From Tistrella mobilis (GTDB lineage Bacteria > Pseudomonadota > Alphaproteobacteria > Tistrellales > Tistrellaceae), in NCBI RefSeq assembly GCF_041468085.1, contig NZ_CP121017.1, forward strand, positions 2,793,676 to 2,857,675: a DNA stretch of 64,000 nt, given 5' to 3'. Shown here in pieces: positions 1 through 64,000 of this stretch. How positions within the stretch are numbered: the stretch's first letter is position 1; every line of letters begins with the position of its first letter. The translations under genes were made by a program, and so were the position numbers. The notes below the pieces were generated by a model that was not told the DNA's origin, made no database searches, and saw only the letters and a list, made by a program, of their open reading frames with translations.

Positions 1-21
1 GGTCTGACCGGGGGCTTCCGT

Positions 22-41
22 CGCGCCGGTTACCCGGCGCG
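22..41. terminator. GC-rich hairpin after the lipoprotein gene
   Basis: A perfect 8-bp stem (CGCGCCGG / CCGGCGCG) with a TTAC loop lies 5 bases beyond the stop of the leftward lipoprotein gene. It has no U-tract on either strand, so it is a weak or Rho-assisted terminator, or simply an mRNA 3'-end stabiliser. Confidence 0.4.
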
Positions 42-46
42 AGCGA

Positions 47-322
47 TCACTTGCGCTGGCCGGCGCTGAAGGCGCGCTCGGCGCGCTCGGCGGCCCGCTC
101 GGCGCGATCGGCCGAAGCGGCAGAGGCCTGGGCGCTGCGGGCGCTCTCGGCGGCCGAAGCGCGCGAGGCATCGGCGCTCTGCTTCGCCGAGGTGGCGGCA
201 GCCTTCGCCTCGTTGAGGAGCATACGATCCTCGTCCGAGAGGTTCGCGCAGCCGGCGACCGCGATCAGGGCGGTGGCGCCGAAGAGGGGCAGCGCAACGC
301 GCTTGATACGGTTCATGGTCAT
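47..322 (-). CDS. Alanine-rich Lpp-like outer-membrane lipoprotein, 91 aa
   Basis: Small predicted lipoprotein. A lysine/arginine n-region and hydrophobic stretch (residues 4-23) end in a lipobox with AVAGC, so lipidation at about Cys24 and anchoring in the outer membrane are expected. The rest is a single alanine/serine-rich helix with repeated Ala-Ser-Ala and Ala-Glu-Arg-Ala patterns, the alanine-zipper coiled coil of Lpp-like proteins. The C-terminus ends GQRK; a basic end is usual in Lpp proteins that are cross-linked to peptidoglycan, but cross-linking here is inference. The start at 322 (MTMNRIK) is chosen because GGAGA lies about 7 bases upstream; a longer reading frame would put a Cys-rich, non-signal extension in front. 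The gene is monocistronic and leftward. Confidence 0.75.
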   Translation of the reverse strand: MTMNRIKRVALPLFGATALIAVAGCANLSDEDRMLLNEAKAAATSAKQSADASRASAAESARSAQASAASADRAERAAERAERAFSAGQRK

Positions 323-346
323 GGCACATCTCCAGTTGTCTGGGCA

Positions 347-367
347 GCATGTGGCGCACCCACATGC
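347..367. promoter_or_regulatory. Inverted repeat in the lipoprotein 5' leader
   Basis: GCATGTGG (347-354) and CCACATGC (360-367) form a perfect 8-bp inverted repeat around a 5-base spacer, 25-45 bases before the lipoprotein start. It could be an operator or a 5' UTR stem-loop; the sequence does not decide. Confidence 0.35.
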
Positions 368-537
368 GTACCGAGGCGACCGTAGCACAACACCTGTCAC
401 GTTTCACCGGTCTGCGGAGGGCGGACCGCACGGCATCGCATCACACCCGGGCTCTGTTGCCCGGATGCAACAGGACTGCGGCATCTGTAGCAAATGTCCG
501 TTTATACTGTGGACGCAGGGCGTCTGAGACCACACCC

Positions 538-1464
538 TCATATGCCGCTGATAAGTCTGCCGGTGGTCATCATCACGGCCCGACCCGCCAGGCGCACCGC
601 GGAAATCCCGGTGTGATCCAGGTCGATCTCAAGATCCAGCCGGCTGGGACGGCCCATCGCCTCTCCCTGAAAGATGGTCCAGGCAACGGTCCCCCGCCCC
701 GTTTCGATGCCGGCCAGCCAGGCCGCAAGCGCCATGGCCGCCGATCCGGTGGCCGGATCCTCGCCGATACCGGCGGCGGCCCCGAACATCCGCGACCTTA
801 CCCGCCGCGCCGCCCGATCCACCACCATCGGATAGACCAGACGCGAGGGTGCCCCCTCGGGCAGAACACGCGCCAACGCCGATGGATCCGGACGGCAGCG
901 ATCCAGATCCGCATCACGCGTCAGCGGCACGAACAGGAAAGGCATCCCGGCCGAGGCGACCAGCGCCCCGTCGGCGATCGCCTCGTCCGGCAGGGACAGA
1001 AGTGCGGCGAGGTCGGCCCGGCCCGGGGCATCGGCCACTGCGGCGGGCCGGCGTGGAGCACCCATCACCGCCCGCGGCAGCCCGCCCGCAGCATCGGCCA
1101 GGATATCGACCGGCACCGGGCCGGCCATTTCCTCGATCACCACCCGCACCGGGCTGCCGTCGCCGGGCAGGCCGATCCGCCCCAGATGCACCAGGGCCAG
1201 TACGCCGCCGATCGTGGGATGGCCGGCGAAAGGCAGCTCGATCTCAGGCGTGAAGATGCGGAATCGCAGATCACAATCCGGCCGCGTCGGTGGCAGGACG
1301 AAGGTCGTCTCGGACAGGTTGAATTCGCGCGCGATGCGCTGCATCGCGGCCTCGTCCAGCCCGGCCGCATCGGGCAGCACCGCCAGCGGATTGCCACCGA
1401 AGGCCTGGTCGGTGAAAACGTCGGCCGTCAGAAAGGCACGCCCCCGGGCATCAGCGACGGACAT
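538..1464 (-). CDS. PhzF-family isomerase/epimerase-like protein, 308 aa
   Basis: Member of the PhzF/YddE (diaminopimelate epimerase-like) fold. Visible hallmarks are the N-terminal VFTDQAFGGNPLAVL block (residues 16-30), the catalytic-type glutamate in SETTFV (about Glu52), the FAGHPTIGG loop and the C-terminal GEDPATGSAAMALAAWL block, where the second half-domain repeats the DPATGSA signature. Length matches the usual 260-310 aa. The start at 1464 is preceded by GAGGA; the reading frame is open further upstream but that stretch has no family similarity. PhzF relatives isomerise small acids, and most paralogues outside phenazine clusters have no known substrate. No phenazine genes are nearby, so the physiological reaction is unknown. 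Confidence 0.85.
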   Translation of the reverse strand: MSVADARGRAFLTADVFTDQAFGGNPLAVLPDAAGLDEAAMQRIAREFNLSETTFVLPPTRPDCDLRFRIFTPEIELPFAGHPTIGGVLALVHLGRIGLPGDGSPVRVVIEEMAGPVPVDILADAAGGLPRAVMGAPRRPAAVADAPGRADLAALLSLPDEAIADGALVASAGMPFLFVPLTRDADLDRCRPDPSALARVLPEGAPSRLVYPMVVDRAARRVRSRMFGAAAGIGEDPATGSAAMALAAWLAGIETGRGTVAWTIFQGEAMGRPSRLDLEIDLDHTGISAVRLAGRAVMMTTGRLISGI

Positions 1465-1660
1465 GGATTCCTCCCCGCATGGTTGAGGACCAGAAGAGAA
1501 CGATGCGCGGATCTTGCACCGGCCCTGCAATCCGCGCCAGCCCGACCTGCGGGCATCCGGGCTGGCCGCGCCGCCGGGGGCGTGGTTTACTCGACGGCCG
1601 CCGCGACATGCGGGCAACGGAATGAATGGTCCGCCATACGGACCTGGTGTGAATGGACGG

Positions 1661-2116
1661 ATGACGATGACGACGATGACCGCGCGGGTGTCCTGGCTGG
1701 ACGGCATGATGTTCGTGGGCGAAAGCGGCTCGGGACATACGGTGGTGATGGACGGGGCCGCCCAGCACGGCGGCCGCGATCACGGGATCCGACCGATGGA
1801 GATGCTGCTGCTCGGCATGGGCGGCTGCAGCGCCTTCGATGTCGTCCAGATCCTGAAGAAGGGTCGCCAGCCGATCCAGGGCTGCCGGCTGGAGATCGAG
1901 GGCGAACGCGCCGAAACCGAGCCCAAGGTCTACACGAAGATCACCGTGCGCTACGTCGTCTATGGCGACGGGCTGGATCCGGCCAAGGTCGACCGGGCGA
2001 TCAAGCTGTCGGCCGAGAAATACTGCTCGGCCTCGATCATGCTGGGCAAGACCGCCGAAATCGACCATGTCTTCGAGATACGGCCGGCGGCGGCGGCACG
2101 CGATGCCGAGGTCTGA
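1661..2116 (+). CDS. OsmC/YhfA-family peroxiredoxin-like protein, 151 aa
   Basis: OsmC-superfamily thiol protein. The two conserved cysteines are present: Cys56 in LGMGGCSAFD and Cys122 in EKYCSAS, which in characterised OsmC/Ohr proteins form the redox pair that reduces organic hydroperoxides. The preceding Arg-Pro-Met-Glu-Met-Leu-Leu helix is also typical. Overall form is that of the YhfA/OsmC subgroup rather than Ohr. Start at ATG 1661 (alternative ATG at 1676, both without a strong Shine-Dalgarno). The 3' end overlaps the following MFS gene by 14 bases, so the two are probably co-translated. Cytoplasmic; no signal peptide. Confidence 0.85.
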   Translation: MTMTTMTARVSWLDGMMFVGESGSGHTVVMDGAAQHGGRDHGIRPMEMLLLGMGGCSAFDVVQILKKGRQPIQGCRLEIEGERAETEPKVYTKITVRYVVYGDGLDPAKVDRAIKLSAEKYCSASIMLGKTAEIDHVFEIRPAAAARDAEV

Positions 2117-3359
2117 CACACCGCCGGAACTGCGCGCAGCAGCCGTCCGCGGCGGTGCGACCGACGGCCGGCCCGGCGGCGATGCGCCGCTCTGGATCCT
2201 GGTCGTCATCACGGCCATCGGGCCGGTAGCACTCAACCTGTTCGTGCCGTCGATGCCGGCGGCGCAGCGCGGGCTCGGCCTCAGCGATGCCGCCATCCAG
2301 CTGACCCTCACCCTCTATCTGGTGGCGCTGGCCGGCGCGCAGCTGATCTACGGCCCGGTCTCCGACCGCTTCGGCCGGAAGCCGCCGCTGATCTTCGGCA
2401 TGCTGTGCCTGGCGCTGGGCAGCGTCGTCGCCGGTTTCGCCGAGGATGCCGTGCAGCTGGTCAGTGGCCGGGTTCTGCAGGCGATCGGCGGCTGTTCCGG
2501 GCTGGTGCTGGGCCGGGCGATGATCCGCGACCGCCATGATCCGTCCGAGGCCGCCTCGCGGATCGCGACGGTCACGCTCGCCATGATGCTGGCACCGATG
2601 CTGACCCCGGCGGTCGGCGGCTATGCCGATCAATGGCTGGGCTGGCGGGCCGGGTTCTGGGCCATCACCGCCATCGCGGCGGCGATCTTCGTCTCGGTGG
2701 CCCTGCGTCTGCCAGAAACCCATCACGACCGCCGGCCGATGCCCGGCCTGGCCCCCATGCTGCGTGCCTATCGCGGCCTGCTGGCCGATCGCGGCTTCAT
2801 GGGCCATGCCGGCGCCGCCGGTTTCGGAACCGCCGCCTTCTTCGCCTTCGTCGCCGGCGCACCTTACGTGATCATCGAGCTGATGGGCCGCACCCCGGCG
2901 GAGTTCGGGCTCTGGTACATCGTGGCCTCGGGCGGCTACATGATCGGCAACATCATCACCGCGCGCCTCGCCTCGCGCGTCGGGCCGATGCGTATGCTGA
3001 CGGCGGGCGCCGTCGCCGCGGTGCTGGGCTATGGCTCGCTGATCCTGGCGGCCGGTCTGCTGCCGATGGCGCCGATGACCATCTTCCTGCCGATGACCGG
3101 TATTGCGCTCGCCAACGGCATCATCCTGCCCAATGCCACCGCCCGTGCACTGGTGGCAGGCGGCACGGGCAATGTCGGTGCGGCGGCGGGGCTTGCCGGC
3201 TTCCTGCAGATGGGCGGCGGCGCCGTCGCCTCGCAGGTGATCGGCTGGACCCGCGGCGCCGATGCCTGGCCGCTGGTCTTCGTGCTGGTCGGCTGCGGCC
3301 TGGGCACGCTTCTCTGCACCCTTGTCGCCTGGGGGGCGGAACGGCGCCCGGCCGGCTGA
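2103..3359 (+). CDS. Bcr/CflA-type MFS drug exporter, 418 aa
   Basis: Twelve-helix major facilitator of the drug:H+ antiporter (12-TMS) type. Helix 1 begins near PLWILVVITAIGPVALNLFVPSMP, the motif-A-like loop GPVSDRFGRKPPL lies between helices 2 and 3, and the Bcr-type LQAIGGCSG..LGRAMIRD helix-4 region follows. Length is usual (about 400 aa). The start at 2103 overlaps the OsmC stop; a longer frame would read through OsmC in another phase and is rejected. The pairing with OsmC suggests export of a toxic organic compound linked to thiol stress, but substrate specificity cannot be read from sequence. Confidence 0.85.
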   Translation: MPRSDTPPELRAAAVRGGATDGRPGGDAPLWILVVITAIGPVALNLFVPSMPAAQRGLGLSDAAIQLTLTLYLVALAGAQLIYGPVSDRFGRKPPLIFGMLCLALGSVVAGFAEDAVQLVSGRVLQAIGGCSGLVLGRAMIRDRHDPSEAASRIATVTLAMMLAPMLTPAVGGYADQWLGWRAGFWAITAIAAAIFVSVALRLPETHHDRRPMPGLAPMLRAYRGLLADRGFMGHAGAAGFGTAAFFAFVAGAPYVIIELMGRTPAEFGLWYIVASGGYMIGNIITARLASRVGPMRMLTAGAVAAVLGYGSLILAAGLLPMAPMTIFLPMTGIALANGIILPNATARALVAGGTGNVGAAAGLAGFLQMGGGAVASQVIGWTRGADAWPLVFVLVGCGLGTLLCTLVAWGAERRPAG

Positions 3360-3385
3360 CGTCCTGCTCCGGAGCAAAATTCCGT

Positions 3386-3437
3386 CCGGATAACACCTGC
3401 CCGGATAACACCTGTCCGGATAACACCTGTCCGGATA
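3386..3437. repeat. 15-bp tandem repeat, about 3.5 copies
   Basis: Three complete copies of CCGGATAACACCTGY (3386-3400, 3401-3415, 3416-3430) are followed by a partial copy (CCGGATA) that runs directly into the A-tract of the adjacent terminator. The copies differ only at the last base. It follows the MFS stop and is non-coding. Confidence 0.9.
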
Positions 3438-3474
3438 AAAAAAGGGACCGCACCGAGCCAGAAGGTGCGGTCCC
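3437..3474 (-). terminator. Strong intrinsic terminator reading leftward
   Basis: A perfect 11-bp stem (GGGACCGCACC at 3444-3454 with GGTGCGGTCCC at 3464-3474) and 9-base loop is followed on the minus strand by seven uridines (3443 down to 3437). There is no U-tract on the plus-strand side, so the signal is directional. The nearest annotated leftward gene upstream is more than 4 kb away, which is why a local minus-strand transcript is proposed. Confidence 0.85.
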
Positions 3475-3534
3475 CGAAGTGTCGGCCGCGCCGGTGGTCC
3501 GGTAGACCGGCGGCGACCGGAGACGTGGGTCACG
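3437..3534 (-). ncRNA. Candidate small RNA ending at the 3437 terminator
   Basis: Inference. A leftward transcript must exist to use the strong terminator at 3437-3474, yet no leftward gene lies within 4 kb. An FNR-like dyad is centred at 3575; if it acts at the usual distance of about 41 bases, transcription would begin near 3534 and give an RNA of about 100 nt. The predicted RNA contains a GC-rich internal dyad region (GGTCC..GGACC and GCCGCCGG type elements, about 3490-3520) followed by the terminator hairpin. The 5' end is an estimate; the matching -10 hexamer is poor. Confidence 0.35.
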
Positions 3535-3568
3535 AGAGACAAGATGCCGCCCTGCGCGGGTCGCGGCT

Positions 3569-3582
3569 TTGACCTGTATCAA
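3569..3582. promoter_or_regulatory. FNR/Anr-like box
   Basis: TTGACCTGTATCAA matches the FNR-family consensus TTGAT-N4-ATCAA at 9 of 10 defined positions. It lies 142 bases upstream of the patatin start and about 95 bases from the minus-strand terminator hairpin, so it could serve either direction. Confidence 0.45.
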
Positions 3583-3723
3583 GAACCCGGGACATTCCTG
3601 AAAAATTCCTGTCATCGGGTCGGCGCCCGATCACCGCCGGACTTGCCGGCCCTTCCGCACTGCGCGACGATGCGGGCCTGCAGGCAAGGCCGCGACAGAA
3701 CGGCGCCGGAAGGACCGGGGGAT

Positions 3724-6048
3724 ATGCGCGAGATCGAACTCAGGCTGGCGGTGGTCTGCTTCGGCGGCATCTCGCTTGCCGTCTATATTCATGGGGTGAC
3801 GCGCGAACTGGCCGGGCTGGTCAGGGCGTCGGAACGCATCGGCGCCGCCCGCCAGGGCCGGCCGCAAGGCCGCCTCGACCCGGTCGAACAGGTCTATGCC
3901 GGCCTGCTGACGGACATCGGCCGCGACCGGCCGATCCGGGTGGTGATCGACATCCTCTCGGGCGCCTCGGCCGGCGGCGTCAACGCCGTCACCCTGGCCC
4001 GCACGCTGGCCCATGACCTGACGCTGGAGCCCCTGCGCGCGCTCTGGCTGGAAGGGGCCGATGTCGATGCGCTGACGGCCGAACGCAACCGCGCCGGGCC
4101 GTTCTCAAAGCTGGTGTTGCGGCCGCTGCTGCCGATCGCACGCCGCCTGGCGCTCGGCCCCTCGGCCGCCGCAGAAGCAGATTTCGCCGAAAAGCTCTCG
4201 CGCTTCCTGCGCGCCCGCTGGTTTGAGCCCCCCTTCGACGGGCCGGGCCTTGCCGGTCGGTTTTTCGATGCCCTGACCGCCCAGACCCCGGCCGATCCGC
4301 ATCTGGTCGCGGCGGGTGTCGCGCCGTCGCTGATGCCGCGGGGCGTGCCGCTCGACCTTATCGTCACCGCGACCGATTTCCACGGCCATCCCCGCCGGGT
4401 AACCGTCGGCGACCCGGCCTGGGTCACCGAGCGCGACCATCGCCACCGGCTGGCCTTCGCCTATCTCCACGACGGTACCGGCATCCGGCGCGACGATTTC
4501 GGCCCGGGCAGCCTGCCGGCGCTTGCCTTCGCCATGCGCGCGACCTCGTCCTTTCCCGGCGCCTTTCCGCCGGCCCATCTGGCCGAGATCGACGAGGCGC
4601 TGGCCGCCCGCGGCCTCGGCTGGCCCGATCGGCAGCGCTTCGTCGCCGGCTGCTTCGCGGCCCAGGCACGGGGCGGCGTGGACCCTGAGAAGATCTGGCT
4701 GATCGACGGCGCCGTGCTCGACAACAAACCCTTCGGCGCGGCGATCGAGCGGATCCCGCTCCACCCCGCCACCCGGCCGGTGGACCGGCGGCTGATCTAT
4801 GTCGACCCGCATCCGCGCGACCATCCGGCGCCGGAAAACGGCCATCTGCGCGCACCGGGCTTCCTTGGGGCGATGAAGGCGGCGATGACCGACATTCCCC
4901 GCCACGAGCCGATCCGCGACGAGCTGGAGCACATCGCCGAAGGCAACCGCCGCGCCATCGAGATCCAGGATGCGCTGAGCCGGACCTGGCGGCGGATCGA
5001 GGCCCGGGTCCATGACGTCGCCGGGCCGGCGCTGGATGCCGGATCGGACGCCGCGGCGGTCGCGATCGCCCGCGAGGCCGGGCACGAAGCCGCCCGTGCC
5101 GATGCCGGTTTCACTTACGACGCCTATCTGCGCCTGAAGACGGGGCGCGAGATCGAGGCATTGGCCCTGCTGATCGCCCGCATGTCGGGGATGGCGGGCG
5201 ACGAGGCCGCACCGCTTGCCGGCGCGGCGCGGGCCGAACTGATCCCGGCGGTTCGCGCCCTGGCCGAACGCGACGGGCCCGTCACCTTCCTGCGCCGCTT
5301 CGACGCGGCCTTCGCAGGACGGCGGCTGCGCTTCCTGCTGAGGGTGGTGAACATGATCGCCGACGGCAGCAATCCGCCGCCGCCGGATGCGCTCGCCGCC
5401 CTGAAGGCCGATCTCTACGCCCTGCTCGCCCGGATCGAGCGCAGCGCCGGCGGCGGTGGCGATGCGGTGCCGGGGCTTGTCGACCTCTCGCCCGATGCGA
5501 CCGCCACCGCGGTGGCCGAAATGCTGGCACTGATCGATGCGACCCGGGCCCTGGACGCAAGGCTGGCGGCGCTGGATGCCGGCAAGGGGTTCGGCCTGAT
5601 CCACCGCCGCCGGCTGATCGCCGCCCATGTCGGCTTCGCCTGGCTGGACGTGCTGCTGCTGCCGCTGCTGGACGGCGCCGAACAGGATCCGTCGCAGACC
5701 GTAGGCGTGATGCGGATCAGCCCCGACGACGCCCGGCTGCTGGCACCGGGCGGGGCCGTGGCCACGCTGAAGGGCATCGGCATGCAGCATTTCGGTGCCT
5801 TCTTCAGCCGCGCCTGGCGCGAGAACGACTATCTGTGGGGCCGCCTGCATGGGGCCGAACGCATGGTCGACCTGCTGGTCGATGCGGCAGCCAAAGCCGG
5901 TGTCGCAACACCCCCCGATCCGGTACGGGCGAAATGCCGGCTGTTTCGTGCCATTCTGGAGATGGAAGCCCCCCATCTGCCGCAGGCGGTCGATCTGATC
6001 CGCGACCTGCGTATCCGCATCGATCAGATCGAGGACACCCGTTCATGA
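3724..6048 (+). CDS. Patatin-like phospholipase with DUF3376-type C-terminal region, 774 aa
   Basis: Large bacterial patatin-related protein. The N-terminus has the oxyanion-loop-like CFGGISLAVYIHG (12-24), then the nucleophile elbow Gly80-Ala-Ser82-Ala-Gly in ILSGASAGG and the partner Asp328-Gly-Ala in LIDGAVLDN, giving the Ser-Asp dyad expected for lipid acyl hydrolysis. The long helical C-terminal half (from about 450) fits the extension called DUF3376 in patatin-related proteins. No signal peptide; probably cytoplasmic or peripheral. The start ATG at 3724 follows a G-rich stretch; an upstream in-frame extension is basic and unlike the family. Its stop overlaps the next start (ATGA), so it is translationally coupled to the methyltransferase. 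Substrate unknown. Confidence 0.85.
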   Translation: MREIELRLAVVCFGGISLAVYIHGVTRELAGLVRASERIGAARQGRPQGRLDPVEQVYAGLLTDIGRDRPIRVVIDILSGASAGGVNAVTLARTLAHDLTLEPLRALWLEGADVDALTAERNRAGPFSKLVLRPLLPIARRLALGPSAAAEADFAEKLSRFLRARWFEPPFDGPGLAGRFFDALTAQTPADPHLVAAGVAPSLMPRGVPLDLIVTATDFHGHPRRVTVGDPAWVTERDHRHRLAFAYLHDGTGIRRDDFGPGSLPALAFAMRATSSFPGAFPPAHLAEIDEALAARGLGWPDRQRFVAGCFAAQARGGVDPEKIWLIDGAVLDNKPFGAAIERIPLHPATRPVDRRLIYVDPHPRDHPAPENGHLRAPGFLGAMKAAMTDIPRHEPIRDELEHIAEGNRRAIEIQDALSRTWRRIEARVHDVAGPALDAGSDAAAVAIAREAGHEAARADAGFTYDAYLRLKTGREIEALALLIARMSGMAGDEAAPLAGAARAELIPAVRALAERDGPVTFLRRFDAAFAGRRLRFLLRVVNMIADGSNPPPPDALAALKADLYALLARIERSAGGGGDAVPGLVDLSPDATATAVAEMLALIDATRALDARLAALDAGKGFGLIHRRRLIAAHVGFAWLDVLLLPLLDGAEQDPSQTVGVMRISPDDARLLAPGGAVATLKGIGMQHFGAFFSRAWRENDYLWGRLHGAERMVDLLVDAAAKAGVATPPDPVRAKCRLFRAILEMEAPHLPQAVDLIRDLRIRIDQIEDTRS

Positions 6049-6746
6049 CCGAAGACCGCCACCGATCAGGCCTGTCCGCCGCCGATGCCGAAGCCTTCGT
6101 GGCCGGCGCCACCCTGCCGGCCGCCCCGCCGCTGCTGCCCGAAATCCGCCTGCATCTGGCAAGCGAGGTGACGCCGCTTTGGGAAGCGACCGAGACCAGG
6201 CTTGCCGAGGCCGGCCTGCCGCCGCCCTTCTGGGCCTTCGCCTGGGCCGGCGGTCAGGCGGTTGCACGGCTGGTGCTGGACCGCCCCGATCTGGTCCGCG
6301 GCCGGCGGGTGATGGATTTCGCGACCGGCGGCGGCGTTGCCGCGATCGCCGCAGCCCTTGCCGGTGCCACATCGGTCGAAGCGGTGGATATCGACCCGTT
6401 CGCCACCGCGGCGGCGCGGCTGAACGCGCGCGTGAACGGTGTCGACATCACCACACTGACCGAAGATCTGGTGGGGCAGCGGCCGCCGCCGGGCGCGCCC
6501 GACGTCGTGATGGCGGGCGATGTCTGCTACGAGAAGCCGATGGCGGAGCGGGTCTTCGCCTGGTTGCGGGCGCTGGCCGGCGATGGCGTTCTGGTGCTGC
6601 TGGGCGACCCGGCCCGCGCCTACGCCCCGCGCGACGGGGTGGAAGCGCTGGTGGTGATCGATGTCCCGACGGTGATCGAAATCGAGGACAAGCCCCAGCG
6701 CAGGACCACGGTCTGGCGGGTGCTGCCCGCCCCTGCCGCTTCGTGA
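6045..6746 (+). CDS. Class I SAM methyltransferase of the ETF-beta lysine methyltransferase type, 233 aa
   Basis: Seven-beta-strand methyltransferase. Motif I is RRVMDFATGGGVAAIAAA (about residues 86-103), motif II the acidic VEAVDIDPFA and post-motif residues GDVCYEKPMAERVFAWLR and LGDPARAYAPR. That last block is shared with ETFBKMT-like enzymes, which methylate lysines near the recognition loop of electron transfer flavoprotein beta and lower its activity; calling this the same substrate is inference by family. ATG at 6045 overlaps the patatin stop. There is no ETF gene in the window. Confidence 0.75.
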   Translation: MTEDRHRSGLSAADAEAFVAGATLPAAPPLLPEIRLHLASEVTPLWEATETRLAEAGLPPPFWAFAWAGGQAVARLVLDRPDLVRGRRVMDFATGGGVAAIAAALAGATSVEAVDIDPFATAAARLNARVNGVDITTLTEDLVGQRPPPGAPDVVMAGDVCYEKPMAERVFAWLRALAGDGVLVLLGDPARAYAPRDGVEALVVIDVPTVIEIEDKPQRRTTVWRVLPAPAAS

Positions 6747-6985
6747 AGCCGCAAACATTCCCGCGGCACCAGATTGCGCAGCCGCATCCGAATGCCTAAA
6801 TATCAGGCGACAGCTCGCGCCGGCAGGCGACGCGCCCCATACCGTGCGGACAGATCCGTCCGGCGGCCGGCGGCGCGGCATCGCCCGTTCACCGGGAGGC
6901 CCCGCCAGGGGCACCCGGCAGGGGATGCGGCCCGCCGGCACGCACGCATGGCTTTGACACGAGAGAGCATGAGGAGCATCGAGCG

Positions 6986-7939
6986 GTGAGCCGGATCCTG
7001 TACGACCGTCTGGGCGTCGCGTCGACCGCGAGTGATGCCGAGATCAAATCCGCCTATCGCAAACTGGCCAAGAAATATCACCCGGACAGCCGCCCGGGTG
7101 ACAAGGCGGCCGAAGAGAAGTTCAAGCAGATCAGCGCCGCCTGGCACATCCTGGGCGACCCGGCGCAGCGCAGGCGTTATGACGCCGGCGAGATCGACGA
7201 GGAAGGCCGCGAACGCGCCGCGGCGGGTTTCGGCCCCGGCGGTTTCGGTGCCGGCGGCTTCGGGGGCGGCCGCAATGCCGGCTTCAGCGGCTTCGAGACC
7301 CATTTCGACGGCCGCAATGGCGGCTTCGGCGGCGGCTTTGCCGACCTGTTCGAAGAAATCCTGGGCGGGCGCGGGCCGCGTGCCGGCGGGTTCTCGGATA
7401 TGGGGGGGGCCGGCATGGGAGGTGGCGTCCCCGATACCGAAGCACGGATCACCGTCAGCTTCACCGAAGCGGCGCTGGGCGCCACCCGGCGGATTTCGCT
7501 GAGCGGGGCCGGCGAGCTGGATCTGAAGATCCCAGCCGGCGCCACCGACGGCACGAAGCTGCGCCTGCGCGGCAAGGGCCAGGGCGGCGGCGACCTGATC
7601 GTCCGCCTGGAGGTAGCCCCCCACCCGACCTTCCGGCGCGAGGGCGACGACATCCACCTGGACCTGCCGGTGACGCTGGCCGAGGCGGTCCTGGGCGCGA
7701 AGGTCGAGGTGCCGACCCTCGACGGCCATGCCCGGATCACCGTGCCCTCGGGCAGCAGCAGCGGCCGCAAGCTCCGGCTGAAGGGCAAGGGTGTGCCGGC
7801 CCGCGGCGGCACCGGCGACCTTTACGTGCACCTGAAGATCGTGCTGCCCGACCATCCCGATCCGGCACTTCAGGCCGCGATCAAGGCCTGGGCCGAGGCC
7901 CATCCCCAGCCCGACCCGCGGCGCAACCTGAAAGGCTGA
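6986..7939 (+). CDS. DnaJ-like co-chaperone of CbpA type (no zinc finger), 317 aa
   Basis: Class II J-domain protein that stimulates DnaK ATP hydrolysis. J-domain at residues 5-70 with the invariant His32-Pro33-Asp34 loop, then a glycine/phenylalanine-rich linker (about 75-150; many GGFG repeats) and two beta-sandwich substrate-binding domains (about 150-305). The CxxCxGxG zinc repeats of canonical DnaJ are absent, which points to CbpA-type function. GTG start at 6986, preceded by GAGGAG 10 bases upstream. Monocistronic; converges on the next gene with an 18-base gap. Confidence 0.9.
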   Translation: MSRILYDRLGVASTASDAEIKSAYRKLAKKYHPDSRPGDKAAEEKFKQISAAWHILGDPAQRRRYDAGEIDEEGRERAAAGFGPGGFGAGGFGGGRNAGFSGFETHFDGRNGGFGGGFADLFEEILGGRGPRAGGFSDMGGAGMGGGVPDTEARITVSFTEAALGATRRISLSGAGELDLKIPAGATDGTKLRLRGKGQGGGDLIVRLEVAPHPTFRREGDDIHLDLPVTLAEAVLGAKVEVPTLDGHARITVPSGSSSGRKLRLKGKGVPARGGTGDLYVHLKIVLPDHPDPALQAAIKAWAEAHPQPDPRRNLKG

Positions 7940-7957
7940 GCCTCTCGGCCGCGCCGC

Positions 7958-8665
7958 CTATCCTTCCGGCCCCTCGTGATCCAGGATGACGTGATCCAGG
8001 ATGACGGGGGGCCGTTTCGTTGCAGCCAGCGCCAGAACGATCCGCGGCTTCGCATAGGCGCGGTCGGCAAAGGCCGAGAGGGCCGGCCGTGACCCCAGCC
8101 CCAGCCCGACCCAATCGGCGCGGTGCAGCCAGGCCATCAGCCGCATATCCGCGACGGACCAGCGCCCGGCCAGGGTCGGCCCGTCTTCGAGCGCCGCCTC
8201 GACCCGCGCCACCCGCGCCTTCAGCACCAGGCGGGCCTGCTCGATCGCGTCCGGCAGATGGCGGGGCGCCAGGCGGCGGAGCGCGATCAAGGCCATCATC
8301 GGCGGCACCAGATCGGTCTCGATCCAGGCCGACCAGTCTTCGGCCACCGCCCGCTCCGCCGGACGCCGCGGCAGCAGTTTCGAAGGTTCGGCCGCGGCCA
8401 GCGCCGCCAGGATCGCCGCCGCACCGGTGATCGGCGCGCCGCCTGCGATCGCCACCACCGGCGGCCGGAAGGCCATGGGGCAGTCGCCCATGAAGGCCGC
8501 GACCGACGGGTCGATCACCGGATCGGCCGGCGCCAGATCGACCACCGGCCGGCGCAGTTCGGCAAGCGCGAGCGAGACCGCCCCACCATCGGGCGTGTCG
8601 CCCGGATGAAAGGCGATCGCTCGTGCAGGATTGGCACGGGCGGCGTCGGCAGGCTTGCGGGTCAT
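7958..8665 (-). CDS. Glutathione S-transferase-fold protein, 235 aa
   Basis: Probable GST-like protein. A weakly conserved thioredoxin-like N-terminal part (residues 12-85) contains the cis-proline-like FRPPVVAIAGGAPITGAAAIL segment, where GST proteins bind the glutathione gamma-glutamyl group, followed by an all-helical domain with ARVEAAL and AGRWSVADMRLMAWL, the usual N-capping box region. The catalytic Ser/Cys/Tyr of the first domain cannot be placed. The last ten or so residues encode a duplicated VILDH from a 15-bp tandem repeat. The start (ATG 8665) lies close behind the SLC13 gene stop, so the two may be co-transcribed. Confidence 0.65.
   Translation of the reverse strand: MTRKPADAARANPARAIAFHPGDTPDGGAVSLALAELRRPVVDLAPADPVIDPSVAAFMGDCPMAFRPPVVAIAGGAPITGAAAILAALAAAEPSKLLPRRPAERAVAEDWSAWIETDLVPPMMALIALRRLAPRHLPDAIEQARLVLKARVARVEAALEDGPTLAGRWSVADMRLMAWLHRADWVGLGLGSRPALSAFADRAYAKPRIVLALAATKRPPVILDHVILDHEGPEG
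7976..8005. repeat. Two 15-bp tandem copies inside the GST-like gene end
   Basis: GTGATCCAGGATGAC occurs twice head to tail (7976-7990 and 7991-8005). The unit is a multiple of three, so it adds five residues (VILDH) per copy near the C-terminus without breaking the frame. Confidence 0.9.
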
Positions 8666-8681
8666 GACGGAAAAGCGGTCC

Positions 8682-10463
8682 TCAGAGCGGCCAGAACAGG
8701 AGCAGCAGCGGCACCGAAACCACCGCGACCACGATCTCCAGCGGCAGGCCGACCCGCCAGTAATCGCCGAAATGATAGCCGCCCGGCCCCATGACCAGGG
8801 CGTTGTTCTGATGCCCGATCGGGGTCAGGAAGGAGGAAGAGGCGCCGATTGCCACCGCCATCAGGAAGGGGTCGGGCGAGACATCGATACCCTGGGCGAC
8901 CGCGATCGAGATCGGCGCCATGATCACCGCGGTTGCGGCATTGTTCAGGATGTCGGACAGCGTCATGGTCACGACCAGCAGGGCAGCGAGCAGCACCCAG
9001 ACCGGCACGTCGCCGCCAAGGCCGACGATGCCGTCGGCGATCAGCCCGGTGACACCCGTCGTCTCCAGTGCCGCCCCGATCGGGATCATCGCCCCCAGCA
9101 GGACGATCACCGGCCATTCGATGCCGGTATAGAGTTCGCGCACCGGCAGGGCGTTGCTGACGACCAGCCCCAGCACCACGATCGCAAAGGCGACCGCCGC
9201 CGGCAGCAGGCCGGATGCCGCAAGGGCGATGCCGGCACCGAACAGGCCGAGTGCGATCCGTCCCCGGCGCTGATCGTGCTTGATGATGTCGCGCTCCACC
9301 AGCGGCAGACAGCGCAGATCGGCCATCACCGCCTGAAGCCGGCGCGCATCGCCCTGGAGCAGCAGCACATCGCCGATCTGCATCCGCACCCGGCCCAGGC
9401 GCGAACGGATAGCGGCCCCTTCCCGCGACAGCGCCAGCAGGTTGATGCCATAGGTCTCGCGCAGGCCAAGCTCGCCCGCATGGCGGCCGATCAGCGGCGA
9501 GCCCACGCCCACCACCACCTCGGCCATCACGACGTCCTGGGACTGGAGATGCTCCGCCGAGGGGCGTTCCGAAGCGGCGAAGTCCAGCCCCGCCGCTCGG
9601 GCGCGCCGGGTGATCGCCTCGCTTTCGCCGCGGACCAGCAGCACATCGCCCTCGGCGATCTTCTGCCGGGCCATGGCGCCGAAGATCCGCCGGTCGTCGC
9701 GGATCAGCCCCACCACCGTCAGATCACTGTCGGTCCAGGACGCCTCGGCCTCGCCCACCGTCCGGTCGATCAGGCTGGAGCCGGGCTTCACGGTCAACTC
9801 GGTCATGTAGGCGCCGACATCCATCAGATCGGCGACGGCGCCCTTGCCCAACCGGTCGCCCGGGATCAGCCGCCAGCCGAGCAGCGCCATGTAGACCAGC
9901 CCCGCCAGCGCCGCCGGCAGGCCGACCCAGGCGAAATCGAGCAGGTGATAGGGCTCCCCCACCGCCTGGGCGCGGAAACCCGAGACGATGACGTTGGGCG
10001 GCGTGCCGATCAGGGTGACCATGCCGCCCAGAACCGTGGAAAAGGCGAGCGGCATCAGCACACCCGCCGGTGATCTTCCGGCCTTGATCGTGCTCTGGAT
10101 CGCGATCGGCATCAGCAGGGCAAGCGCGCCGACATTGTTCATGAAGGCCGAGATCACCGCACCGATGCCGCAGAGCACCAGGATATGGGTGACGGTATTG
10201 GCCGAGGCCTTGCGCACCAGGCTGGTGAGCGGCTCCAGCGCACCGGTCAGGGCCAGCGCCCTGCTGATCGCGAGCACCGCCGCGACGGTGATCACCGCAT
10301 CATGTCCGAAGCCCGAAAAAGCATCCTTCGCCGGGACCAGCCCCAGCACCACGCCGGCGATCAGCGTGCCCAGGGCTACGAGGTCGTAGCGCGGCCGCCC
10401 GAGCACGAACAGGACCAGCGCGATGACGAGCAGCGCACTGATCAGGATCTGGTCCAGGGTCAT
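8682..10463 (-). CDS. SLC13-family permease with two RCK_C (TrkA-C) domains, 593 aa
   Basis: Inner-membrane anion or metabolite permease of the ArsB/NhaD-SLC13 superfamily. About five helices (residues 3-190) precede two cytoplasmic RCK_C-type modules (roughly 210-290 and 300-385; GSSLIDRTVGEAE and GSPLIGRHAGELGLRETYGINLLAL), then a second membrane half. The helical-hairpin signatures SAFMNNVGALALLMPIAI and SDILNNAATAVIMAPISIA are the repeated Asn-rich ion/substrate motifs of DASS carriers. Members carry sulfate, dicarboxylates or tellurite; no substrate can be chosen here. The start at 10463 follows GGAAAG; the 29 extra upstream codons look non-coding. Divergent from the YfcG-like gene. Confidence 0.85.
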   Translation of the reverse strand: MTLDQILISALLVIALVLFVLGRPRYDLVALGTLIAGVVLGLVPAKDAFSGFGHDAVITVAAVLAISRALALTGALEPLTSLVRKASANTVTHILVLCGIGAVISAFMNNVGALALLMPIAIQSTIKAGRSPAGVLMPLAFSTVLGGMVTLIGTPPNVIVSGFRAQAVGEPYHLLDFAWVGLPAALAGLVYMALLGWRLIPGDRLGKGAVADLMDVGAYMTELTVKPGSSLIDRTVGEAEASWTDSDLTVVGLIRDDRRIFGAMARQKIAEGDVLLVRGESEAITRRARAAGLDFAASERPSAEHLQSQDVVMAEVVVGVGSPLIGRHAGELGLRETYGINLLALSREGAAIRSRLGRVRMQIGDVLLLQGDARRLQAVMADLRCLPLVERDIIKHDQRRGRIALGLFGAGIALAASGLLPAAVAFAIVVLGLVVSNALPVRELYTGIEWPVIVLLGAMIPIGAALETTGVTGLIADGIVGLGGDVPVWVLLAALLVVTMTLSDILNNAATAVIMAPISIAVAQGIDVSPDPFLMAVAIGASSSFLTPIGHQNNALVMGPGGYHFGDYWRVGLPLEIVVAVVSVPLLLLFWPL

Positions 10464-10609
10464 CAGGTATCTTTCCGGGCGGCCATGCTTGAGACCGAGG
10501 GTTGCTGATGCGCCGTCATCGGTCAACGCTGTTGTGCCGGCCAGCTGCATGTCGCAGGCTTGGCAGAGTTGTCTCCCCCGTATCCCTGTCCTGTTGTCGC
10601 GAGGATTGC

Positions 10610-11314
10610 ATGACCAGCCCGATCGACCTTTTCTACTGGCCGACCCCCAACGGGTGGAAGATTTCCATCGCGCTTGAGGAACTGGGCCTGCCCTACACCA
10701 TCAGGCCGGTCAACATCGGCGAGGGCGACCAGTTCCAGTCCGACTTCCTGAAGATCAGCCCGAACAACAAGATGCCGGCGATCATCGATCCCGAGGGTCC
10801 GGAAGGCCGGCCGATCGCCATCTTCGAATCCGGTGCGATCCTGATCTATCTGGCCGAGAAGACCGGCCGGTTGATGCCGGCCGACCCCCGCGGCCGCTAC
10901 GCCGTGCTGGAATGGCTGATGTTCCAGATGGGCGGCGTCGGTCCGATGCTGGGCCAGGCGCATCATTTCCGCCAGTACGCGCCCGAGAAGATCCCTTACG
11001 CCATCGACCGCTATACCAACGAGGCGGGCCGGCTCTACAACGTGCTGGACAAGCGGCTCTCGGAAACCGAATGGGTTGCAGGCGACGGCTATTCCATCGC
11101 CGACATCGCGATCTTCCCCTGGATCGTGCCGCATGAACGTCAGGGTCAGTCTTTCGACGAGCGCCCGCATCTGAAGCGCTGGTACGAGACCATGAAGGCA
11201 CGGCCCGCCGTCTCCACGGGTCTGGACGTGGGCAAGGAGCTGCGCAGCGGCAGCGCCACCGACCCCAAGGCCTTCCAGACCCTGTTCGGCGCCGCCCAGT
11301 ACCAGAAGCGCTGA
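10610..11314 (+). CDS. YfcG/Ure2p-type glutathione transferase (disulfide-bond reductase), 234 aa
   Basis: Nu-class GST-like protein. The N-terminal thioredoxin fold carries the TPNGWKISIALEELGL motif at residues 12-27, diagnostic of YfcG/YghU relatives in which Thr/Asn near the N-terminus replace the usual tyrosine; the cis-Pro NNKMPAIID and FESGAILIYLAEKTG elements follow, then the alpha-helical domain with DGYSIADIAIFPW. Characterised members reduce disulfides with glutathione and have weak peroxidase activity. Start ATG 10610 with GAGG upstream. The 146-base gap to the left is a divergent promoter region with the SLC13 gene. Confidence 0.9.
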   Translation: MTSPIDLFYWPTPNGWKISIALEELGLPYTIRPVNIGEGDQFQSDFLKISPNNKMPAIIDPEGPEGRPIAIFESGAILIYLAEKTGRLMPADPRGRYAVLEWLMFQMGGVGPMLGQAHHFRQYAPEKIPYAIDRYTNEAGRLYNVLDKRLSETEWVAGDGYSIADIAIFPWIVPHERQGQSFDERPHLKRWYETMKARPAVSTGLDVGKELRSGSATDPKAFQTLFGAAQYQKR

Positions 11315-11406
11315 CGCATCGGGCGCACCAACCGACAGGCTGCGCTGATCCGGGCTCTCTCAGCCGGCGTAAGTTGATCGGGATGTTCGCAGTGTGCCGA
11401 TCGTCA

Positions 11407-11437
11407 CCATCCTGCCCCATCTCCTGGTGCAGGATGG
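11407..11437. promoter_or_regulatory. Stem-loop upstream of the acylase gene
   Basis: CCATCCTG (11407-11414) and CAGGATGG (11430-11437) are exact inverted repeats separated by 15 bases, 67-97 bases before the acylase start. It could act as a 5' leader hairpin; no promoter hexamers are clear. Confidence 0.3.
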
Positions 11438-11503
11438 ACCGGATTCATTCTGCCGCATCCCGTCTCGTATCCCATCGCTGTCCGACCAGGCCGGAGCCCG
11501 CGT

Positions 11504-13864
11504 ATGACCGATCGATCGACCGCCCCCGCCCGCCGCCGGCGCCCCTTCCGCCGGCCTGCCGGCCGGGGAGCCCGCACCTTCGCGGCCATCGCGGCCCTGA
11601 TCCTGCCGGGCTGCGCGGCGCTGGACCCGAAGCCCGTGACGGTCGATGAGCGCATCGCCGCCTTTCCGACCAGCGGGCTCGACCTTGAACGGCCGGTCAC
11701 GCTGCGCTGGTCGGATGAACAGGTGCCGTTCATCGAGGCGGAAACCGATCGCGACCTCGCCTATACGCTGGGTCTGGTCCATGCCCATCTGCGCCTGGCG
11801 CAGATCAGCCTGATGAAGCGGGTGTCACAGGGCCGGCTGTCGGAAATGGGCGGGCCCGTCGCCAACGACATCGATCATGCGCTGCGCATTCTGGGCTTCG
11901 GCCGCGGCTCTGCAGAAACCGCCCGCGCGCTTGCGCCGGAGACCCGCATCTGGGTCGAAGCCTTTGTGAAGGGGCTGAACGACTATCAGGACCGGCTGGC
12001 GAAGGCCGGCGGGCCCTGGCCGCCCGAATTCGGCCTGCTCGGCATCCGCGCCGAGCCGTGGACGGTGGAAGACGTCCTGACCATCGGCCGGCTGGCCGGC
12101 ACCGACGTCAACTGGCTGGCCTGGGCCGGGCTGCTGCGTGAACGTGCCCGCAACGGGCCGCAGGATCCGCGCTGGCGCGAAACCTGGGCGCGGGCCACGG
12201 ATGCCGGCCATGGCAGTGTCGTCAGCTTCCCCACCAACGAGACCCATGCCCGGCTCGAACGCCTGCTGACCGAACTGGCCGGCCTCTCCCGCACCGGCTC
12301 CAACTCGGTCGCCGTCTCGGGCCGGATGACCGAAACGGGGTCGGCGATCATCGCCAACGACCCGCATCTGGGCATGAGCCTGCCGAACTTCTGGCTGCTG
12401 GCCGGCATGCGCTCGCCGTCTTATCAGGCGGTTGGCATGATGCCGCCGGGGCTGCCCTTCGTCGCCGTCGGCCGCAGCCCGTATCTCGCCTGGGGCGGCA
12501 CCAATATGCGGGCGCTGTCGAGCGAGCTGTACGATGTCTCCGCCCTGCCCGCGGATGCCTTCCGCACCGAAACCCACACCATCCGCACCCGCTTCTGGTT
12601 CGACAGGACCGTGACCGTCCGCGTCTCGCCCTATGGACCGGTCGTGTCCGACAGCGAGTTGATCCCGTCCCGCCCGGGAGAGGCGATCGCGCTGCGCTGG
12701 CTGGGCCACGACGTCTCGGACGAAATCGGCGCCCTGCTCGGCGCCATGCGTGCCCGCGACGGCGACGAGTTCCGCGCCGCCTTCGCCGGCCGCTATGCGG
12801 TCTCGGCGCAGAACATGTTGTGGGCAGATACCGAGGGCCATGTCGGCCAGGTCCTGGCTGCCCGGCTGCCGGTCCGGCCCGACGGCGTTCCCCAGGATCT
12901 GGTCGCCCGTGCCGGCGACCCCGGCCGCGACTGGGCGCGGTTCGTCGATGCCGGCAACCTGCCGGCGGCCCGTAACCCCGCGGCCGGTTTTCTGGCCAGC
13001 GCCAACAACCGGCCGACCGATACCGACCGGCTGGTCCCGATCGGGCTGTTCTTCTCGGCCGATGAACGGGTGCGACGCCTGCAGAATGTGGTGCGCGACA
13101 CTGCGCCGGTGTCCGTCGACGACCTGAAGCAGCTGCAGCAGGACGTGACCTCGGATTTTGCCGAAGGACTGGCGGCGATGCTGGCCGCGGCCGCGCGTGA
13201 TGCCGGTGTCGCCGGCAGTCACCGCAGCCTGGAGCTGATCACCGGCTGGGACGGCGCCTATGCCGCCGATGCCGCGGCACCGGTCGCCTTCGAAGTGCTG
13301 CTCTCACGCGTGGCGGCGGGGGTCTATGGCGGGGGCGAAGCGACCGACGGCCGCTTTGCCTTCGCCTCCAGCTGGACCCAGCTCAACCGCTATCTGGCGG
13401 CCGACCTCGCCCGCCTGCCCGAAGCCGAACGCCGCCGGATCCTGGAAGACAGCCTCGCCGCCGCCGATGCGGCCCTCGACGACTATCCCGCCTGGGGCGA
13501 TATGCACCGGCTGCGCCTGTCGCATCTGCTGGGCCAGGCGCCGGTGATCGGCGGCTTCTTCACCTATGGCGACTGGCCGGTCGGCGGATCGCGCGAGACA
13601 CCGATGAAGACCGCCCATGATCTGGTGGAAGAACTGCATGCCGCCCGCTATGGCGCCCAGTCGCGCCATGTCTCGGATATGGGCGATCCCGATGCCAACT
13701 GGTTCGTGCTGCTGGGCGGCCAGGACGGCTGGCTCGGCTCCAGCACCTTCGCCGATCAGGTGCCGCTCTGGCGCGGGGGCGACTATCTGAAACTGCCGCT
13801 GACCCCGCCCGCCGTGGCCGAACGCTTCCCGCGGCGGCTGGACCTCACCCCCGATCAGAGTTGA
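11504..13864 (+). CDS. Penicillin acylase-family Ntn-hydrolase, predicted lipoprotein, 786 aa
   Basis: Periplasmic amide hydrolase of the penicillin G acylase/acyl-homoserine lactone acylase superfamily. The N-terminus is a basic twin-arginine-like region and hydrophobic stretch ending in the lipobox LILPGC, Cys37, so the mature protein should be lipid anchored. A precursor cleavage is expected before Ser266 in RTGSNSVAVSG, which becomes the N-terminal nucleophile of the beta chain; the downstream AIIANDPHLGMSLPNFWLL segment is the conserved beta-chain block that contributes backbone contacts. Alpha chain about 230 residues, beta about 520. Substrates in the family include beta-lactams and N-acyl-homoserine lactones; which applies is not readable. 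The start uses ATG 11504 with GGAG upstream. Confidence 0.85.
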   Translation: MTDRSTAPARRRRPFRRPAGRGARTFAAIAALILPGCAALDPKPVTVDERIAAFPTSGLDLERPVTLRWSDEQVPFIEAETDRDLAYTLGLVHAHLRLAQISLMKRVSQGRLSEMGGPVANDIDHALRILGFGRGSAETARALAPETRIWVEAFVKGLNDYQDRLAKAGGPWPPEFGLLGIRAEPWTVEDVLTIGRLAGTDVNWLAWAGLLRERARNGPQDPRWRETWARATDAGHGSVVSFPTNETHARLERLLTELAGLSRTGSNSVAVSGRMTETGSAIIANDPHLGMSLPNFWLLAGMRSPSYQAVGMMPPGLPFVAVGRSPYLAWGGTNMRALSSELYDVSALPADAFRTETHTIRTRFWFDRTVTVRVSPYGPVVSDSELIPSRPGEAIALRWLGHDVSDEIGALLGAMRARDGDEFRAAFAGRYAVSAQNMLWADTEGHVGQVLAARLPVRPDGVPQDLVARAGDPGRDWARFVDAGNLPAARNPAAGFLASANNRPTDTDRLVPIGLFFSADERVRRLQNVVRDTAPVSVDDLKQLQQDVTSDFAEGLAAMLAAAARDAGVAGSHRSLELITGWDGAYAADAAAPVAFEVLLSRVAAGVYGGGEATDGRFAFASSWTQLNRYLAADLARLPEAERRRILEDSLAAADAALDDYPAWGDMHRLRLSHLLGQAPVIGGFFTYGDWPVGGSRETPMKTAHDLVEELHAARYGAQSRHVSDMGDPDANWFVLLGGQDGWLGSSTFADQVPLWRGGDYLKLPLTPPAVAERFPRRLDLTPDQS

Positions 13865-13889
13865 TCGGTAATAACCAGTCTGGCCGCGA

Positions 13890-14102
13890 TCAGCGTTTCG
13901 CCAGGTAGCCAGGCTCCCACGGCGCTGGCCGCCTGAGCAATTCGGCCATGTCGGCAACCGGCTCGGCCGGACGGGACAGCGCGGCCAAAAAGTCGGCAAG
14001 AGAATCCGGCGTCATGCCGATCATCCCCCGGTCCAGGGCCGAATCCTGGGTCACGAGCGGACTCGCGCGCATCAAGAAGTCCTTATGGTCGTGGGCGTTC
14101 AT
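13890..14102 (-). CDS. Small protein resembling the tail of a DUF1778/TacA-type antitoxin, 70 aa
   Basis: A 70-aa protein with a near-ideal ribosome binding site (GGAAGGAGG, 5 bases before ATG 14102), so it is probably translated. Residues 31-63 read TPDSLADFLAAL, a proline/acid linker and ELLRRPAPWE, which resembles the toxin-wrapping C-terminal segment of DUF1778 (TacA-like) antitoxins. The ribbon-helix-helix DNA-binding half that should precede it is missing; residues 1-30 look unrelated. No GNAT toxin gene lies beside it. It may be a decayed antitoxin or an unrelated small protein. Confidence 0.5.
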   Translation of the reverse strand: MNAHDHKDFLMRASPLVTQDSALDRGMIGMTPDSLADFLAALSRPAEPVADMAELLRRPAPWEPGYLAKR

Positions 14103-14202
14103 GGTCGCCTCCTTCCTGCCGAAGGATGCCCCTCCGTCTCGCTGAACGCAATACGGGCAGGCTGCCGAAGCCGCCTGCCCGCAGCCATGATCGAACCTGC
14201 CT

Positions 14203-15528
14203 TCACCACCCGACCGGCGCGATCGCGATCGCCGGCATCAGGCTGATCAGCAGGATCACCAGCAGCATCAACATGGCGAAGGGCAAGGCGCCGGCGAAGA
14301 CGTCGCCCAGCGTGATGCGCGGGTCATCGAGCGTCGAGCGGATCACGAAGACCGAGAGGCCGAGAGGTGGGGTCAGCAGCCCGATTTCGACCGCAATCAC
14401 CGTCACCACGCCGAACCAGATGAGATCCATGCCGAACCCGTCGACCACCGGCAGGGCCAGCGGCACCAGGATCAGCAGGATCGAGCTGGAATCGAGGATG
14501 GTGCCGAGCAGAACGGCGATGGCGACATAGACCACCAGGAAGCCCACCGGGCCGAGGCCGGCATCGGCGAAGAGCGCGCCCATCGCTTCGGGCACGCCGG
14601 TCAGCGCCAGCATGCGGCTGTAGAGCGAAGCCGCGATGATCAGCAGCGAGATCGAGGCCGTGACATGGCCGGTCTCCACCAGCACCTTCCAGAAGCCGCG
14701 GGCATCCAGCCGCTTGCGGGCAACCGCAACCAGCAGCGCACCGGCAGCCCCCACCGCACCGGCTTCGGTGGGCGTGAACAGGCCGCCATAGATGCCGCCC
14801 AGTACCAGGGCGATCAGGCCCACCAGGGGGGCACCTTCGGCGAAGACATTGCCCGGACGCTCCCGCCGTGCGGCGGCGGCGGCGGCCTGAGCTGCCGCCA
14901 GTGGCTGCACCCGGTCGGGGCGGAAGCGGGCGAGCAGGACGATATAGACGCCGAAGACCAGGGCCATCAGCAGCCCCGGGCCGATGCCGGCCAGGAACAT
15001 GTCGCCCACCGACTGTTCGGCGACGACGGCATAGAGGATCAGCAGCAGGCTGGGCGGGATCAGCATGCCCAGCACCGACGAGCCCGCGACCACGCCCACC
15101 GCGAAACGCGGCAGATAGCCGAGGCGCATCATCTCGGGCACGGCCACCTTGGTGAAGACGGCCGCGGATGCGATCGAGATGCCGGTGACCGCCGCAAAGG
15201 CGGCATTGGCGCCGACGGTCGCCACCCCCATACCGCCGCGCAGCCGCCCGACCACCCGATCGGCCAGGCGGAAGGCGTCGCGGCCCAGATCCGAAACGCC
15301 GACCAGATAGCCCATCAGCACGAAAAGCGGCACCACGCCGAAGACATAGCTGTCGATCGAATCCAGCGCGGCCTGGGCAATGGCGGCCGCGGCGACCGAC
15401 CAGCGGCCGCGCACTTCCCAGATCGCCAGCAGCGACACCAGGCCGAGGGCAACCGAAACATGCATGCCCGCCCAGATCAACAGCAGCAGGGCCAGGATCG
15501 ACAGCAGGCCGATTTCAAGACCGGTCAT
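14203..15528 (-). CDS. dctM: TRAP transporter large permease, DctM type, 441 aa
   Basis: The transport channel of a tripartite ATP-independent periplasmic importer, driven by an ion gradient. Hallmarks are about 12 predicted helices, the LVALMGVPLFVLMGYLVGVS-like first half (here VPLFVLMGYLVG), the GSSVLGMLIPPSLLLILYAVVAEQSVGDMFLAGIGPG block and ILLILVPLALPVVDGFGMDLIWFGV near the end. Its start overlaps the DctQ stop (ATGA), typical of a translated operon. Last gene of the leftward dctPQM-like set. It imports organic acids or similar solutes in characterised members; the specific ligand is set by DctP. Confidence 0.9.
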   Translation of the reverse strand: MTGLEIGLLSILALLLLIWAGMHVSVALGLVSLLAIWEVRGRWSVAAAAIAQAALDSIDSYVFGVVPLFVLMGYLVGVSDLGRDAFRLADRVVGRLRGGMGVATVGANAAFAAVTGISIASAAVFTKVAVPEMMRLGYLPRFAVGVVAGSSVLGMLIPPSLLLILYAVVAEQSVGDMFLAGIGPGLLMALVFGVYIVLLARFRPDRVQPLAAAQAAAAAARRERPGNVFAEGAPLVGLIALVLGGIYGGLFTPTEAGAVGAAGALLVAVARKRLDARGFWKVLVETGHVTASISLLIIAASLYSRMLALTGVPEAMGALFADAGLGPVGFLVVYVAIAVLLGTILDSSSILLILVPLALPVVDGFGMDLIWFGVVTVIAVEIGLLTPPLGLSVFVIRSTLDDPRITLGDVFAGALPFAMLMLLVILLISLMPAIAIAPVGW

Positions 15529-16085
15529 GACCGCCCCCCTGCGGCACGGCGTGCGGCCGCAGCCGCGAGGATCAGATAAAGGCCGATCACCAGCACGGAG
15601 CCTCCGATCATCAGCGCCCGGATCGGCCAGACCGGCAGGGTGAAGTCACCTGCGGCGCCGACATAGTCGCCGGCCTCGATCGCGCGGAGCAGCCGGGGCC
15701 AGAGCGCCCAGGCGAGGATGCCGAAAAAGGCGGCACCCGCCAGATGATGGACGACATCCAGCGCCGCCGCCGCCCGCGGCCGGGCCGCCGCCAGCCGGTC
15801 GAGCAGCGCATCGGAGCGGGTGAAGCGCCCCGAGGCGAGCGCATGGCCCGCCTGCAGGAAGACGATGCCGACGATGGAAAGGCCGACGAATTCGGGCACG
15901 CCCCTGAGCGGAGCGGCAAAGGCCGCACGGCCCAGGACGTCGGCATTGACCAGCACCATCATCACCAGGATCCAGGCGGTGCCGACGGCGCTGGCAAGGG
16001 CCGCGACCCGGCCGAGCGGCCCGGTGCGCGGCGCCGGGGCGGGCGTCTCCACCCGCCCCGGCCCGCTCATGCCGGGTCCTGCCAT
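15525..16085 (-). CDS. dctQ: TRAP transporter small permease, DctQ type, 186 aa
   Basis: Four-helix small membrane subunit that pairs with DctM. Predicted helices at about 34-55, 70-92, 115-135 and 155-180; the region RAAFAAPLRGVPEFVGLSIVGIVFLQAGHAL is the typical DctQ second-helix block. ATG at 16085 overlaps the DctP stop codon (TGATG); a GTG directly before it is the alternative start. Sits between the binding protein and the large permease, as usual. Confidence 0.85.
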   Translation of the reverse strand: MAGPGMSGPGRVETPAPAPRTGPLGRVAALASAVGTAWILVMMVLVNADVLGRAAFAAPLRGVPEFVGLSIVGIVFLQAGHALASGRFTRSDALLDRLAAARPRAAAALDVVHHLAGAAFFGILAWALWPRLLRAIEAGDYVGAAGDFTLPVWPIRALMIGGSVLVIGLYLILAAAAARRAAGGRS

Positions 16086-17188
16086 CACTCGCGGTCCCAG
16101 TTGCGGGGCAGCTGGACACCAGCCGCGCGCAGCCCGTCCAGATAGCCCGAGACCACGGCCTTGGCCGGCATGCCCTTGGCTTCAAGCTCTGCCGCCCATT
16201 CCTTCGAGACATTGGGCAGCACATCCGCCCAGCGCTTGCGCTCGGCCGGCGACAGCTCGGTGATGGTGGCACCACCATCCTGCATGGTCTTGAACGAGGC
16301 GTTCACCCGCGCGACCTGGGCCTTGGCGAAGGTATCGGCATAGATCGCCGCCTCGGCGGTCATGGCATCCTTCACCGGCTGGGGCAGATCGGCCCAGACA
16401 TCGGTATTGATGCTGATCGCACCGGCGAACTGGGCGCCGATATTGACCCTGGTGATATAGGGCGCCACTTCGTGCAGCTTGGCGGCGGCGGCAGCGGTCG
16501 CGAAGGTCAGCGTGCCCTCGTACACCCCCGTCTTGATGTCGTTGTAATAGGTTTGCAGATTGCCGGCGACGGCGACCGCGCCGGTGCCCTTCAACCAGTT
16601 GGCCGCCGGGCCGGGGGCGGCGATCTTGCGGCCCTTCAGGTCGTCGATCGACTTGACCGGGAAATTGGTGAACAGGTGGTAGCTGTCGAGCGAGGCACCG
16701 GCCAGCGGGATCTGACCGTAGCGGCTCCATTCCTGGTCCATCTCGGGCACGCGCTTCGACACGGCCGTGACGGTCTGGGTCACCAGGAACAGGTTGTCGG
16801 TGGTGAACGGCACCATATAGGTGACGTTGTGCAGGGGCATCTTGGCGGCCTCGAACAGCGTACCGACGAAGCCCATGTCGGAGATGCCTTCCTCGATCGC
16901 CTCAAGCTCGCTGCCGATCTTGGCGACGGTGCCGCCATAGGCCTCGGTCCACTCGATGCGATACTGGTCGCCGCCATCCTTCAGGCGCTTGTTGACGCCG
17001 GGGATGAAGTTCTCGCTCAGGGTCTTGACCCAGAGGAAAGCCGGCGGGTGGCCCGCCGTCACGGTGATCGGAATGGTCTCGGCGGCGGTGGCCGGGCCGG
17101 CCGGCAGCAGCAGGGCGGCAAGGCCCATGGCAGCCATGGCTGCCGTCACGCCGCGGCGGATGCCGCGGACCGGAGCGGTGGTTGTCAT
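16085..17188 (-). CDS. dctP: TRAP transporter substrate-binding protein, DctP type, 367 aa
   Basis: Periplasmic binding protein. Sec signal peptide with AxA cleavage near residue 35-36 (PATAAET). Family markers include the helix-kink region GTVAKIGSELEAIEEGISDMGFVGTLFE and the lobe-II segment SIDDLKGRKIAAPGPAANWLKGTGAVAV; DctP proteins usually place a carboxylate-binding arginine in the strand after this block, but I cannot assign that residue here with certainty. Strong GGGAGGAAA Shine-Dalgarno. Heads a leftward operon with DctQ and DctM; the ligand is probably a carboxylate from the pathway encoded by the divergent cyclase/FAH genes, which is inference from proximity only. Confidence 0.9.
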   Translation of the reverse strand: MTTTAPVRGIRRGVTAAMAAMGLAALLLPAGPATAAETIPITVTAGHPPAFLWVKTLSENFIPGVNKRLKDGGDQYRIEWTEAYGGTVAKIGSELEAIEEGISDMGFVGTLFEAAKMPLHNVTYMVPFTTDNLFLVTQTVTAVSKRVPEMDQEWSRYGQIPLAGASLDSYHLFTNFPVKSIDDLKGRKIAAPGPAANWLKGTGAVAVAGNLQTYYNDIKTGVYEGTLTFATAAAAAKLHEVAPYITRVNIGAQFAGAISINTDVWADLPQPVKDAMTAEAAIYADTFAKAQVARVNASFKTMQDGGATITELSPAERKRWADVLPNVSKEWAAELEAKGMPAKAVVSGYLDGLRAAGVQLPRNWDRE

Positions 17189-17306
17189 CTGTCGTTTCCT
17201 CCCAGGAGGAGCCCGTCATTGCAGTCGCCGCCGTCTCCGGTGGGCTCGGTCGTCGCGGCATCCTGGGCCGCAATCGGTGCCGGAACCGGCGGGTGGTGGA
17301 ACAGGA

Positions 17307-18038
17307 TCAGCCGCCCGATGCCTCCAGGCGCACAAGCTCGGCATCGAGCAGGTCGGCGGTGATGGCGATGTGCTCTTCCAGCACCCCCACCGCCCGGTCG
17401 GGATCGCGGGCGAGCACCGCATCCCGGAGCAGGTCGTGTTCGGCCGACACCTCTTCCGCCCGGAAGGGGCCGCCAAGCATCAGCCGGCGGTAGCGTTCGG
17501 CCTTGTCGTAAAGCAGCGCCCGGAAGCCCTTGAGGGCATTGAGCGGACAGGCGGAGACGAGGGCCGCGTGGAAGGCGCGGTGGCGCTCTTCCCAGGCAGC
17601 CCAGCCGGCATCGTCGCCCGCGCCCAGATGCCGCTCGGTCGCCCGGCGCAGCAGATGATGGCTGGTCACGATCTCCGCCTCCCAGTCATCGCCGCCACAG
17701 GCGATGGCAAGCCGGAGCGCCGCCCCCTCGATGATCTGCCGCGATCGGGTGATGTCGGCCAGATCCGCCCGGCTGACCGGCGCCACCCGGAACCCCCGCT
17801 GGCCCGAGAATGAGACCAGCCCGTCGGCGGCCAGCCGCGACAGCGCCTCGCGCAGCGGGCTCAACCCCACGCCATAGCGCGCCCGCATACTGCCCAGATG
17901 CAGCTTGGTATCGGGTTTCAGGGCGCCCGCCACGATGTCCTGACGGATGCGCTCCAGCGCCTCCAGCGACAGGGTTGCGGCGCGCGCGCCCTCTGGCAGC
18001 AGGGCATCCTCCGGCAGGTCGGGCAGAGTATCGGCCAT
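17307..18038 (-). CDS. GntR-family regulator, FCD type, 243 aa
   Basis: DNA-binding transcription regulator of the FadR/FCD subfamily. Winged helix-turn-helix at residues 27-92, with the family helix SPLREALSRLAADGLV and wing SGQRGFRVAPVS, followed by an all-helical C-terminal ligand domain (from about 100) with the metal-binding FCD histidines likely in RHRAFHAALVSAC and the C-terminal EHIAITADLL region. Start 18038 with GGAGG six bases upstream; a longer open frame upstream is rejected. It lies between the TRAP genes and the divergent cyclase/FAH genes and probably regulates both in response to a small acid. Confidence 0.9.
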   Translation of the reverse strand: MADTLPDLPEDALLPEGARAATLSLEALERIRQDIVAGALKPDTKLHLGSMRARYGVGLSPLREALSRLAADGLVSFSGQRGFRVAPVSRADLADITRSRQIIEGAALRLAIACGGDDWEAEIVTSHHLLRRATERHLGAGDDAGWAAWEERHRAFHAALVSACPLNALKGFRALLYDKAERYRRLMLGGPFRAEEVSAEHDLLRDAVLARDPDRAVGVLEEHIAITADLLDAELVRLEASGG

Positions 18039-18240
18039 GGGCGGCCTCCGGCTGAGGGGCGAAGACTTTTTGCTGCGACACGATATTGCGCCGCAAAATC
18101 GATCTTGAATGATCATACATGATTTCGACTCGGAATTTCGATTTTTTTGTGCAGGATCGACGAAGCGCCGCGCTATGATGCCGGCAACCGGAGGTTCCGC
18201 CCCCTGAGCGGACCCCATGATCCTGAGGAGGATGACGTCC
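18039..18240. promoter_or_regulatory. Divergent control region with dyad operators
   Basis: This 202-base region separates the GntR gene from the cyclase gene. An AT-rich island holds ATCATACATGAT (18112-18123, inverted repeat with a 2-base spacer), just after an overlapping ATGATCAT, and TTGCG-C-CGCAA (18086-18096) is a second perfect dyad. FCD regulators normally bind such short dyads, so either is a candidate operator. Confidence 0.5.
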
Positions 18241-19017
18241 ATGGCACGCCGCTTCGTCGATCTGTCGATCATGCTGGAAAACGGGGTCCGCTCGGATCCG
18301 CCCGGCTTCGAGCCCAAGATCACCTATATGAACCACGAGCAGACGCCGGCGCAGATCACCGCCTTCTTCCCCGGGCTGAAGCCCGAGGATCTGCCGGATG
18401 GCGAAGGCTGGGCGGTGGAGCAGGTGAACCTGATCACCCATAACGGCACCCATCTGGATGCGCCCTATCACTTCGCCTCGACCATGAACCAGGGCGAGCG
18501 GGCGATCACCATCGACGAGGTGCCGCTGGACTGGTGCTTCCGCCCGGGTGTGAAGCTGGATTTCCGCCACCTGCCCGACGGCCATGTGGTCACCGCCGCC
18601 GAGGTCGAGGCCGAGCTGGCCCGCATCGGCCACACGCTCCAGCCTTTCGACATCGTGATGATCAACACCCGTGCCGGCAGCCGCTACGGCCAGGACGATT
18701 ACGTCGATGCCGGCTGCGGCATGGGCCGCGAGGCGACGCTCTATCTGCTGGAGCGCGGCGTCAGGGTGACCGGCACCGATGCCTGGAGCTGGGACGCCCC
18801 CTTCACCCATACCCGCGAAAAGTATCTGGAAACCGGCGATGCCGGGCTGATCTGGGAAGGCCACCGCGCCGGCCGCGACATCGGCTACTGCCATCTTGAA
18901 AAGCTGCACAACCTGGAAGCCGTGCCGGCCACCGGCTTCACCGTCGCCTGTTTCCCCGTGAAGATCCGCGGCGCCTCGGCAGGCTGGACCCGGGCGGTGG
19001 CAATTTTCGACGACTGA
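18241..19017 (+). CDS. Cyclase-family metal hydrolase (kynurenine formamidase fold), 258 aa
   Basis: Member of the cyclase/KynB superfamily. The metal-binding motif is complete: His67-Asn-Gly-Thr-His71-Leu-Asp73-Ala-Pro-Tyr-His77, with a distal acidic DAWSWDAPF segment. Enzymes of this fold hydrolyse amides or lactones such as N-formylkynurenine or isatin; this one is not of the short KynB type so the substrate is unassigned. Start ATG 18241, eight bases after GAGGAGG; an upstream in-frame extension would add a non-conserved tail. Followed 60 bases later by the FAH gene. Confidence 0.85.
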   Translation: MARRFVDLSIMLENGVRSDPPGFEPKITYMNHEQTPAQITAFFPGLKPEDLPDGEGWAVEQVNLITHNGTHLDAPYHFASTMNQGERAITIDEVPLDWCFRPGVKLDFRHLPDGHVVTAAEVEAELARIGHTLQPFDIVMINTRAGSRYGQDDYVDAGCGMGREATLYLLERGVRVTGTDAWSWDAPFTHTREKYLETGDAGLIWEGHRAGRDIGYCHLEKLHNLEAVPATGFTVACFPVKIRGASAGWTRAVAIFDD

Positions 19018-19077
19018 CCGCCCCGCCCCCTCTCCGCGCCCCCCTTCCCCGCCTCCCCCCTGTGACGGATCCTGCCG

Positions 19078-20094
19078 ATGAAACTGCTCACCTTCGTACC
19101 CGGCGCCGGCGCCTTCGAAACCGCGCCCGGCGAGACCCGCCGGATCGGTGCGCTGATGGCCGACGGTCGCCGCGTGCTCGACCTCACCACCGCCGCCGCC
19201 CGCATGGGCACCGATGCCGGCTTCGCCGCCTCGATGCTCGCCCTGATCGATGCCGGCGCCGACGGGCTCGGCCGCGCGGCCGATCTGCTGGCCGAAGCCG
19301 AACGCGGCGGCGCCGCGGCCGAGGCGGCGGTCGCGCTCGATGCGATCTCGTTCCGCAGCCCCCTGCCCCGGCCGCGCCAGATGCGCGACTGCCTGGTCTT
19401 CGAAACCCATCTGATCCAGGCCATGGAGGGCGGTCGCCGCCTGCTGGCCGGGCTGAAGGGCACCACGCCCGAGGCGCTGGGCCTGCCGCCGGTCAGCGTG
19501 CCCCAGGTGTGGTACGAGCAGCCGATCTATTACAAGGCGAACCGGTTCAGCGTGATCGGCCATGAACAGCCGGTGCGCTGGCCAAGCCATTCGAAGCTGA
19601 TGGATTACGAACTCGAACTCGGCATCGTGCTCGCCAAGGGCGGCCGCGACATCCCGGCAGAGGCCGCCCACGACCATATCTTCGGCTACACGATCTTCAA
19701 CGACATGACCGCCCGCGACTCGCAGTTCAGCGAAATGCAGGGCAGCCTGGGGCCGGCGAAGGGCAAGGATTTCGACACCGGCAACATCATCGGCCCCTGG
19801 ATCGTGACCGCCGACGAGATGACCGACCCTTACGCCCTCGGCATGCGGGTGCGCGTCAATGGCGAGCTGCGCGGCGAGGGCTCCAGCGCCTCGATGCAGC
19901 ACCGGTTCGACCGGATCCTCGCCCATATTTCGCGGGACGAGACCCTGCATGCCGGCGAGTTCATCGGCTCCGGCACCGTCGGCAATGGCTGCGGCATCGA
20001 AACCGGCCAACTCCTTGATCCGGGTGATGTCGTCGAACTGGAAATCGACGGCATCGGCCGGCTCCGGAACCGCATCACACCACCTCAGGTTTGA
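19078..20094 (+). CDS. Fumarylacetoacetate hydrolase-family protein, 338 aa
   Basis: FAH-fold metal-dependent C-C hydrolase or related decarboxylase. The metal ligand region is seen in LMDYELELGIVLAKG and the NDMTARDSQFSEMQGSLGPAKGKDFDTGNIIGPWIVT block (Mg2+-binding acids and the catalytic-dyad region), followed by GTVGNGCGIETG near the end. Such enzymes cleave beta-diketo acids formed from aromatic ring cleavage. With the cyclase upstream and a TRAP/GntR set divergent, an aromatic or hydroxy-acid catabolic step is likely but not proven. Start ATG 19078 is the only sensible one. Confidence 0.85.
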   Translation: MKLLTFVPGAGAFETAPGETRRIGALMADGRRVLDLTTAAARMGTDAGFAASMLALIDAGADGLGRAADLLAEAERGGAAAEAAVALDAISFRSPLPRPRQMRDCLVFETHLIQAMEGGRRLLAGLKGTTPEALGLPPVSVPQVWYEQPIYYKANRFSVIGHEQPVRWPSHSKLMDYELELGIVLAKGGRDIPAEAAHDHIFGYTIFNDMTARDSQFSEMQGSLGPAKGKDFDTGNIIGPWIVTADEMTDPYALGMRVRVNGELRGEGSSASMQHRFDRILAHISRDETLHAGEFIGSGTVGNGCGIETGQLLDPGDVVELEIDGIGRLRNRITPPQV

Positions 20095-20405
20095 TGCGCG
20101 GCGTCCGCGTTCACGCCCAGGGCGCCGGCCTCCCCCGGCGGCGCAGATCGTGGAACGCGGACGCCTTGACCGCCTTGCGGAATTCCGATAAGACTTGCGG
20201 CATAAAATATAATTACAAAAAGAACACAGGGACCCGATCCTCGCTGCGACCGGACGCTGTCTCCCGAAACAGCCGGTCAACGCGCGCTCATCTAGGGGAG
20301 GAGTGAGCCGTCCGTGAACACACGGGGTCGTGCATGCGCACGCAGGCCATTGGTCTGCGCGATCGCGCTGCCGTGCCGCATGTGGGCGTGGACGCTTACA
20401 GATGC
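20095..20405. promoter_or_regulatory. Leader region before the liv operon
   Basis: The 311 bases between the FAH stop and livG contain an AT-rich patch (20182-20222, including TATAAT at 20208-20213), where the promoter probably sits; no 17-base-spaced -35 is clear. A very strong Shine-Dalgarno (GGGGAGGAG, 20295-20303) lies not before livG but before an overlapping short frame. Confidence 0.5.
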
Positions 20406-20442
20406 ATGGCTCAGGACATCATCATCGAGACGAAGGGACTGA
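20314..20442 (+). CDS. Possible 42-aa leader ORF overlapping livG
   Basis: A GTG-started frame of 42 codons begins exactly 10 bases after GGGGAGGAG, the same spacing and motif that precede livK at 22193. It ends at TGA 20440-20442, overlapping the livG start by 37 bases in another phase. It contains a cluster of Leu13, Val14, Ile17 and Leu19. It might couple or attenuate livG translation. Alternatively the ribosome site simply serves a longer livG N-terminus; no conservation evidence is available. Confidence 0.25.
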   Translation: MNTRGRACARRPLVCAIALPCRMWAWTLTDAWLRTSSSRRRD

Positions 20443-21161
20443 CCAAGGAGTTCAAGGGCTTCACGGCGGTCAGCAATGTCGACCTTCAGGTGCGGCGCGG
20501 AACCATCCACGCCCTGATCGGTCCGAACGGGGCAGGCAAGACCACCTGCTTCAACCTGATCACCAAGTTCCTGATCCCCACCTCGGGTCAGATTCTCTAT
20601 GACGGCCAGGATATCACCAGCGAAAAGCCGGCCGCGATCGCGCGCCGGGGCATGGTCCGGTCGTTTCAGATTTCCGCCGTCTTCCCGCATCTGACGGTGC
20701 GCGAGAACGTGCGGATCGCCCTGCAGCACAAACTCGGCAACTCCTTCCATTTCTGGCGCTCCGACCGGGTGCTGAACGGCCTGCACGATCGTGCGGACGA
20801 GCTGCTGTCGGATGTCGGCCTGGAAGGTTATGGCGACGCCATCACCGCCGAGCTGCCCTATGGCCGCAAGCGTGCACTCGAAATCGCGACCACGCTGGCG
20901 CTGGAGCCGAAGGTTCTGCTGCTGGACGAGCCCATGGCGGGCATGGCCCACGAGGATGTCGGCCGGATCGCCGAGCTGATCAGGCGCGTGGCCAAAGGCC
21001 GGACCGTGCTGATGGTCGAGCACAACCTCAAGGTCGTGGCGAACCTCTCGGACAGGATCACCGTGCTCCAGCGCGGCGCCATCCTGGCCCAGGGCACCTA
21101 TGCCGAGGTGTCGCAGAACCCCGAAGTCATCCAGGCCTATATGGGAACCGGTCATGGCTGA
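20406..21161 (+). CDS. livG: Branched-chain amino-acid ABC transporter ATPase, LivG type, 251 aa
   Basis: ATP-binding subunit. Walker A GPNGAGKTT (residues 39-47), Q-loop region FQISAVFPHLTVRENV, the altered signature LPYGRKRALEIATTLAL and Walker B VLLLDEPMAGM, which together define LivG. The start at 20406 (MAQD) is chosen because LivG proteins begin just before the GLTKEF strand; a 24-residue upstream extension to ATG 20334 is possible and neither has a good Shine-Dalgarno. It is the first gene of the operon livG-livF-livK-livH-livM, an order with ATPases first. Confidence 0.85.
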   Translation: MAQDIIIETKGLTKEFKGFTAVSNVDLQVRRGTIHALIGPNGAGKTTCFNLITKFLIPTSGQILYDGQDITSEKPAAIARRGMVRSFQISAVFPHLTVRENVRIALQHKLGNSFHFWRSDRVLNGLHDRADELLSDVGLEGYGDAITAELPYGRKRALEIATTLALEPKVLLLDEPMAGMAHEDVGRIAELIRRVAKGRTVLMVEHNLKVVANLSDRITVLQRGAILAQGTYAEVSQNPEVIQAYMGTGHG

Positions 21162-21891
21162 GCCCGCCCGCAAGTCGGCCGCCACGTCGGCCGCCCCCCT
21201 CCTCGCCGTCCGCGATCTCAACGCCTGGTATGGCGAGAGCCACGTGCTGCACGGCATCAATGTCGACGTCAATCCGGGCGAGGTGGTCACCCTGCTCGGC
21301 CGCAACGGCGCCGGCAAGACGACGACGCTCAAATGCATCATGGGCATCGTGCGCAGCCGCAAGGGCAGCATCACTTTCGAGGGCCGCGAGACGATCGGCA
21401 TGTCCTCGAACCAGATCGCCCGTGCCGGTATCGCCTTCTGCCCGGAAGAGCGCGCCATCTTCTCCAGCCTCGACGTGATCGAGAACCTGATGCTGCCGCC
21501 GGTGATCAAACAGGGCGGCATGTCGGTGGAGGAGGTCTTCGGCCTGTTTCCGCGCCTGAAAGAGCGCGGCAGCAGCCAGGGTACCAAGCTGTCCGGCGGT
21601 GAGCAGCAGATGCTCGCCATTGCCCGCATCCTGCGCACCGGTGCCAATCTGCTGCTGCTCGACGAGCCGACCGAAGGTCTGGCGCCGGTCATCGTGCAGC
21701 AGATCGGCGAGATCATCCGTGCTCTGAAGGCGAAAGGCTTCACCATCGTTCTGGTGGAGCAGAACTTTCATTTCGCCTCGACGGTTGCGGACCGGCATTA
21801 TGTGGTCGAGGAAGGTCACGTGGTGGACATGCTCACCGCGGCCGATATCGCGACCAGCCAGGACAAGCTCAAGCAGTATCTCGGCGTCTGA
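21154..21891 (+). CDS. livF: Branched-chain amino-acid ABC transporter ATPase, LivF type, 245 aa
   Basis: Second ATPase of the heterodimeric motor. Walker A GRNGAGKTTTLKC, signature LSGGEQQMLAIARIL (canonical LSGGE), Walker B LLLLDEPTEGLAP, H-loop region VLVEQNFHFA. Its ATG at 21154 overlaps the livG stop by eight bases, so the pair is translationally coupled. A 301-base non-coding gap follows before livK. Confidence 0.9.
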   Translation: MAEPARKSAATSAAPLLAVRDLNAWYGESHVLHGINVDVNPGEVVTLLGRNGAGKTTTLKCIMGIVRSRKGSITFEGRETIGMSSNQIARAGIAFCPEERAIFSSLDVIENLMLPPVIKQGGMSVEEVFGLFPRLKERGSSQGTKLSGGEQQMLAIARILRTGANLLLLDEPTEGLAPVIVQQIGEIIRALKAKGFTIVLVEQNFHFASTVADRHYVVEEGHVVDMLTAADIATSQDKLKQYLGV

Positions 21892-22192
21892 CCGGCGCCG
21901 GGGCCGGGCCTGTCCCGGCACGACTCTCGGCGCCATGCTTCATGGCGTCGGGCCAGAGAAGGTCGCGGCGGCGCGCCTCCGGAACGTGACGGACCCATCC
22001 AGAAGGTCTGCCGGTCCGATCGAGGCCCTGTCTCCCGCCAAGAGTCCGCACGCGGCGTTCGCGCCCGCGCCCGGCCGGTTCCAGGACCGATGCCGGCCGG
22101 GCCGGACCGGTTGCACGTGACCCGACCTCAACTGTCCCGCGAACGTAATCACCGCCTCAGGCAGAAGACCTCAGGGGAGGAGTTTTCAAGCC
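21892..22192. other. Gap between livF and livK
   Basis: No gene is visible in these 301 bases. A perfect 7-bp hairpin CGCCATG-CTT-CATGGCG (21931-21947) follows livF; without a U-tract it may be an mRNA processing or stability element that uncouples the highly expressed binding protein from the ATPases. A strong GGGGAGGAG site precedes livK. Confidence 0.5.
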
Positions 22193-23413
22193 ATGACGTT
22201 CAAGTTGACCCTCGCAGCCGTGACCGCGGCCGTCGTCGCCGCCATCTCGGCCGGCGCGGCGCAGGCGCAGATCACCGACAATGTCGTCCGTCTCGGCGTG
22301 CTGAACGACCAGTCGGGCATCTATACCGACCTGTCGGGCCCCGGCGGCGTCGATGCGGCCCGGATGGCGATCGAGGATTTCGGCGGCACCGTCGCCGGCG
22401 CCAAGATCGAACTGGTCTCGGCCGACCACCAGAACAAGCCCGATATCGGCTCCAACATCGCGAACCAGTGGTATGACCGCGACGGTGTCGATGCGATCTT
22501 CGACGTGCCCACCTCGTCCGTGGCCTTGGCGGTGCAGAACATCGCCAAGGAAAAGGGCAAGGTGATGATCGACCACGGCGCAGCCACGTCGGACCTCACC
22601 GGCAAGGCCTGCTCGCCGACCGGCATCCACTGGACCTACGACACCTATGCGCTGGCCAACGGCACCGGCCGGGCGCTGGTCGAACAGGGCGCCAAGAAGT
22701 GGTACTTCATCACCGCCGACTATGCCTTCGGCCATGCGCTGGAGCGTGACACCTCCAACGCCGTCACCGCCGCAGGCGGCGAGGTCGTGGGCACCGTGCG
22801 CTCGCCCTTCCCGTCGACCGACTTCTCGTCCTTCCTGCTCCAGGCCCAGGGCTCGGGCGCGGACGTGATCGGCCTGGCCAATGCCGGTGGCGACACCGTC
22901 AACTCGATCAAGCAGGCGGCCGAATTCGGCATCACCCAGGGCGGCCAGAAGCTGGCCTCGCTGCTGGTCTTCCTGTCCGACGTGCACTCGCTCGGTCTCG
23001 ACGTCGCACAGGGCCTGGTGCTCACCACCGGCTTCTACTGGGATCTGAACGACGAGACCCGCGCCTTCGCCAAGCGGTTCGGCGAGCGCAATGGCGGCAA
23101 GATGCCGACCATGGTCCAGGCCGGCATCTACTCCTCGGTCATGCATTATCTGAAGGCGGTCGAGGCGACCAAGTCGGACGACGGCAAGACCGTGGTCGAC
23201 CAGATGAAGAAGACCCCGGTCAACGACTTCTTCGCCAAGGGCGGCGTCATCCGCGAGGACGGCCGCATGGTCCACGACATGTATCTGATGCAGATCAAGT
23301 CGCCGGCCGAGTCCAAGGCGCCTTACGACTACTACAAGCTGCTGGCCACCATCCCGGGCGACCAGGCCTTCCGTCCGATGGACAAGGGCGAATGCCCGCT
23401 GGTCACGAAGTGA
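22193..23413 (+). CDS. livK: Branched-chain amino-acid-type ABC substrate-binding protein (copy 1), 406 aa
   Basis: Periplasmic binding protein of the type I fold. Sec signal peptide cleaved after AQA (residue 25), then VVRLGVLNDQSGIYTDLSG, the ligand-binding pocket strand of Leu/Ile/Val-type and amide-binding receptors. Strong Shine-Dalgarno. It lies between the ATPases and the permeases. A second gene at 27554 is gap-free in length and identical over residues 209-255, so one arose by duplication. The ligand may be a branched-chain amino acid or a short-chain amide; the sequence alone does not decide. Confidence 0.9.
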   Translation: MTFKLTLAAVTAAVVAAISAGAAQAQITDNVVRLGVLNDQSGIYTDLSGPGGVDAARMAIEDFGGTVAGAKIELVSADHQNKPDIGSNIANQWYDRDGVDAIFDVPTSSVALAVQNIAKEKGKVMIDHGAATSDLTGKACSPTGIHWTYDTYALANGTGRALVEQGAKKWYFITADYAFGHALERDTSNAVTAAGGEVVGTVRSPFPSTDFSSFLLQAQGSGADVIGLANAGGDTVNSIKQAAEFGITQGGQKLASLLVFLSDVHSLGLDVAQGLVLTTGFYWDLNDETRAFAKRFGERNGGKMPTMVQAGIYSSVMHYLKAVEATKSDDGKTVVDQMKKTPVNDFFAKGGVIREDGRMVHDMYLMQIKSPAESKAPYDYYKLLATIPGDQAFRPMDKGECPLVTK

Positions 23414-23473
23414 TCAGCCTTTGAACAACCGTCACCCATCACATCCGACGCCGACACGAGGGGCACATCCTTC

Positions 23474-24361
23474 ATGATGGAATTGATCGGCATTCCGCCG
23501 CAGGTCCTCTTCGGCCAGCTGCTTCTCGGGCTGATCAACGGCGCCTTCTACGCCATGCTCAGCCTGGGCCTGGCCCTTATCTTCGGCCTGCTCAACATCA
23601 TCAACTTCTCCCACGGCGCCCAGTACATGATGGGCGCATTCGTGGCGTGGCTGGTGCTGCAGTACGCCGGAATCGGATACTGGGCCGCCCTGATCATCTC
23701 CCCGATCGTCGTCGGTCTGTTCGGCGTGCTGCTTGAACGGTTGTTGATCCGCCGGCTCTACAACCTCGATCATCTTTACGGGCTGCTGCTCACCTTCGGC
23801 CTCGCACTGATGATCGAGGGCTTCTTCCGCCAGCTCTACGGCATCTCGGGTCAGCCCTATGCCATCCCGGCGGCGCTGCAGGGCGGCACCAATCTGGGCT
23901 TCATGTTCCTGCCCACCTATCGGGCCTGGATCCTGATCGCCTCGGTTGCGGTCTGCGTGGCAACCTGGGCGATCATCGAGAAGACCCGCCTCGGCGCCTA
24001 TCTGCGCGCCGCGACCGAAAACCCGACCATGGTGCAGGCCTTCGGCATCAACGTGCCGCTGCTGATCACCCTCACCTATGGCTTCGGCGTGGCGCTCGCC
24101 GCCTTCGCCGGTGTGATGGCCGCTCCCGCCTACCAGGTCAGCCCGCTGATGGGCTCCAACCTCATCATCATCGTGTTCGCGGTGGTGGTCATCGGCGGCA
24201 TGGGCTCGATCATGGGTGCGGTGGTGACCGGCTTCGGCCTGGGCCTGCTCGAAGGTCTGACCAAGGTTTTCTACCCCGAAGCCTCCAGCACCGTGATCTT
24301 CGTGGTCATGGCCATCGTCCTCCTCATCAAGCCTGCGGGCCTGTTCGGAAAGGCGGCGTGA
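23474..24361 (+). CDS. livH: Branched-chain amino-acid ABC permease, LivH type, 295 aa
   Basis: Integral membrane permease with about eight helices. The hallmark block INGAFYAMLSLGLALIFGLLNIINFSHG is present at residues 20-47, and the EAA-like loop appears near LGAYLRAATENPTMVQAFGIN. It follows livK by 60 bases and precedes livM by four. Alternative start three bases downstream. Confidence 0.9.
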   Translation: MMELIGIPPQVLFGQLLLGLINGAFYAMLSLGLALIFGLLNIINFSHGAQYMMGAFVAWLVLQYAGIGYWAALIISPIVVGLFGVLLERLLIRRLYNLDHLYGLLLTFGLALMIEGFFRQLYGISGQPYAIPAALQGGTNLGFMFLPTYRAWILIASVAVCVATWAIIEKTRLGAYLRAATENPTMVQAFGINVPLLITLTYGFGVALAAFAGVMAAPAYQVSPLMGSNLIIIVFAVVVIGGMGSIMGAVVTGFGLGLLEGLTKVFYPEASSTVIFVVMAIVLLIKPAGLFGKAA

Positions 24362-24365
24362 TCCC

Positions 24366-25349
24366 ATGAGCGTCAACACCGTTCCCGCTGCCCGCAACAC
24401 CCGTGGCCAGAAGGCCGCCGGCCTTGCCATGATCGGCATCGCGATCGCGATCCTGGTCGGCCTTGCGGCACCGCATGTCGTCTACCCCGTCTTCCTGATG
24501 AAGGCGCTGTGCTTCGCGCTCTTCGCCTCGGGCTTCAACCTGCTGCTCGGCTATGTCGGCCTGCTCAGCTTCGGCCATGCCGCCTATTTCGGCTTTGCCG
24601 CCTATATCTGCGGCCATGTGGTCAAGGTCTGGGGCCTGCCGCCGGAGCTGGGCATCCTGCTCGGCACGCTCACCGGCGCGGCGCTGGGCTTCGTCATCGG
24701 CGGCCTGGCCATCCGGCGCCAGGGCATCTACTTCGCCATGGTGACGCTGGCCTTTGCCCAGATGATCTTCTTCCTGGCCCTTCAGGCGCCGTTCACCGGC
24801 GGTGAAGACGGCATCCAGGGCATTCCGCGCGGCATGCTGTTCGGGGTGATCAGCCTGCATAACGACATGACCATGTATTATGTCGTGTTCGCGATCTTCC
24901 TGATCGGCCTGCTGTTCATCCATCGCGTGATCCACTCGCCCTTCGGCCAGACCCTGAAGGCGATCCGCGAGAACGAGCAGCGCGCGATCTCTCTGGGCTA
25001 CGACGTCAACCGCTACAAGCTGCTGGCCTTCGTGCTGTCCTCGGGCATCGCGGGCCTTGCCGGCTCGACCAAGGCACTGGTCTTCCAGATCGCCACCCTC
25101 ACCGACGTTCACTGGCACGCCTCGGGCGAGGTGGTGCTGATGACCCTGCTCGGCGGCGTGGGCACGGTTCTGGGCCCGACGGTCGGCGCCTTCCTGGTCA
25201 CCGGCATCCAGAACTACTTTGCCCAGGTCGGTGCCTGGGTGACCATCATCCAGGGCGCGATCTTCATCGCCTGCGTGCTGCTGTTCCGCCGCGGTATCGT
25301 GGGCGAATATCTGGCCTTCATGGAGCGGCGGCGCAACCGCAACTCCTGA
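24366..25349 (+). CDS. livM: Branched-chain amino-acid ABC permease, LivM type, 327 aa
   Basis: Second membrane permease, with FALFASGFNLLLGYVGLLSFGHAAYFGFAAY in the first third and the cytoplasmic loop TLKAIRENEQRAISLGYDVNRYKLLAF characteristic of LivM. It closes the operon; a perfect 15-bp hairpin follows 27 bases after the stop. Together with LivG, LivF, LivH and LivK it makes a full HAAT-type importer. Confidence 0.9.
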   Translation: MSVNTVPAARNTRGQKAAGLAMIGIAIAILVGLAAPHVVYPVFLMKALCFALFASGFNLLLGYVGLLSFGHAAYFGFAAYICGHVVKVWGLPPELGILLGTLTGAALGFVIGGLAIRRQGIYFAMVTLAFAQMIFFLALQAPFTGGEDGIQGIPRGMLFGVISLHNDMTMYYVVFAIFLIGLLFIHRVIHSPFGQTLKAIRENEQRAISLGYDVNRYKLLAFVLSSGIAGLAGSTKALVFQIATLTDVHWHASGEVVLMTLLGGVGTVLGPTVGAFLVTGIQNYFAQVGAWVTIIQGAIFIACVLLFRRGIVGEYLAFMERRRNRNS

Positions 25350-25376
25350 TCACGCCGGATCACGTCTGACTCCATG

Positions 25377-25410
25377 AAAGCCGCCATGCCCCGATGGGCA
25401 TGGCGGCTTT
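25377..25410. terminator. Hairpin terminator after livM
   Basis: A perfect 15-bp inverted repeat, AAAGCCGCCATGCCC (25377-25391) and GGGCATGGCGGCTTT (25396-25410), with a 4-base loop. The final TTT belongs to the stem; no longer U-run follows. It ends the liv operon before the chemoreceptor gene. Confidence 0.8.
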
Positions 25411-25544
25411 CGACGTTTCGTTAACCATGCAGCGCGCATTGCTCGCTTTTTGCCTTAGAATTTCAACCATTGATTAATCAGATAGGCCTAGACTCCTCCG
25501 ATCCGGCGCCCTTCTCGGGCCCCGAGGTTTCGGAGTTCCGGACG

Positions 25545-27227
25545 ATGCAGAACCTCTCGACCGGTGCCAAACTCGGCATCCTGCTCATCGCCGCGTTCCT
25601 GGGCGTGGCCGCGACGATGTACCTTTCCCTCACCACCCTGCGCGAAGCCCTCTACACCGACCGCCAGGATAAGCTGGAAGCCCTGGTCGAGATGGGGGTC
25701 TCCATTGTCTCTGCGGAAATCGCCCGTGCAGATGCCAGCGGGGGCGACCGGGCGGAGGCAATCCGCACCGGGCTCGCACTGCTGGAGCCGGTACGCTACG
25801 ACGATGGCGAGGAATACCTCTCCGCAATCGACATGACCGGCGTCATGCTCATGAACGGCAAGTTCCCGAACATCGTCGGCCGCAACATGATCGGGGCGAA
25901 GGACAGCAATGGCGTCACTTATGTGCAGGATGCCATCAAGATCGCGACCACGACCGGACAGGGCTCCTTCGCCTATCTCTGGCCGCGCCAGAAGGATGGT
26001 GACCCGGAACCCAAGCTGTCCTTCATCCAGCGCGTACCCGGCACCGATATCGGCGTGATCACCGGGGTCTATACCGACGACATCGAGGCCGCCTTCCAGG
26101 CCCAGGCGCTGCAGCTCGGCGGCATCGCCGCAACGGCGGCGCTGGTGCTCGGCCTGCTGGCCCTGGTCGTGATCCGTTCGACCGTGCCGCCGCTGAAGGC
26201 CGTGAGCCGCGGGCTGGAACGCCTGGCGCAGGGGGAACGGGCCATCGACCTTAAAGGGATGGAGCGGCGCGACGAGATCGGCGCGATCGTCCGTGCGTTC
26301 GTCGTGGTTCGCGAGGGGCTGGCCGCGGCAGACGAACTGTCCCGCCAGCGCGAGGCCGAACAGGCCGCCCGGCTGACGCGGAGCCACCGGGTCGACGAAC
26401 TGACCGGCCGCTTCGACGACGACGCCCGGCAGTCGCTGGCAGTGGTGCTCGACGCCGCCCGCGCCATGGAACGGGCCGCAGCCGAGCTGACCGAGGCGGC
26501 GGATCAGGCCGGCCGCCAGGCCGACACCATGGTCGGTGCCGCCAACCAGGCCGATGCCAATGTCCAGACCATCGCGGCCGCGGCGGAAGAGCTGTCGACC
26601 TCCACCGAAGACATCGCCCGCCGTGTGACCCAGGCCGCCGACATCGCCGCGCGGGCCACCGAAGAGGCACGGCGCACCACTGAAATCGTGCGCGGCCTGT
26701 CGGATACCGGCGACCGGATCGGCGAGGTGGTGGTGCTGATCGATGCCATTGCCGACCAGACCAATCTTCTGGCGCTGAACGCCACCATCGAGGCAGCGCG
26801 GGCGGGGGATGCCGGCAAGGGCTTCGCGGTCGTGGCCTCGGAGGTGAAGAATCTGGCGAGCCAGACCGGCCGCGCCACCGAAGACATCTCGCGGCAGATC
26901 GGCGCCGTGCAGGAAGAAACCCGCCGCGCGGTCACCGCCATCGACGGCATTGCGAAGATCATCAGTTCGATCAGCGAAATCGCCGGCGACATCGCCGCCG
27001 CGGTTCAGGAACAGGGCGCCGGCACCTTGTCGATCGCCCGCAGCACCCAGGCCGCCGCCCAGGCGACCGAAGCGGTGACCAGCAGCATCGCCGCGGTCGG
27101 CACAGCCGCAAACCAGACCGGCGCCACGGCCGGCACGGTGCGGGATGCCGCCGGCCGGCTCAATCGTCAGGCGGATGATCTGAAGCAGGTGGTCGATCGC
27201 TTCCTCGGCGATATTCGCGCGGCATGA
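25545..27227 (+). CDS. Methyl-accepting chemotaxis protein with an sCache-type sensor, 560 aa
   Basis: Membrane chemoreceptor. Helix 1 (about residues 8-28) leads to a periplasmic single-Cache-like domain (about 35-190; [30 protein letters not shown] resembles the sCache_2 pocket), helix 2 (about 190-212), HAMP (213-265) and a long coiled-coil signalling domain with the invariant tip [23 protein letters not shown], which binds CheA/CheW. Methylation-site helices flank the tip. Chosen start 25545 with GGAG upstream; an open TTG frame begins at 25470. It is embedded between the liv operon and the second binding-protein gene, so it may sense the same ligand. Confidence 0.9.
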
Positions 27228-27251
27228 AACCCGCCGCAGGTTGAAGGCAGG

Positions 27252-27290
27252 AACGCCGTTATCGCTTTCAGGCGGTAACGGCGTTTTTTC
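27252..27290 (+). terminator. Intrinsic terminator after the chemoreceptor
   Basis: AACGCCGTTA (27252-27261) pairs with TAACGGCGTT (27276-27285), and the stem continues into a run of T residues on the plus strand. Confidence 0.85.
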
Positions 27291-27347
27291 CTTTCACGAA
27301 GCCCCTCGAATACAGCATCATCTTTCCCAAGACGGCCCGGGAGTGAG

Positions 27348-27366
27348 ATTTCACCCTCTGTGAAAT
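27348..27366. promoter_or_regulatory. Candidate operator upstream of livK copy 2
   Basis: Perfect 7-bp arms ATTTCAC and GTGAAAT around a 5-base spacer. A bound regulator could control the second binding protein separately from the operon. No regulator gene is adjacent. Confidence 0.4.
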
Positions 27367-27553
27367 GTCTCCTGATCAGATCAAGGATGCGGATCATTCC
27401 GGAACATGACATGCCCGACGACGCGCTGGGGAGCGGGTTGAGACGGGCATGTCGGGCAGTGGCATTCCTGCAGGGAGAGCAGGTGGCTGCATGCCCGCCG
27501 GGACCACGCGGGGACCATGGCCGTCGGCCCCGATCCGCCCAGGGAGGATACAG

Positions 27554-28774
27554 ATGAACACCAGGAACGCGATCGCTGCCGCGGTTCTTGCGACCATGAC
27601 CGGTCTCGCCGCGGGGGCGGCCCAGGCCGAGATCTCGGGCAACGTCGTGCGCATCGGCGTGCTCAACGACCAGTCGGGCATTTATGCCGACGTCACCGGC
27701 CAGGCTTCGGTCATTGCCGCCCAGATGGCGGTGGAGGATTACGGCGGCAAGGTCAAGGGCGTGCCGGTCGAGGTGATCTTCGCCGACCACCAGAACAAGC
27801 CCGATATCGGCTCCAACATCGCCAACCAGTGGTACGACCGCGACGGTGTGGACGTGATCGTCGACGTGCCGACCTCGTCGGTGGGTCTGGCCGTTCAGAA
27901 TATTTCCAAGGAAAAAGGCAAGCTGCACCTGAATGCCGGTGCCGGCACCTCGGACCTGACCAGCAAGGCCTGCTCGCCCACCGGCATCCACTACGTCTAC
28001 GACACCTATGCGCTGGCGACCGGCACCGGTTCGGCACTGGTCGGCCAGGGCGCCAAGAAGTGGTACTTCATCACCGCCGACTATGCTTTCGGCCATGCGC
28101 TGGAGCGTGACACCACCAACGCGGTCAACGCCGCGGGCGGCGAGGTGGTGGGCGGCGTGCGCGCGCCCTTCCCGACCACCGACTTCTCGTCCTTCCTGCT
28201 CCAGGCCCAGGGCTCGGGCGCGGACGTGATCGGCCTCGCCAATGCCGGCGGCGACACCGTCAACTCGATCAAGCAGGCGGCCGAGTTCGGCATCACGCAG
28301 GGCGGTCAGAAGCTTGCCGGCCTGCTGGTGTTCATCAACGACATCCACGCCCTGGGTCTGAAGGTCGCCCAGGGGCTGGTGGTCACCACCGGCTATTACT
28401 GGGACATGAACGACGAGACCCGGGCCTTTGCCAAGCGTTTCGCCGAAAAGTCCGGCGGCAAGATGCCCAACATGCTGCAGGCGGGCATCTATTCCGGCGT
28501 CACCCAGTATCTGAAGGCGATCGAGGCCACCGGTTCGGATGACGGCAAGACCGTCGCCGACCAGATGAAGGCGACCCCGATCAACGACTTCTTCGCCAAG
28601 AACGGCACCATTCGCCCCGATGGCCGCATGGTGCACGACATGTATCTGGTCGAGGTGAAGAAGCCCGAAGAGTCGAAGGGCCCCTGGGACTACTACAAGG
28701 TTCTGGCCACCATCCCGGGCGATCAGGCTTTCCGCCCGATGGACAAGGGTGAGTGCCCGCTGGTCAAGAAGTAA
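27554..28774 (+). CDS. Branched-chain amino-acid-type ABC substrate-binding protein (copy 2), 406 aa
   Basis: Paralogue of the protein at 22193: equal length, same signal-peptide site (AQA, residue 25) and no gap needed to align. Residues 209-255 are identical in both and the underlying DNA is nearly identical too, suggesting a recent duplication or gene conversion. Pocket-region substitutions (for example GPGGVDAARM versus GQASVIAAQM near residue 46) hint at different ligand preference. Ribosome site AGGGAGGA; no permease or ATPase of its own. Confidence 0.9.
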   Translation: MNTRNAIAAAVLATMTGLAAGAAQAEISGNVVRIGVLNDQSGIYADVTGQASVIAAQMAVEDYGGKVKGVPVEVIFADHQNKPDIGSNIANQWYDRDGVDVIVDVPTSSVGLAVQNISKEKGKLHLNAGAGTSDLTSKACSPTGIHYVYDTYALATGTGSALVGQGAKKWYFITADYAFGHALERDTTNAVNAAGGEVVGGVRAPFPTTDFSSFLLQAQGSGADVIGLANAGGDTVNSIKQAAEFGITQGGQKLAGLLVFINDIHALGLKVAQGLVVTTGYYWDMNDETRAFAKRFAEKSGGKMPNMLQAGIYSGVTQYLKAIEATGSDDGKTVADQMKATPINDFFAKNGTIRPDGRMVHDMYLVEVKKPEESKGPWDYYKVLATIPGDQAFRPMDKGECPLVKK

Positions 28775-28879
28775 TCAGGCCCCGGGCCGGTTCTGCCGCA
28801 CGGGCATATCACCCGCGGATGTCCGGCCCCCAGCCCCCGCCCCTCGCTGGCCGATTTCGCCGGTCATGGGGCCGAACGC

Positions 28880-28914
28880 GAAACGCCGCCATCCTGTCCG
28901 GATGGCGGCGTTTC
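28880..28914. terminator. Bidirectional hairpin between livK2 and encapsulin
   Basis: GAAACGCCGCCATCC (28880-28894) and GGATGGCGGCGTTTC (28900-28914) form a 15-bp perfect stem with a 5-base loop. It separates two convergent genes and could serve both; no strong U-run on either side. Confidence 0.7.
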
Positions 28915-28950
28915 GTCGTTCAGATCCGTCCCCTGCGGGCCGGGCCGGCA

Positions 28951-29778
28951 TCAGTCGCCGGCCGGTGCCTTGCCGACATCCGCACCGATGGTGCAGATCG
29001 CCTTGGGGTCGTCGATGCGCAGCACCAGGCTTTCCGAGAGATAAAGATGGTGGTGAATACCGTCATGCGAGCCATAGCCGGCCCGCAGATCCTGGCCGAT
29101 CACCAGCGTGCCGACCCGCGGATCGACCAGCACGCCACCCTCGATCGGCGCCTTGAAGATGCCGACGGTGCAGACGCGGGAGATATGCTCCAGCTGCAGC
29201 ACGTCGCTGCCGTCATAGCGGCGGAACAGCGAGTTGTAGAGCCGGGGCGACAGCGCCAGCGCATAGGGGCCGCGCATCCCGCTTTCGTCCAGCCTGTTCA
29301 CCGCGGCGAGCACATCCTGCAACGCCTGATCGATATTGGCCCAGTCGCCGCCTGCGATCTCGTGGCGGCCGCGGGCACTCAGCAGGCCTTCCAGGCCGAA
29401 ATCGGGGTTGCCGTAATAGATCATCTCCTCTTCGCGCGCGGCCACGGCCTCGGCGGCATCCTCGACCGGATCGAGATTGAGCGGCTGCCCCTGATCGGTG
29501 GACGAGGCGATGCGCCGCACGCTCAGCCGGAAGCCCTTGCGCAGCATCGGCACCGAGATCGCACGGCTCATCACCGCGCCGGCCTCGTCCGGGCCGGGAT
29601 CACGGCAATAGTCGTCGTTGCCGATCTCGATCGAGGTCAGGCCCACACCATAGGGGCCGTCGACCTCCAGAAAGCGGCGGCCGGTCAGCGCGTCGCGGGC
29701 GGCCTCGATCGCCGCCTCGTCGATGCGGCGCCAGAGATCGGCACCGAAGGGGGCCTGGGAACGGTTCAGGTAATCCAT
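28951..29778 (-). CDS. Family 1 encapsulin shell protein, 275 aa
   Basis: Self-assembling protein of a HK97-fold nanocompartment. The N-terminus MDYLNRSQAPFGADLWRRIDEAAIEAAR and the FLEVDGPYGVGLTSI block are the diagnostic start of the linocin-M18/encapsulin family; the DESGMRGPYALALSPRLYNSL and C-terminal GIHHHLYLSESLVLRI segments are also typical. Length is right (about 265-285). It should build a protein shell that takes in cargo bearing a short C-terminal peptide. Ribosome site GGAG nine bases before ATG 29778. It follows the ferritin gene by 44 bases on the same strand. Confidence 0.95.
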   Translation of the reverse strand: MDYLNRSQAPFGADLWRRIDEAAIEAARDALTGRRFLEVDGPYGVGLTSIEIGNDDYCRDPGPDEAGAVMSRAISVPMLRKGFRLSVRRIASSTDQGQPLNLDPVEDAAEAVAAREEEMIYYGNPDFGLEGLLSARGRHEIAGGDWANIDQALQDVLAAVNRLDESGMRGPYALALSPRLYNSLFRRYDGSDVLQLEHISRVCTVGIFKAPIEGGVLVDPRVGTLVIGQDLRAGYGSHDGIHHHLYLSESLVLRIDDPKAICTIGADVGKAPAGD

Positions 29779-29822
29779 CTCGTGAAACTCCTGCAGCTGG
29801 CGAACGGGAAAGCGGGGCCGGA

Positions 29823-30203
29823 TCAGCGGCGCTTCTTCATGCGGCCGATGGTCAGCCCGTCGCCGCCGGTATCGCCATCGCCACCCTTGCCGTCACCGCC
29901 GCCGGTGGCGCTTTCCTCCACCCCGGTGATCGGGCCTTCGGTGAACAGATAGGTCTTGATCTGCTCAGCAAAGTCGCCGTCGTTCCGGCGCAGCCATTCC
30001 AGCGTCATCATGGCGTGCTCGATTTCCTCGCGCATGTTGTGCAGCAGGATCTCGCGCAGCTCGTCGTCTTCGCAATCATCGGCGCGCTGGCGGTACCAGT
30101 CCACCGCCTCCAGCTCTTCCATCAGCGACGAGATTGCATGATGAAGCGCCAGGGTGTGGCGGCTCAGCTTCTCGCGCGGGGCATGCAGGACCTCTCCGGC
30201 CAT
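29823..30203 (-). CDS. Encapsulated ferritin (EncFtn), 126 aa, cargo of the encapsulin
   Basis: Two-helix ferritin-like protein that forms a ferroxidase centre at a subunit interface. Helices are SSLMEELEAVDWYRQRADD (about residues 21-39, first metal ligand Glu) and REEIEHAMMTLEWLRRN (Glu plus His two turns later), followed by FAEQIKTYLFTEGPIT; this is the pattern of Rhodospirillum rubrum EncFtn. A Gly/Asp/Thr linker (about 95-115) leads to a C-terminal LTIGRMKKRR tail, resembling the hydrophobic/basic targeting peptides that dock into encapsulin. Start 30203 has AAGGAGA; the 35 extra upstream residues are basic and unlike the family. It oxidises Fe(II) for storage in the shell. Confidence 0.9.
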   Translation of the reverse strand: MAGEVLHAPREKLSRHTLALHHAISSLMEELEAVDWYRQRADDCEDDELREILLHNMREEIEHAMMTLEWLRRNDGDFAEQIKTYLFTEGPITGVEESATGGGDGKGGDGDTGGDGLTIGRMKKRR

Positions 30204-30325
30204 CTGCTCGTCTCCTTCTCGGTTTCGTTGCGCCGGTCCGCCGGCGCCGTCCCGTCCCGGGCAGCGGTCCGCATGGCCGCCGCTTCGTGTTTTGGGTGAT
30301 CCCGACATCCCTAGATCCGGGGCCG

Positions 30326-31234
30326 TCAGCCGAAGCCGGCGGCAATGGCGGTCATGATCGCAAAACCGGCGATCAGCGCCCAGCTCGCTCCCATCTCCTG
30401 GCCGTGGCGGTGGGTTTCGGGAATCATCTCGTGACTGACGACGAAGATCATCGCGCCGGCGGCAAACGCCATCGTCCAGGGCAGCACTCCGGCGCCGAGG
30501 CCGGCAAGCGCCACCCCCAACGCACCGCCGATAATCTCCAGCGCACCGGTGCCGAAGGCAACCAGCAGCGCGTTGATCCGGCTGGCCCCGGTCATCATCA
30601 TGCCGACGGCCGCCACGAAACCTTCGGGCAGGTTCTGGATCATGATGCCGATCGCCAGCGCCACGCCCTGGCCGAGATCGCCGCCGCCCTCCAGCCCCGA
30701 ACCGCCGAGGCCGACGCCGACCGCCAGCCCTTCGGGCAGGTTGTGAAGCGCGATCGCCAGCACCATCAGCAGGGCCGGCGCCATCCGGCGGGCATCGATC
30801 GCCGCCACGCCGCCACCGTCGACGACCAGCAGGGCGTCACCGCCGGCCGCAACCATGGCCTGACCACCGGGCCCATGGGGGCCGCGCAGGGTCCGTTCGA
30901 CCGCCTGGTCATCCTGCTGGACGTGCAGATGCGGCACCACCGCATGCAGGGCCGCGATCGCCGCCGCCCCGAGGCCGATGGCGACCCCGATGCCGAGCGC
31001 ACCCCAGAGTGCCCCATAGCGGGCAACGGACGTGTCGAGCGCCGGGACAAGCAGGGACAGCAGGGCAGCCGCCAGCATCACCCCCGCGGCACCGCCCAGC
31101 AGCAGATTTTCCCGCCGGATGCCCGGCCGCCGGATCACCAGAACCGGCAGGGCGCCGAGACCGGTCGCGAGGCCCGCGAGCAGGCTGCCGCCAAGGCCGA
31201 GCCAGACCGGATCTATGGATGCGAGATCAGGAAT
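30326..31234 (-). CDS. ZIP-family metal transporter with apparent ATT start, 302 aa
   Basis: Eight-helix ZIP importer. The metal-binding motifs are ALHNLPEGLAVGVGLGG and IMIQNLPEGFVAAVGMMM, the helix-4/helix-5 pair of His/Asn-x-x-Pro-Glu-Gly metal sites. Reading from the first ordinary start (GTG at 31138) would delete the first helix, yet the frame continues upstream through PVWLGLGGSLLAGLATGLG, a typical ZIP helix 1, to a TGA at 31247-31249. No ATG, GTG or TTG lies between them, but ATT at 31232-31234 directly follows GGAGGGG (31238-31244). I therefore place the start there. Neighbours are encapsulated ferritin and encapsulin downstream, so iron or zinc import linked to storage is plausible. 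Confidence 0.75.
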   Translation of the reverse strand: MPDLASIDPVWLGLGGSLLAGLATGLGALPVLVIRRPGIRRENLLLGGAAGVMLAAALLSLLVPALDTSVARYGALWGALGIGVAIGLGAAAIAALHAVVPHLHVQQDDQAVERTLRGPHGPGGQAMVAAGGDALLVVDGGGVAAIDARRMAPALLMVLAIALHNLPEGLAVGVGLGGSGLEGGGDLGQGVALAIGIMIQNLPEGFVAAVGMMMTGASRINALLVAFGTGALEIIGGALGVALAGLGAGVLPWTMAFAAGAMIFVVSHEMIPETHRHGQEMGASWALIAGFAIMTAIAAGFG

Positions 31235-31318
31235 GGCCCCCTCCGATCATCCGTCCTGCCGTCCTGCTTCTCACCTTTGCGGATCATGGCCAAGCATATG
31301 GGTCACGTGCATGACGGA

Positions 31319-32611
31319 TCAACCGTTGCCACCATCCTCTCGCGAAATCCTCACAGGATCCGCGGGTCCGTCGCCACCGATCCGGCGGAAGGCGGCAAGG
31401 CCGACCAGACCACCCGCCGCCAGCACCGCGAACCCCGCCGCCCAGCCCAAGGGGTCGCCATCACCCCCGGCCCCGTCAAGCGCCAGGCCGAAGGTGATCG
31501 GCGAGAGGATGGCGCCGCCGAAGCCCAGCAGCGCATGCATGGCCATCGCGGCCCCGCGTACCGACGGATCGCTTTCGGCCACGGCACCCGCGGTCAGCGA
31601 GGCACTGTCGGCCATGACCATCAGATTGTAGATCGCGACCACCACCAGCACCAGGGCGAGCGGCGCCCCGGCGACCGCCGCGGTCAGACCGGCGAGCACG
31701 GCCGTCACCGACATCGCCACCGTGATCCAGCGCCGCCGGCCGAGCCGCATGGCCATTTCGTTGCCGAAGAAGCTGGTCAGGATGCCCGAGGCGATGATCG
31801 CACCGCCCAGGCTGCTGGCCCAGGCGGCCGCGGCACCGGCATGGACCAGAAAGGCGACCAGCCAGCTGCGCAGGCCGAACATTTCCCAGCAATGGCCGGC
31901 ATAAGCGAGCGTATAGGCGATGGCGCGGCGGTTGCGCAGCACCGGCCGGAAATCCGGCGGCATCCACCAGGGGCGGTGGCGGATGCCGGCGGCCGGTGCG
32001 GGCGGCGGCGTTGCCGGCACCGCAACCAACGCCAGCACCAGTGCCATGGCCGCCGACACACCCGCCGCCCAGAACCCCGCCTGCCAGCCGCCTGCGGCGG
32101 CCACCAGCCCGGCCAGCCAGACCGACAGACCCGCCCCCAGAGAGAAGCAGGCGGTATAGCTTGCGACCGCCCGGCTCGCCTTGGGGCCGCGGACATGGTC
32201 GCTCAGGATCTTGAGGCCGGGCATGTAGGATCCGGCGAAACCGGCGCCGGCGAGGGCCTGGAACAGCCCGGCCGAAACCGGCCCGGTGGCGAAGCTGCCG
32301 AAGCCCAGCGTTGCAAGCGCGATCAGGGTCAGAGAGCCGATATAGACCCGCCGGGCATCGACCCGGTCGGTGGCGCCGGTCAGCACCGGCACCGCCGCGA
32401 CATAGCCCACGAAAAAGGCCGAGGAAATCCAGCCCGCCGTGCCGTTGCTGAGGCCCCAGTCGTCGCGCAGCAACGGCAGCAGGGCCGGATAGCAGCCATA
32501 GGCGGCCATCGACAGCACTTCGCAGAGGCACATCACGGCGACCATGCGCAGGTTGCGCGGCGGCGGGCCGCCGGAGCCGGGCTCAGAGGGGCGGGGCAGT
32601 TCTGCTGACAC
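31319..32611 (-). CDS. Major facilitator permease, 430 aa
   Basis: Twelve-helix MFS transporter, possibly of the CynX/YcaD-like aromatic or cyanate-type group. The cytoplasmic loop GATDRVDARRVYIG after helix 2 is the motif-A region (its glycine/aspartate pattern is degenerate). GTG start at 32611 is chosen; TTG at 32647 is an alternative. Same strand as the BenE gene, 95 bases beyond it, so they may form a small transport operon. No substrate can be inferred. Confidence 0.7.
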   Translation of the reverse strand: MSAELPRPSEPGSGGPPPRNLRMVAVMCLCEVLSMAAYGCYPALLPLLRDDWGLSNGTAGWISSAFFVGYVAAVPVLTGATDRVDARRVYIGSLTLIALATLGFGSFATGPVSAGLFQALAGAGFAGSYMPGLKILSDHVRGPKASRAVASYTACFSLGAGLSVWLAGLVAAAGGWQAGFWAAGVSAAMALVLALVAVPATPPPAPAAGIRHRPWWMPPDFRPVLRNRRAIAYTLAYAGHCWEMFGLRSWLVAFLVHAGAAAAWASSLGGAIIASGILTSFFGNEMAMRLGRRRWITVAMSVTAVLAGLTAAVAGAPLALVLVVVAIYNLMVMADSASLTAGAVAESDPSVRGAAMAMHALLGFGGAILSPITFGLALDGAGGDGDPLGWAAGFAVLAAGGLVGLAAFRRIGGDGPADPVRISREDGGNG

Positions 32612-32706
32612 GGCGTTCCGGCTCTCTGCTGGCGGATGACGCCGCAAACCTTAGCGCGTGGCCGCGATGCGCACACGCGCCCATGCTGCAACCCTGGCAG
32701 CACCGG

Positions 32707-33921
32707 TCATGCGGAACCGCGCACCACCCCACGCCGCCGGGCCAGCAGGCGCCGGGCCGCCAGCACCAGAAAGCCGGTCACCAGCCCCCAGAAGGCCGAG
32801 CCGATGCCGAACAGGGTGACCCCCGAAGCGGTGGCCGCGAAGGTCATCACCGCCACTTCGCGATCATCCGGATCCGACAGCATGCCGGCGATCGAACCGG
32901 TGAGCGGGCCGAGCAGCGCCACGCCGGTGATGATCTGAATGGTTTCCCGCGGCAACCCCATGAACAGGTCGACCAGCGGCGCCGAAAAGAGGGCGAGCAG
33001 CACATAGAACCCGGCATAGGCGATGCCCGTGACCCAGCGCCGGCGCGGATCGGGATGAGCATCCGGGCCGGTGCAGATCGCCGCGGTGATGGCCGCCAGG
33101 TTGACCGCATGCGCCCCCATCGGCGCCAGCAGCAGCGAGGCAAGGCCGGTGAGCGTCAGCACCGGCCGGGTGGGCGCGGTATAGCCGGCCTGGGCCAGCA
33201 CCACGAAACCCGGCAGGTTCTGCGAGACCAGCGTCACCAGAAAGAGCGGCAGGCCCAGGCTGACGATCACCGCCGGATCGAAAACCGGCGTCACTGGCAC
33301 CAGGCTGCCGAAGAGATCGCCGTCATGCGGCGCGGTGAAACCGCCGCCAAGCACCACCGCCGCCACCGCCACCGCCAGCACGATCAGCAGCGCGAAGGTG
33401 GGCGCCCGCTGGCGGGCGATCACGAAGACGACCAGCACCAGGCCCGCAAGCAGGGCATCGCTCTGGAAGGCACGAAACAGCGACATGCAGAAGGGCAGCA
33501 GCACGCCCGCGAGCATGGCGGCCGCCACGGCTGCGGGGATTCTGGCCGCCAGCCGCCCCAGCGCCGGCACCAGCCCCAGGATGATCATCATCACGGCAGC
33601 CGCCATGAAGGCACCGGTCGCTTCCGCCCAGCCGGCATGCAGGGTAGACGCGGCGAGCAGGGCCGCACCGGGCGTCGACCAGGCCAGCACGACCGGCATG
33701 CGCAGCCGGACGCTGAGCAGGGCACCGGGCAGCGCGATGCCGAGACAGAGGGCCGTGACGGCCGAGGTGATCTGATCGGGCGTGCCACCCAGGGCCTGAC
33801 CCGCCTGAACGATCAGGGCGACGGTACCGCCGAAGCCCACCAGGGCGGCAATGAGGGCAGCAGAGAGCGAAGCGAGCGGCAAGGAACAGGGTCCCGGAGA
33901 CGGCTGGGGAGAGGACCGCAC
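32707..33921 (-). CDS. BenE-family permease, 404 aa
   Basis: Membrane permease of the benzoate:H+ symporter (BenE) family, about 12 helices. Visible hallmarks are LAWSTPGAALLAAS, AARIPAAVAAAMLAGVLLPFC, VTLVSQNLPGFVVLAQAGY and the GPDAHPDPRRRWVTGIAYAG block. GTG start at 33921 is preferred: the frame stays open to 34017, but that part overlaps a perfect operator-like dyad at 33984-33998 and reads NHRFSRW, so it is more likely leader. BenE members do not all carry benzoate; no benzoate catabolic genes occur here. Confidence 0.8.
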   Translation of the reverse strand: MRSSPQPSPGPCSLPLASLSAALIAALVGFGGTVALIVQAGQALGGTPDQITSAVTALCLGIALPGALLSVRLRMPVVLAWSTPGAALLAASTLHAGWAEATGAFMAAAVMMIILGLVPALGRLAARIPAAVAAAMLAGVLLPFCMSLFRAFQSDALLAGLVLVVFVIARQRAPTFALLIVLAVAVAAVVLGGGFTAPHDGDLFGSLVPVTPVFDPAVIVSLGLPLFLVTLVSQNLPGFVVLAQAGYTAPTRPVLTLTGLASLLLAPMGAHAVNLAAITAAICTGPDAHPDPRRRWVTGIAYAGFYVLLALFSAPLVDLFMGLPRETIQIITGVALLGPLTGSIAGMLSDPDDREVAVMTFAATASGVTLFGIGSAFWGLVTGFLVLAARRLLARRRGVVRGSA

Positions 33922-33983
33922 TTTCCGCCATACGGGCTGCGGGCGCAAGCGTTCCACGCGAATGTCATGACGTTTCCATCGAC

Positions 33984-33998
33984 TAAACCGATGGTTTA
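33984..33998. promoter_or_regulatory. Perfect dyad TAAACC-GAT-GGTTTA upstream of the BenE gene
   Basis: Six-base arms with a 3-base spacer, directly before the BenE start region and immediately after the mobB stop. The symmetry is exact, which is typical of an operator. No regulator gene flanks it. Confidence 0.5.
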
Positions 33999-34565
33999 TC
34001 AGGACCAGGAGGGCCACGCCTCCGACAGTACGAAGCCTGCCACGGCGTGCAGATCGTCACGACCGAAGATCGGCCGGCCACCCAGCAGATCGCGATCGAG
34101 CGCCGCACAGGTCAGGGCTGCCGGATCGGGCACGATCACCCCAAGGATCCGGTCGTCCCGCGGATAGAGCGGCCAGCGCGCATCCCGGCGGCCGGGATCC
34201 AGCACCTCCAGCCGCGGATGGCCGGCGCCGGCGAAGCCCTCGACGATGGCGATATCGGCCAGGCCGGCCAGGGCGAGCCAGCGGCGCAGCTGATCCGCCG
34301 GATCGGGTTCCGAAACGCCGTCGGGCCCGGTTGCCGGTTCTTCCCGCAGCACCCCCACCAGCCCGCCGCCGCCCACCACCACCGCGGCCGCCCCGGCCCG
34401 GCGATGACGGTCGCTGTCCTTGCCCGGCCGGTCGAGATCCGGGCGGTGATGGCTGCGCTTCACCGTGATGACCCGCCGGCCGCCGGCCGCGAGCAGCGGA
34501 ATCAACCCCTCGATCAGCGTGGTCTTGCCGCTGTTGCCGGGTCCCACCAGGCCGATGATCCGCAT
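33999..34565 (-). CDS. mobB: Molybdopterin-guanine dinucleotide biosynthesis adapter MobB, 188 aa
   Basis: P-loop GTPase that supports MobA in attaching GMP to molybdopterin for bis-MGD enzymes. Residues 1-35 hold IIGLVGPGNSGKTTLIEGL (Walker A GPGNSGKTT) and TVKRSHH, the family signature after strand 2, then the FAGAGHPRLEVLD region. Strong GGGAGGGG site before ATG 34565. It is divergent from the nitrate operon, whose NasA-type reductase needs bis-MGD, so the pairing is functionally sensible. Confidence 0.85.
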   Translation of the reverse strand: MRIIGLVGPGNSGKTTLIEGLIPLLAAGGRRVITVKRSHHRPDLDRPGKDSDRHRRAGAAAVVVGGGGLVGVLREEPATGPDGVSEPDPADQLRRWLALAGLADIAIVEGFAGAGHPRLEVLDPGRRDARWPLYPRDDRILGVIVPDPAALTCAALDRDLLGGRPIFGRDDLHAVAGFVLSEAWPSWS

Positions 34566-34677
34566 ATCCCCTCCCCGATCAGGCTGATCCGTTCCGCATA
34601 CCCGTCGCGCCGCCGGTTGGCAAGTCGAGGCCGACCTATAGACCTGAAAGATCCTATATGAAATTCGGGCATGATGA

Positions 34678-34693
34678 TTTTATGTGCATAAAA
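34678..34693. promoter_or_regulatory. Palindrome TTTTATG-TG-CATAAAA
   Basis: Perfect 7-bp arms around a 2-base spacer in the AT-rich part of the divergent region. A candidate operator; the overlapping ATGTG..CACAT repeat (34682-34698) strengthens its symmetry. Confidence 0.45.
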
Positions 34694-34805
34694 CACATAC
34701 AGCCTATGAATCGGGCAATTCCCTGCGCCAGACCCCTTGAGCCCGCTTTGCCTGCGCCGCGCTGAAAGCGTTGTGCAGCACGGGATACAGCTGGACCTTC
34801 GGGCT

Positions 34806-34821
34806 TGGCACGGATCTTGTA
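34806..34821 (+). promoter_or_regulatory. Sigma-54-like promoter element before nrtA
   Basis: TGGCAC-GGATC-TTGTA resembles the -24/-12 consensus TGGCAC-N5-TTGCA with GG and G spaced correctly; the -12 C is replaced by T. Nitrate assimilation is commonly NtrC/sigma-54 controlled, which favours it, but the key mismatch keeps this tentative. Confidence 0.35.
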
Positions 34822-34901
34822 GGTACCTTGGTGTTGATACCAAAAGGCCCACACTTTCCGAGACCCCCGCCTGCTGCCGCCATCTGCGAGAGCCTGAGCC
34901 C

Positions 34902-36359
34902 ATGACCGACAAGATCGTTCCGCCCGCCTCTCCCGACGCCGCCACCGCCGCTGCGGGGGCACACCGCTTCCGGATCAGCCGGCGGGGATTGCTGGGTGCC
35001 GCCGCAACGCTGGCCGCCGCGCGGCTGCTGCTTCCGGGGGGTGCCTTTGCCGCCGCGACCGGTGCGGCGCCCGAGAAGACCGACCTCACCATCGGCTTCA
35101 TCCCGCTGACCGACTGCGCGCCTCTGGTCATCGCCCATGAGAAAGGCTTCTTCAAGCGCGAAGGCCTGAAGGTCACACTCTCGAAAGAGGCGTCCTGGGC
35201 CAATATCCGCGACAAGATGACCATTGGTGCCCTGGATGCCGCCCATATGCTGGCCGGCATGCCGATCGCCGCGACCCTGGGCCTCGGGGCCATCCCCCAG
35301 GCCCAGGTGACCGCGCTGTCGCTGGACCTGAACGGCAATGCCATCACGCTGTCCAATGCGCTCCATGACCGGATGGTCGCGGCCGACCCGGCGGCTATGG
35401 CCGAACGGCCGATGACCGCGCGGGCGCTGAAGGCGGTGATCGATGCCGACAAGGCCGCCGGCAAGGCGCCGCTCACCTTCGCCGCGGTCTTCCCGGTGTC
35501 GTCGCATATGTACGAGCTGCGCTACTGGCTGGCCTCGGCCGGGATCGACCCGGATGCCGATCTGCGCATCATCGTGATCCCGCCGCCGCAGATGGTCGCC
35601 AATCTGCGTGCCGGCAATTGCGACGGCTATTGCGTGGGCGAGCCCTGGAACGAGCGCGCGGTCGAAGCCGGCATCGGCAAGGTCGCGATCACCAGCGTCG
35701 AGCTTTGGGCCAATCAGCCCGAAAAGGTGCTGGGCGTCGCCGCCGACTGGGCGGAGAAGAACCCCGCGACCCACGAGGCGATGCTGCGTGCGGTGATCGC
35801 CGCCGGCCAATGGCTCGACGACCCGGCCAACCGGGCGGAGGCCGCCGACATCATCGCCGGCCGCGCCTATGTGAATGCACCGGCCGAGGTGGTGCGGATG
35901 TCGATGACCGGCACCTTCCGCTATGCCGCCGACGAGGCACCGCGCCCGCTGCCCGATTTCAACGTCTTCAGCCGCTACGCCGCCAACTTTCCCTGGATCA
36001 GCCATGCCGAATGGACGCTGACCCAGATGATCCGCTGGGGCCAGATCGACCGGCCGGTCGACATCGCCGCCACCGCGGCCGCCGTCTACAGGCCCGATCT
36101 CTATCGCAGGGTCGCCGCCCAGATGGGCATCGCGGCACCGACCATCGATCGCAAGCCCGAAGGTGTCAACACCTCCGCCTGGACGTTGACCGAGGCCACC
36201 CGGCCGATCGCCATGGGCCCGGATGTGTTCTTCGACGGCACCCGCTTCGATCCGGCCGACCCGGTCGGCTATATCCGCCGGTTCGCGATCAAGGCCCCGG
36301 CCGTGGACCTGACCGCGCTTGCCGCCGCCCAGACCACCCCGCGCGCCAGCGCCGCCTGA
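34902..36359 (+). CDS. nrtA: Nitrate ABC transporter substrate-binding protein, NrtA type, 485 aa
   Basis: Periplasmic nitrate receptor. A Tat-like signal (SRRGLLGAAATLAAARLLL, residues 27-45) is followed by the NrtA/CmpA block LTIGFIPLTDCAPLVIAHEKGFFKREGL and SKEASWANIRDKMTIGALDAAHMLAGMPIA. Later blocks (CDGYCVGEPWNERAV; NFPWISHAEWTLTQM) are NrtA-specific. Chosen start ATG 34902; an upstream open frame is not similar to the family. Head of a nine-gene operon. Confidence 0.9.
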   Translation: MTDKIVPPASPDAATAAAGAHRFRISRRGLLGAAATLAAARLLLPGGAFAAATGAAPEKTDLTIGFIPLTDCAPLVIAHEKGFFKREGLKVTLSKEASWANIRDKMTIGALDAAHMLAGMPIAATLGLGAIPQAQVTALSLDLNGNAITLSNALHDRMVAADPAAMAERPMTARALKAVIDADKAAGKAPLTFAAVFPVSSHMYELRYWLASAGIDPDADLRIIVIPPPQMVANLRAGNCDGYCVGEPWNERAVEAGIGKVAITSVELWANQPEKVLGVAADWAEKNPATHEAMLRAVIAAGQWLDDPANRAEAADIIAGRAYVNAPAEVVRMSMTGTFRYAADEAPRPLPDFNVFSRYAANFPWISHAEWTLTQMIRWGQIDRPVDIAATAAAVYRPDLYRRVAAQMGIAAPTIDRKPEGVNTSAWTLTEATRPIAMGPDVFFDGTRFDPADPVGYIRRFAIKAPAVDLTALAAAQTTPRASAA

Positions 36360-36376
36360 GCCAGGAGCCCGATCCC

Positions 36377-37198
36377 ATGGCCGACATCTCCCTCGACGGT
36401 GCCGCAAAACCCGGCACCGGCATCGGACGGCGCCTCGGCCTTGTGGCCGAACGCATCGTCTGGCCGCTTCTGACCCTCGCCGTCGCACTCGGCGGCTGGA
36501 CATTGATCCAGCAGACGGTGGCGACCGACCTGCCGGGCGTGGGTGAAACCCTCGCCCGCGGCATCGAGCTGTTTTCAGACCCGTTCTACGTCGCGGGCCC
36601 CAATGATCAGGGCATCTTCTGGCAGCTGCTCTATTCGCTGGGCCGGGTGCTGGCGGGCTTCGGCCTCGCCTGCCTGATCGGCCTGCCGCTGGGCCTGCTG
36701 ATCGGCACCAGCCAGGCGGCATCCCGCGCCTTCACCCCGTTCATCGAGGTGATGCGCCCGGTCAGCCCGCTCGCCTGGCTGCCGATCGGCCTGCTGCTGT
36801 TCCGGGCGGTCGATCCGTCGGCAATCTTCGTGATCCTGATCACCAGCATCTGGCCGGTGATCCTGAACACCGCCGCCGGTGTGCGCGCCGTGCCGGCCGA
36901 TTACGTCCAGGTCGGCCGCGTGCTGCGCCTGGGGCGGCTTGCCATGTTCCGCCGCATCCTGCTGCCCGCCGCCCTGCCCTATGTGCTGGCCGGCATGCGG
37001 CTGTCGCTCGGCACCGCCTGGATGGTGATCGTGGCAGCAGAAATGCTGACCGGCGGGGTCGGCATCGGCTTCTTCATCTGGGACGAGTGGAACAACCTCT
37101 CGGTCCCCAGCATCCTGGTGGCGATCGTCCTGATCGGGCTGGTGGGCATCGCCCTTGATGCCGCCATGGCCGCCGTCCAGCGCCGTCTTTCCCACTGA
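36377..37198 (+). CDS. nrtB: Nitrate ABC transporter permease, NrtB type, 273 aa
   Basis: Inner-membrane permease, about six helices. The cytoplasmic EAA loop SPLAWLPIGLLLFRAVDPSAIF and the following VPADYVQVGRVLRLGRLAMFRRILLPAALPYVLAGMR segment are diagnostic of the NrtB/SsuC/TauC class. Start ATG 36377 after AGGAG; a longer overlapping frame that would run inside nrtA is rejected. Works with the ATPase directly downstream. Confidence 0.9.
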   Translation: MADISLDGAAKPGTGIGRRLGLVAERIVWPLLTLAVALGGWTLIQQTVATDLPGVGETLARGIELFSDPFYVAGPNDQGIFWQLLYSLGRVLAGFGLACLIGLPLGLLIGTSQAASRAFTPFIEVMRPVSPLAWLPIGLLLFRAVDPSAIFVILITSIWPVILNTAAGVRAVPADYVQVGRVLRLGRLAMFRRILLPAALPYVLAGMRLSLGTAWMVIVAAEMLTGGVGIGFFIWDEWNNLSVPSILVAIVLIGLVGIALDAAMAAVQRRLSH

Positions 37199-37225
37199 GA
37201 CGGCCCATTGAGAGGGACGACCCCG

Positions 37226-38053
37226 ATGACCAACCGACCGCATCTCTCGATCGAAGGCGTCGATCTCGACTTCCGCACCCGCGACGGTGTCCGCCCGATC
37301 CTGCGCGGCATCGATCTGAAAATCGCCCGGGGTGAATTCGTGGCGGTGATCGGCCATTCCGGCTGCGGCAAATCCACCCTGCTCAACATCGTGGCCGGGC
37401 TGATCACACCCGAACGCGGGGCCATCCTGCTCGACGACAAGGTGGTCGACGCCCCCGGCCCCGACCGGGCGATGGTCTTTCAGTCCCATGCCCTGCTGCC
37501 CTGGCTGACGGTGCGCGAGAATGTGGCGCTGGCAGTGGATCAGGTCCATCGCCGGACCATGGATGCCGCCGCCCGCGCACGGCTGATCGACGAGCATCTG
37601 GCGATGGTGCGCATGGATCATGCCGCGGCGCGCCGGCCGCACGAGCTGTCGGGCGGCATGCGCCAGCGGGTCGGCATCGCCCGGGCGCTGGCCATGCGCC
37701 CGGCCGTGCTGCTGATGGACGAGCCCTTCGGCGCGCTCGACGCGCTCACCCGCGCCCGGCTCCAGGACGAGTTGATGGCCATCCAGGCCGATCTGTCGAT
37801 GACGGTGATGATGGTCACCCACGACGTCGACGAGGCCGCCCTGCTCGCCGACCGGGTGGTGATGATGACGGAAGGCCCGGCCGCGCGGATCGGCCGGATC
37901 GTCGATATTCCCCTCGCCCGCCCGCGCCGCCGGTCGCAGGTGCTGCGCGACCCCGCCTTCATCGAGGCACGGGTGCAGATGCTGTCCTTCCTCCATGGCG
38001 ATGCCGCAGAGGATGCCGACGCCGCGGCGATGCTCGCCGTCGCGGCGGAATGA
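37226..38053 (+). CDS. nrtD: Nitrate ABC transporter ATPase, NrtD type, 275 aa
   Basis: ATP-binding subunit. Walker A GHSGCGKSTLLN, signature LSGGMRQRVGIARALAM, Walker B LLMDEPFGALDA and H-loop VTHDVDEA are complete. A single ATPase without the NrtA-like C-terminal domain of cyanobacterial NrtC, so both nucleotide sites of the importer are probably this protein. Overlaps the nirB open frame by four bases; ribosome site AGAGGGA. Confidence 0.9.
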   Translation: MTNRPHLSIEGVDLDFRTRDGVRPILRGIDLKIARGEFVAVIGHSGCGKSTLLNIVAGLITPERGAILLDDKVVDAPGPDRAMVFQSHALLPWLTVRENVALAVDQVHRRTMDAAARARLIDEHLAMVRMDHAAARRPHELSGGMRQRVGIARALAMRPAVLLMDEPFGALDALTRARLQDELMAIQADLSMTVMMVTHDVDEAALLADRVVMMTEGPAARIGRIVDIPLARPRRRSQVLRDPAFIEARVQMLSFLHGDAAEDADAAAMLAVAAE

Positions 38054-38067
38054 GCGGAGGTCTTCAG

Positions 38068-40545
38068 ATGCACACCACCCGGGACCGCATCCTCGTCATC
38101 GGCGCCGGCATGGCCGGCACGCGGCTGGTTCAGGACCTGGTCGCGCTCGCGCCCGGCGCCTGCGACATCACCCTGATCGGCGCCGAACCCCACGCCCCCT
38201 ATGACCGGATCATGCTCTCGCCCGTGCTGGCGGGGGAAAAGACCGCAGAGGCGATCCGCCTGCTGGACGACGACTTCCTGGATCGCCATGGCGTGACCTT
38301 CCTGGCCGGCGACGCCGTAACCGGCATCGATCGGGCCGCGCGGCACGTCACCACCGCCACCGGCCGGCGGCTGGATTATGACCGGCTGGTGCTGGCCACC
38401 GGGTCGCAGCCGATCCGCCTGCCCCTGCCCGGTGCGGCGCTTTCGGGCGTCGTCACCTTCCGCGACCTCGGCAATGTCGATACCATGCTGGCCCTGGGCC
38501 GGCCCGGCGCCCCGGCAGTGGTGATCGGCGGCGGGCTGCTCGGCCTTGAAGCCGCAGCCGGGCTTGCCGGGCGGGGCATGAAGGTGACGGTGGTCCACCT
38601 GGCCGGCCATGTGATGGAACGCCAGCTGGATGCCGAGGCCGGCGGCATGCTGGCGGATGCCCTCGCCGCCCGCGGCATCACCACGGTCACCACCGCGAAC
38701 AGCCGGGCGATCCTGGACGATGGCACCGGCCGGGTCGCGGGGCTGGAACTCGCCGATGGCCGGGTGCTGCCGGCGGAGCTGCTGGTGATGGCGGTCGGCA
38801 TCCGGCCCGAGACCGGCCTCGCCCGCGCGGCGGGGCTGGAGGTCGGCCGCGGCATCCTGGTCGACGACCGGCTGACGACGTCCGATCCGGCGATCGCGGC
38901 GCTTGGCGAATGCGTCGAATTCGACGGTCAGTGCTTCGGCCTGGTGGCCCCCCTCTACGATCAGGCGAAAGTGCTGGCGCGGGCATTGGCCGGCCGGCCC
39001 GGCGACGGCTTCGCCCTCCGCCCCACCGCCACCCGGCTCAAGGTCTCGGGCGTCGACGTGTTCTCGGCCGGCAGTCTGGGCGGCGCGGATGCCGAAGAGA
39101 TCACGCTGCGCGATGCCGCCCGCGGCAGCTATCGCAAGCTGGTGATCCGTGACGACAGGCTGGCCGGCGTGGTGATGTACGGCGATGTCGCCGACGGCCC
39201 CTGGTTCTTCGAAACCATGCGCAGGGCGGAGCCGCTGGGCGCCCTCCGCGACCGGCTGATCTTCGGCCCGTCCTTCGCCGCCGGCCCCTCGGCCACGGGT
39301 GCCGATGCCGCGACCGCCGCCGTGGCCGCCCTTGCCGACGATGCCGAAATCTGCGGCTGCAACGGCGTCTGCAAGGGCACGATCACCGCGGCGATCGCGG
39401 CCCAGGGTCTCACCAGCCTCGACGAGGTGCGCGCCCATACCAAGGCCTCCGCCTCCTGCGGGTCGTGCAGCGGCCAGGTGAAGGCGCTGCTCGGCCTGTG
39501 CCTGGGTGGGGCAGCACCGGCAGAGGCAGAGGATGCCGATCCGGCGATCTGCACCTGCACCGACCTCGGCCATGATGCGGTTCGCGCGCGGCTCGGCGAG
39601 CTGCCGGCCATGACCGCGATCGAGGCCATGGCGGTGCTGGGCTGGAAGACGCCCGAAGGCTGTTCGAAATGCCGGCCGGCGCTGAACTATTATCTGCTCT
39701 GCGCCCATCCGGCCGCGGGTGTCGACGACCCGGCCTCGCGCTTCGTGAACGAGCGCGTGCACGCCAACATCCAGAAGGACGGCACCTTCTCGGTGGTGCC
39801 GCGGATGTGGGGCGGGTTGACGTCGGCCGCCGAACTGCGCGCCATCGCCGATATCGTCGACCGCTACGACATCCCGACCGTGAAGGTGACCGGCGGCCAG
39901 CGCATCGACCTGCTGGGCGTGCGCAAGCAGGATCTGCCGGCGGTCTGGCGCGATCTGAACGCCGCCGGCATGGTCTCGGGCCATGCCTATGCCAAGGGCC
40001 TGCGCACGGTGAAGACCTGCGTCGGATCCGAATGGTGCCGCTTCGGCACGCAGGATTCGACCGGGCTGGGCGTCAAACTCGAACGGATCACCTGGGGCGC
40101 CTGGATGCCGCACAAGTTCAAGATGGCGGTGTCGGGCTGCCCGCGGAACTGTGCCGAGGCGACGATCAAGGATTTCGGCGTGATCTGCGTCGACAGCGGC
40201 TACGAGCTGGTGGTCGGCGGCAATGGCGGCATCCATCTGCGCGGCACCGACCCGCTGACCAAGGTTTCGACCGAAGCCGAGGTGATCGAGATCTGCCTGG
40301 CCTTCATCCAGTTCTATCGCGAGGACGCCCGCTATCTGGAGCGCACGGCGCCCTGGATCGAGCGCATCGGTCTCGACCGCGTGAAGGCGGTGGTGGTGAC
40401 GGATACCGCCGCCCGCCAGGCGCTCGCCGCCCGGTTCCTGGCCTCTCAGGCCCATGCACAGAACGACCCCTGGGCAAGCATCGCCGCCGCACCCGGCGCC
40501 GAATTCGCGGCCATCGACGTCCCCGCCCGCCAGGCGGCCGAATAA
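38068..40545 (+). CDS. nirB: Assimilatory NADH-nitrite reductase large subunit, 825 aa
   Basis: Reduces nitrite to ammonium with NAD(P)H. An N-terminal FAD/NAD(P)H domain (VIGAGMAGTRL; second Rossmann VVIGGGLLGLEAAAGLAGRG), a BFD-like [2Fe-2S] domain (CGCNGVCKG and CGSCSGQVK), a second Cys-rich element (ICTCTDL and CSKCRPALN), then the siroheme/[4Fe-4S] reductase half with CVGSEWC and CPRNCAEATIKDFG, the four cluster/siroheme ligands. Start at 38068 uses GGAGG eight bases upstream; ATG 38050 would add six residues. Cytoplasmic. Confidence 0.95.
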   Translation: MHTTRDRILVIGAGMAGTRLVQDLVALAPGACDITLIGAEPHAPYDRIMLSPVLAGEKTAEAIRLLDDDFLDRHGVTFLAGDAVTGIDRAARHVTTATGRRLDYDRLVLATGSQPIRLPLPGAALSGVVTFRDLGNVDTMLALGRPGAPAVVIGGGLLGLEAAAGLAGRGMKVTVVHLAGHVMERQLDAEAGGMLADALAARGITTVTTANSRAILDDGTGRVAGLELADGRVLPAELLVMAVGIRPETGLARAAGLEVGRGILVDDRLTTSDPAIAALGECVEFDGQCFGLVAPLYDQAKVLARALAGRPGDGFALRPTATRLKVSGVDVFSAGSLGGADAEEITLRDAARGSYRKLVIRDDRLAGVVMYGDVADGPWFFETMRRAEPLGALRDRLIFGPSFAAGPSATGADAATAAVAALADDAEICGCNGVCKGTITAAIAAQGLTSLDEVRAHTKASASCGSCSGQVKALLGLCLGGAAPAEAEDADPAICTCTDLGHDAVRARLGELPAMTAIEAMAVLGWKTPEGCSKCRPALNYYLLCAHPAAGVDDPASRFVNERVHANIQKDGTFSVVPRMWGGLTSAAELRAIADIVDRYDIPTVKVTGGQRIDLLGVRKQDLPAVWRDLNAAGMVSGHAYAKGLRTVKTCVGSEWCRFGTQDSTGLGVKLERITWGAWMPHKFKMAVSGCPRNCAEATIKDFGVICVDSGYELVVGGNGGIHLRGTDPLTKVSTEAEVIEICLAFIQFYREDARYLERTAPWIERIGLDRVKAVVVTDTAARQALAARFLASQAHAQNDPWASIAAAPGAEFAAIDVPARQAAE

Positions 40546-40559
40546 GGAAGCGCGCGCCC

Positions 40560-40967
40560 ATGACCATCCTCGCCGATATGACCGCCGCCCGCGCCGATAC
40601 CACGGACTGGATCGATTGCGGCACGCTGGACGAGCTGCCGCTGCGCGGCGCCCGGGTGATCCGCCACCAGGGCGGCAGCATCGCCCTGTTCCGGCCGGCG
40701 GACGGCCCGCCGGCCGCCATCGCCAATGCCTGCCCGCACAGGGGCGGCCCCCTGGCGGACGGGCTGGTCCACGGCCGCGCGGTCACCTGCCCGCTGCATG
40801 GTCGGGTGTTCAGTCTGGATGACGGCCGGGCGGCCGCACCCGACCGCGACTGCGTCGCCCGCTACCCCGTTGCCGTCACGGCAGAGGGCCGGGTGCTGGT
40901 GCGGCTGCGGCCGCTGAGCCCGGCGGCACCTGCCGGGGCCGGGCTGATCGCCGAGGCGGCGGAATGA
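40560..40967 (+). CDS. nirD: Nitrite reductase small subunit (Rieske type), 135 aa
   Basis: Partner of NirB. Rieske-type [2Fe-2S] ligands are complete: CPHRGGPLADG..CPLHGRVF, that is Cys-X-His with Cys-X-X-His. The N-terminal GTLDELPLRGARV and C-terminal VAVTAEGRVLVRL are NirD-like. ATG 40560 after AAGGAAG; the stop overlaps the NasA start by four bases. Confidence 0.9.
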   Translation: MTILADMTAARADTTDWIDCGTLDELPLRGARVIRHQGGSIALFRPADGPPAAIANACPHRGGPLADGLVHGRAVTCPLHGRVFSLDDGRAAAPDRDCVARYPVAVTAEGRVLVRLRPLSPAAPAGAGLIAEAAE

Positions 40968-43672
40968 CCGCCCTGCCGCCGCCGGCCGCCATCCGCACCA
41001 CCTGCGCCTATTGCGGGGTGGGATGCGGCGTGCTGGCCCGGCCGGATGGCCAGGGCGGGCTGCTGCCGGTTACGGGCGACCCGGCGCATCCGGCCAATCG
41101 CGGCCGGCTCTGCGGCAAGGGGGCCGGCCTCGCCGACACGCTGGGCGGTGCCGGGCGGCTGACCCGGGCGCGGATCGATGGCCGGCCGGTCCCGCTCCAT
41201 ATCGCCCTCGACCATGTGGCCCAAGGCTTCCGCCGGGCACGGGCCGAACGCGGCCCGGGCGGCATCGCCTTCTATCTGTCGGGCCAGATGCTGACCGAGG
41301 ATTATTACGCCGCCAACAAGCTGGCCAAGGGCTTCCTGGGCAGCGCCAATGTCGACACGAACTCCCGGCTCTGCATGTCCTCTACCGTCGCCGGCCATGT
41401 TCGCGGCTTCGGCGAGGATGTGGTGCCGGGGGCCTATGAGGATCTGGATCTCTGCGATCTGGCGGTGCTGGTCGGCTCCAACGCCGCCTGGTGCCATCCG
41501 GTGCTGTTCGGCCGGCTGATGGAGGCCCGCGCAAGCCGGGGCACGCGGCTGATCGTGATCGATCCGCGGGCGACCGATACCAGCCGCGCCGCCGATCTGC
41601 ACCTCGCCATCCGCCCGGGCAGCGATGCCGCCCTCTGGCAGTTCCTGCTGGTCGAGGCCTGTCGCCGCGGCCTGGCCGATCCCGCCGCGGAAGGCTTTGC
41701 GGCGGCGATCGAAGCCGCGCGCACCGACTGCCCCGACATGGCCGCCTGCGCGGCGCTGACCGACATCACCCCCGCCGATCTTGCCCGCCTGGCCGAGATG
41801 GTGCTGGGCACGGCCCGCTGCGTCACGCTGTTCAGCCAGGGCGTCAACCAGTCGAGCGCCGGTACCGACAAGGTGAACGCGATCCTGAATCTGGAGATCG
41901 CGCTCGGCCGCGTCGGCCGCCCGGGGGCCGGGCCGTTCTCGCTGACCGGCCAGCCCAATGCCATGGGCGGGCGCGAGGTCGGCGGGCTGGCCAATCAACT
42001 GGCGGCGCATCTGGGTTTCTCCGACGCCGAGCGCCGGCTGGTCGGCGATGTCTGGCAGGCCACCGACATGGCCGTTGGCCCCGGGCTGAAGGCGGTGGAG
42101 CTGATCGATGCGCTGGAGGCGGGAAAGATCGGCGCGCTCTGGATCATCGGCACCAATCCCGCCGTCAGCCTGCCCGATGCCGGCCGCTTCCGCCGGGCGC
42201 TGTCGCGCTGTCCGCTGGTGGTGATATCGGATTGCGTGGCCGGCACCGACACCCAGGCGCTGGCCCATGTGCTGCTGCCTGCGGCCGGCTGGTCGGAAAA
42301 GGACGGCACCGTCACCAATTCCGAGCGCCGGATCAGCCGGCAACGCGCGGTGCTGCCGCCGCCCGGCGACGCCCGCCCCGACTGGTGGCTGATTGCGGAG
42401 GTCGCCCGGCGCCTGGGCTTCGGCCATGCCTTCGCCTGGCGCCACCCGGCCGAGATCTTCGACGAACATGCCCGGCTGTCGGGCCTTGCTGCGGCAGCCT
42501 TCGGCCGGCATTTCGACATCGCCGGCCTGTCCGGGCTGACCCGCAGCCAGTACGACGCACTGGAGCCGGTGCAATGGCCGGTGCCGGCCGGCAGCCGCGA
42601 GGGCACCGCGCGGGTGGTGCCGTCCCAGCGCCTGATCGCCCTGCACCATCGCCCGCCCATGGAGCGTGCGACGCAGCCGGGGGAGCTGGTGCTCAACACC
42701 GGCCGGCTGCGCGACCAGTGGCACACCATGACCCGGACCGGCCGGGCCGCGCGGCTGGCCCGCCATGCCCCGGAACCCCTGCTGGCCGTGAACCCGGCAG
42801 ATGCACAGGCGGCGGGGCTTGGCGAGGGCGGTTTTGCGCGGATCACCGGCCGGCGCGGCACCGCCCTTTTGCGGGTCACGATCGATCCGGGCCAGCGGCG
42901 GGGCGAGGTCTTCGCGCCCATGCACTGGTCCGATGCCTTCGCCGCCGAAGCCGCCATCGGCCGCCTCGCCTCCCCCGCCACCGACCCGGTCTCCGGCCAG
43001 CCGGAGCTGAAGCATGCGGTTATCCGCCTCGCCCCCTGGCGGCCCGGCTGGTCGGGGGTGATGGTCGATCGCGCGACCCGCGGGCCGCTGCGCCGCGGCG
43101 TGCGCCTGCCCGCCTATTGGGTCCGCCACGCGGTCGAGGCCGGCCGGGCGGTGACCCTGGCCGGGGACGAGATGCCGGCCACCGCAGAGGACTGGCGGCA
43201 GCTCGCCACCCGTCTTGCCCGGGGTTTCGGTGCCGCGATCGATGCGGGGCCGGCGATCGAGCTGATCGACGCCGCCCGCGGCCGGTTGCGGCTGGCCTGG
43301 ACAGGGACCGACGGCCGGATCGTGGCGGTGATCGCGCTTGCCCGCGATCCGCAGCATCTGCCCGACACCATGTCGGTCGCCCGCCTGCTCGACCCGGCAA
43401 CCGATCGCGGCGCCGCAGCCCCTGCCGCCCTGCGCCTGGCCCTGCTCGCCGATCATGATCCCGATCGCGGGGCCGCCCCGGCGGAAGCCGCGATCTGTGC
43501 CTGCGCCGGGGTGGGCCGAAGCGCCATCCTCGCCGCGGCCGGCACGGGTCCGCTCGACCGGAGACTGGCCCGGGTGACCGCAGCCACCGGCGCCGGCGGC
43601 GGTTGCGGATCCTGCCGCCACCGGATCGGCTCCATCCTCAGCGAGGTCATGCCCCATGTCGAACCGGCCTGA
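40964..43672 (+). CDS. nasA: Assimilatory nitrate reductase catalytic subunit, 902 aa
   Basis: Molybdenum (bis-MGD) enzyme reducing nitrate to nitrite. The N-terminal [4Fe-4S] site CAYCGVGCGV with a following C in GRLCGKG, then LCMSSTVAGHVRGFGEDVVPGAYEDLDL and the Mo-binding YxxxN-type TGQPNAMGGREVGGLANQL region. The C-terminal tail (about 840-895; CACAGVGR...GGGCGSCRHRIG) is a fused BFD-like [2Fe-2S] domain used for electron entry. GTG/ATG start overlaps nirD; overlaps cysG by 17 bases at the end. Cytoplasmic, no signal peptide. Confidence 0.9.
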   Translation: MTALPPPAAIRTTCAYCGVGCGVLARPDGQGGLLPVTGDPAHPANRGRLCGKGAGLADTLGGAGRLTRARIDGRPVPLHIALDHVAQGFRRARAERGPGGIAFYLSGQMLTEDYYAANKLAKGFLGSANVDTNSRLCMSSTVAGHVRGFGEDVVPGAYEDLDLCDLAVLVGSNAAWCHPVLFGRLMEARASRGTRLIVIDPRATDTSRAADLHLAIRPGSDAALWQFLLVEACRRGLADPAAEGFAAAIEAARTDCPDMAACAALTDITPADLARLAEMVLGTARCVTLFSQGVNQSSAGTDKVNAILNLEIALGRVGRPGAGPFSLTGQPNAMGGREVGGLANQLAAHLGFSDAERRLVGDVWQATDMAVGPGLKAVELIDALEAGKIGALWIIGTNPAVSLPDAGRFRRALSRCPLVVISDCVAGTDTQALAHVLLPAAGWSEKDGTVTNSERRISRQRAVLPPPGDARPDWWLIAEVARRLGFGHAFAWRHPAEIFDEHARLSGLAAAAFGRHFDIAGLSGLTRSQYDALEPVQWPVPAGSREGTARVVPSQRLIALHHRPPMERATQPGELVLNTGRLRDQWHTMTRTGRAARLARHAPEPLLAVNPADAQAAGLGEGGFARITGRRGTALLRVTIDPGQRRGEVFAPMHWSDAFAAEAAIGRLASPATDPVSGQPELKHAVIRLAPWRPGWSGVMVDRATRGPLRRGVRLPAYWVRHAVEAGRAVTLAGDEMPATAEDWRQLATRLARGFGAAIDAGPAIELIDAARGRLRLAWTGTDGRIVAVIALARDPQHLPDTMSVARLLDPATDRGAAAPAALRLALLADHDPDRGAAPAEAAICACAGVGRSAILAAAGTGPLDRRLARVTAATGAGGGCGSCRHRIGSILSEVMPHVEPA

Positions 43673-45035
43673 TACAGTGGCTGATCTGCCCCTCGCCCTG
43701 CGGCTGACCGGCCGGCGGGTGGTGGTCTTCGGCGCCGGGCCGGGGGCCGCGGCCAAGCTCGCCCTGCTTGACGATACCGGGGCCGACATCGCCCTTCATG
43801 ACGATGCTCCGGCCTGTGCGGAACTTTCGGGGCGCGTGGTTCACCCGCTCCATCCCCTGCCCGACCTTGCCGGCACCCGGCTGGTGGTGATCGCACCAGA
43901 GATCGACGCGGCGACGGCACGGTCCATCGCCGATGCGGCCGCCATGGCCGGCGCGCTGGTCCATGCAGTCGACCGGCCGGCGCTTTCGGACGTCACCCTG
44001 CCCGCCCTGGTGCGGCGCGGGCCGCTCCGGGTCGCGATCCATACCGGCGGCCGCTTTCCGGCCCTGGCCTCGGTGCTGCGCCAGCGGCTGGAGGCGCTGC
44101 TGCCGGCAGGGCTCGGCCCGGCGGTCACCGAGGCCGGGAACCGCCGCGACGAAATCGCCCGGCGCCTGACCGATCCGGCTGCCCGCCGCGGCTTCTGGCG
44201 ACAGCTGGCCGCCCGGCTGCTGGACCACCCCGAAATCCCGATCGACGACCTGCCGGCCGACGCCAACCCGGTCCAGGCGGGCCGGGTGGATCTGGTCGGC
44301 GCCGGCCCCGGCGGCCCCGGCCTGCTCACCCGCGATGCCGCCCGCGCGATCGAGGCGGCGGATGTCGTGCTCCACGATGCCCTGATCGATCCCGCAATCC
44401 TGGAACTGGCGCGGCGCGAGGCGCGCCGGATCCCGGTCGGCAAGCGCTGCGGCGCCCATGCCATAGGCCAGGCGGCGATTTCGGCGCTGATGGTGCGGCT
44501 GGCGGGTCAGGGGCTGCATGTGGTGCGGCTGAAGGGCGGCGATCCGGCGATCTTCGGACGGCTGGACGAAGAGCTCGGCGCACTCGACGCGGCCGGCATC
44601 CCTGCCCGGATCATCCCCGGCGTGACCGCCGCCGCCGCGGCCGCCGCCCATCTCCGCCGGCCGCTGACCCTGCGCGGAACGGCCCGTTCGGTGTCGCTGG
44701 TGGCGGGCCATGATCTGGCGGGCGACCTGCCCGAAACGATCGGGCGACTGGCCGCCGCAGAGGGCACGCTCGCGATCTATATGGGCCGCGACCGGGCACC
44801 CGCGATCGTGGCGGCGCTGATCGCCGCGGGGCGCGATCCGGCGGAACCCGCCGCCGCAGTCGAATGGGCGGGGCGCCCGCATGCCCGATCGGTCAGCGTA
44901 CCGCTCGTCATGCTCCCCGATGCGTTGGTAGGGCTCGACGCCGACGGCCCGGTGACGATACTGGTGGGAGAGGCGATCGCCGTTTCCGCAACCGCTGCCC
45001 GCCCGGCCGATGCGGAAGGGCGCGACGCCGCCTGA
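43656..45035 (+). CDS. cysG: Siroheme synthase CysG, 459 aa
   Basis: Makes the siroheme needed by NirB. An N-terminal Rossmann precorrin-2 dehydrogenase/ferrochelatase part (GRRVVVFGAGPGAAAKLALL, somewhat divergent from the usual Gly-Gly-Gly-X-Val loop) and dimerisation linker are followed by the uroporphyrinogen-III C-methyltransferase with VDLVGAGPGGPGLLTRDAARAIEAADVVLHD and VVRLKGGDPAIFGR...GVTAAAAAAAHLRRPLTLRG. Gene order directly after nasA makes the role plain. Confidence 0.9.
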   Translation: MSNRPDTVADLPLALRLTGRRVVVFGAGPGAAAKLALLDDTGADIALHDDAPACAELSGRVVHPLHPLPDLAGTRLVVIAPEIDAATARSIADAAAMAGALVHAVDRPALSDVTLPALVRRGPLRVAIHTGGRFPALASVLRQRLEALLPAGLGPAVTEAGNRRDEIARRLTDPAARRGFWRQLAARLLDHPEIPIDDLPADANPVQAGRVDLVGAGPGGPGLLTRDAARAIEAADVVLHDALIDPAILELARREARRIPVGKRCGAHAIGQAAISALMVRLAGQGLHVVRLKGGDPAIFGRLDEELGALDAAGIPARIIPGVTAAAAAAAHLRRPLTLRGTARSVSLVAGHDLAGDLPETIGRLAAAEGTLAIYMGRDRAPAIVAALIAAGRDPAEPAAAVEWAGRPHARSVSVPLVMLPDALVGLDADGPVTILVGEAIAVSATAARPADAEGRDAA

Positions 45036-45055
45036 CCTTCCGTATCGGAACGCCG

Positions 45056-46072
45056 ATGACCGACATCACATCCGACGCCGTCGCCACCCTCGCCCAGGCC
45101 CTTGGCATCATCGGTCGCGGCCCCGGTCGATCGCGGCCGCTGACCCGCAGCGAAGCCCGGGATGCCTTCGCGGCCCTGCTGCAGGGAACCGCGCTCGATG
45201 TCCAGGCCGGCGCCTTCCTGCTGCTCATGCGCTATCGCGGCGAGACGGCCGAGGAACTGGCCGGGCTGGTCGATGCCGCCCGCGCTCATATCGCCCAGGT
45301 CGATATCGGTGCAGCGCCCGGGGGCAGCGTCCGGCCGGTGCTCGACTGGCCGAGCTATGCCGCCGGCCGCACCCGCGGCCTGCCCTGGTATCTGCTCGCG
45401 GCCCGGCTGCTGGGCGAGGCCGGCGTGCCGGTGCTGATGCATGGCGACAACGATCTTCAGACCGGCGGCATCGGTGCGGTACAGGGGCTGGCGGCGCTGG
45501 GGCTTTCGCCCGCGGCGGATCTGTCCGAAGCGGCCGGCCGGCTGGGGCACGAGGGTTTCGTCTATCTGCCGCTGGCGGGGCTATCGCCCGATCTCAAGCG
45601 GCTGCTCGACCTGCGCAGCGTGCTGGGGCTGCGCTCGCCGGTGAACACGCTGGTCCGCCATCTGAACCCGCTGGATGCCCCCGCGACCCTGATCGGGGTC
45701 TTTCATCCCAACTATCTCGACAGCCATGCCGAGGCCTCGCTGCTGCTGGATGCCGGGCGCTGGCTTGGTGTGGTCAAAGGGGCGGGTGGCGAGGGGGAGC
45801 GCCGGCCGCATAAGCCGGTCGATCTGCGCCTGGTTGAACAGGGGACATCGAAGGTCGAGCACTGGCCGGCCCTGCTGGCGGCGGCACCGGCCGACAGCCC
45901 CGACGACCCCGCCCGCCTCGCCGCCCTCTGGCGGGGCGAGGCCGAGGATCCAGAAGGCGAGGCGACGGTGATCGGCACGGCGGCCGTGGCGCTGCGCATC
46001 GCCGGCCGTGCCTCGACGCCATGGGCGGCCGACGCCCTTGCCCGCAGCCTTTGGAGCCACCGGCGGCGATGA
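45056..46072 (+). CDS. TrpD2/YbiB-like protein of the nitrate operon, 338 aa
   Basis: Anthranilate phosphoribosyltransferase-fold protein of the YbiB type, which in Escherichia coli binds nucleic acids and has lost transferase residues. SEARDAFAALLQGTALDVQAGAFLLLMRYRGETAEELAGL is the typical helical start, with MHGDNDLQTGGIG in place of the active-site glycine loop. ATG 45056 after GGAA; the stop overlaps the kinase start (ATGA). Its presence in nitrate assimilation operons is known but unexplained, so its job is open. Confidence 0.8.
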   Translation: MTDITSDAVATLAQALGIIGRGPGRSRPLTRSEARDAFAALLQGTALDVQAGAFLLLMRYRGETAEELAGLVDAARAHIAQVDIGAAPGGSVRPVLDWPSYAAGRTRGLPWYLLAARLLGEAGVPVLMHGDNDLQTGGIGAVQGLAALGLSPAADLSEAAGRLGHEGFVYLPLAGLSPDLKRLLDLRSVLGLRSPVNTLVRHLNPLDAPATLIGVFHPNYLDSHAEASLLLDAGRWLGVVKGAGGEGERRPHKPVDLRLVEQGTSKVEHWPALLAAAPADSPDDPARLAALWRGEAEDPEGEATVIGTAAVALRIAGRASTPWAADALARSLWSHRRR

Positions 46073-47589
46073 GGATCGACGGCGGCGACCCGACCCGGAT
46101 GGCACTGCGCTACCGGCTGGCCCTGGGGCTGGTCGCAGCACTTGCGATCGGCTCCTTCCTGGTGCTGACCCAGGTGATCAGCCGTGAACGGGCCACTGCC
46201 GGGATCATCAATGTCAGTGGCCAGCAGCGCTTCCTGTCGCAGCGCGGTGCCCTGTTCGTGGGCCGCCTGACCTATCCGGTCTCGGCCCAGGAGCATCAGG
46301 ATGCCCGCCAGCATCTGTCGGAAGTCATCGCGCAGATGCGCAGCAATCACGAGGCGCTGCTGAAGGGCGGGTCCGGCAAAGGGGATGCCGTCGGCCTCTC
46401 GCCCGAGATGTCGCGGCTGTTCCACGACGAGCCGTCGGCGATCGACCGCCGGGTGCGGGAATATCTGGCGGCGATGGAGGCGGTGCTCACCGATCCGCGC
46501 GCGCCGATCCCGCGCGATGCGCCGGCCGTGGCGCTGGTGCTGCGCGAAGGGCCGGGCCCCCTGCTCGACGTGCTCGACCATGCCGTCGCCTGCTTCCAGG
46601 CCGAAGGCGAGGCCGCCGTCGACCGGCTGCACGACCTGCATATCGCCCTGCTGATCGCCACCCTGCTGACCCTGGCGCTGGAAGCCCTGCTGATCTTCCA
46701 GCCGATGGCCACGGCGGCCCGGCGCCGTATCCGCGAGCTTGAGACCGCCTCCCTGGCGCTCAAGGCCGCGGCCGAGCGGCTGGAGGGAGAGGTCGCCGCC
46801 CGCACGGTGGAGTTGCAGAAGGCCAAGGAACGCGCCGAACGGGCCAATGTCGCCAAAGCCCGCTTCCTCGCCACCGCCGGCCACGACCTGCTGCAGCCGA
46901 TCGAATCGCTGCGCCTGCTCGCCGGCTCGATCACCCGCCGTAATCGCGACCCGGCCCTGTCTTCGCCGCTCGACGACATGCGCAAGGCGCTCTCGGGCAT
47001 GCGCGGCCTGCTCGGCAACCTGCTCGACACCGCCCGGCTCGACACCGGATCGGTCACGCCGCAACTTCAGGATGTCGACCCGGCCGCCCTGATCGACGAT
47101 CTGGCCCGCGAGTTCGAGCCGGTGGCAGAGGATAAGGGGCTGGGTTTCGGCGTCGAGATCAGGCTGATCGATGGCCTCCGCATACGCACGGATCCGGTGA
47201 TCACCGGCCGGATCCTGCGCAATTTCCTCTCGAACGCCGTGCGCTACACCGCCGCCGGCTCGGTGACCCTGATCGCCGCCCCCGCAGAGCTCGACGGCCG
47301 GCCGGCGGTGCGCTTCACCGTCGCCGATACCGGCCCCGGCATCGATCCGGCCGATCAGGAGCGGATCTTCGCCGAATTCACCCAGATCGAGGATGCCCGG
47401 CGCGACCGTTCGGCCGGTGTGGGCCTGGGCCTCTCCATCGCCCGGCGCATGGCCCAGATCCTGGAACATGAGCTGACGCTCGACAGCCGCCCCGGCGAAG
47501 GGGCGCGCTTCGCCCTGACCGTGCCGCTCGCCCCGGCCGCGAAGCGTGCGCTCAGGTCATCAGAAAAGCCGATACCCGCGGACGATTAA
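46069..47589 (+). CDS. Membrane histidine kinase with a PilJ/NarX-like signal box, 506 aa
   Basis: Sensor kinase co-translated with the nitrate operon. Helix 1 is about residues 19-36, then a periplasmic helical domain that starts INVSGQQRFLSQRGA (47-61). This resembles the P-box of NarX/NarQ (nitrate binding) and the PilJ sensor domain. Helix 2 (about 190-210), a HAMP-like linker and coiled coil, then the His box at His272 (AGHDLLQPIESL), the N box (FLSNAVRYT), G1 DTGPGI and G2 GVGLGLSIA. Start ATG 46069. No receiver domain and no response regulator gene adjacent; partner unknown. A nitrate sensor is inference. Confidence 0.8.
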   Translation: MRIDGGDPTRMALRYRLALGLVAALAIGSFLVLTQVISRERATAGIINVSGQQRFLSQRGALFVGRLTYPVSAQEHQDARQHLSEVIAQMRSNHEALLKGGSGKGDAVGLSPEMSRLFHDEPSAIDRRVREYLAAMEAVLTDPRAPIPRDAPAVALVLREGPGPLLDVLDHAVACFQAEGEAAVDRLHDLHIALLIATLLTLALEALLIFQPMATAARRRIRELETASLALKAAAERLEGEVAARTVELQKAKERAERANVAKARFLATAGHDLLQPIESLRLLAGSITRRNRDPALSSPLDDMRKALSGMRGLLGNLLDTARLDTGSVTPQLQDVDPAALIDDLAREFEPVAEDKGLGFGVEIRLIDGLRIRTDPVITGRILRNFLSNAVRYTAAGSVTLIAAPAELDGRPAVRFTVADTGPGIDPADQERIFAEFTQIEDARRDRSAGVGLGLSIARRMAQILEHELTLDSRPGEGARFALTVPLAPAAKRALRSSEKPIPADD

Positions 47590-47762
47590 TTCTATTTTAC
47601 ACTCGCCCCGTGCTGGGTGAGCCTGACCTGAAGCACACGCCCGCATACCTGGACATGGCTGGAGACACGGCACCCGAAAACCGCCCGCGCGGTTTCCGGC
47701 AGGGGGGAGCCTGCGCCGCGATCAGCCTCCGGGAAGGGATCACGAGGGAGGGCCGCAAGCTC

Positions 47763-50135
47763 ATGGGCCAGATCGGTCGACCGCTTCGCCGCAAGGAGGA
47801 TGCCCGCTTCCTGACCGGGGCGGGCCAGTATGTCGCCGACGCCGCCGCACGGCTGGGTGCGGTGCATATGCGCATCCTGCGCTCACCCCATGGTGCGGCG
47901 CTGATCCGGGCAATCGACACCGGCGCCGCCCGTGCCCTGCCCGGCGTGCTCGACGTGATCACCGGCGCCGATCTTGAGAAGATCGGCATCGGCGGCCTGC
48001 CCTGCGCCTGGCCGGTCATCAGCCGCGACGGCTCAGCGATGATCCATCCGCCGCATCCCGTGCTGGCGGTGGACCGGGTGCTGCATGTCGGCGACCCGCT
48101 GGCGGCGGTGGTCGCCGAGACCGAGGCCCAGGCCGATGCGGCGGTGGAAGCGATCGAGGTCGATTACGCCCCCCTGCCCTGCCAGACCGACCTTGCCACC
48201 GCGCTTGATCCCGGCGCCGCACGGGTTCGGGCGGAACTGCCCCACAACCGCTGCTTCGACTGGGATCTGGGCGATGCGGCCGCGGTGGATGCGGCCCTTG
48301 CCGCCAGCCCGCGGGTGGTGACGCTGGATCTGATCCAGAACCGGGTGAACGCAAGCCCGATGGAGACCCGCGGCACGCTCGGCGTCTATGACCGCGGCCA
48401 TGGCGACTACACGCTCTGGACCTCCAGCCAGAACCCGCATTCGATCCGCGTGACGCTCTCGGCCGCAACGCTCAAGGTGCCCGAGGAAAAGCTCCGGGTG
48501 ATCTCGCCCGATGTCGGCGGCGGCTTCGGCATGAAGATCTATCACTATGCGGAAGAGGTGCTGGTGCTGGTGGCGGCAAAACGCACCGGCCGGCCGGTAC
48601 GCTGGATCGCGAGCCGGCTGGAAGCCTTCCAGGCCGACACCTATGCCCGCGACCATGTGACGACGGTGTCGCTGGGCCTGGACGAGGACGGCCGCTTCCG
48701 GGCGATGAAGGTGCACACGCTGGCCAATATGGGCGCCTATCTCTCCACCTTCGCGCCGTCGATCCCGACCTTCTTCTATGCCAACCCCTTCCCCGGCCCC
48801 TATGCCCTGCGCGACGTCTATGTCCATGTCGAGGGGGTGTTCACCAATACCACACCGGTCGACGCCTATCGCGGCGCCGGCCGGCCCGAGGCGACCTATG
48901 TGATGGAGCGGATCGTCGAGACGGCGGCGCGCGAACTCGGCATGGACCCGTTCGAGATCCGCAGGATGAACGCGATCCCGCCCGAGGCCATCCCCTACCG
49001 CACCCCCTTCCTCTGGACCTATGATTCGGGCGATCTGCCGGCGCTGATGGATCTTGCCCGTGCAGCCGCCGATCTGGAGGGCTATGCAGACCGCAAGGCC
49101 GCCTCGGCCGCGAAGGGTCTCCGCCGTGGCATGGGGGTCGCCTTCTACATGGAGGCCTGCGGCATGGGCCCGTCGAAGCTGCTGATCGAAGCCGGGCTCG
49201 GCGGCGGCCAGTTCGAAGTGGCGACGGTGCGGGTGGGGCCGACCGGCGGCATCATGGTGCTGACCGGCAGCCATTCCCATGGCCAGGGCCACGAAACCGC
49301 CTTCGCCCAGATCGTGGCCGATAAGACCGGCATCGATCCCGCCCTGATCGAGATCGTCCATGGCGACACCGCGAAGGTGCCCTATGGCGTCGGCACCTAC
49401 GGGTCGCGCTCGCTCTCGGTCGGCGGCTCGGCGCTGGCGGTCACCACCGACAAGGTGGTGACCAAGATGACCCGCATCGCCGCCCATATGCTGGGCACCA
49501 CGCCAGGGGAGGTCGACCTGGCCGACGGCATCTTCCGGATGCGCGCGACCAATCGCAGCCTGACTTTCGCCGAGGTTGCCGGCCGCGCCTATGCCCCGGT
49601 CGACTACCCGCCGGGGATGGAGCCCGGCATCGACGAGACCACCTATTACGATCCGGAAGCCTTCACCTTCCCCTATGGCTGCCACATCGTCGAGGTCGAG
49701 ATCGATACCGACACCGGCACGACGAAGGTCGACCGTTACCTGGCGGTGGATGATTTCGGCCGGATCGTGAACCCGTTGATCGTGGAAGGCCAGATCCATG
49801 GCGGTGCCGCCCAGGCCATCGGCCAGGCCTGCATGGAGCTCTGCCGCTACGACCCTGAGAGCGGCCAGCTGCTCACCGGCTCGTTCATGGATTATGCCAT
49901 GCCGCGGGCGACCGACGTGCCGCCGGTGGAACTGGTGTCGATGGAAACCCTCTGCACCACCAATCCGCTCGGTGCCAAGGGCTGCGGCGAGGCCTCGGCG
50001 ATCGCCGGGCCGGCGGCGGTGATCAACGCCATTGCCGATGCGCTCCACGATCTGGGCGTGCGCCATGTCGACATGCCGGCGACACCCGAACGGGTCTGGC
50101 GGGCGATCGTCTCGGCCGGTCTCAACCGGCCATGA
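47763..50135 (+). CDS. Form II CoxL-like molybdoenzyme large subunit (orphan), 790 aa
   Basis: Xanthine dehydrogenase/CO dehydrogenase-family large subunit that binds molybdopterin cytosine dinucleotide. N-terminal IGRPLRRKEDARFLTGAGQY, VGGGFGMK, and the CoxL active-site loop reading DAYRGAGRPEA instead of the form I AYRCSFR, which places it in form II (also called CoxL-like). GCGEASAIAGPAAV near the end. No FAD-binding medium or [2Fe-2S] small subunit genes flank it. Start ATG 47763 with GAGGG. 3' end overlaps gltS by 14 bases, tail to tail. Substrate is unknown; calling it a CO oxidiser would be wrong without the form I loop. Confidence 0.85.
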   Translation: MGQIGRPLRRKEDARFLTGAGQYVADAAARLGAVHMRILRSPHGAALIRAIDTGAARALPGVLDVITGADLEKIGIGGLPCAWPVISRDGSAMIHPPHPVLAVDRVLHVGDPLAAVVAETEAQADAAVEAIEVDYAPLPCQTDLATALDPGAARVRAELPHNRCFDWDLGDAAAVDAALAASPRVVTLDLIQNRVNASPMETRGTLGVYDRGHGDYTLWTSSQNPHSIRVTLSAATLKVPEEKLRVISPDVGGGFGMKIYHYAEEVLVLVAAKRTGRPVRWIASRLEAFQADTYARDHVTTVSLGLDEDGRFRAMKVHTLANMGAYLSTFAPSIPTFFYANPFPGPYALRDVYVHVEGVFTNTTPVDAYRGAGRPEATYVMERIVETAARELGMDPFEIRRMNAIPPEAIPYRTPFLWTYDSGDLPALMDLARAAADLEGYADRKAASAAKGLRRGMGVAFYMEACGMGPSKLLIEAGLGGGQFEVATVRVGPTGGIMVLTGSHSHGQGHETAFAQIVADKTGIDPALIEIVHGDTAKVPYGVGTYGSRSLSVGGSALAVTTDKVVTKMTRIAAHMLGTTPGEVDLADGIFRMRATNRSLTFAEVAGRAYAPVDYPPGMEPGIDETTYYDPEAFTFPYGCHIVEVEIDTDTGTTKVDRYLAVDDFGRIVNPLIVEGQIHGGAAQAIGQACMELCRYDPESGQLLTGSFMDYAMPRATDVPPVELVSMETLCTTNPLGAKGCGEASAIAGPAAVINAIADALHDLGVRHVDMPATPERVWRAIVSAGLNRP

Positions 50136-51324
50136 CCGAGATCACCAGGGCATTCACGATATCGATGAAGAAACCGCAGACCAGCGGCACGACGATGAAA
50201 GCCCGGTGCGCCGCACCGTGACGCTGGGCGACCGCGGTCATATTGGCGATCGCGGTCGCCGTGGAACCCAGCGTAATGCCGCCGAAGCCGGCGGACATCA
50301 CCACCGCCTCGTAATCGCGCCCCATCGCCCGGAACACCACGAAGAGGGTGTACAGGATGGTGAGTGCAATCTGCACCGCCAGCACGACCACGATGAAGCC
50401 CAGCACGCCGCCGAGTTCCCAGAGCTGCAGCCCCATCAGCGCCATGGTCAGGAACAGGCCGAGCGCGATATCCGACACCAGCGCCAGCCCCTGGCGCAGC
50501 GACGGCCACATGCTCAGCACCGCCCGGTTCAACCCCATCGGTGCCAGATTGCGGATCAGGATTCCGGCGATGAGGCAGGTCACGAAAGCCGGCAGATTGA
50601 TGCCGGCCTCGACGATCGCCGCATGCAGGGCCGTGCCGAGCATGATCGTGATGTTGAGCATGAACATCGCCCAGAGCACGGCGAAATAATCGAGCCGTGG
50701 CTCCGGCCCGTCGGTGGTGGTTCCGATGTCGAGGCGGCCATCGCCTGACGGCGCCACACCGTGGCGCGCCATCAGCCAGGCGGCCATAGGCCCGCCGATC
50801 ACGCAGGCCGCGATCAGCCCGACGGTGTTCGCGGCGATGCCGAGTTCCAGTGCGTTGACGATGCCGAGATCGTCGACGAAATGCGGCGCCCAGGCGAGCG
50901 TGGTTCCCACCCCGCCGGTCAGCGAAATCGACCCCGCCATCAGCCCTGCCCGCGGATCCAGGCCGAACGCCCCGGCGATCCCCATGCCGGCAAGGTTCTG
51001 CAGCAGCATGAACAGGGTGGCGAGCCCCAGCAGCACCACCAGCGGACGGCCGCCCCTGACCAGGGTCCGAAGATCCGACCGCAGGCCGATGCCCGAGAAG
51101 AAGAGCAGGAGCAGAAAGTCGCGGGCCTCCAGTGCGAAAACGATCCGCTGCCCGCCCGCCAGGAAGACGAGCGCCACCACCGCAGCGCAGAGAAAGCCGC
51201 CGGCCACCGGTTCCGGAATGGCGTAGCGCGAGAGCACCGGCAGCTTGATCGTCAGGATCTTGCCGGTGACGAGCAGCAGGATGGCGATGGTGAAAGACAG
51301 GAAACCATCGACCTCGATCATCAT
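50122..51324 (-). CDS. gltS: Sodium:glutamate symporter GltS, 400 aa
   Basis: Sodium-coupled glutamate importer. About ten helices with repeat blocks GLDPRAGLMAGSISLTGGVGTTLAWAP and SAGFGGITLGSTATAIANM, which hold the ion/substrate loops of GltS repeats (Gly-Gly-X-Gly). Start 51324 with GGAG; the frame is open for another 26 codons in a low-complexity leader that is rejected. Nitrate assimilation supplies ammonium, so glutamate transport next to it is sensible but may be coincidence. Confidence 0.9.
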   Translation of the reverse strand: MMIEVDGFLSFTIAILLLVTGKILTIKLPVLSRYAIPEPVAGGFLCAAVVALVFLAGGQRIVFALEARDFLLLLFFSGIGLRSDLRTLVRGGRPLVVLLGLATLFMLLQNLAGMGIAGAFGLDPRAGLMAGSISLTGGVGTTLAWAPHFVDDLGIVNALELGIAANTVGLIAACVIGGPMAAWLMARHGVAPSGDGRLDIGTTTDGPEPRLDYFAVLWAMFMLNITIMLGTALHAAIVEAGINLPAFVTCLIAGILIRNLAPMGLNRAVLSMWPSLRQGLALVSDIALGLFLTMALMGLQLWELGGVLGFIVVVLAVQIALTILYTLFVVFRAMGRDYEAVVMSAGFGGITLGSTATAIANMTAVAQRHGAAHRAFIVVPLVCGFFIDIVNALVISVMAG

Positions 51325-51512
51325 GGCAGTCTCCGGAAACGGTGGGGCAGGACCGCCCCCGCTTCCGGCCGTTGCCGGCAGCGGGGGGCACCCCCTTCTC
51401 AAGTCGCCCTCGCCAAGGGCGGGAACCGCTATATCTTCGGAAGGATAACGGACGGCCCATGGCCCGTCCTTCCGGTACCGGCTGTTTCTGACAGGGACAT
51501 CGTCGACGGGCC

Positions 51513-51526
51513 TTGAGGTAGATCAA
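51513..51526. promoter_or_regulatory. FNR/Anr-like box between gltS and TetR
   Basis: TTGAGGTAGATCAA matches TTGAT-N4-ATCAA at 9 of 10 defined positions. Centre is 75 bases before the TetR start and 195 before gltS; a leader of about 34 bases for the TetR gene would follow from class II positioning. Confidence 0.5.
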
Positions 51527-51594
51527 CGGCAGTTGACGAGACCCGGAGCAGGATCAGTGGTACATGTTCACGCCCGTGATGACGGAGATATCTG

Positions 51595-52203
51595 ATGCCG
51601 GAACCCGCCCCGCGATCATCGGCGGCCACGCGCCAGCGCATCCTGAGGGCCGCGATGATCCGCTTCGCCCGGCATCCTTACGAAGACGCGAAACTGCGCG
51701 ACATCGCAGCCGATGCGGAGATCGACGTCGCCATGGTGCACCGCGCCTTCGGCTCCAAGGAGCAGCTGTTCATCGAGGTGGTCCGCGCCGCCTTCCAGGC
51801 CCGGAGCATGATCGAGGAACAGGTCGATCCGCCGGAACAGGCCTTCGCCCGCGAGATCTTCGATCCCCAGCTCGACCGGACCTTCGGCCTGGTCGACCCC
51901 ATGGACATCGTCGTCCACTCGCTGTCCAGCACCCAGGCGGCACCGATCCTGCGCGACTTCATCCTGGACGACGTGATCGGCCCGATCGCCCGGCGCACGG
52001 CCGATGTCAGAGGGGAGGCCGGCAAGCCGGCCCTGCCGCCACAGATCGTCGACGAGCGCGCAGCGCTCGCTGCCGCCTGCATGACGGGCATCGCGCTTTT
52101 TCGTCAGGTGCTGAAGATCGATCTTGTGGGCGATGACCGGCGGGAACGGCTGGAACCGCTCATCCGTGCGGTGGTGAGTGCGGCGCTTCATCCCGCCGAC
52201 TGA
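51595..52203 (+). CDS. TetR/AcrR-family regulator, 202 aa
   Basis: Transcription regulator with an N-terminal HTH (about residues 12-58: RQRILRAAMIRFARHPYEDAKLRDIAADAEIDVAMVHRAFGSKEQLF) and a ligand-binding helical domain. Divergent to gltS; the cupin gene follows on the same strand. The ligand and target are not known. ATG 51595 has GGAG upstream. Confidence 0.85.
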   Translation: MPEPAPRSSAATRQRILRAAMIRFARHPYEDAKLRDIAADAEIDVAMVHRAFGSKEQLFIEVVRAAFQARSMIEEQVDPPEQAFAREIFDPQLDRTFGLVDPMDIVVHSLSSTQAAPILRDFILDDVIGPIARRTADVRGEAGKPALPPQIVDERAALAAACMTGIALFRQVLKIDLVGDDRRERLEPLIRAVVSAALHPAD

Positions 52204-52312
52204 TCCGCTGGTGCAGGCAGACAGCCCGCCGTCGTATGCTGGCCGGATCGGAAGACGCGCCCGGACCGGCGGGAGAGCCCGTCCGGGCGAAGCACAGGGA
52301 GTGCCAGCCACC

Positions 52313-52618
52313 ATGACCGACGCCACCACCCCCGCCCGCCCCCAGGCCGTGCCCACCCTTCAGGTCGATGACGACCGGGTGCGGGTGACGCTGTGGAGCT
52401 TCGCCCCCGGCGCCGAAACGGGATCGCATCGTCACGAACTGGACTATGTGGTGGTGCCGCTGGCCAATGGCCGGCTGCGCATCGAAGGCCCCGACGGCGC
52501 CGCCCGCACGGTGGAGCGATCTTTCGGTGCGTCCTATACCGGCACGGCCGGCACCGACCACAATGTGATCAATGACGGCGACGAGCCCTTCGCCTTCGTC
52601 GAGATCGAGCTGCGCTGA
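52313..52618 (+). CDS. Single-domain cupin protein, 101 aa
   Basis: Small double-stranded beta-helix protein. The first motif GSHRHELDYVVVPL (metal-binding His-X-His and Glu-like positions) and a distal TDHNVIN histidine give the usual 3-His pattern, with Asp/Glu nearby. Start ATG 52313; AGGGAG lies 11 bases upstream. The small size suggests a metal-binding accessory or isomerase; no specific role can be given. Confidence 0.75.
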   Translation: MTDATTPARPQAVPTLQVDDDRVRVTLWSFAPGAETGSHRHELDYVVVPLANGRLRIEGPDGAARTVERSFGASYTGTAGTDHNVINDGDEPFAFVEIELR

Positions 52619-52624
52619 GCGACG

Positions 52625-52656
52625 GCGGGCGGTCCCATGGCAATGGGGCTGCCCGC
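52625..52656. terminator. Imperfect hairpin between convergent genes
   Basis: About 14-bp arms (GCGGGCGGTCCCAT and ATGGGGCTGCCCGC) with two mismatches and a GGCA loop, placed between the cupin stop and the DUF2269 stop. No U-tract is seen; bidirectional termination is possible. Confidence 0.4.
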
Positions 52657-52671
52657 ATGCCGGCCGGCAAC

Positions 52672-53154
52672 TCAACCGTCGATCCAGGGGATCATCGGCT
52701 TGGCGATCATCAGCCAGACGATCCCCAGCACGGCAAAGAAGGCCGGGAAGCCGAAGGCGAACCAGACCCGGTAGAGCCGGGCCCAGGCCCCGGGCAAAGG
52801 CAGCCCGCGCGAGGCGGCCTCTCGCGCCATGTCGCGCAGGCGGAGCTGCATCCACACCACCGGCAGCCAGAACAGCCCGGTGAGCAGATAGAGCAGGATC
52901 GAGAGCAGGATCCAGCCCTGGGTGAGCGGCAGGCCCAGATGCATGGCCAGCGCCACACCGGTCACCGGCTGGGCGATGACGGCGGTGAGCGTGAAGACGA
53001 AATCCGCGATCACGACGATCCGGGCGACTTCGGCGATGCGGGCGGCATCGTCGGTCATGCGGGCGACGACCAGAAAGAAGGCGATGCCCGCACCGGTGCC
53101 GAGCAGCACGGCGGCCCCGATCACATGCAGGAATTTGAGCCCGAAATAGAGCAT
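52672..53154 (-). CDS. DUF2269-like four-helix membrane protein, 160 aa
   Basis: Integral membrane protein with about four helices. LKFLHVIGAAVLLGTGAGIAFF at the start and AQPVTGVALAMHLGLPLTQGWILLS match the DUF2269 pattern; no function is established for the family. Start ATG 53154 overlaps the SDR-DoxX stop (ATGA). Second gene of a leftward pair. Confidence 0.8.
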   Translation of the reverse strand: MLYFGLKFLHVIGAAVLLGTGAGIAFFLVVARMTDDAARIAEVARIVVIADFVFTLTAVIAQPVTGVALAMHLGLPLTQGWILLSILLYLLTGLFWLPVVWMQLRLRDMAREAASRGLPLPGAWARLYRVWFAFGFPAFFAVLGIVWLMIAKPMIPWIDG

Positions 53155-54458
53155 CACCGGTCCTCCAGGATGGCGAGGGCGGCGAGGTTCAGCATCATGA
53201 TCGGCCAGATCTTGACCAGCGGCCCCAGCGGCTCCTCCCAGAGCCGGGGCACCAGGATCGTACCGGCGACGACATAGAAGATCGAGATCCCGAGCGCTGC
53301 AAAAAGGGCGGTACGGGTGGTGCGCCGCCAGGCGATGCCAAGGCCGATGAGCAGGTCGGCCAGGGCGCCGAGAATGACCGAGGGGCCGGCGAGCGGCCCG
53401 ACGCCGCCTTCCAGCATCAGCGCGACACCGATATCGTAACCGGGGCCGAAAGAGAGCAGCGCCGTGGTGATCCAGAAGGCCGAAAAGATGCCGAAGATCA
53501 GCGGCTTCAGCAGATAGAGCCCGGCGAACCAGCGATCCTGAACCGTCGCCGGCCGGGCGGCCAGCGCCTGCCCCAGCGTGCGGGGCGTGATGCCGGTGGC
53601 CCGGATCCAGGGGCCGGGATCGCCGGTCGCGCCGCGCACCACTTCCCGCCGGGCATTGGACCTGAGCGGTGGGCGCCAGCCAAGCCGCGCCACCGCATCG
53701 CCCGCCCGCCAGACCAGCCGGGCGAGCATGGGCGGCAGGCGCCGCAGCCGGGCTGGCGCCCAGCCCATCCACCGGCGATGGGCCAGCACGATGTCGGTGA
53801 AATCGAGCGGTTCCGGCCCCGCCAGATCAAGCGCCAGCCGCGCCGGCGCGCCGGGGTCGAGCAGGCGCAGCACCGTCTCGACCACATCATCCAGCTGCAC
53901 GACCTGCAACGGCCCGGTACCGGGCAGAACCGGCAGCACCGGCAGGGCGGCGAGCCCGCGCATCAGCGCGCTGGCGCCATAGACCCCGGGCCCCAGCACC
54001 ACCGAGGGGCGCAGGATCACCCAGTCGAGATCGCGGGCCATCAGCGCCTGGTCACCGGCGCGCTTGCTGGCCGAAAAACCGCTCGGCGTCGCCCGGTCGA
54101 CCCCCATCGCCGAGAAATGGATCACCCGGCGGATACCGGCGGCTTCGGCCGCAGCGAACAGCGCATCGGCGCCGGTTTCATGCACCGCCAGATCGTCGCC
54201 CGCGCCGCGCGGACCCCGGCCCTGCTGGAACACGCCGGCACAATTGACCACCGCATCGACGCCCGTCAGATACGGCGCCCAGGCCTCGGGCCCGGTGACG
54301 GTCGCCATGTCGAGCGCGTGCCAGCGCACGGCCGGCAGGCTCCGCCGGCCGCGGACATCATCGCGGGCCATGCCGGTAACGTCGTGGCCCTCGGTAACCA
54401 GTCTGGCGACCACGGCCGATCCGATCAGGCCGGTGGCGCCGGTGACGAGCACATGCAC
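53154..54458 (-). CDS. Fused NAD(P)-binding SDR-like and DoxX-like membrane protein, 434 aa
   Basis: Two domains. Residues 1-290 are an atypical short-chain dehydrogenase/epimerase with VTGATGLIGSAVVARL at the nucleotide site and SAMGVDRATPSGFSASKRAGDQAL, related to YbjT and complex I NDUFA9 folds. From about 300 to the end are four helices with DoxX-like character (KPLIFGIFSAFWITTALLSF; LADLLIGLGIA). Such fusions with DUF2269 occur in other Alphaproteobacteria. Translationally coupled to the downstream DUF2269 gene. Function unknown. Confidence 0.8.
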   Translation of the reverse strand: MHVLVTGATGLIGSAVVARLVTEGHDVTGMARDDVRGRRSLPAVRWHALDMATVTGPEAWAPYLTGVDAVVNCAGVFQQGRGPRGAGDDLAVHETGADALFAAAEAAGIRRVIHFSAMGVDRATPSGFSASKRAGDQALMARDLDWVILRPSVVLGPGVYGASALMRGLAALPVLPVLPGTGPLQVVQLDDVVETVLRLLDPGAPARLALDLAGPEPLDFTDIVLAHRRWMGWAPARLRRLPPMLARLVWRAGDAVARLGWRPPLRSNARREVVRGATGDPGPWIRATGITPRTLGQALAARPATVQDRWFAGLYLLKPLIFGIFSAFWITTALLSFGPGYDIGVALMLEGGVGPLAGPSVILGALADLLIGLGIAWRRTTRTALFAALGISIFYVVAGTILVPRLWEEPLGPLVKIWPIMMLNLAALAILEDR

Positions 54459-54625
54459 GCGATTTCATTCCTTCAAGGGCCGCCAACACCGTCGACAACG
54501 ACGGCAGACGCCGCCAGTTCCACCGGAACCCGCCGAGGCGGAACGGGTTGACCTTTCATCGGCCGCCGCAATGCCATGGTCGATGACACGATATCCTGTT
54601 CTATCAGGGCGAGACGGAGTTGACG

Positions 54626-55663
54626 ATGCGCGAAACGACGAGACGGCATCCGCAGGCAGGCGACCGGGACCAGACGGCCCCGGTGGTGGTGATCACCGGC
54701 GGATCGTCGGGGATCGGGCGCTGCACCGCCCTGCTCTTCGCCCGGCGCGGCTGGCGGGTGGGGTTGATCGCCCGCAGCGCCGACGGGCTTGCCGATGCCC
54801 GCGGCGATATCCTGCGCGAGGGTGGCGAGGCGGTGGCCGCCGTGGCCGATGTCGCGGACGCCCGGGCACTGGATGCCGCCGCATCGGCGATCGAAGACCG
54901 CTATGGCCGGATCGATGCCTGGATCAACAATGCAGGGGTGGGCTTCTACGCCCCGTTCGAGGACGTCGCCGACGAGGAATTCCGCCGGGTGACCGAGGTC
55001 GATTATCTGGGTGTGGTCAACGGCACCCGCAGCGCTCTTGCCCGGATGCGCCCCCACAACCAAGGCGTGATCGTGAACATCGGATCAGTTGTAGCACTCC
55101 GCCCGATGCCACTGCTCGCCCCCTATGCCGCGGCCAAATCCGCCGTTGCCGCCTTCACGGAAGCGGTGCGTACCGAACTGATCCACGATCGCCGCCGCAT
55201 TCATCTGGCGCTGGTGCATCCGCCCGCAACCGACACCCCCTTCTTCGCCCATGCCGGTGCCCGGCTGACCGGGGGCGTGCCCCGCCCCACACCCCCCGTC
55301 TACCCACCCGAGACGGTGGCGGAGGCGATCTGGGACGTGGTTGCCCGGCGCAAGCGCACCGCCTATGTCGGCCGCGCCACCCGCGGGCTTGCGCTCATGA
55401 ACCGGCTGATGCCGGGCCTGGCCGACCGGCTGACCGGGCGGTTCGGCCGGACCGCCCAGGTCACCCGCAGCCGGCGGGCGGCCGACCGGCGCGATCCGGC
55501 CGTGTTCGGCCCCGGCCGGCACAGCCATGCCGTATATGGCGGCTGGGCGGAAAGCGGCGGCAATGGCCGGTACATGCGCATGGCGGCCCTGGCCACGGGC
55601 GGGCTGGTTCTGGGCCTCTGGCTGGCAGGGCGCGACCGGCGCAGCCGCCCGGCCCGCGCGTGA
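54626..55663 (+). CDS. Classical short-chain dehydrogenase/reductase with a membrane tail, 345 aa
   Basis: NAD(P)-dependent oxidoreductase. Thr25-Gly-Gly-Ser-Ser-Gly-Ile-Gly is the coenzyme loop, followed by WINNAGVG and the active Tyr167-X-X-X-Lys171 in YAAAK with the serine in VNIGSVVALR. An extra basic C-terminal arm (RRAADRRDPAVFGPG) and a hydrophobic end (MAALATGGLVLGLWLAG) may dock it to the membrane. Start 54626 with GGAG; TTG 54620 also possible. Downstream, 16 bases away, is the DUF1440-like gene. Confidence 0.8.
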   Translation: MRETTRRHPQAGDRDQTAPVVVITGGSSGIGRCTALLFARRGWRVGLIARSADGLADARGDILREGGEAVAAVADVADARALDAAASAIEDRYGRIDAWINNAGVGFYAPFEDVADEEFRRVTEVDYLGVVNGTRSALARMRPHNQGVIVNIGSVVALRPMPLLAPYAAAKSAVAAFTEAVRTELIHDRRRIHLALVHPPATDTPFFAHAGARLTGGVPRPTPPVYPPETVAEAIWDVVARRKRTAYVGRATRGLALMNRLMPGLADRLTGRFGRTAQVTRSRRAADRRDPAVFGPGRHSHAVYGGWAESGGNGRYMRMAALATGGLVLGLWLAGRDRRSRPARA

Positions 55664-55678
55664 GGGGGGGAGGATAAG

Positions 55679-56179
55679 ATGTCGACCTCCCGTCTGGACA
55701 CCCCCCTGCTGGGGGCGATCGCCGGCGTCATGGCCACCGTGGCGATGACCGCCGCCATGCGCCGCATGCGGCCGCTGTTGCCCGCAGAGGACAGCTATCC
55801 CCTGCCCCCGCGCGAGATTGTCGACGCGACATCAGGCCGGGCCGAAGACGAGCAGGCCCGGCGCCGCCACACCCTGCTCGCCCATTTCGCCTTCGGCGCC
55901 GCCTCGGGCGCAGTTTTCGCCCTGCTGCGCCCGCGGGGCGGGCTGGCGGCGGGGGCCGGCTATGGCGTCGCCGTCTGGGCGGCGAGCTATCTGGGCTGGG
56001 TGCCGGCCGCCCGGATCCTGAAGCCGGCCACCCGCCATCCCTGGCGCCGCAATCTGCTCATGATCGCGGCGCATCTGGTCTGGGGCGCCAGTCTCGCCAA
56101 AGGGCTGGAGGATCTGGACCGGGCCGAGGGGGAGCTGTTCGACGGCAGCGCCCATCCTCATCCCGATCGGCCGCTTTAG
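55679..56179 (+). CDS. DUF1440/YagU-like membrane protein, 166 aa
   Basis: Small inner-membrane protein. GAIAGVMATVAMTAAMRRM (helix 1), FGAASGAVFALLRPRGG and WGASLAKGLEDL are near the YagU/DUF1440 pattern, with about three helices. Strong GGGGGGAGG site. Role unknown; likely co-transcribed with the SDR. Confidence 0.7.
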   Translation: MSTSRLDTPLLGAIAGVMATVAMTAAMRRMRPLLPAEDSYPLPPREIVDATSGRAEDEQARRRHTLLAHFAFGAASGAVFALLRPRGGLAAGAGYGVAVWAASYLGWVPAARILKPATRHPWRRNLLMIAAHLVWGASLAKGLEDLDRAEGELFDGSAHPHPDRPL

Positions 56180-56187
56180 GCCGGCAA

Positions 56188-56949
56188 TCAGGCGCGCGTG
56201 GCCAGCCGGATCATCTCGTCCAGATCGCTGCCCTCGCCGAAGCCGAAGCCGAACGCCTCGTCGGACGCACCGGTTCCGGTCCCGGCATCAGTGCCGGCCA
56301 TCTGCGGCAGCGGGGTACCCGCAGCCGCAGGCGTCTGCTCCGCGGTCGTGCCGTCGGCGGCCCCCGCCCCACCCACGCCCTGCGTCGTTTCATCCTTCAC
56401 GGCGGCTTCGATCCGCTCGCGGATTTTGGTCTCGATCTTGGCCCGCTCTTCGGGCGACATCGCCGCCAGGTCTTCCTCGGTCAGCCCCTCATCGGCCAGG
56501 AACATCTGGCGGTAGCGTTCGGCGGGGGTCATGGACATGAAGTCCATGAAGGCCTGCTCCGCCGCCGACCAGCCGGTGTCGTCATCCGACGCCGTCACAC
56601 TGCCCGAAGAAGCGCCTGCGGCTTCCGGCGCCCCGGCAGATGCAGAGGCGTCGTTGCCCGCGGCCACGTCCGGCTCTTCGGACTGGCCGATCATCTGCGC
56701 ATCGAACAATGTCTGACTGGTGGCACTCGCCCCACCCGCAGCCGGCGCGATCAATCCCGCAGAAGAGGTCGGGCTGCCGGACGAGGTGGAGCCGGCAGAA
56801 GATGCCGCCCCGGAAATTTCTGCCGGGGGTACCGCCAGGGCGGCAGGTTTTGCCGCCGCCCCGGTCAGACGGGTGAGCTGCTCCGCGCTCCCCATCTGCC
56901 TGTAATACCGGGCAGAAAGCCCGCCCGCACCCCACGCCTGCACATCCAT
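56188..56949 (-). CDS. Uncharacterised low-complexity protein with one helical core, 253 aa
   Basis: I do not recognise this gene. The ends are Ala/Gly/Ser/Thr-rich and likely disordered; a compact helical core spans about residues 128-190 and contains MTPAERYRQMFLADEGLTEED and MSPEERAKIETKIRERIEAA, the type of short charged helix found in regulatory or secreted-apparatus proteins. No signal peptide or membrane helix. Start ATG 56949. Codon use is like its neighbours. Confidence 0.7.
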   Translation of the reverse strand: MDVQAWGAGGLSARYYRQMGSAEQLTRLTGAAAKPAALAVPPAEISGAASSAGSTSSGSPTSSAGLIAPAAGGASATSQTLFDAQMIGQSEEPDVAAGNDASASAGAPEAAGASSGSVTASDDDTGWSAAEQAFMDFMSMTPAERYRQMFLADEGLTEEDLAAMSPEERAKIETKIRERIEAAVKDETTQGVGGAGAADGTTAEQTPAAAGTPLPQMAGTDAGTGTGASDEAFGFGFGEGSDLDEMIRLATRA

Positions 56950-57018
56950 GATGTCACGTCCCCGATGTTCCGAAACCGGTCGGGGCGGGATGTCGCAATT
57001 TGCATGCCGTCAGGAAGA

Positions 57019-57104
57019 TGGTGCGGACGGCGGGGGTCGAACCCGCACTCCTTCACGGAAGCGGATTTTAAGTCCGCTGCGTCTACCGGTTTCGCCACGT
57101 CCGC
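57019..57104 (-). tRNA. tRNA-Leu (anticodon UAA)
   Basis: Reading leftward, the 5' acceptor arm GCGGACG pairs with CGTCCGC; the anticodon stem GCGGA/TCCGC holds loop CTTAAAA, so the anticodon is UAA. The long variable arm expected for Leu and the T-loop GGTTCGACC are present. The discriminator A and an encoded CCA (57019-57021) close the 86-base gene. Confidence 0.95.
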
Positions 57105-57192
57105 GCGCGAGGGTACGCACATTGTAACCCATGCGATGCACGCGCACCAATACCGGGAATGGCTTTCACTGTCCAGTACCTCCGGATGCCAT

Positions 57193-58002
57193 TCAGTTAC
57201 CCTCCCGGAAGAGGACGGGAACGGCCATCTCGGCCAGGACCGCGCAGAGATCGGCCTCGGCGGCAGCCAGTTCGGTGTCGTCGGTGCCGCGCAGCACCAG
57301 GCTGACCGAGGGCTTGCCGCCGCGGAAGGCGGGATAGGAGCCGATTTCGACGGTCGGATGGCGGTCCTGAACCTCGCCCAGGCGCTGGGCGATCTCGCCT
57401 TCGGCACCGTCGACCACCAGCGTCACGGCACGGGTGACCGCGCCACCTTCCAGTGTAGGGACGACATTGTCCATCATCGCCGCGGCGATCTGGGGCACGC
57501 CCGCCAGCACGTGGACCTTGCCGATCCGGAAACCGGGGGCGATCGAGACGGGATTGTCGATCAGCGTCGCGCCCTCTGCCGTGTTGGCCATGCGCAGCCG
57601 CGCCTCGGTCAGCTTGTCGGGCGGGTAATAGGCCTTCAGCCGGCGCTCGGCTTCCGGGTGGCGGATCAGCGGCACCCCCATCGCCTTGGAAACCGCCTCG
57701 GCAGTGATGTCGTCATGGGTGGGGCCGATGCCACCGGTGGTGAAGACGTAATCGGCCTTCGCCTCCAGCGCGTGGATGGCGTCGATGATCTCGGCCTCGA
57801 CATCGGGCACAACCCGCACCTCGATCAGGCGGATGCCTGCCGGGGCGAGTTTGGTTGCGATCATCCGCACATTCACATCCTGGGTCCGACCCGACAGGAT
57901 CTCGTTGCCGATGACCAGCACAGCAGCCGTGCGGGAGGCACCGCCGGTGGCCGGGCTGGTTTCGGCAGGGATGGTGGTCTCGGCGGGGGTCGTGTCGGTC
58001 AT
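57193..58002 (-). CDS. CinA-type molybdopterin-binding domain protein, 269 aa
   Basis: Competence/damage-inducible protein A-like, with only the MoCF-type domain. VLVIGNEILSGRTQDVNVRMIATKL and VFTTGGIGPTHDDITAEAVSKA are the classical CinA/MogA pocket motifs. The usual C-terminal nicotinamide-nucleotide amidase domain of CinA is absent. Start overlaps the epimerase stop (ATGA), so they are translated together. Role inferred by fold only. Confidence 0.85.
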   Translation of the reverse strand: MTDTTPAETTIPAETSPATGGASRTAAVLVIGNEILSGRTQDVNVRMIATKLAPAGIRLIEVRVVPDVEAEIIDAIHALEAKADYVFTTGGIGPTHDDITAEAVSKAMGVPLIRHPEAERRLKAYYPPDKLTEARLRMANTAEGATLIDNPVSIAPGFRIGKVHVLAGVPQIAAAMMDNVVPTLEGGAVTRAVTLVVDGAEGEIAQRLGEVQDRHPTVEIGSYPAFRGGKPSVSLVLRGTDDTELAAAEADLCAVLAEMAVPVLFREGN

Positions 58003-59024
58003 CTGGCGGGTCCCGTACTTGAAGATGGCGCCTCGATCTCACCGGCCCGGATCAGCCAGTCGATGGTCGCGCGCAGGATGGTGTCGAGCGGCGGCGGCGC
58101 ATAGCCCAGATCACGCTTTGCCCGGTCGCTGTCGATGGCGACCATGTGACAGGTGATCCGCGCCGCATCGGGCGTGATGGTCGGGCGCAGCCCCGTCAGC
58201 CGCGAGACGCCGCCCAGCGCCCGTGCCGCCGCCATCAGCGCCCAGGGCGGCGCCACGCGGTCCGTCAGCCGCCGGCCCAGAATGTCTCCGGTCCGACGGA
58301 TCAACTCGCGGAAGCTCGCCTCCGGGCCGCCCAGAAGATAATTCTCGCCGATCATCGCGCGATCGGCGGCGGCGACCACGGCATCGGCGACCGCAGCGGC
58401 GCCGGCAAAACTACCGCCGCCGGGCGGGATGGCCGGCAGGCGGCCACCGGCCGCCAGGCGAAGCAGCCCGGCCCAGTTGTGACGATCCCAGGCGCCCAGA
58501 ATATGGCCCGGGTTCAGGATCACGGCATCGACGCCGCGGGCGATCGCATCCTGCACCGCCTCTTCCGCGGCCGCCTTGCTCGCCACGTAACCCACGGGAT
58601 GATCGGCCCCGACCTTGGGGCAATGCTCGTCGATGCGCCGGCGATCGAACCCGTAGACCGAGGCCGAGGACACATGGACTAGCCGGCGGACCCGGGTCAG
58701 CAGCACCGCCTCTGCCACGGCGGCGGTGCCGTCGACATTGGTCCGCCACTGCCGGGCCCTGTCGCGCGGATCGGTAGAGGTGTCGGCCGCCAGATGCAGA
58801 CAGACATCGGTGTCGTCGGGCGTGCGCGCTGCCATGGCATGGGCGTCGGTCAGCGGCGCCTCGATCAGCTGCACGCCCTGTGCCTCCAGCCAGCTGCGGG
58901 TCTCAACCGGTGTTTCGGGCCGGATGAAGGCCGTGACCGCCCAGCCGGGATCCCGCGTCAGCCGCAGGACCACATGCCGGCCAAGCATGCCGCCCGCCCC
59001 GGTGACCACGGCGCGCCGAGGCAT
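57999..59024 (-). CDS. NAD-dependent epimerase/dehydratase, 341 aa
   Basis: Extended SDR. VVTGAGGMLGRHVVLRL is the nucleotide loop (GXXGXXG), SSASVYGF carries the active-site serine region and YVASKAAAEEAV the YxxxK pair. Chosen ATG 59024 sits beside the Rossmann strand; ATG 59051 with GGGGA upstream is an alternative and would add nine residues. Substrate not inferable. Confidence 0.8.
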   Translation of the reverse strand: MPRRAVVTGAGGMLGRHVVLRLTRDPGWAVTAFIRPETPVETRSWLEAQGVQLIEAPLTDAHAMAARTPDDTDVCLHLAADTSTDPRDRARQWRTNVDGTAAVAEAVLLTRVRRLVHVSSASVYGFDRRRIDEHCPKVGADHPVGYVASKAAAEEAVQDAIARGVDAVILNPGHILGAWDRHNWAGLLRLAAGGRLPAIPPGGGSFAGAAAVADAVVAAADRAMIGENYLLGGPEASFRELIRRTGDILGRRLTDRVAPPWALMAAARALGGVSRLTGLRPTITPDAARITCHMVAIDSDRAKRDLGYAPPPLDTILRATIDWLIRAGEIEAPSSSTGPAR

Positions 59025-59163
59025 CTGTGTTCCCGAACCGCGCCTGTTCATGCTCGTCCCCGTCACACATCCGGCCATATCGATACGGCCGGGCCAATCT
59101 GCTCGCGGGGATTATGACCGTGCTCGCCCCGGGCTTCCAGTCCGCAGGCCATCCCGCCACCAC

Positions 59164-59192
59164 TTGCACCGGTGCGGACCGGCGCCTAGTCT
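59164..59192 (+). promoter_or_regulatory. Possible sfsA promoter ending at the start codon
   Basis: TTGCAC (59164-59169), a 17-base spacer and TAGTCT (59187-59192) fit a sigma-70 layout and would place transcription start near the sfsA ATG at 59199. No Shine-Dalgarno is seen before it, so the mRNA may be leaderless. The hexamers match the consensus only modestly. Confidence 0.35.
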
Positions 59193-59198
59193 GGCGCC

Positions 59199-60020
59199 AT
59201 GACCGATACGCTGCCCGAGCCGACGACGGATCTCCCCGGCCCCGATCTCCCCGGCCCCGATCTCCCCGGCCCCGATCTCCCCGGCCTCGTCTTCACACCG
59301 CCGCTTGAACCCGCGCGTCTCGTGCGGCGTTATAAGCGTTTCCTGGCCGATATCGTTTTCAACGACGGAAACGGGACCACCGCCCATGTCGCGAACCCGG
59401 GCAGCATGGCCGGCCTCGCCGACCCTGGTGCCCGGATCTGGCTGCAGCGTTCGGCCGATCCGAAACGCAAGCTGCCACTCTCGTGGGTGCTGGTCGAAAC
59501 GGCAGGCGGCGCCCATGTGGTGGTCGATACCGGGCGTGCGAACGGGCTGGTCGCCGGGGTGATCCGCGCCGGGCTGGTCCCCGGGCTCGGCGGTCCGGGT
59601 ACGACTCTCCGGCGCGAGGTACGCTATGGTGCGGCCTCGCGGGTCGATCTGGTGGTGGATCCCGAAGCCGGGTCGGGCGCGCTGCCGGTCTATGTCGAGG
59701 TCAAGTCGGTCACCCTGTCGCGCAAGGCCGGGCTCGGCGAATTTCCCGACGCCCGCACCGCCCGCGGTGCCCGGCATCTGGCGGAACTGGCGACGCTGGC
59801 GCAGAGCGGCACCGCACGGGCCATGCTGATCTATGCGGTGATGCGCAGCGATGCCGACCGCGTCGACGTCGCCGCCGATATCGATCCCGCCTATGCCGCA
59901 GCGCTGGACGCCGCCCGCGCCGCGGGGGTCGGCGTCACCGCACTCGGCTTCGATGCCACGCCCCGGGGCATAAGCTTCGCCGGCCTGCTGCCGGTCGCCG
60001 GCTCTGCGAGCGGCGGATGA
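59199..60020 (+). CDS. sfsA: SfsA-family protein, 273 aa, with repeat extension
   Basis: Sugar fermentation stimulation protein A family. The conserved part starts LVRRYKRFLADIV and continues with TTAHVANPGSMAGLADPGA, EVKSVTL and RGARHLAELATL, a fold related to nucleases. About 25 N-terminal residues are a repeat PGPDL run from a 15-bp tandem repeat. No Shine-Dalgarno; a promoter-like element ends at the ATG. Molecular role in the family is unresolved (nucleic-acid binding is suggested). Confidence 0.9.
   Translation: MTDTLPEPTTDLPGPDLPGPDLPGPDLPGLVFTPPLEPARLVRRYKRFLADIVFNDGNGTTAHVANPGSMAGLADPGARIWLQRSADPKRKLPLSWVLVETAGGAHVVVDTGRANGLVAGVIRAGLVPGLGGPGTTLRREVRYGAASRVDLVVDPEAGSGALPVYVEVKSVTLSRKAGLGEFPDARTARGARHLAELATLAQSGTARAMLIYAVMRSDADRVDVAADIDPAYAAALDAARAAGVGVTALGFDATPRGISFAGLLPVAGSASGG
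59229..59287. repeat. 15-bp tandem repeat in sfsA, about 3.9 copies
   Basis: GATCTCCCCGGCCCC repeats at 59229, 59244, 59259 and 59274 (last copy incomplete by one base and changed). It encodes repeating DLPGP in frame, so copy-number change would alter the N-terminal tail length without killing the gene. Confidence 0.95.
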
Positions 60021-60170
60021 CGGCCGTCACGAAAACGCGCATGTCCCGAGATTGCCGGACGGCCGCTGGTGTAATATCTATGCAGTCAAAGCAGCCATCG
60101 CGCAGAACACTCAGTTGCGCAGAACACCCGGGCCGGTACGGCGGATGACGCCGGGGGAAAGCAGGAAACG

Positions 60171-60965
60171 ATGATCAAGATCCACGCGCCCGAGGATTTC
60201 GAGGGCATGCGCAAGGCTGGCCGTCTGGCCGCCGACGTCCTCGACTTCATCACCCCGCATGTGCAACCGGGGGTGACGACGGAGCGCCTCGACCAGTTGT
60301 GCCACGACTTCATCCTCGACCACGGCGCCATCCCTGCGCCGCTGAACTATCGGGGCTTCCCCAAGTCGATCTGCACCTCGGTCAATCACGTCGTCTGCCA
60401 CGGCATCCCGACCGATCAGAAGGCGCTGGCCGACGGCGATATCGTCAACATCGACATCACCGTCATCCTGGACGGCTGGTTCGGCGATACCAGCCGGATG
60501 TTCCCGGTCGGCAAGATTTCGCGCAAGGCCGAACGGCTGATCGAGATCACCTATGATGCCATGATGCTGGGCATCGGCGTGGTGAAGCCCGGTGCCACTT
60601 TCGGCGATATCGGCCACGCCATCCAGAGCTTCGTCGAGAAGCAGAAATGCTCGGTCGTGCGGGATTTCTGCGGCCACGGCATCGGCCGGGTGTTCCACGA
60701 CCAGCCCAATGTGCTGCATTACGGGCGCCGCGGCGAGGGCGAGGAGCTGAAGCCGGGGATGTTCTTCACCATCGAGCCGATGGTCAATCTGGGCCGGCCC
60801 GATGTGAAGATCCTGTCCGACGGCTGGACCGCCGTCACCCGCGACCGCCAGCTCTCGGCCCAGTTCGAGCATACGGTGGCGGTGACGGAGACCGGCTGCG
60901 AGATCTTCACCGGCTCCCCCCTCGGCCTCGACCGCCCGCCCTATCGCACCGACATCGCAGCCTGA
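60171..60965 (+). CDS. map: Methionine aminopeptidase, type I, 264 aa
   Basis: Removes the initiator methionine from nascent proteins. The metal ligands are visible: Asp in DIVNIDITV, Asp in GDTSRMF, His in GHGIGRVFH, and the acidic GMFFTIEPM and QFEHTVAVTE. NHVVCHGIP and NYRGFPKSICTSVN are family-typical. Length is right. ATG 60171 follows GGAAA. Followed closely by radC. Confidence 0.95.
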   Translation: MIKIHAPEDFEGMRKAGRLAADVLDFITPHVQPGVTTERLDQLCHDFILDHGAIPAPLNYRGFPKSICTSVNHVVCHGIPTDQKALADGDIVNIDITVILDGWFGDTSRMFPVGKISRKAERLIEITYDAMMLGIGVVKPGATFGDIGHAIQSFVEKQKCSVVRDFCGHGIGRVFHDQPNVLHYGRRGEGEELKPGMFFTIEPMVNLGRPDVKILSDGWTAVTRDRQLSAQFEHTVAVTETGCEIFTGSPLGLDRPPYRTDIAA

Positions 60966-60996
60966 CCGCAGCACCCGCAGGGGATCCACGATCGCG

Positions 60997-61947
60997 ATGA
61001 CCGACCGGCGCCGCCCCGACCCGAACCAGACCGCCGCGGCGCCGGTAACCGGTTTCGCCCGTGCCGCCGACATGATCGCCCGTGCGGCGGCGCGCCCTGC
61101 CGAAGAGGTACCACAGGCAGCCCCGGCTGCGCCGCAGCCGCCGGTACTGGACGTGGAATCCATGCCCTGGTGGCAGGAGGCGGGTCCGGTCCGGACATCG
61201 GCTCCGGGACTCGACGAAGCCTCGGGCCGCGTCGCCCGGCCGGCACTGCCCGACACGCCCGAAAGCGGAGCGGCGAAGCCCCATTACCACGGCCATCGCC
61301 AGCGCCTGCGTGACCGGCTGCTGGAGCGGGGTGCCGATGCGCTGGCCGATTACGAGTTGCTGGAACTGCTGATCGCCGCCGCCATTCCGCGGGGCGACGT
61401 AAAGCCGATCGCCAAGCGCCTGCTTCAGGTTTTCGGCAGCCTGGGCGGCGTGCTGCATGCCGAACCGGCCCGGCTGAAGGCCGTAGAGGGTGTGGGCCCG
61501 GCAGTGCTGGCCCAGATCAAGCTGGCCGAGGGGCTGAAAATCCGCTCCATGCGCGAAGAGGTCATCGACCGGCCGCTCTTCGCCTCGTGGCAGGCGCTGA
61601 TGGACTATCTGATGGCCGATCTGGGCCATCTGCGGGTGGAGCAGTTCCGGGTACTGTTCCTGGACCGCAAGAACCGGCTGATCGCCGACGAGATCCAGCA
61701 GCAGGGCACCGTCGACCACACGCCGGTCTATGCACGCGAGGTGGTGAAGCGGGCGCTGGAACACGCCGCCTCGTCCCTTATTCTGGTCCACAATCACCCG
61801 TCGGGGGACCCCACCCCCTCACCGGCCGATATCGACCTCACCCGCCGTCTGGTCGATGCCGCGCGCCATCTGGGCATCTCGGTCCACGACCACATCATCA
61901 TCGGCCGGCGCAGCTATAAGAGCTTCAAGGCCCTGGGGCTGCTCTGA
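60997..61947 (+). CDS. radC: RadC-family JAB/MPN protein, 316 aa
   Basis: RadC-like protein. After a long alanine/proline-rich N-terminal extension (1-95) comes the helix-hairpin-helix PHYHGHRQRLRDRLLERG and the JAMM metal motif LVHNHPSGDPTPSPADID (His-X-His...Asp). The role in repair is not established for the family and some members act in other processes. ATG 60997 with AGGGGA. Converges on the next gene with four bases between. Confidence 0.9.
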   Translation: MTDRRRPDPNQTAAAPVTGFARAADMIARAAARPAEEVPQAAPAAPQPPVLDVESMPWWQEAGPVRTSAPGLDEASGRVARPALPDTPESGAAKPHYHGHRQRLRDRLLERGADALADYELLELLIAAAIPRGDVKPIAKRLLQVFGSLGGVLHAEPARLKAVEGVGPAVLAQIKLAEGLKIRSMREEVIDRPLFASWQALMDYLMADLGHLRVEQFRVLFLDRKNRLIADEIQQQGTVDHTPVYAREVVKRALEHAASSLILVHNHPSGDPTPSPADIDLTRRLVDAARHLGISVHDHIIIGRRSYKSFKALGLL

Positions 61948-61951
61948 GCGC

Positions 61952-63100
61952 TCACTCCGCCGGGGTGACGTCGACCGCCATCTGCGGCACGGCCCTTGCC
62001 GGCGGCTCGGTGGGTGCACGGGCCGGACGCTGCGCAGGGCGGGAGAGTTCATAGACATCGACGGTCTCGGTGCGGCCGCGCAGCATATGCGCGCCGAGCG
62101 ACCGCGAATCGACCCCCGCCGGCAGCGGCGCCAGCGCCAGCACGGCTTCCGAGACCAGCACCGGCACCTTCAGCGTCTTGGCGAGGCCTTCCAGCCGGGC
62201 GGCGGTGTTCATCGTGTCGCCGATGAAGGCGATCTCGTGCTTGGCATCGCCCAGTTCGGCGACGACGACGGTGCCCACATGCATCACCGCCCGGACCCGC
62301 GGCGCCTCGCCGAAGCGGCGGATGAAATCCGGACCGGCGCGTTCCACTGCCTCCAGAATGTCGAAGGTGCAGGTGATCGCCCGCGCCGCCTGACGTGCGG
62401 CCTGGCGCGCACCGCAGCTGATGTTCCAGGAAATGATCGCCTGATCGCCGACATAGCGGTCGATGGCGCCCCGGTTGCGGCGCACGGGGGAGCCGAGGGT
62501 GAACAGGATCTGCCCCAGATAATCGGTGGCCCCCAGTTCGCCCAGCCGCTCGGCGGTGCTGGTCCAGCCCGCGACATCGACCAGCAGGAAGATGCGTTCC
62601 TCGCGCGTCGGGCGATGATAACGGCCGACCAGCAGGGCCAGGAACACCCGGGTGCCGATCAGGTCGCGGATCCGGAACAGAAGGCCGCCCACGGCCGAGA
62701 CCCCCATCGAGAACAGCAGCACATCGAAACGCAGCACCAGCCACATCAGTGGCCCGTGATCCTGATGGCCGGCCAGGATCCCGAACCACTGGTCCGCGAT
62801 CATCAGCAGCAGCCCCATCCCGGCGTAGGAGACGAAGGACAGCACCGACCAGACCAGCATCGTGCCGCCGACATAGATCGGGGCCGCCTGGGCGCGCAGC
62901 CAGCGGCTGACCCTGGGGAACAGCCGTCCCATGGCAAAGGCGATCATCACCCCGCCGACGCCGGTGCCGTAGACCATGGCGATCCAGACGTCGTTCTTAC
63001 CTTCCAGTATGCCGAAGATCAGGCCGCAGAGCATGCCGGCGAGCGGGAAACCCAGCCAGCCCAGCGCGCTGCGCAGACGTTGCGCGGTCGCTTCCGTCAT
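61952..63100 (-). CDS. Membrane-bound class III nucleotide cyclase, 382 aa
   Basis: Integral membrane adenylate/guanylate cyclase. About five or six helices in residues 10-150, then a CHD catalytic domain: metal-binding Asp in FLLVDVAGWTSTA, second Asp in RYVGDQAIISW, and IGDTMNTAARLE with the transition-state Asn/Arg. The substrate-specifying residues are the less canonical ALGDAKHEIAF region so ATP versus GTP use is uncertain. Start 63100 after GGGGGTGGC. Convergent with radC. Signals to nucleotide-binding regulators elsewhere. Confidence 0.85.
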   Translation of the reverse strand: MTEATAQRLRSALGWLGFPLAGMLCGLIFGILEGKNDVWIAMVYGTGVGGVMIAFAMGRLFPRVSRWLRAQAAPIYVGGTMLVWSVLSFVSYAGMGLLLMIADQWFGILAGHQDHGPLMWLVLRFDVLLFSMGVSAVGGLLFRIRDLIGTRVFLALLVGRYHRPTREERIFLLVDVAGWTSTAERLGELGATDYLGQILFTLGSPVRRNRGAIDRYVGDQAIISWNISCGARQAARQAARAITCTFDILEAVERAGPDFIRRFGEAPRVRAVMHVGTVVVAELGDAKHEIAFIGDTMNTAARLEGLAKTLKVPVLVSEAVLALAPLPAGVDSRSLGAHMLRGRTETVDVYELSRPAQRPARAPTEPPARAVPQMAVDVTPAE

Positions 63101-63483
63101 GCCACCCCCACCTGTCACCCGACGCCCTGCCCGGCACACCGTCGCATATGGTGTTCATTGTCGATATTGGGCCGCCCTGTCACCTTGTCGACCTCTGTGT
63201 GACATCTCTCCCGAGACATCTTCATGACAGCGCCGGCAAGGACGGCCCGGGTCAAGCCAACATGAGTCAGGGCCAACCTGAGTCGGGCCCAACATGAGTC
63301 AGGGCCAACCCGAGTCAGGGCAGCCTAAGCCAGGACGGCCGCGCGCGCAGCAGCTTTGCGTCATGTGTGCCCGCAGCCGGTCATCTGCCCTTTGCCCCGA
63401 AGGCGCCACGGGCTATAACCCTGCCCGAAGCGGCCGGACGGCTCCGGTTCGCGTGTGTTTCGCCTGCGAAGGACAGCCCAGCG
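63101..63483. other. Region before purB with a 16-bp repeat array
   Basis: A 383-base gap. Left part: divergent promoter area of the cyclase gene. Middle: a 16-bp repeat array (63256-63334). Right: a leader to purB with a GAAGGA ribosome site. No genuine gene seen. Confidence 0.6.
63256..63334. repeat. Degenerate 16-bp tandem repeat, four to five copies
   Basis: Units of GCCAACATGAGTCAGG at 63256, 63272, 63288 and 63304 with one to three changes each, then a decayed fifth copy (63320-63334). It lies about 150 bases before purB. ATGAGTCAG occurs inside the units; no ORF is conserved. Confidence 0.85.
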
Positions 63484-64000
63484 ATGATCCCGCGCTATTC
63501 CCGCCCCGAGATGGTCCGGATCTGGGAACCGGAGAACAAGTTCCGCATCTGGTTCGAGATCGAAGCCCATGCCTGCGATGCCCAGGCCGAGCTGGGGGTG
63601 ATCCCCAAGGAAGCCGCGAAGGCGGTGTGGGAACGCGGCGCCTTCGACATTCCGCGCATCGACGAGATCGAGCGCGAGGTGAAGCACGACGTCATCGCCT
63701 TCCTGACCAGCCTGGCCGAGCATGTGGGTGAGGAAGCCCGCTTCGTCCATCAGGGCATGACCTCGTCGGACGTGCTGGATACCTGCCTTGCCGTGCAGCT
63801 GAAGCAGGCCGCCGATCTGCTGATCGAGGATGTCGACAAGGTGCTGGCCGCGCTGGAGCGCCGCGCCTTCGAATACAAGGACACGCCCACCATCGGCCGC
63901 AGCCACGGCATCCATGCCGAGCCGGTGACGTTCGGCCTGAAGCTCGCCGGCTATCATGCCGAATTCCAGCGGGCCCGCGCCCGGCTGGTGGCGGCGCGTG
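63484..64000 (+). CDS. purB: Adenylosuccinate lyase (N-terminal part, cut by window edge)
   Basis: Purine biosynthesis enzyme, cleaving SAICAR and adenylosuccinate to release fumarate. 172 complete codons of a protein of about 430 aa are visible. The start IPRYSRPEMVRIWEPENKFRIWFEIEAHA is typical of PurB, the helix with GMTSSDVLDTC is the first conserved signature (histidine/serine region, substrate binding) and GRSHGIHAEPVTFG is the second. ATG 63484 has AAGGA upstream. Truncated only by the window. Confidence 0.95.
   Translation, partial: MIPRYSRPEMVRIWEPENKFRIWFEIEAHACDAQAELGVIPKEAAKAVWERGAFDIPRIDEIEREVKHDVIAFLTSLAEHVGEEARFVHQGMTSSDVLDTCLAVQLKQAADLLIEDVDKVLAALERRAFEYKDTPTIGRSHGIHAEPVTFGLKLAGYHAEFQRARARLVAAR

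Follow-up and report, generated by a model that had tools for sequence, protein, structure and literature searches.

The last gene of the nitrate-assimilation (nas) operon in this 64,000-nucleotide stretch of Tistrella DNA (the window) encodes a membrane histidine kinase that, in our judgment, is probably the sensor half of a split alphaproteobacterial nitrate-type two-component system, with the kinase captured by the nas operon. The kinase looks partnerless only because of distance: its probable response regulator is encoded about 1.06 million bases from it. The kinase gene is intact and conserved, both partners have orthologues in relatives, and the kinase is linked to nas in Tistrella and to periplasmic nitrate reductase (nap) genes in some of those relatives.

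The operon starts at 34902 and runs nrtA-nrtB-nrtC-nirB-nirD-nasA-cysG-PRK09071-like-kinase with every gene on the + strand (Table 1), an order common to all three Tistrella genomes examined; mobB lies upstream in divergent orientation. The PRK09071 gene at 45056-46072, which is anthranilate phosphoribosyltransferase-like, is an additional member of the operon. Its TGA stop falls inside the ATG of the kinase, and this ATGA overlap is the translational junction that the earlier note on this DNA had described; the kinase coordinates, strand, and frame given there were also exact on re-check. Translational coupling of the kinase to the preceding gene is predicted from the overlap, and its position supports co-transcription with nas. 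Directly 3′ of the kinase, in 3/3 Tistrella genomes, lies a molybdenum hydroxylase large subunit of the xanthine dehydrogenase/CO dehydrogenase family (47610-50135, +), in agreement with the earlier statement that no response regulator adjoins the kinase. A simple scan found no terminator between these two genes, so nas-operon transcripts may extend into the hydroxylase gene.

Table 1. Features of the nas operon and its terminal kinase, in window coordinates.
Feature	Position	Strand	Basis
Sigma54-like site TGGCACGGATCTTGTA before nrtA	34806..34821	+	pattern scan
Near-palindrome TTGGTGTTGATACCAA, just downstream of the sigma54-like site	34828..34843	+	kept in three Tistrella genomes
nrtA-type nitrate-binding protein, twin-arginine-like signal sequence	34902..36359	+	profile/sequence
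nrtB, nitrate ABC transporter permease	36377..37198	+	TIGR01183 over cut-off
nrtC, nitrate ABC transporter ATPase	37226..38053	+	TIGR01184 over cut-off
nirB, nitrite reductase large subunit	38068..40545	+	829 bits, cut-off 578
nirD (Rieske)	40560..40967	+	profile
nasA-type assimilatory nitrate reductase, C-terminal Fer2_BFD	40964..43672	+	profile
cysG, siroheme synthase	43656..45035	+	profile
Glycosyl-transferase-family/anthranilate phosphoribosyltransferase-like protein (PRK09071)	45056..46072	+	322 bits, cut-off 257
ATGA stop/start overlap of the PRK09071-like gene with the kinase	46069..46072	+	sequence
Membrane histidine kinase, 506 aa, final nas-operon gene	46069..47589	+	ORF, Pfam domains, synteny
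PilJ-type periplasmic four-helix sensor domain, residues 38-151	46180..46521	+	Pfam PF13675, E 1.2e-17; model
N-box INVSGQQRFLSQ, residues 47-58	46207..46242	+	sequence; kept in relatives; motif definition PMC6381276
HisKA dimerisation/phosphoacceptor domain	46852..47049	+	Pfam, E 5.8e-07
HATPase_c kinase domain	47194..47532	+	Pfam, E 9.7e-24; sequence; alignment

The kinase is 95% identical in two other Tistrella genomes, and between species its dN (about 0.025) is well below its dS (0.23-0.26), which indicates a gene under purifying selection. With the gene order and the kinase both kept in those two genomes at low dN, the arrangement is not due to chance. A reverse-strand open frame across the kinase (45712-47469) was rejected: it is unsupported, and the gene that it overlaps on the + strand is conserved and under purifying selection; we put it down to high-GC composition.

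From its N-terminus, the kinase comprises TM1, the PilJ domain, TM2, a long coiled helix, HisKA, and HATPase_c. The PilJ match, the only one in its genome, exceeds the curated Pfam cut-off. The phosphoacceptor H272 (codon 46882-46884) sits within GHDLLQP and is invariant in an alignment of orthologues (n = 6), and the N (N385), G1 (DTGPGI), and G2 (GVGLGLS) boxes of HATPase_c are all intact. Pfam gave no HAMP or GAF match between the membrane and the DHp domain, where the predicted structure has one continuous helix after TM2, and no receiver domain in the kinase, the latter as the earlier note had stated.

Full-length relatives outside Tistrella share 36-41% identity with the kinase, most of them being from Azospirillum or other Rhodospirillales. 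At L003, L119, L120, L123, and L125, a convergent NarL-type regulator comes directly after the kinase; these loci belong to A. thermophilum, A. soli, two Rhodospirillales MAGs, and a Hyphomicrobiales MAG. At L120, L123, and L131, from A. soli, Caenispirillum salinarum, and one MAG, the kinase and a nap operon are transcribed divergently. The napA match at these last three loci reaches 1467-1597 bits (cut-offs 904-931); profiles also identified napG, napH, and napC in A. soli, and remnants resembling napD and napF were read by eye near the kinase at L119. The linkage of kinase, nap, and regulator is probably one ancestral arrangement kept across several families rather than the product of repeated independent linkage. 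Counting against a split system, most Azospirillum orthologues have neither a response regulator nor nap within 10 kb.

The Tistrella orthologue of these regulators is a lone gene (G000:C4:1777284-1778030), flanked by unrelated genes in all three species, with no kinase seen near it in any of them; other close NarL-type regulators of Tistrella, on C1 and C4, have kinases adjoining them. In a regulator tree (n = 45), the lone gene groups with the kinase-adjacent regulators (support 100/98), and in a kinase-domain tree (n = 39), the window kinase groups with the matching kinases (97/95). The two trees pick out the same lineages. A scan of 385 genomes of the class returned the same pair of genomes outside Tistrella as the two best for the regulator and the two best for the kinase. 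The kinase had been called an orphan, a description that now applies to its position only: the orthologous partners adjoin in relatives, and this synteny together with the matching trees points to one lone regulator. On inspection, the phospho-acceptor residues of the lone regulator are intact, and its receiver carries zero amino-acid changes between the window's own genome and T. mobilis. The own-genome copy (L114:9285-10031) contains a repeated GQIGT expansion of the linker between receiver and HTH that is absent from two sister species. A regulator of the same clade also occurs in a MAG (G224; L196:5158-5808, on a 6.9-kb contig) with no kinase adjoining it, which counts against the proposed split pairing.

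The earlier note expected a sensing route other than NasS/NasT or NtrBC. The first half of that expectation holds, as NasS/NasT control appears absent: the only ANTAR regulator of the own genome is AmiR-like and lies between amide/urea-type binding proteins, and neither a NIT domain nor a NasT-like ANTAR protein was found in three Tistrella genomes. We therefore rejected NasT/NasS or a NIT-type regulator as the nas controller. The second half fares less well: with NtrC present in the own genome and a sigma54-like site before nrtA, control by NtrBC is possible; the ammonium-limitation signal is probably supplied separately by NtrC. The site, TGGCACGGATCTTGTA, is the sole sigma54-like match in the window (0.08 expected) and is similar across three Tistrella species. 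Its -12 element has GT for the canonical GC, so we regard it as suggestive only. The near-palindrome TTGGTGTTGATACCAA is close to the expected transcription start of the operon and is a possible operator. NarL-type regulators usually work with sigma70, and the sigma54-like look of the promoter counts against NarL-type control. In a search for an operator common to the nas promoter and the stretches between nap and the kinase, the best patterns were no better than shuffles, which also counts against the split-system reading.

The sigma54-like site, along with NtrC, raises an alternative that we consider unlikely, though deserving of some weight: a nitrate-sensing kinase that is a passenger of the nas operon and acts through the lone regulator on respiration or some other process, with NtrBC alone running nas and the operon position merely tying the kinase level to nitrate use. 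The linkage of orthologues to nap, not nas, fits this account, as does the presence of narG in the own genome and in T. mobilis. This respiratory narG lies on a second replicon (L163, G000:C1:604138-607845). The third Tistrella genome (G001) argues the other way. No napA match exceeded the cut-off in any Tistrella genome, and no narG match did so in G001, leaving nas as the sole recognized nitrate reductase there; G001 still keeps the kinase in its nas operon as well as the regulator, which favors nas as the target.

We then considered what the sensor may bind. The "P-box" of the earlier note was right in substance, the motif being the PilJ/McpN N-box INVSGQQRFLSQ with G-x-x-R kept. The published pattern of nitrate-binding PilJ domains is [IVL][ND]xAGxQRML[ST]Q, whose arginine makes key hydrogen bonds; the R61A substitution abolishes binding by McpN (PMC6381276). 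NarX/NarQ and nitrate chemoreceptors share the G-x-x-R motif (PMC8199190). INVSGQQRFLSQ matches the pattern at 10 of the 12 positions, including G51 and R54 of an intact G-x-x-R, and departs from it by A to S and by M to F, the second at a position that contacts nitrate. The Azospirillum N-box, VNVSGRQRMLSQ, matches at 11. N48, Q53, and R54 are invariant across six kinase orthologues, and R54 is nearly so across 25 relatives; we predict R54 (codon 46228-46230) to be the anion ligand. As a single sequence, the sensor had no match in a PDB search, and a 25-row profile was needed to obtain any. Its best relative was then the nitrate domain of McpN (6gcv, E 1.2e-07), with PilJ proper far behind (E 0.0087). 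The sensor is predicted to be a helical bundle (mean pLDDT 87.9), for which NarQ ranked first in both Foldseek (E 6.4e-03) and VIA-align 2 (Z 14.3, a comparison in which helical bundles score high generally); McpN showed 22% identity in the structure comparison. Judging from the alignment ends only, the first helix may be in register with NarQ at an offset of 3, which would put R54 on NarQ R50.

PilJ itself binds no nitrate, and domains of its family vary in ligand (PMC6381276). Together with the two N-box differences, one of them at the methionine contact, this would suit a sensor of some other small anion, or one without any ligand, the kinase then reading something other than nitrate. With G-x-x-R intact, McpN as the nearest solved relative, and linkage to nap in orthologues and to nas in Tistrella, we find such a sensor improbable. 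In the Hyphomicrobiales MAG (L125/L009), the kinase-regulator pair is kept and the N-box is degraded to NMMAGQRVLAE; that sensor has probably changed ligand, judging by its motif, and such a degraded motif in a kinase that keeps its regulator counts against the split-system reading. Least credible is a true orphan that signals to NtrC, NtrX, or several regulators instead of the lone NarL-type one: the absence of an adjoining regulator in Tistrella fits it, but the kinase and regulator clades match and the pairs adjoin in relatives, making it very improbable.

In the split system that we favor, periplasmic nitrate (possibly nitrite) would bind the dimer interface through R54 and shift the helices. 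The signal would reach the HisKA core along the helix, the kinase would phosphorylate H272, and the phosphate would pass to the distant NarL-type regulator, which could then adjust nitrate genes, nas first and perhaps narG where present. Made with the operon, the kinase should rise in level when nas is on, and we infer that this rise would act as positive feedback or as a reset of sensitivity.

More tentatively, the kinase may belong to an undescribed alphaproteobacterial nitrate system, in which relatives use a NarX-like sensor on a HisKA core to control the periplasmic nitrate reductase, whereas Tistrella has rewired the system to control nitrate assimilation, replacing NasS/NasT, the operon itself producing the kinase that regulates it; this broader proposal is possible, but we stop short of calling it probable. 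The literature that we searched on PilJ kinases in nitrate assimilation, on nitrate in Tistrella, and on the Azospirillum nap kinase and regulator does not describe such a system. If the proposal is true, nitrate-sensing two-component systems reach the Alphaproteobacteria with a kinase core other than that of NarX/NarQ, and in one lineage the sensor has passed from an operon for respiration to one for assimilation. Naming a predicted partner replaces an untestable "orphan" with a single, specific phosphotransfer prediction.

Several known systems invite comparison. NasS-NasT would meet the same need, a nitrate signal for nas, whereas the Tistrella protein is a membrane kinase in a genome without a detected NasT-like ANTAR regulator. 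The hybrid kinases NahK/ErcS' give the best NCBIfam match of the kinase core, and the regulators of relatives best match ErdR (105 bits, cut-off 390). The kinase falls below the cut-offs of both NahK/ErcS' models (NF041832 and NF041831; 207 of 400 and 162 of 1500 bits) and, unlike those proteins, has a membrane PilJ sensor and no receiver. The McpN chemoreceptor of P. aeruginosa (PDB 6gcv), the nearest solved relative in sequence, shares the PilJ sensor family and the N-box, which has two substitutions in Tistrella; its output is a chemotaxis signaling domain, whereas that of the Tistrella protein is a histidine kinase.

The nitrate-nitrite sensor kinases NarX/NarQ with NarL/NarP of E. coli resemble the proposed system in their periplasmic four-helix sensor, their G-x-x-R nitrate motif, and, in the orthologous pairs, a NarL-type partner. 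Set against the published description of the NarX/NarQ family (PMC8199190), the kinase has the motif and, as predicted, the four-helix fold but a HisKA (PF00512) core in place of HisKA_3, and it has neither HAMP nor a GAF-like module. Bacteroidetes members of that family also do without HAMP and GAF-like modules (PMC8199190). With a HisKA core and no HAMP or GAF, the Tistrella kinase is not a NarX/NarQ family member; it is instead an alphaproteobacterial protein that resides in an assimilatory operon and has its regulator elsewhere.
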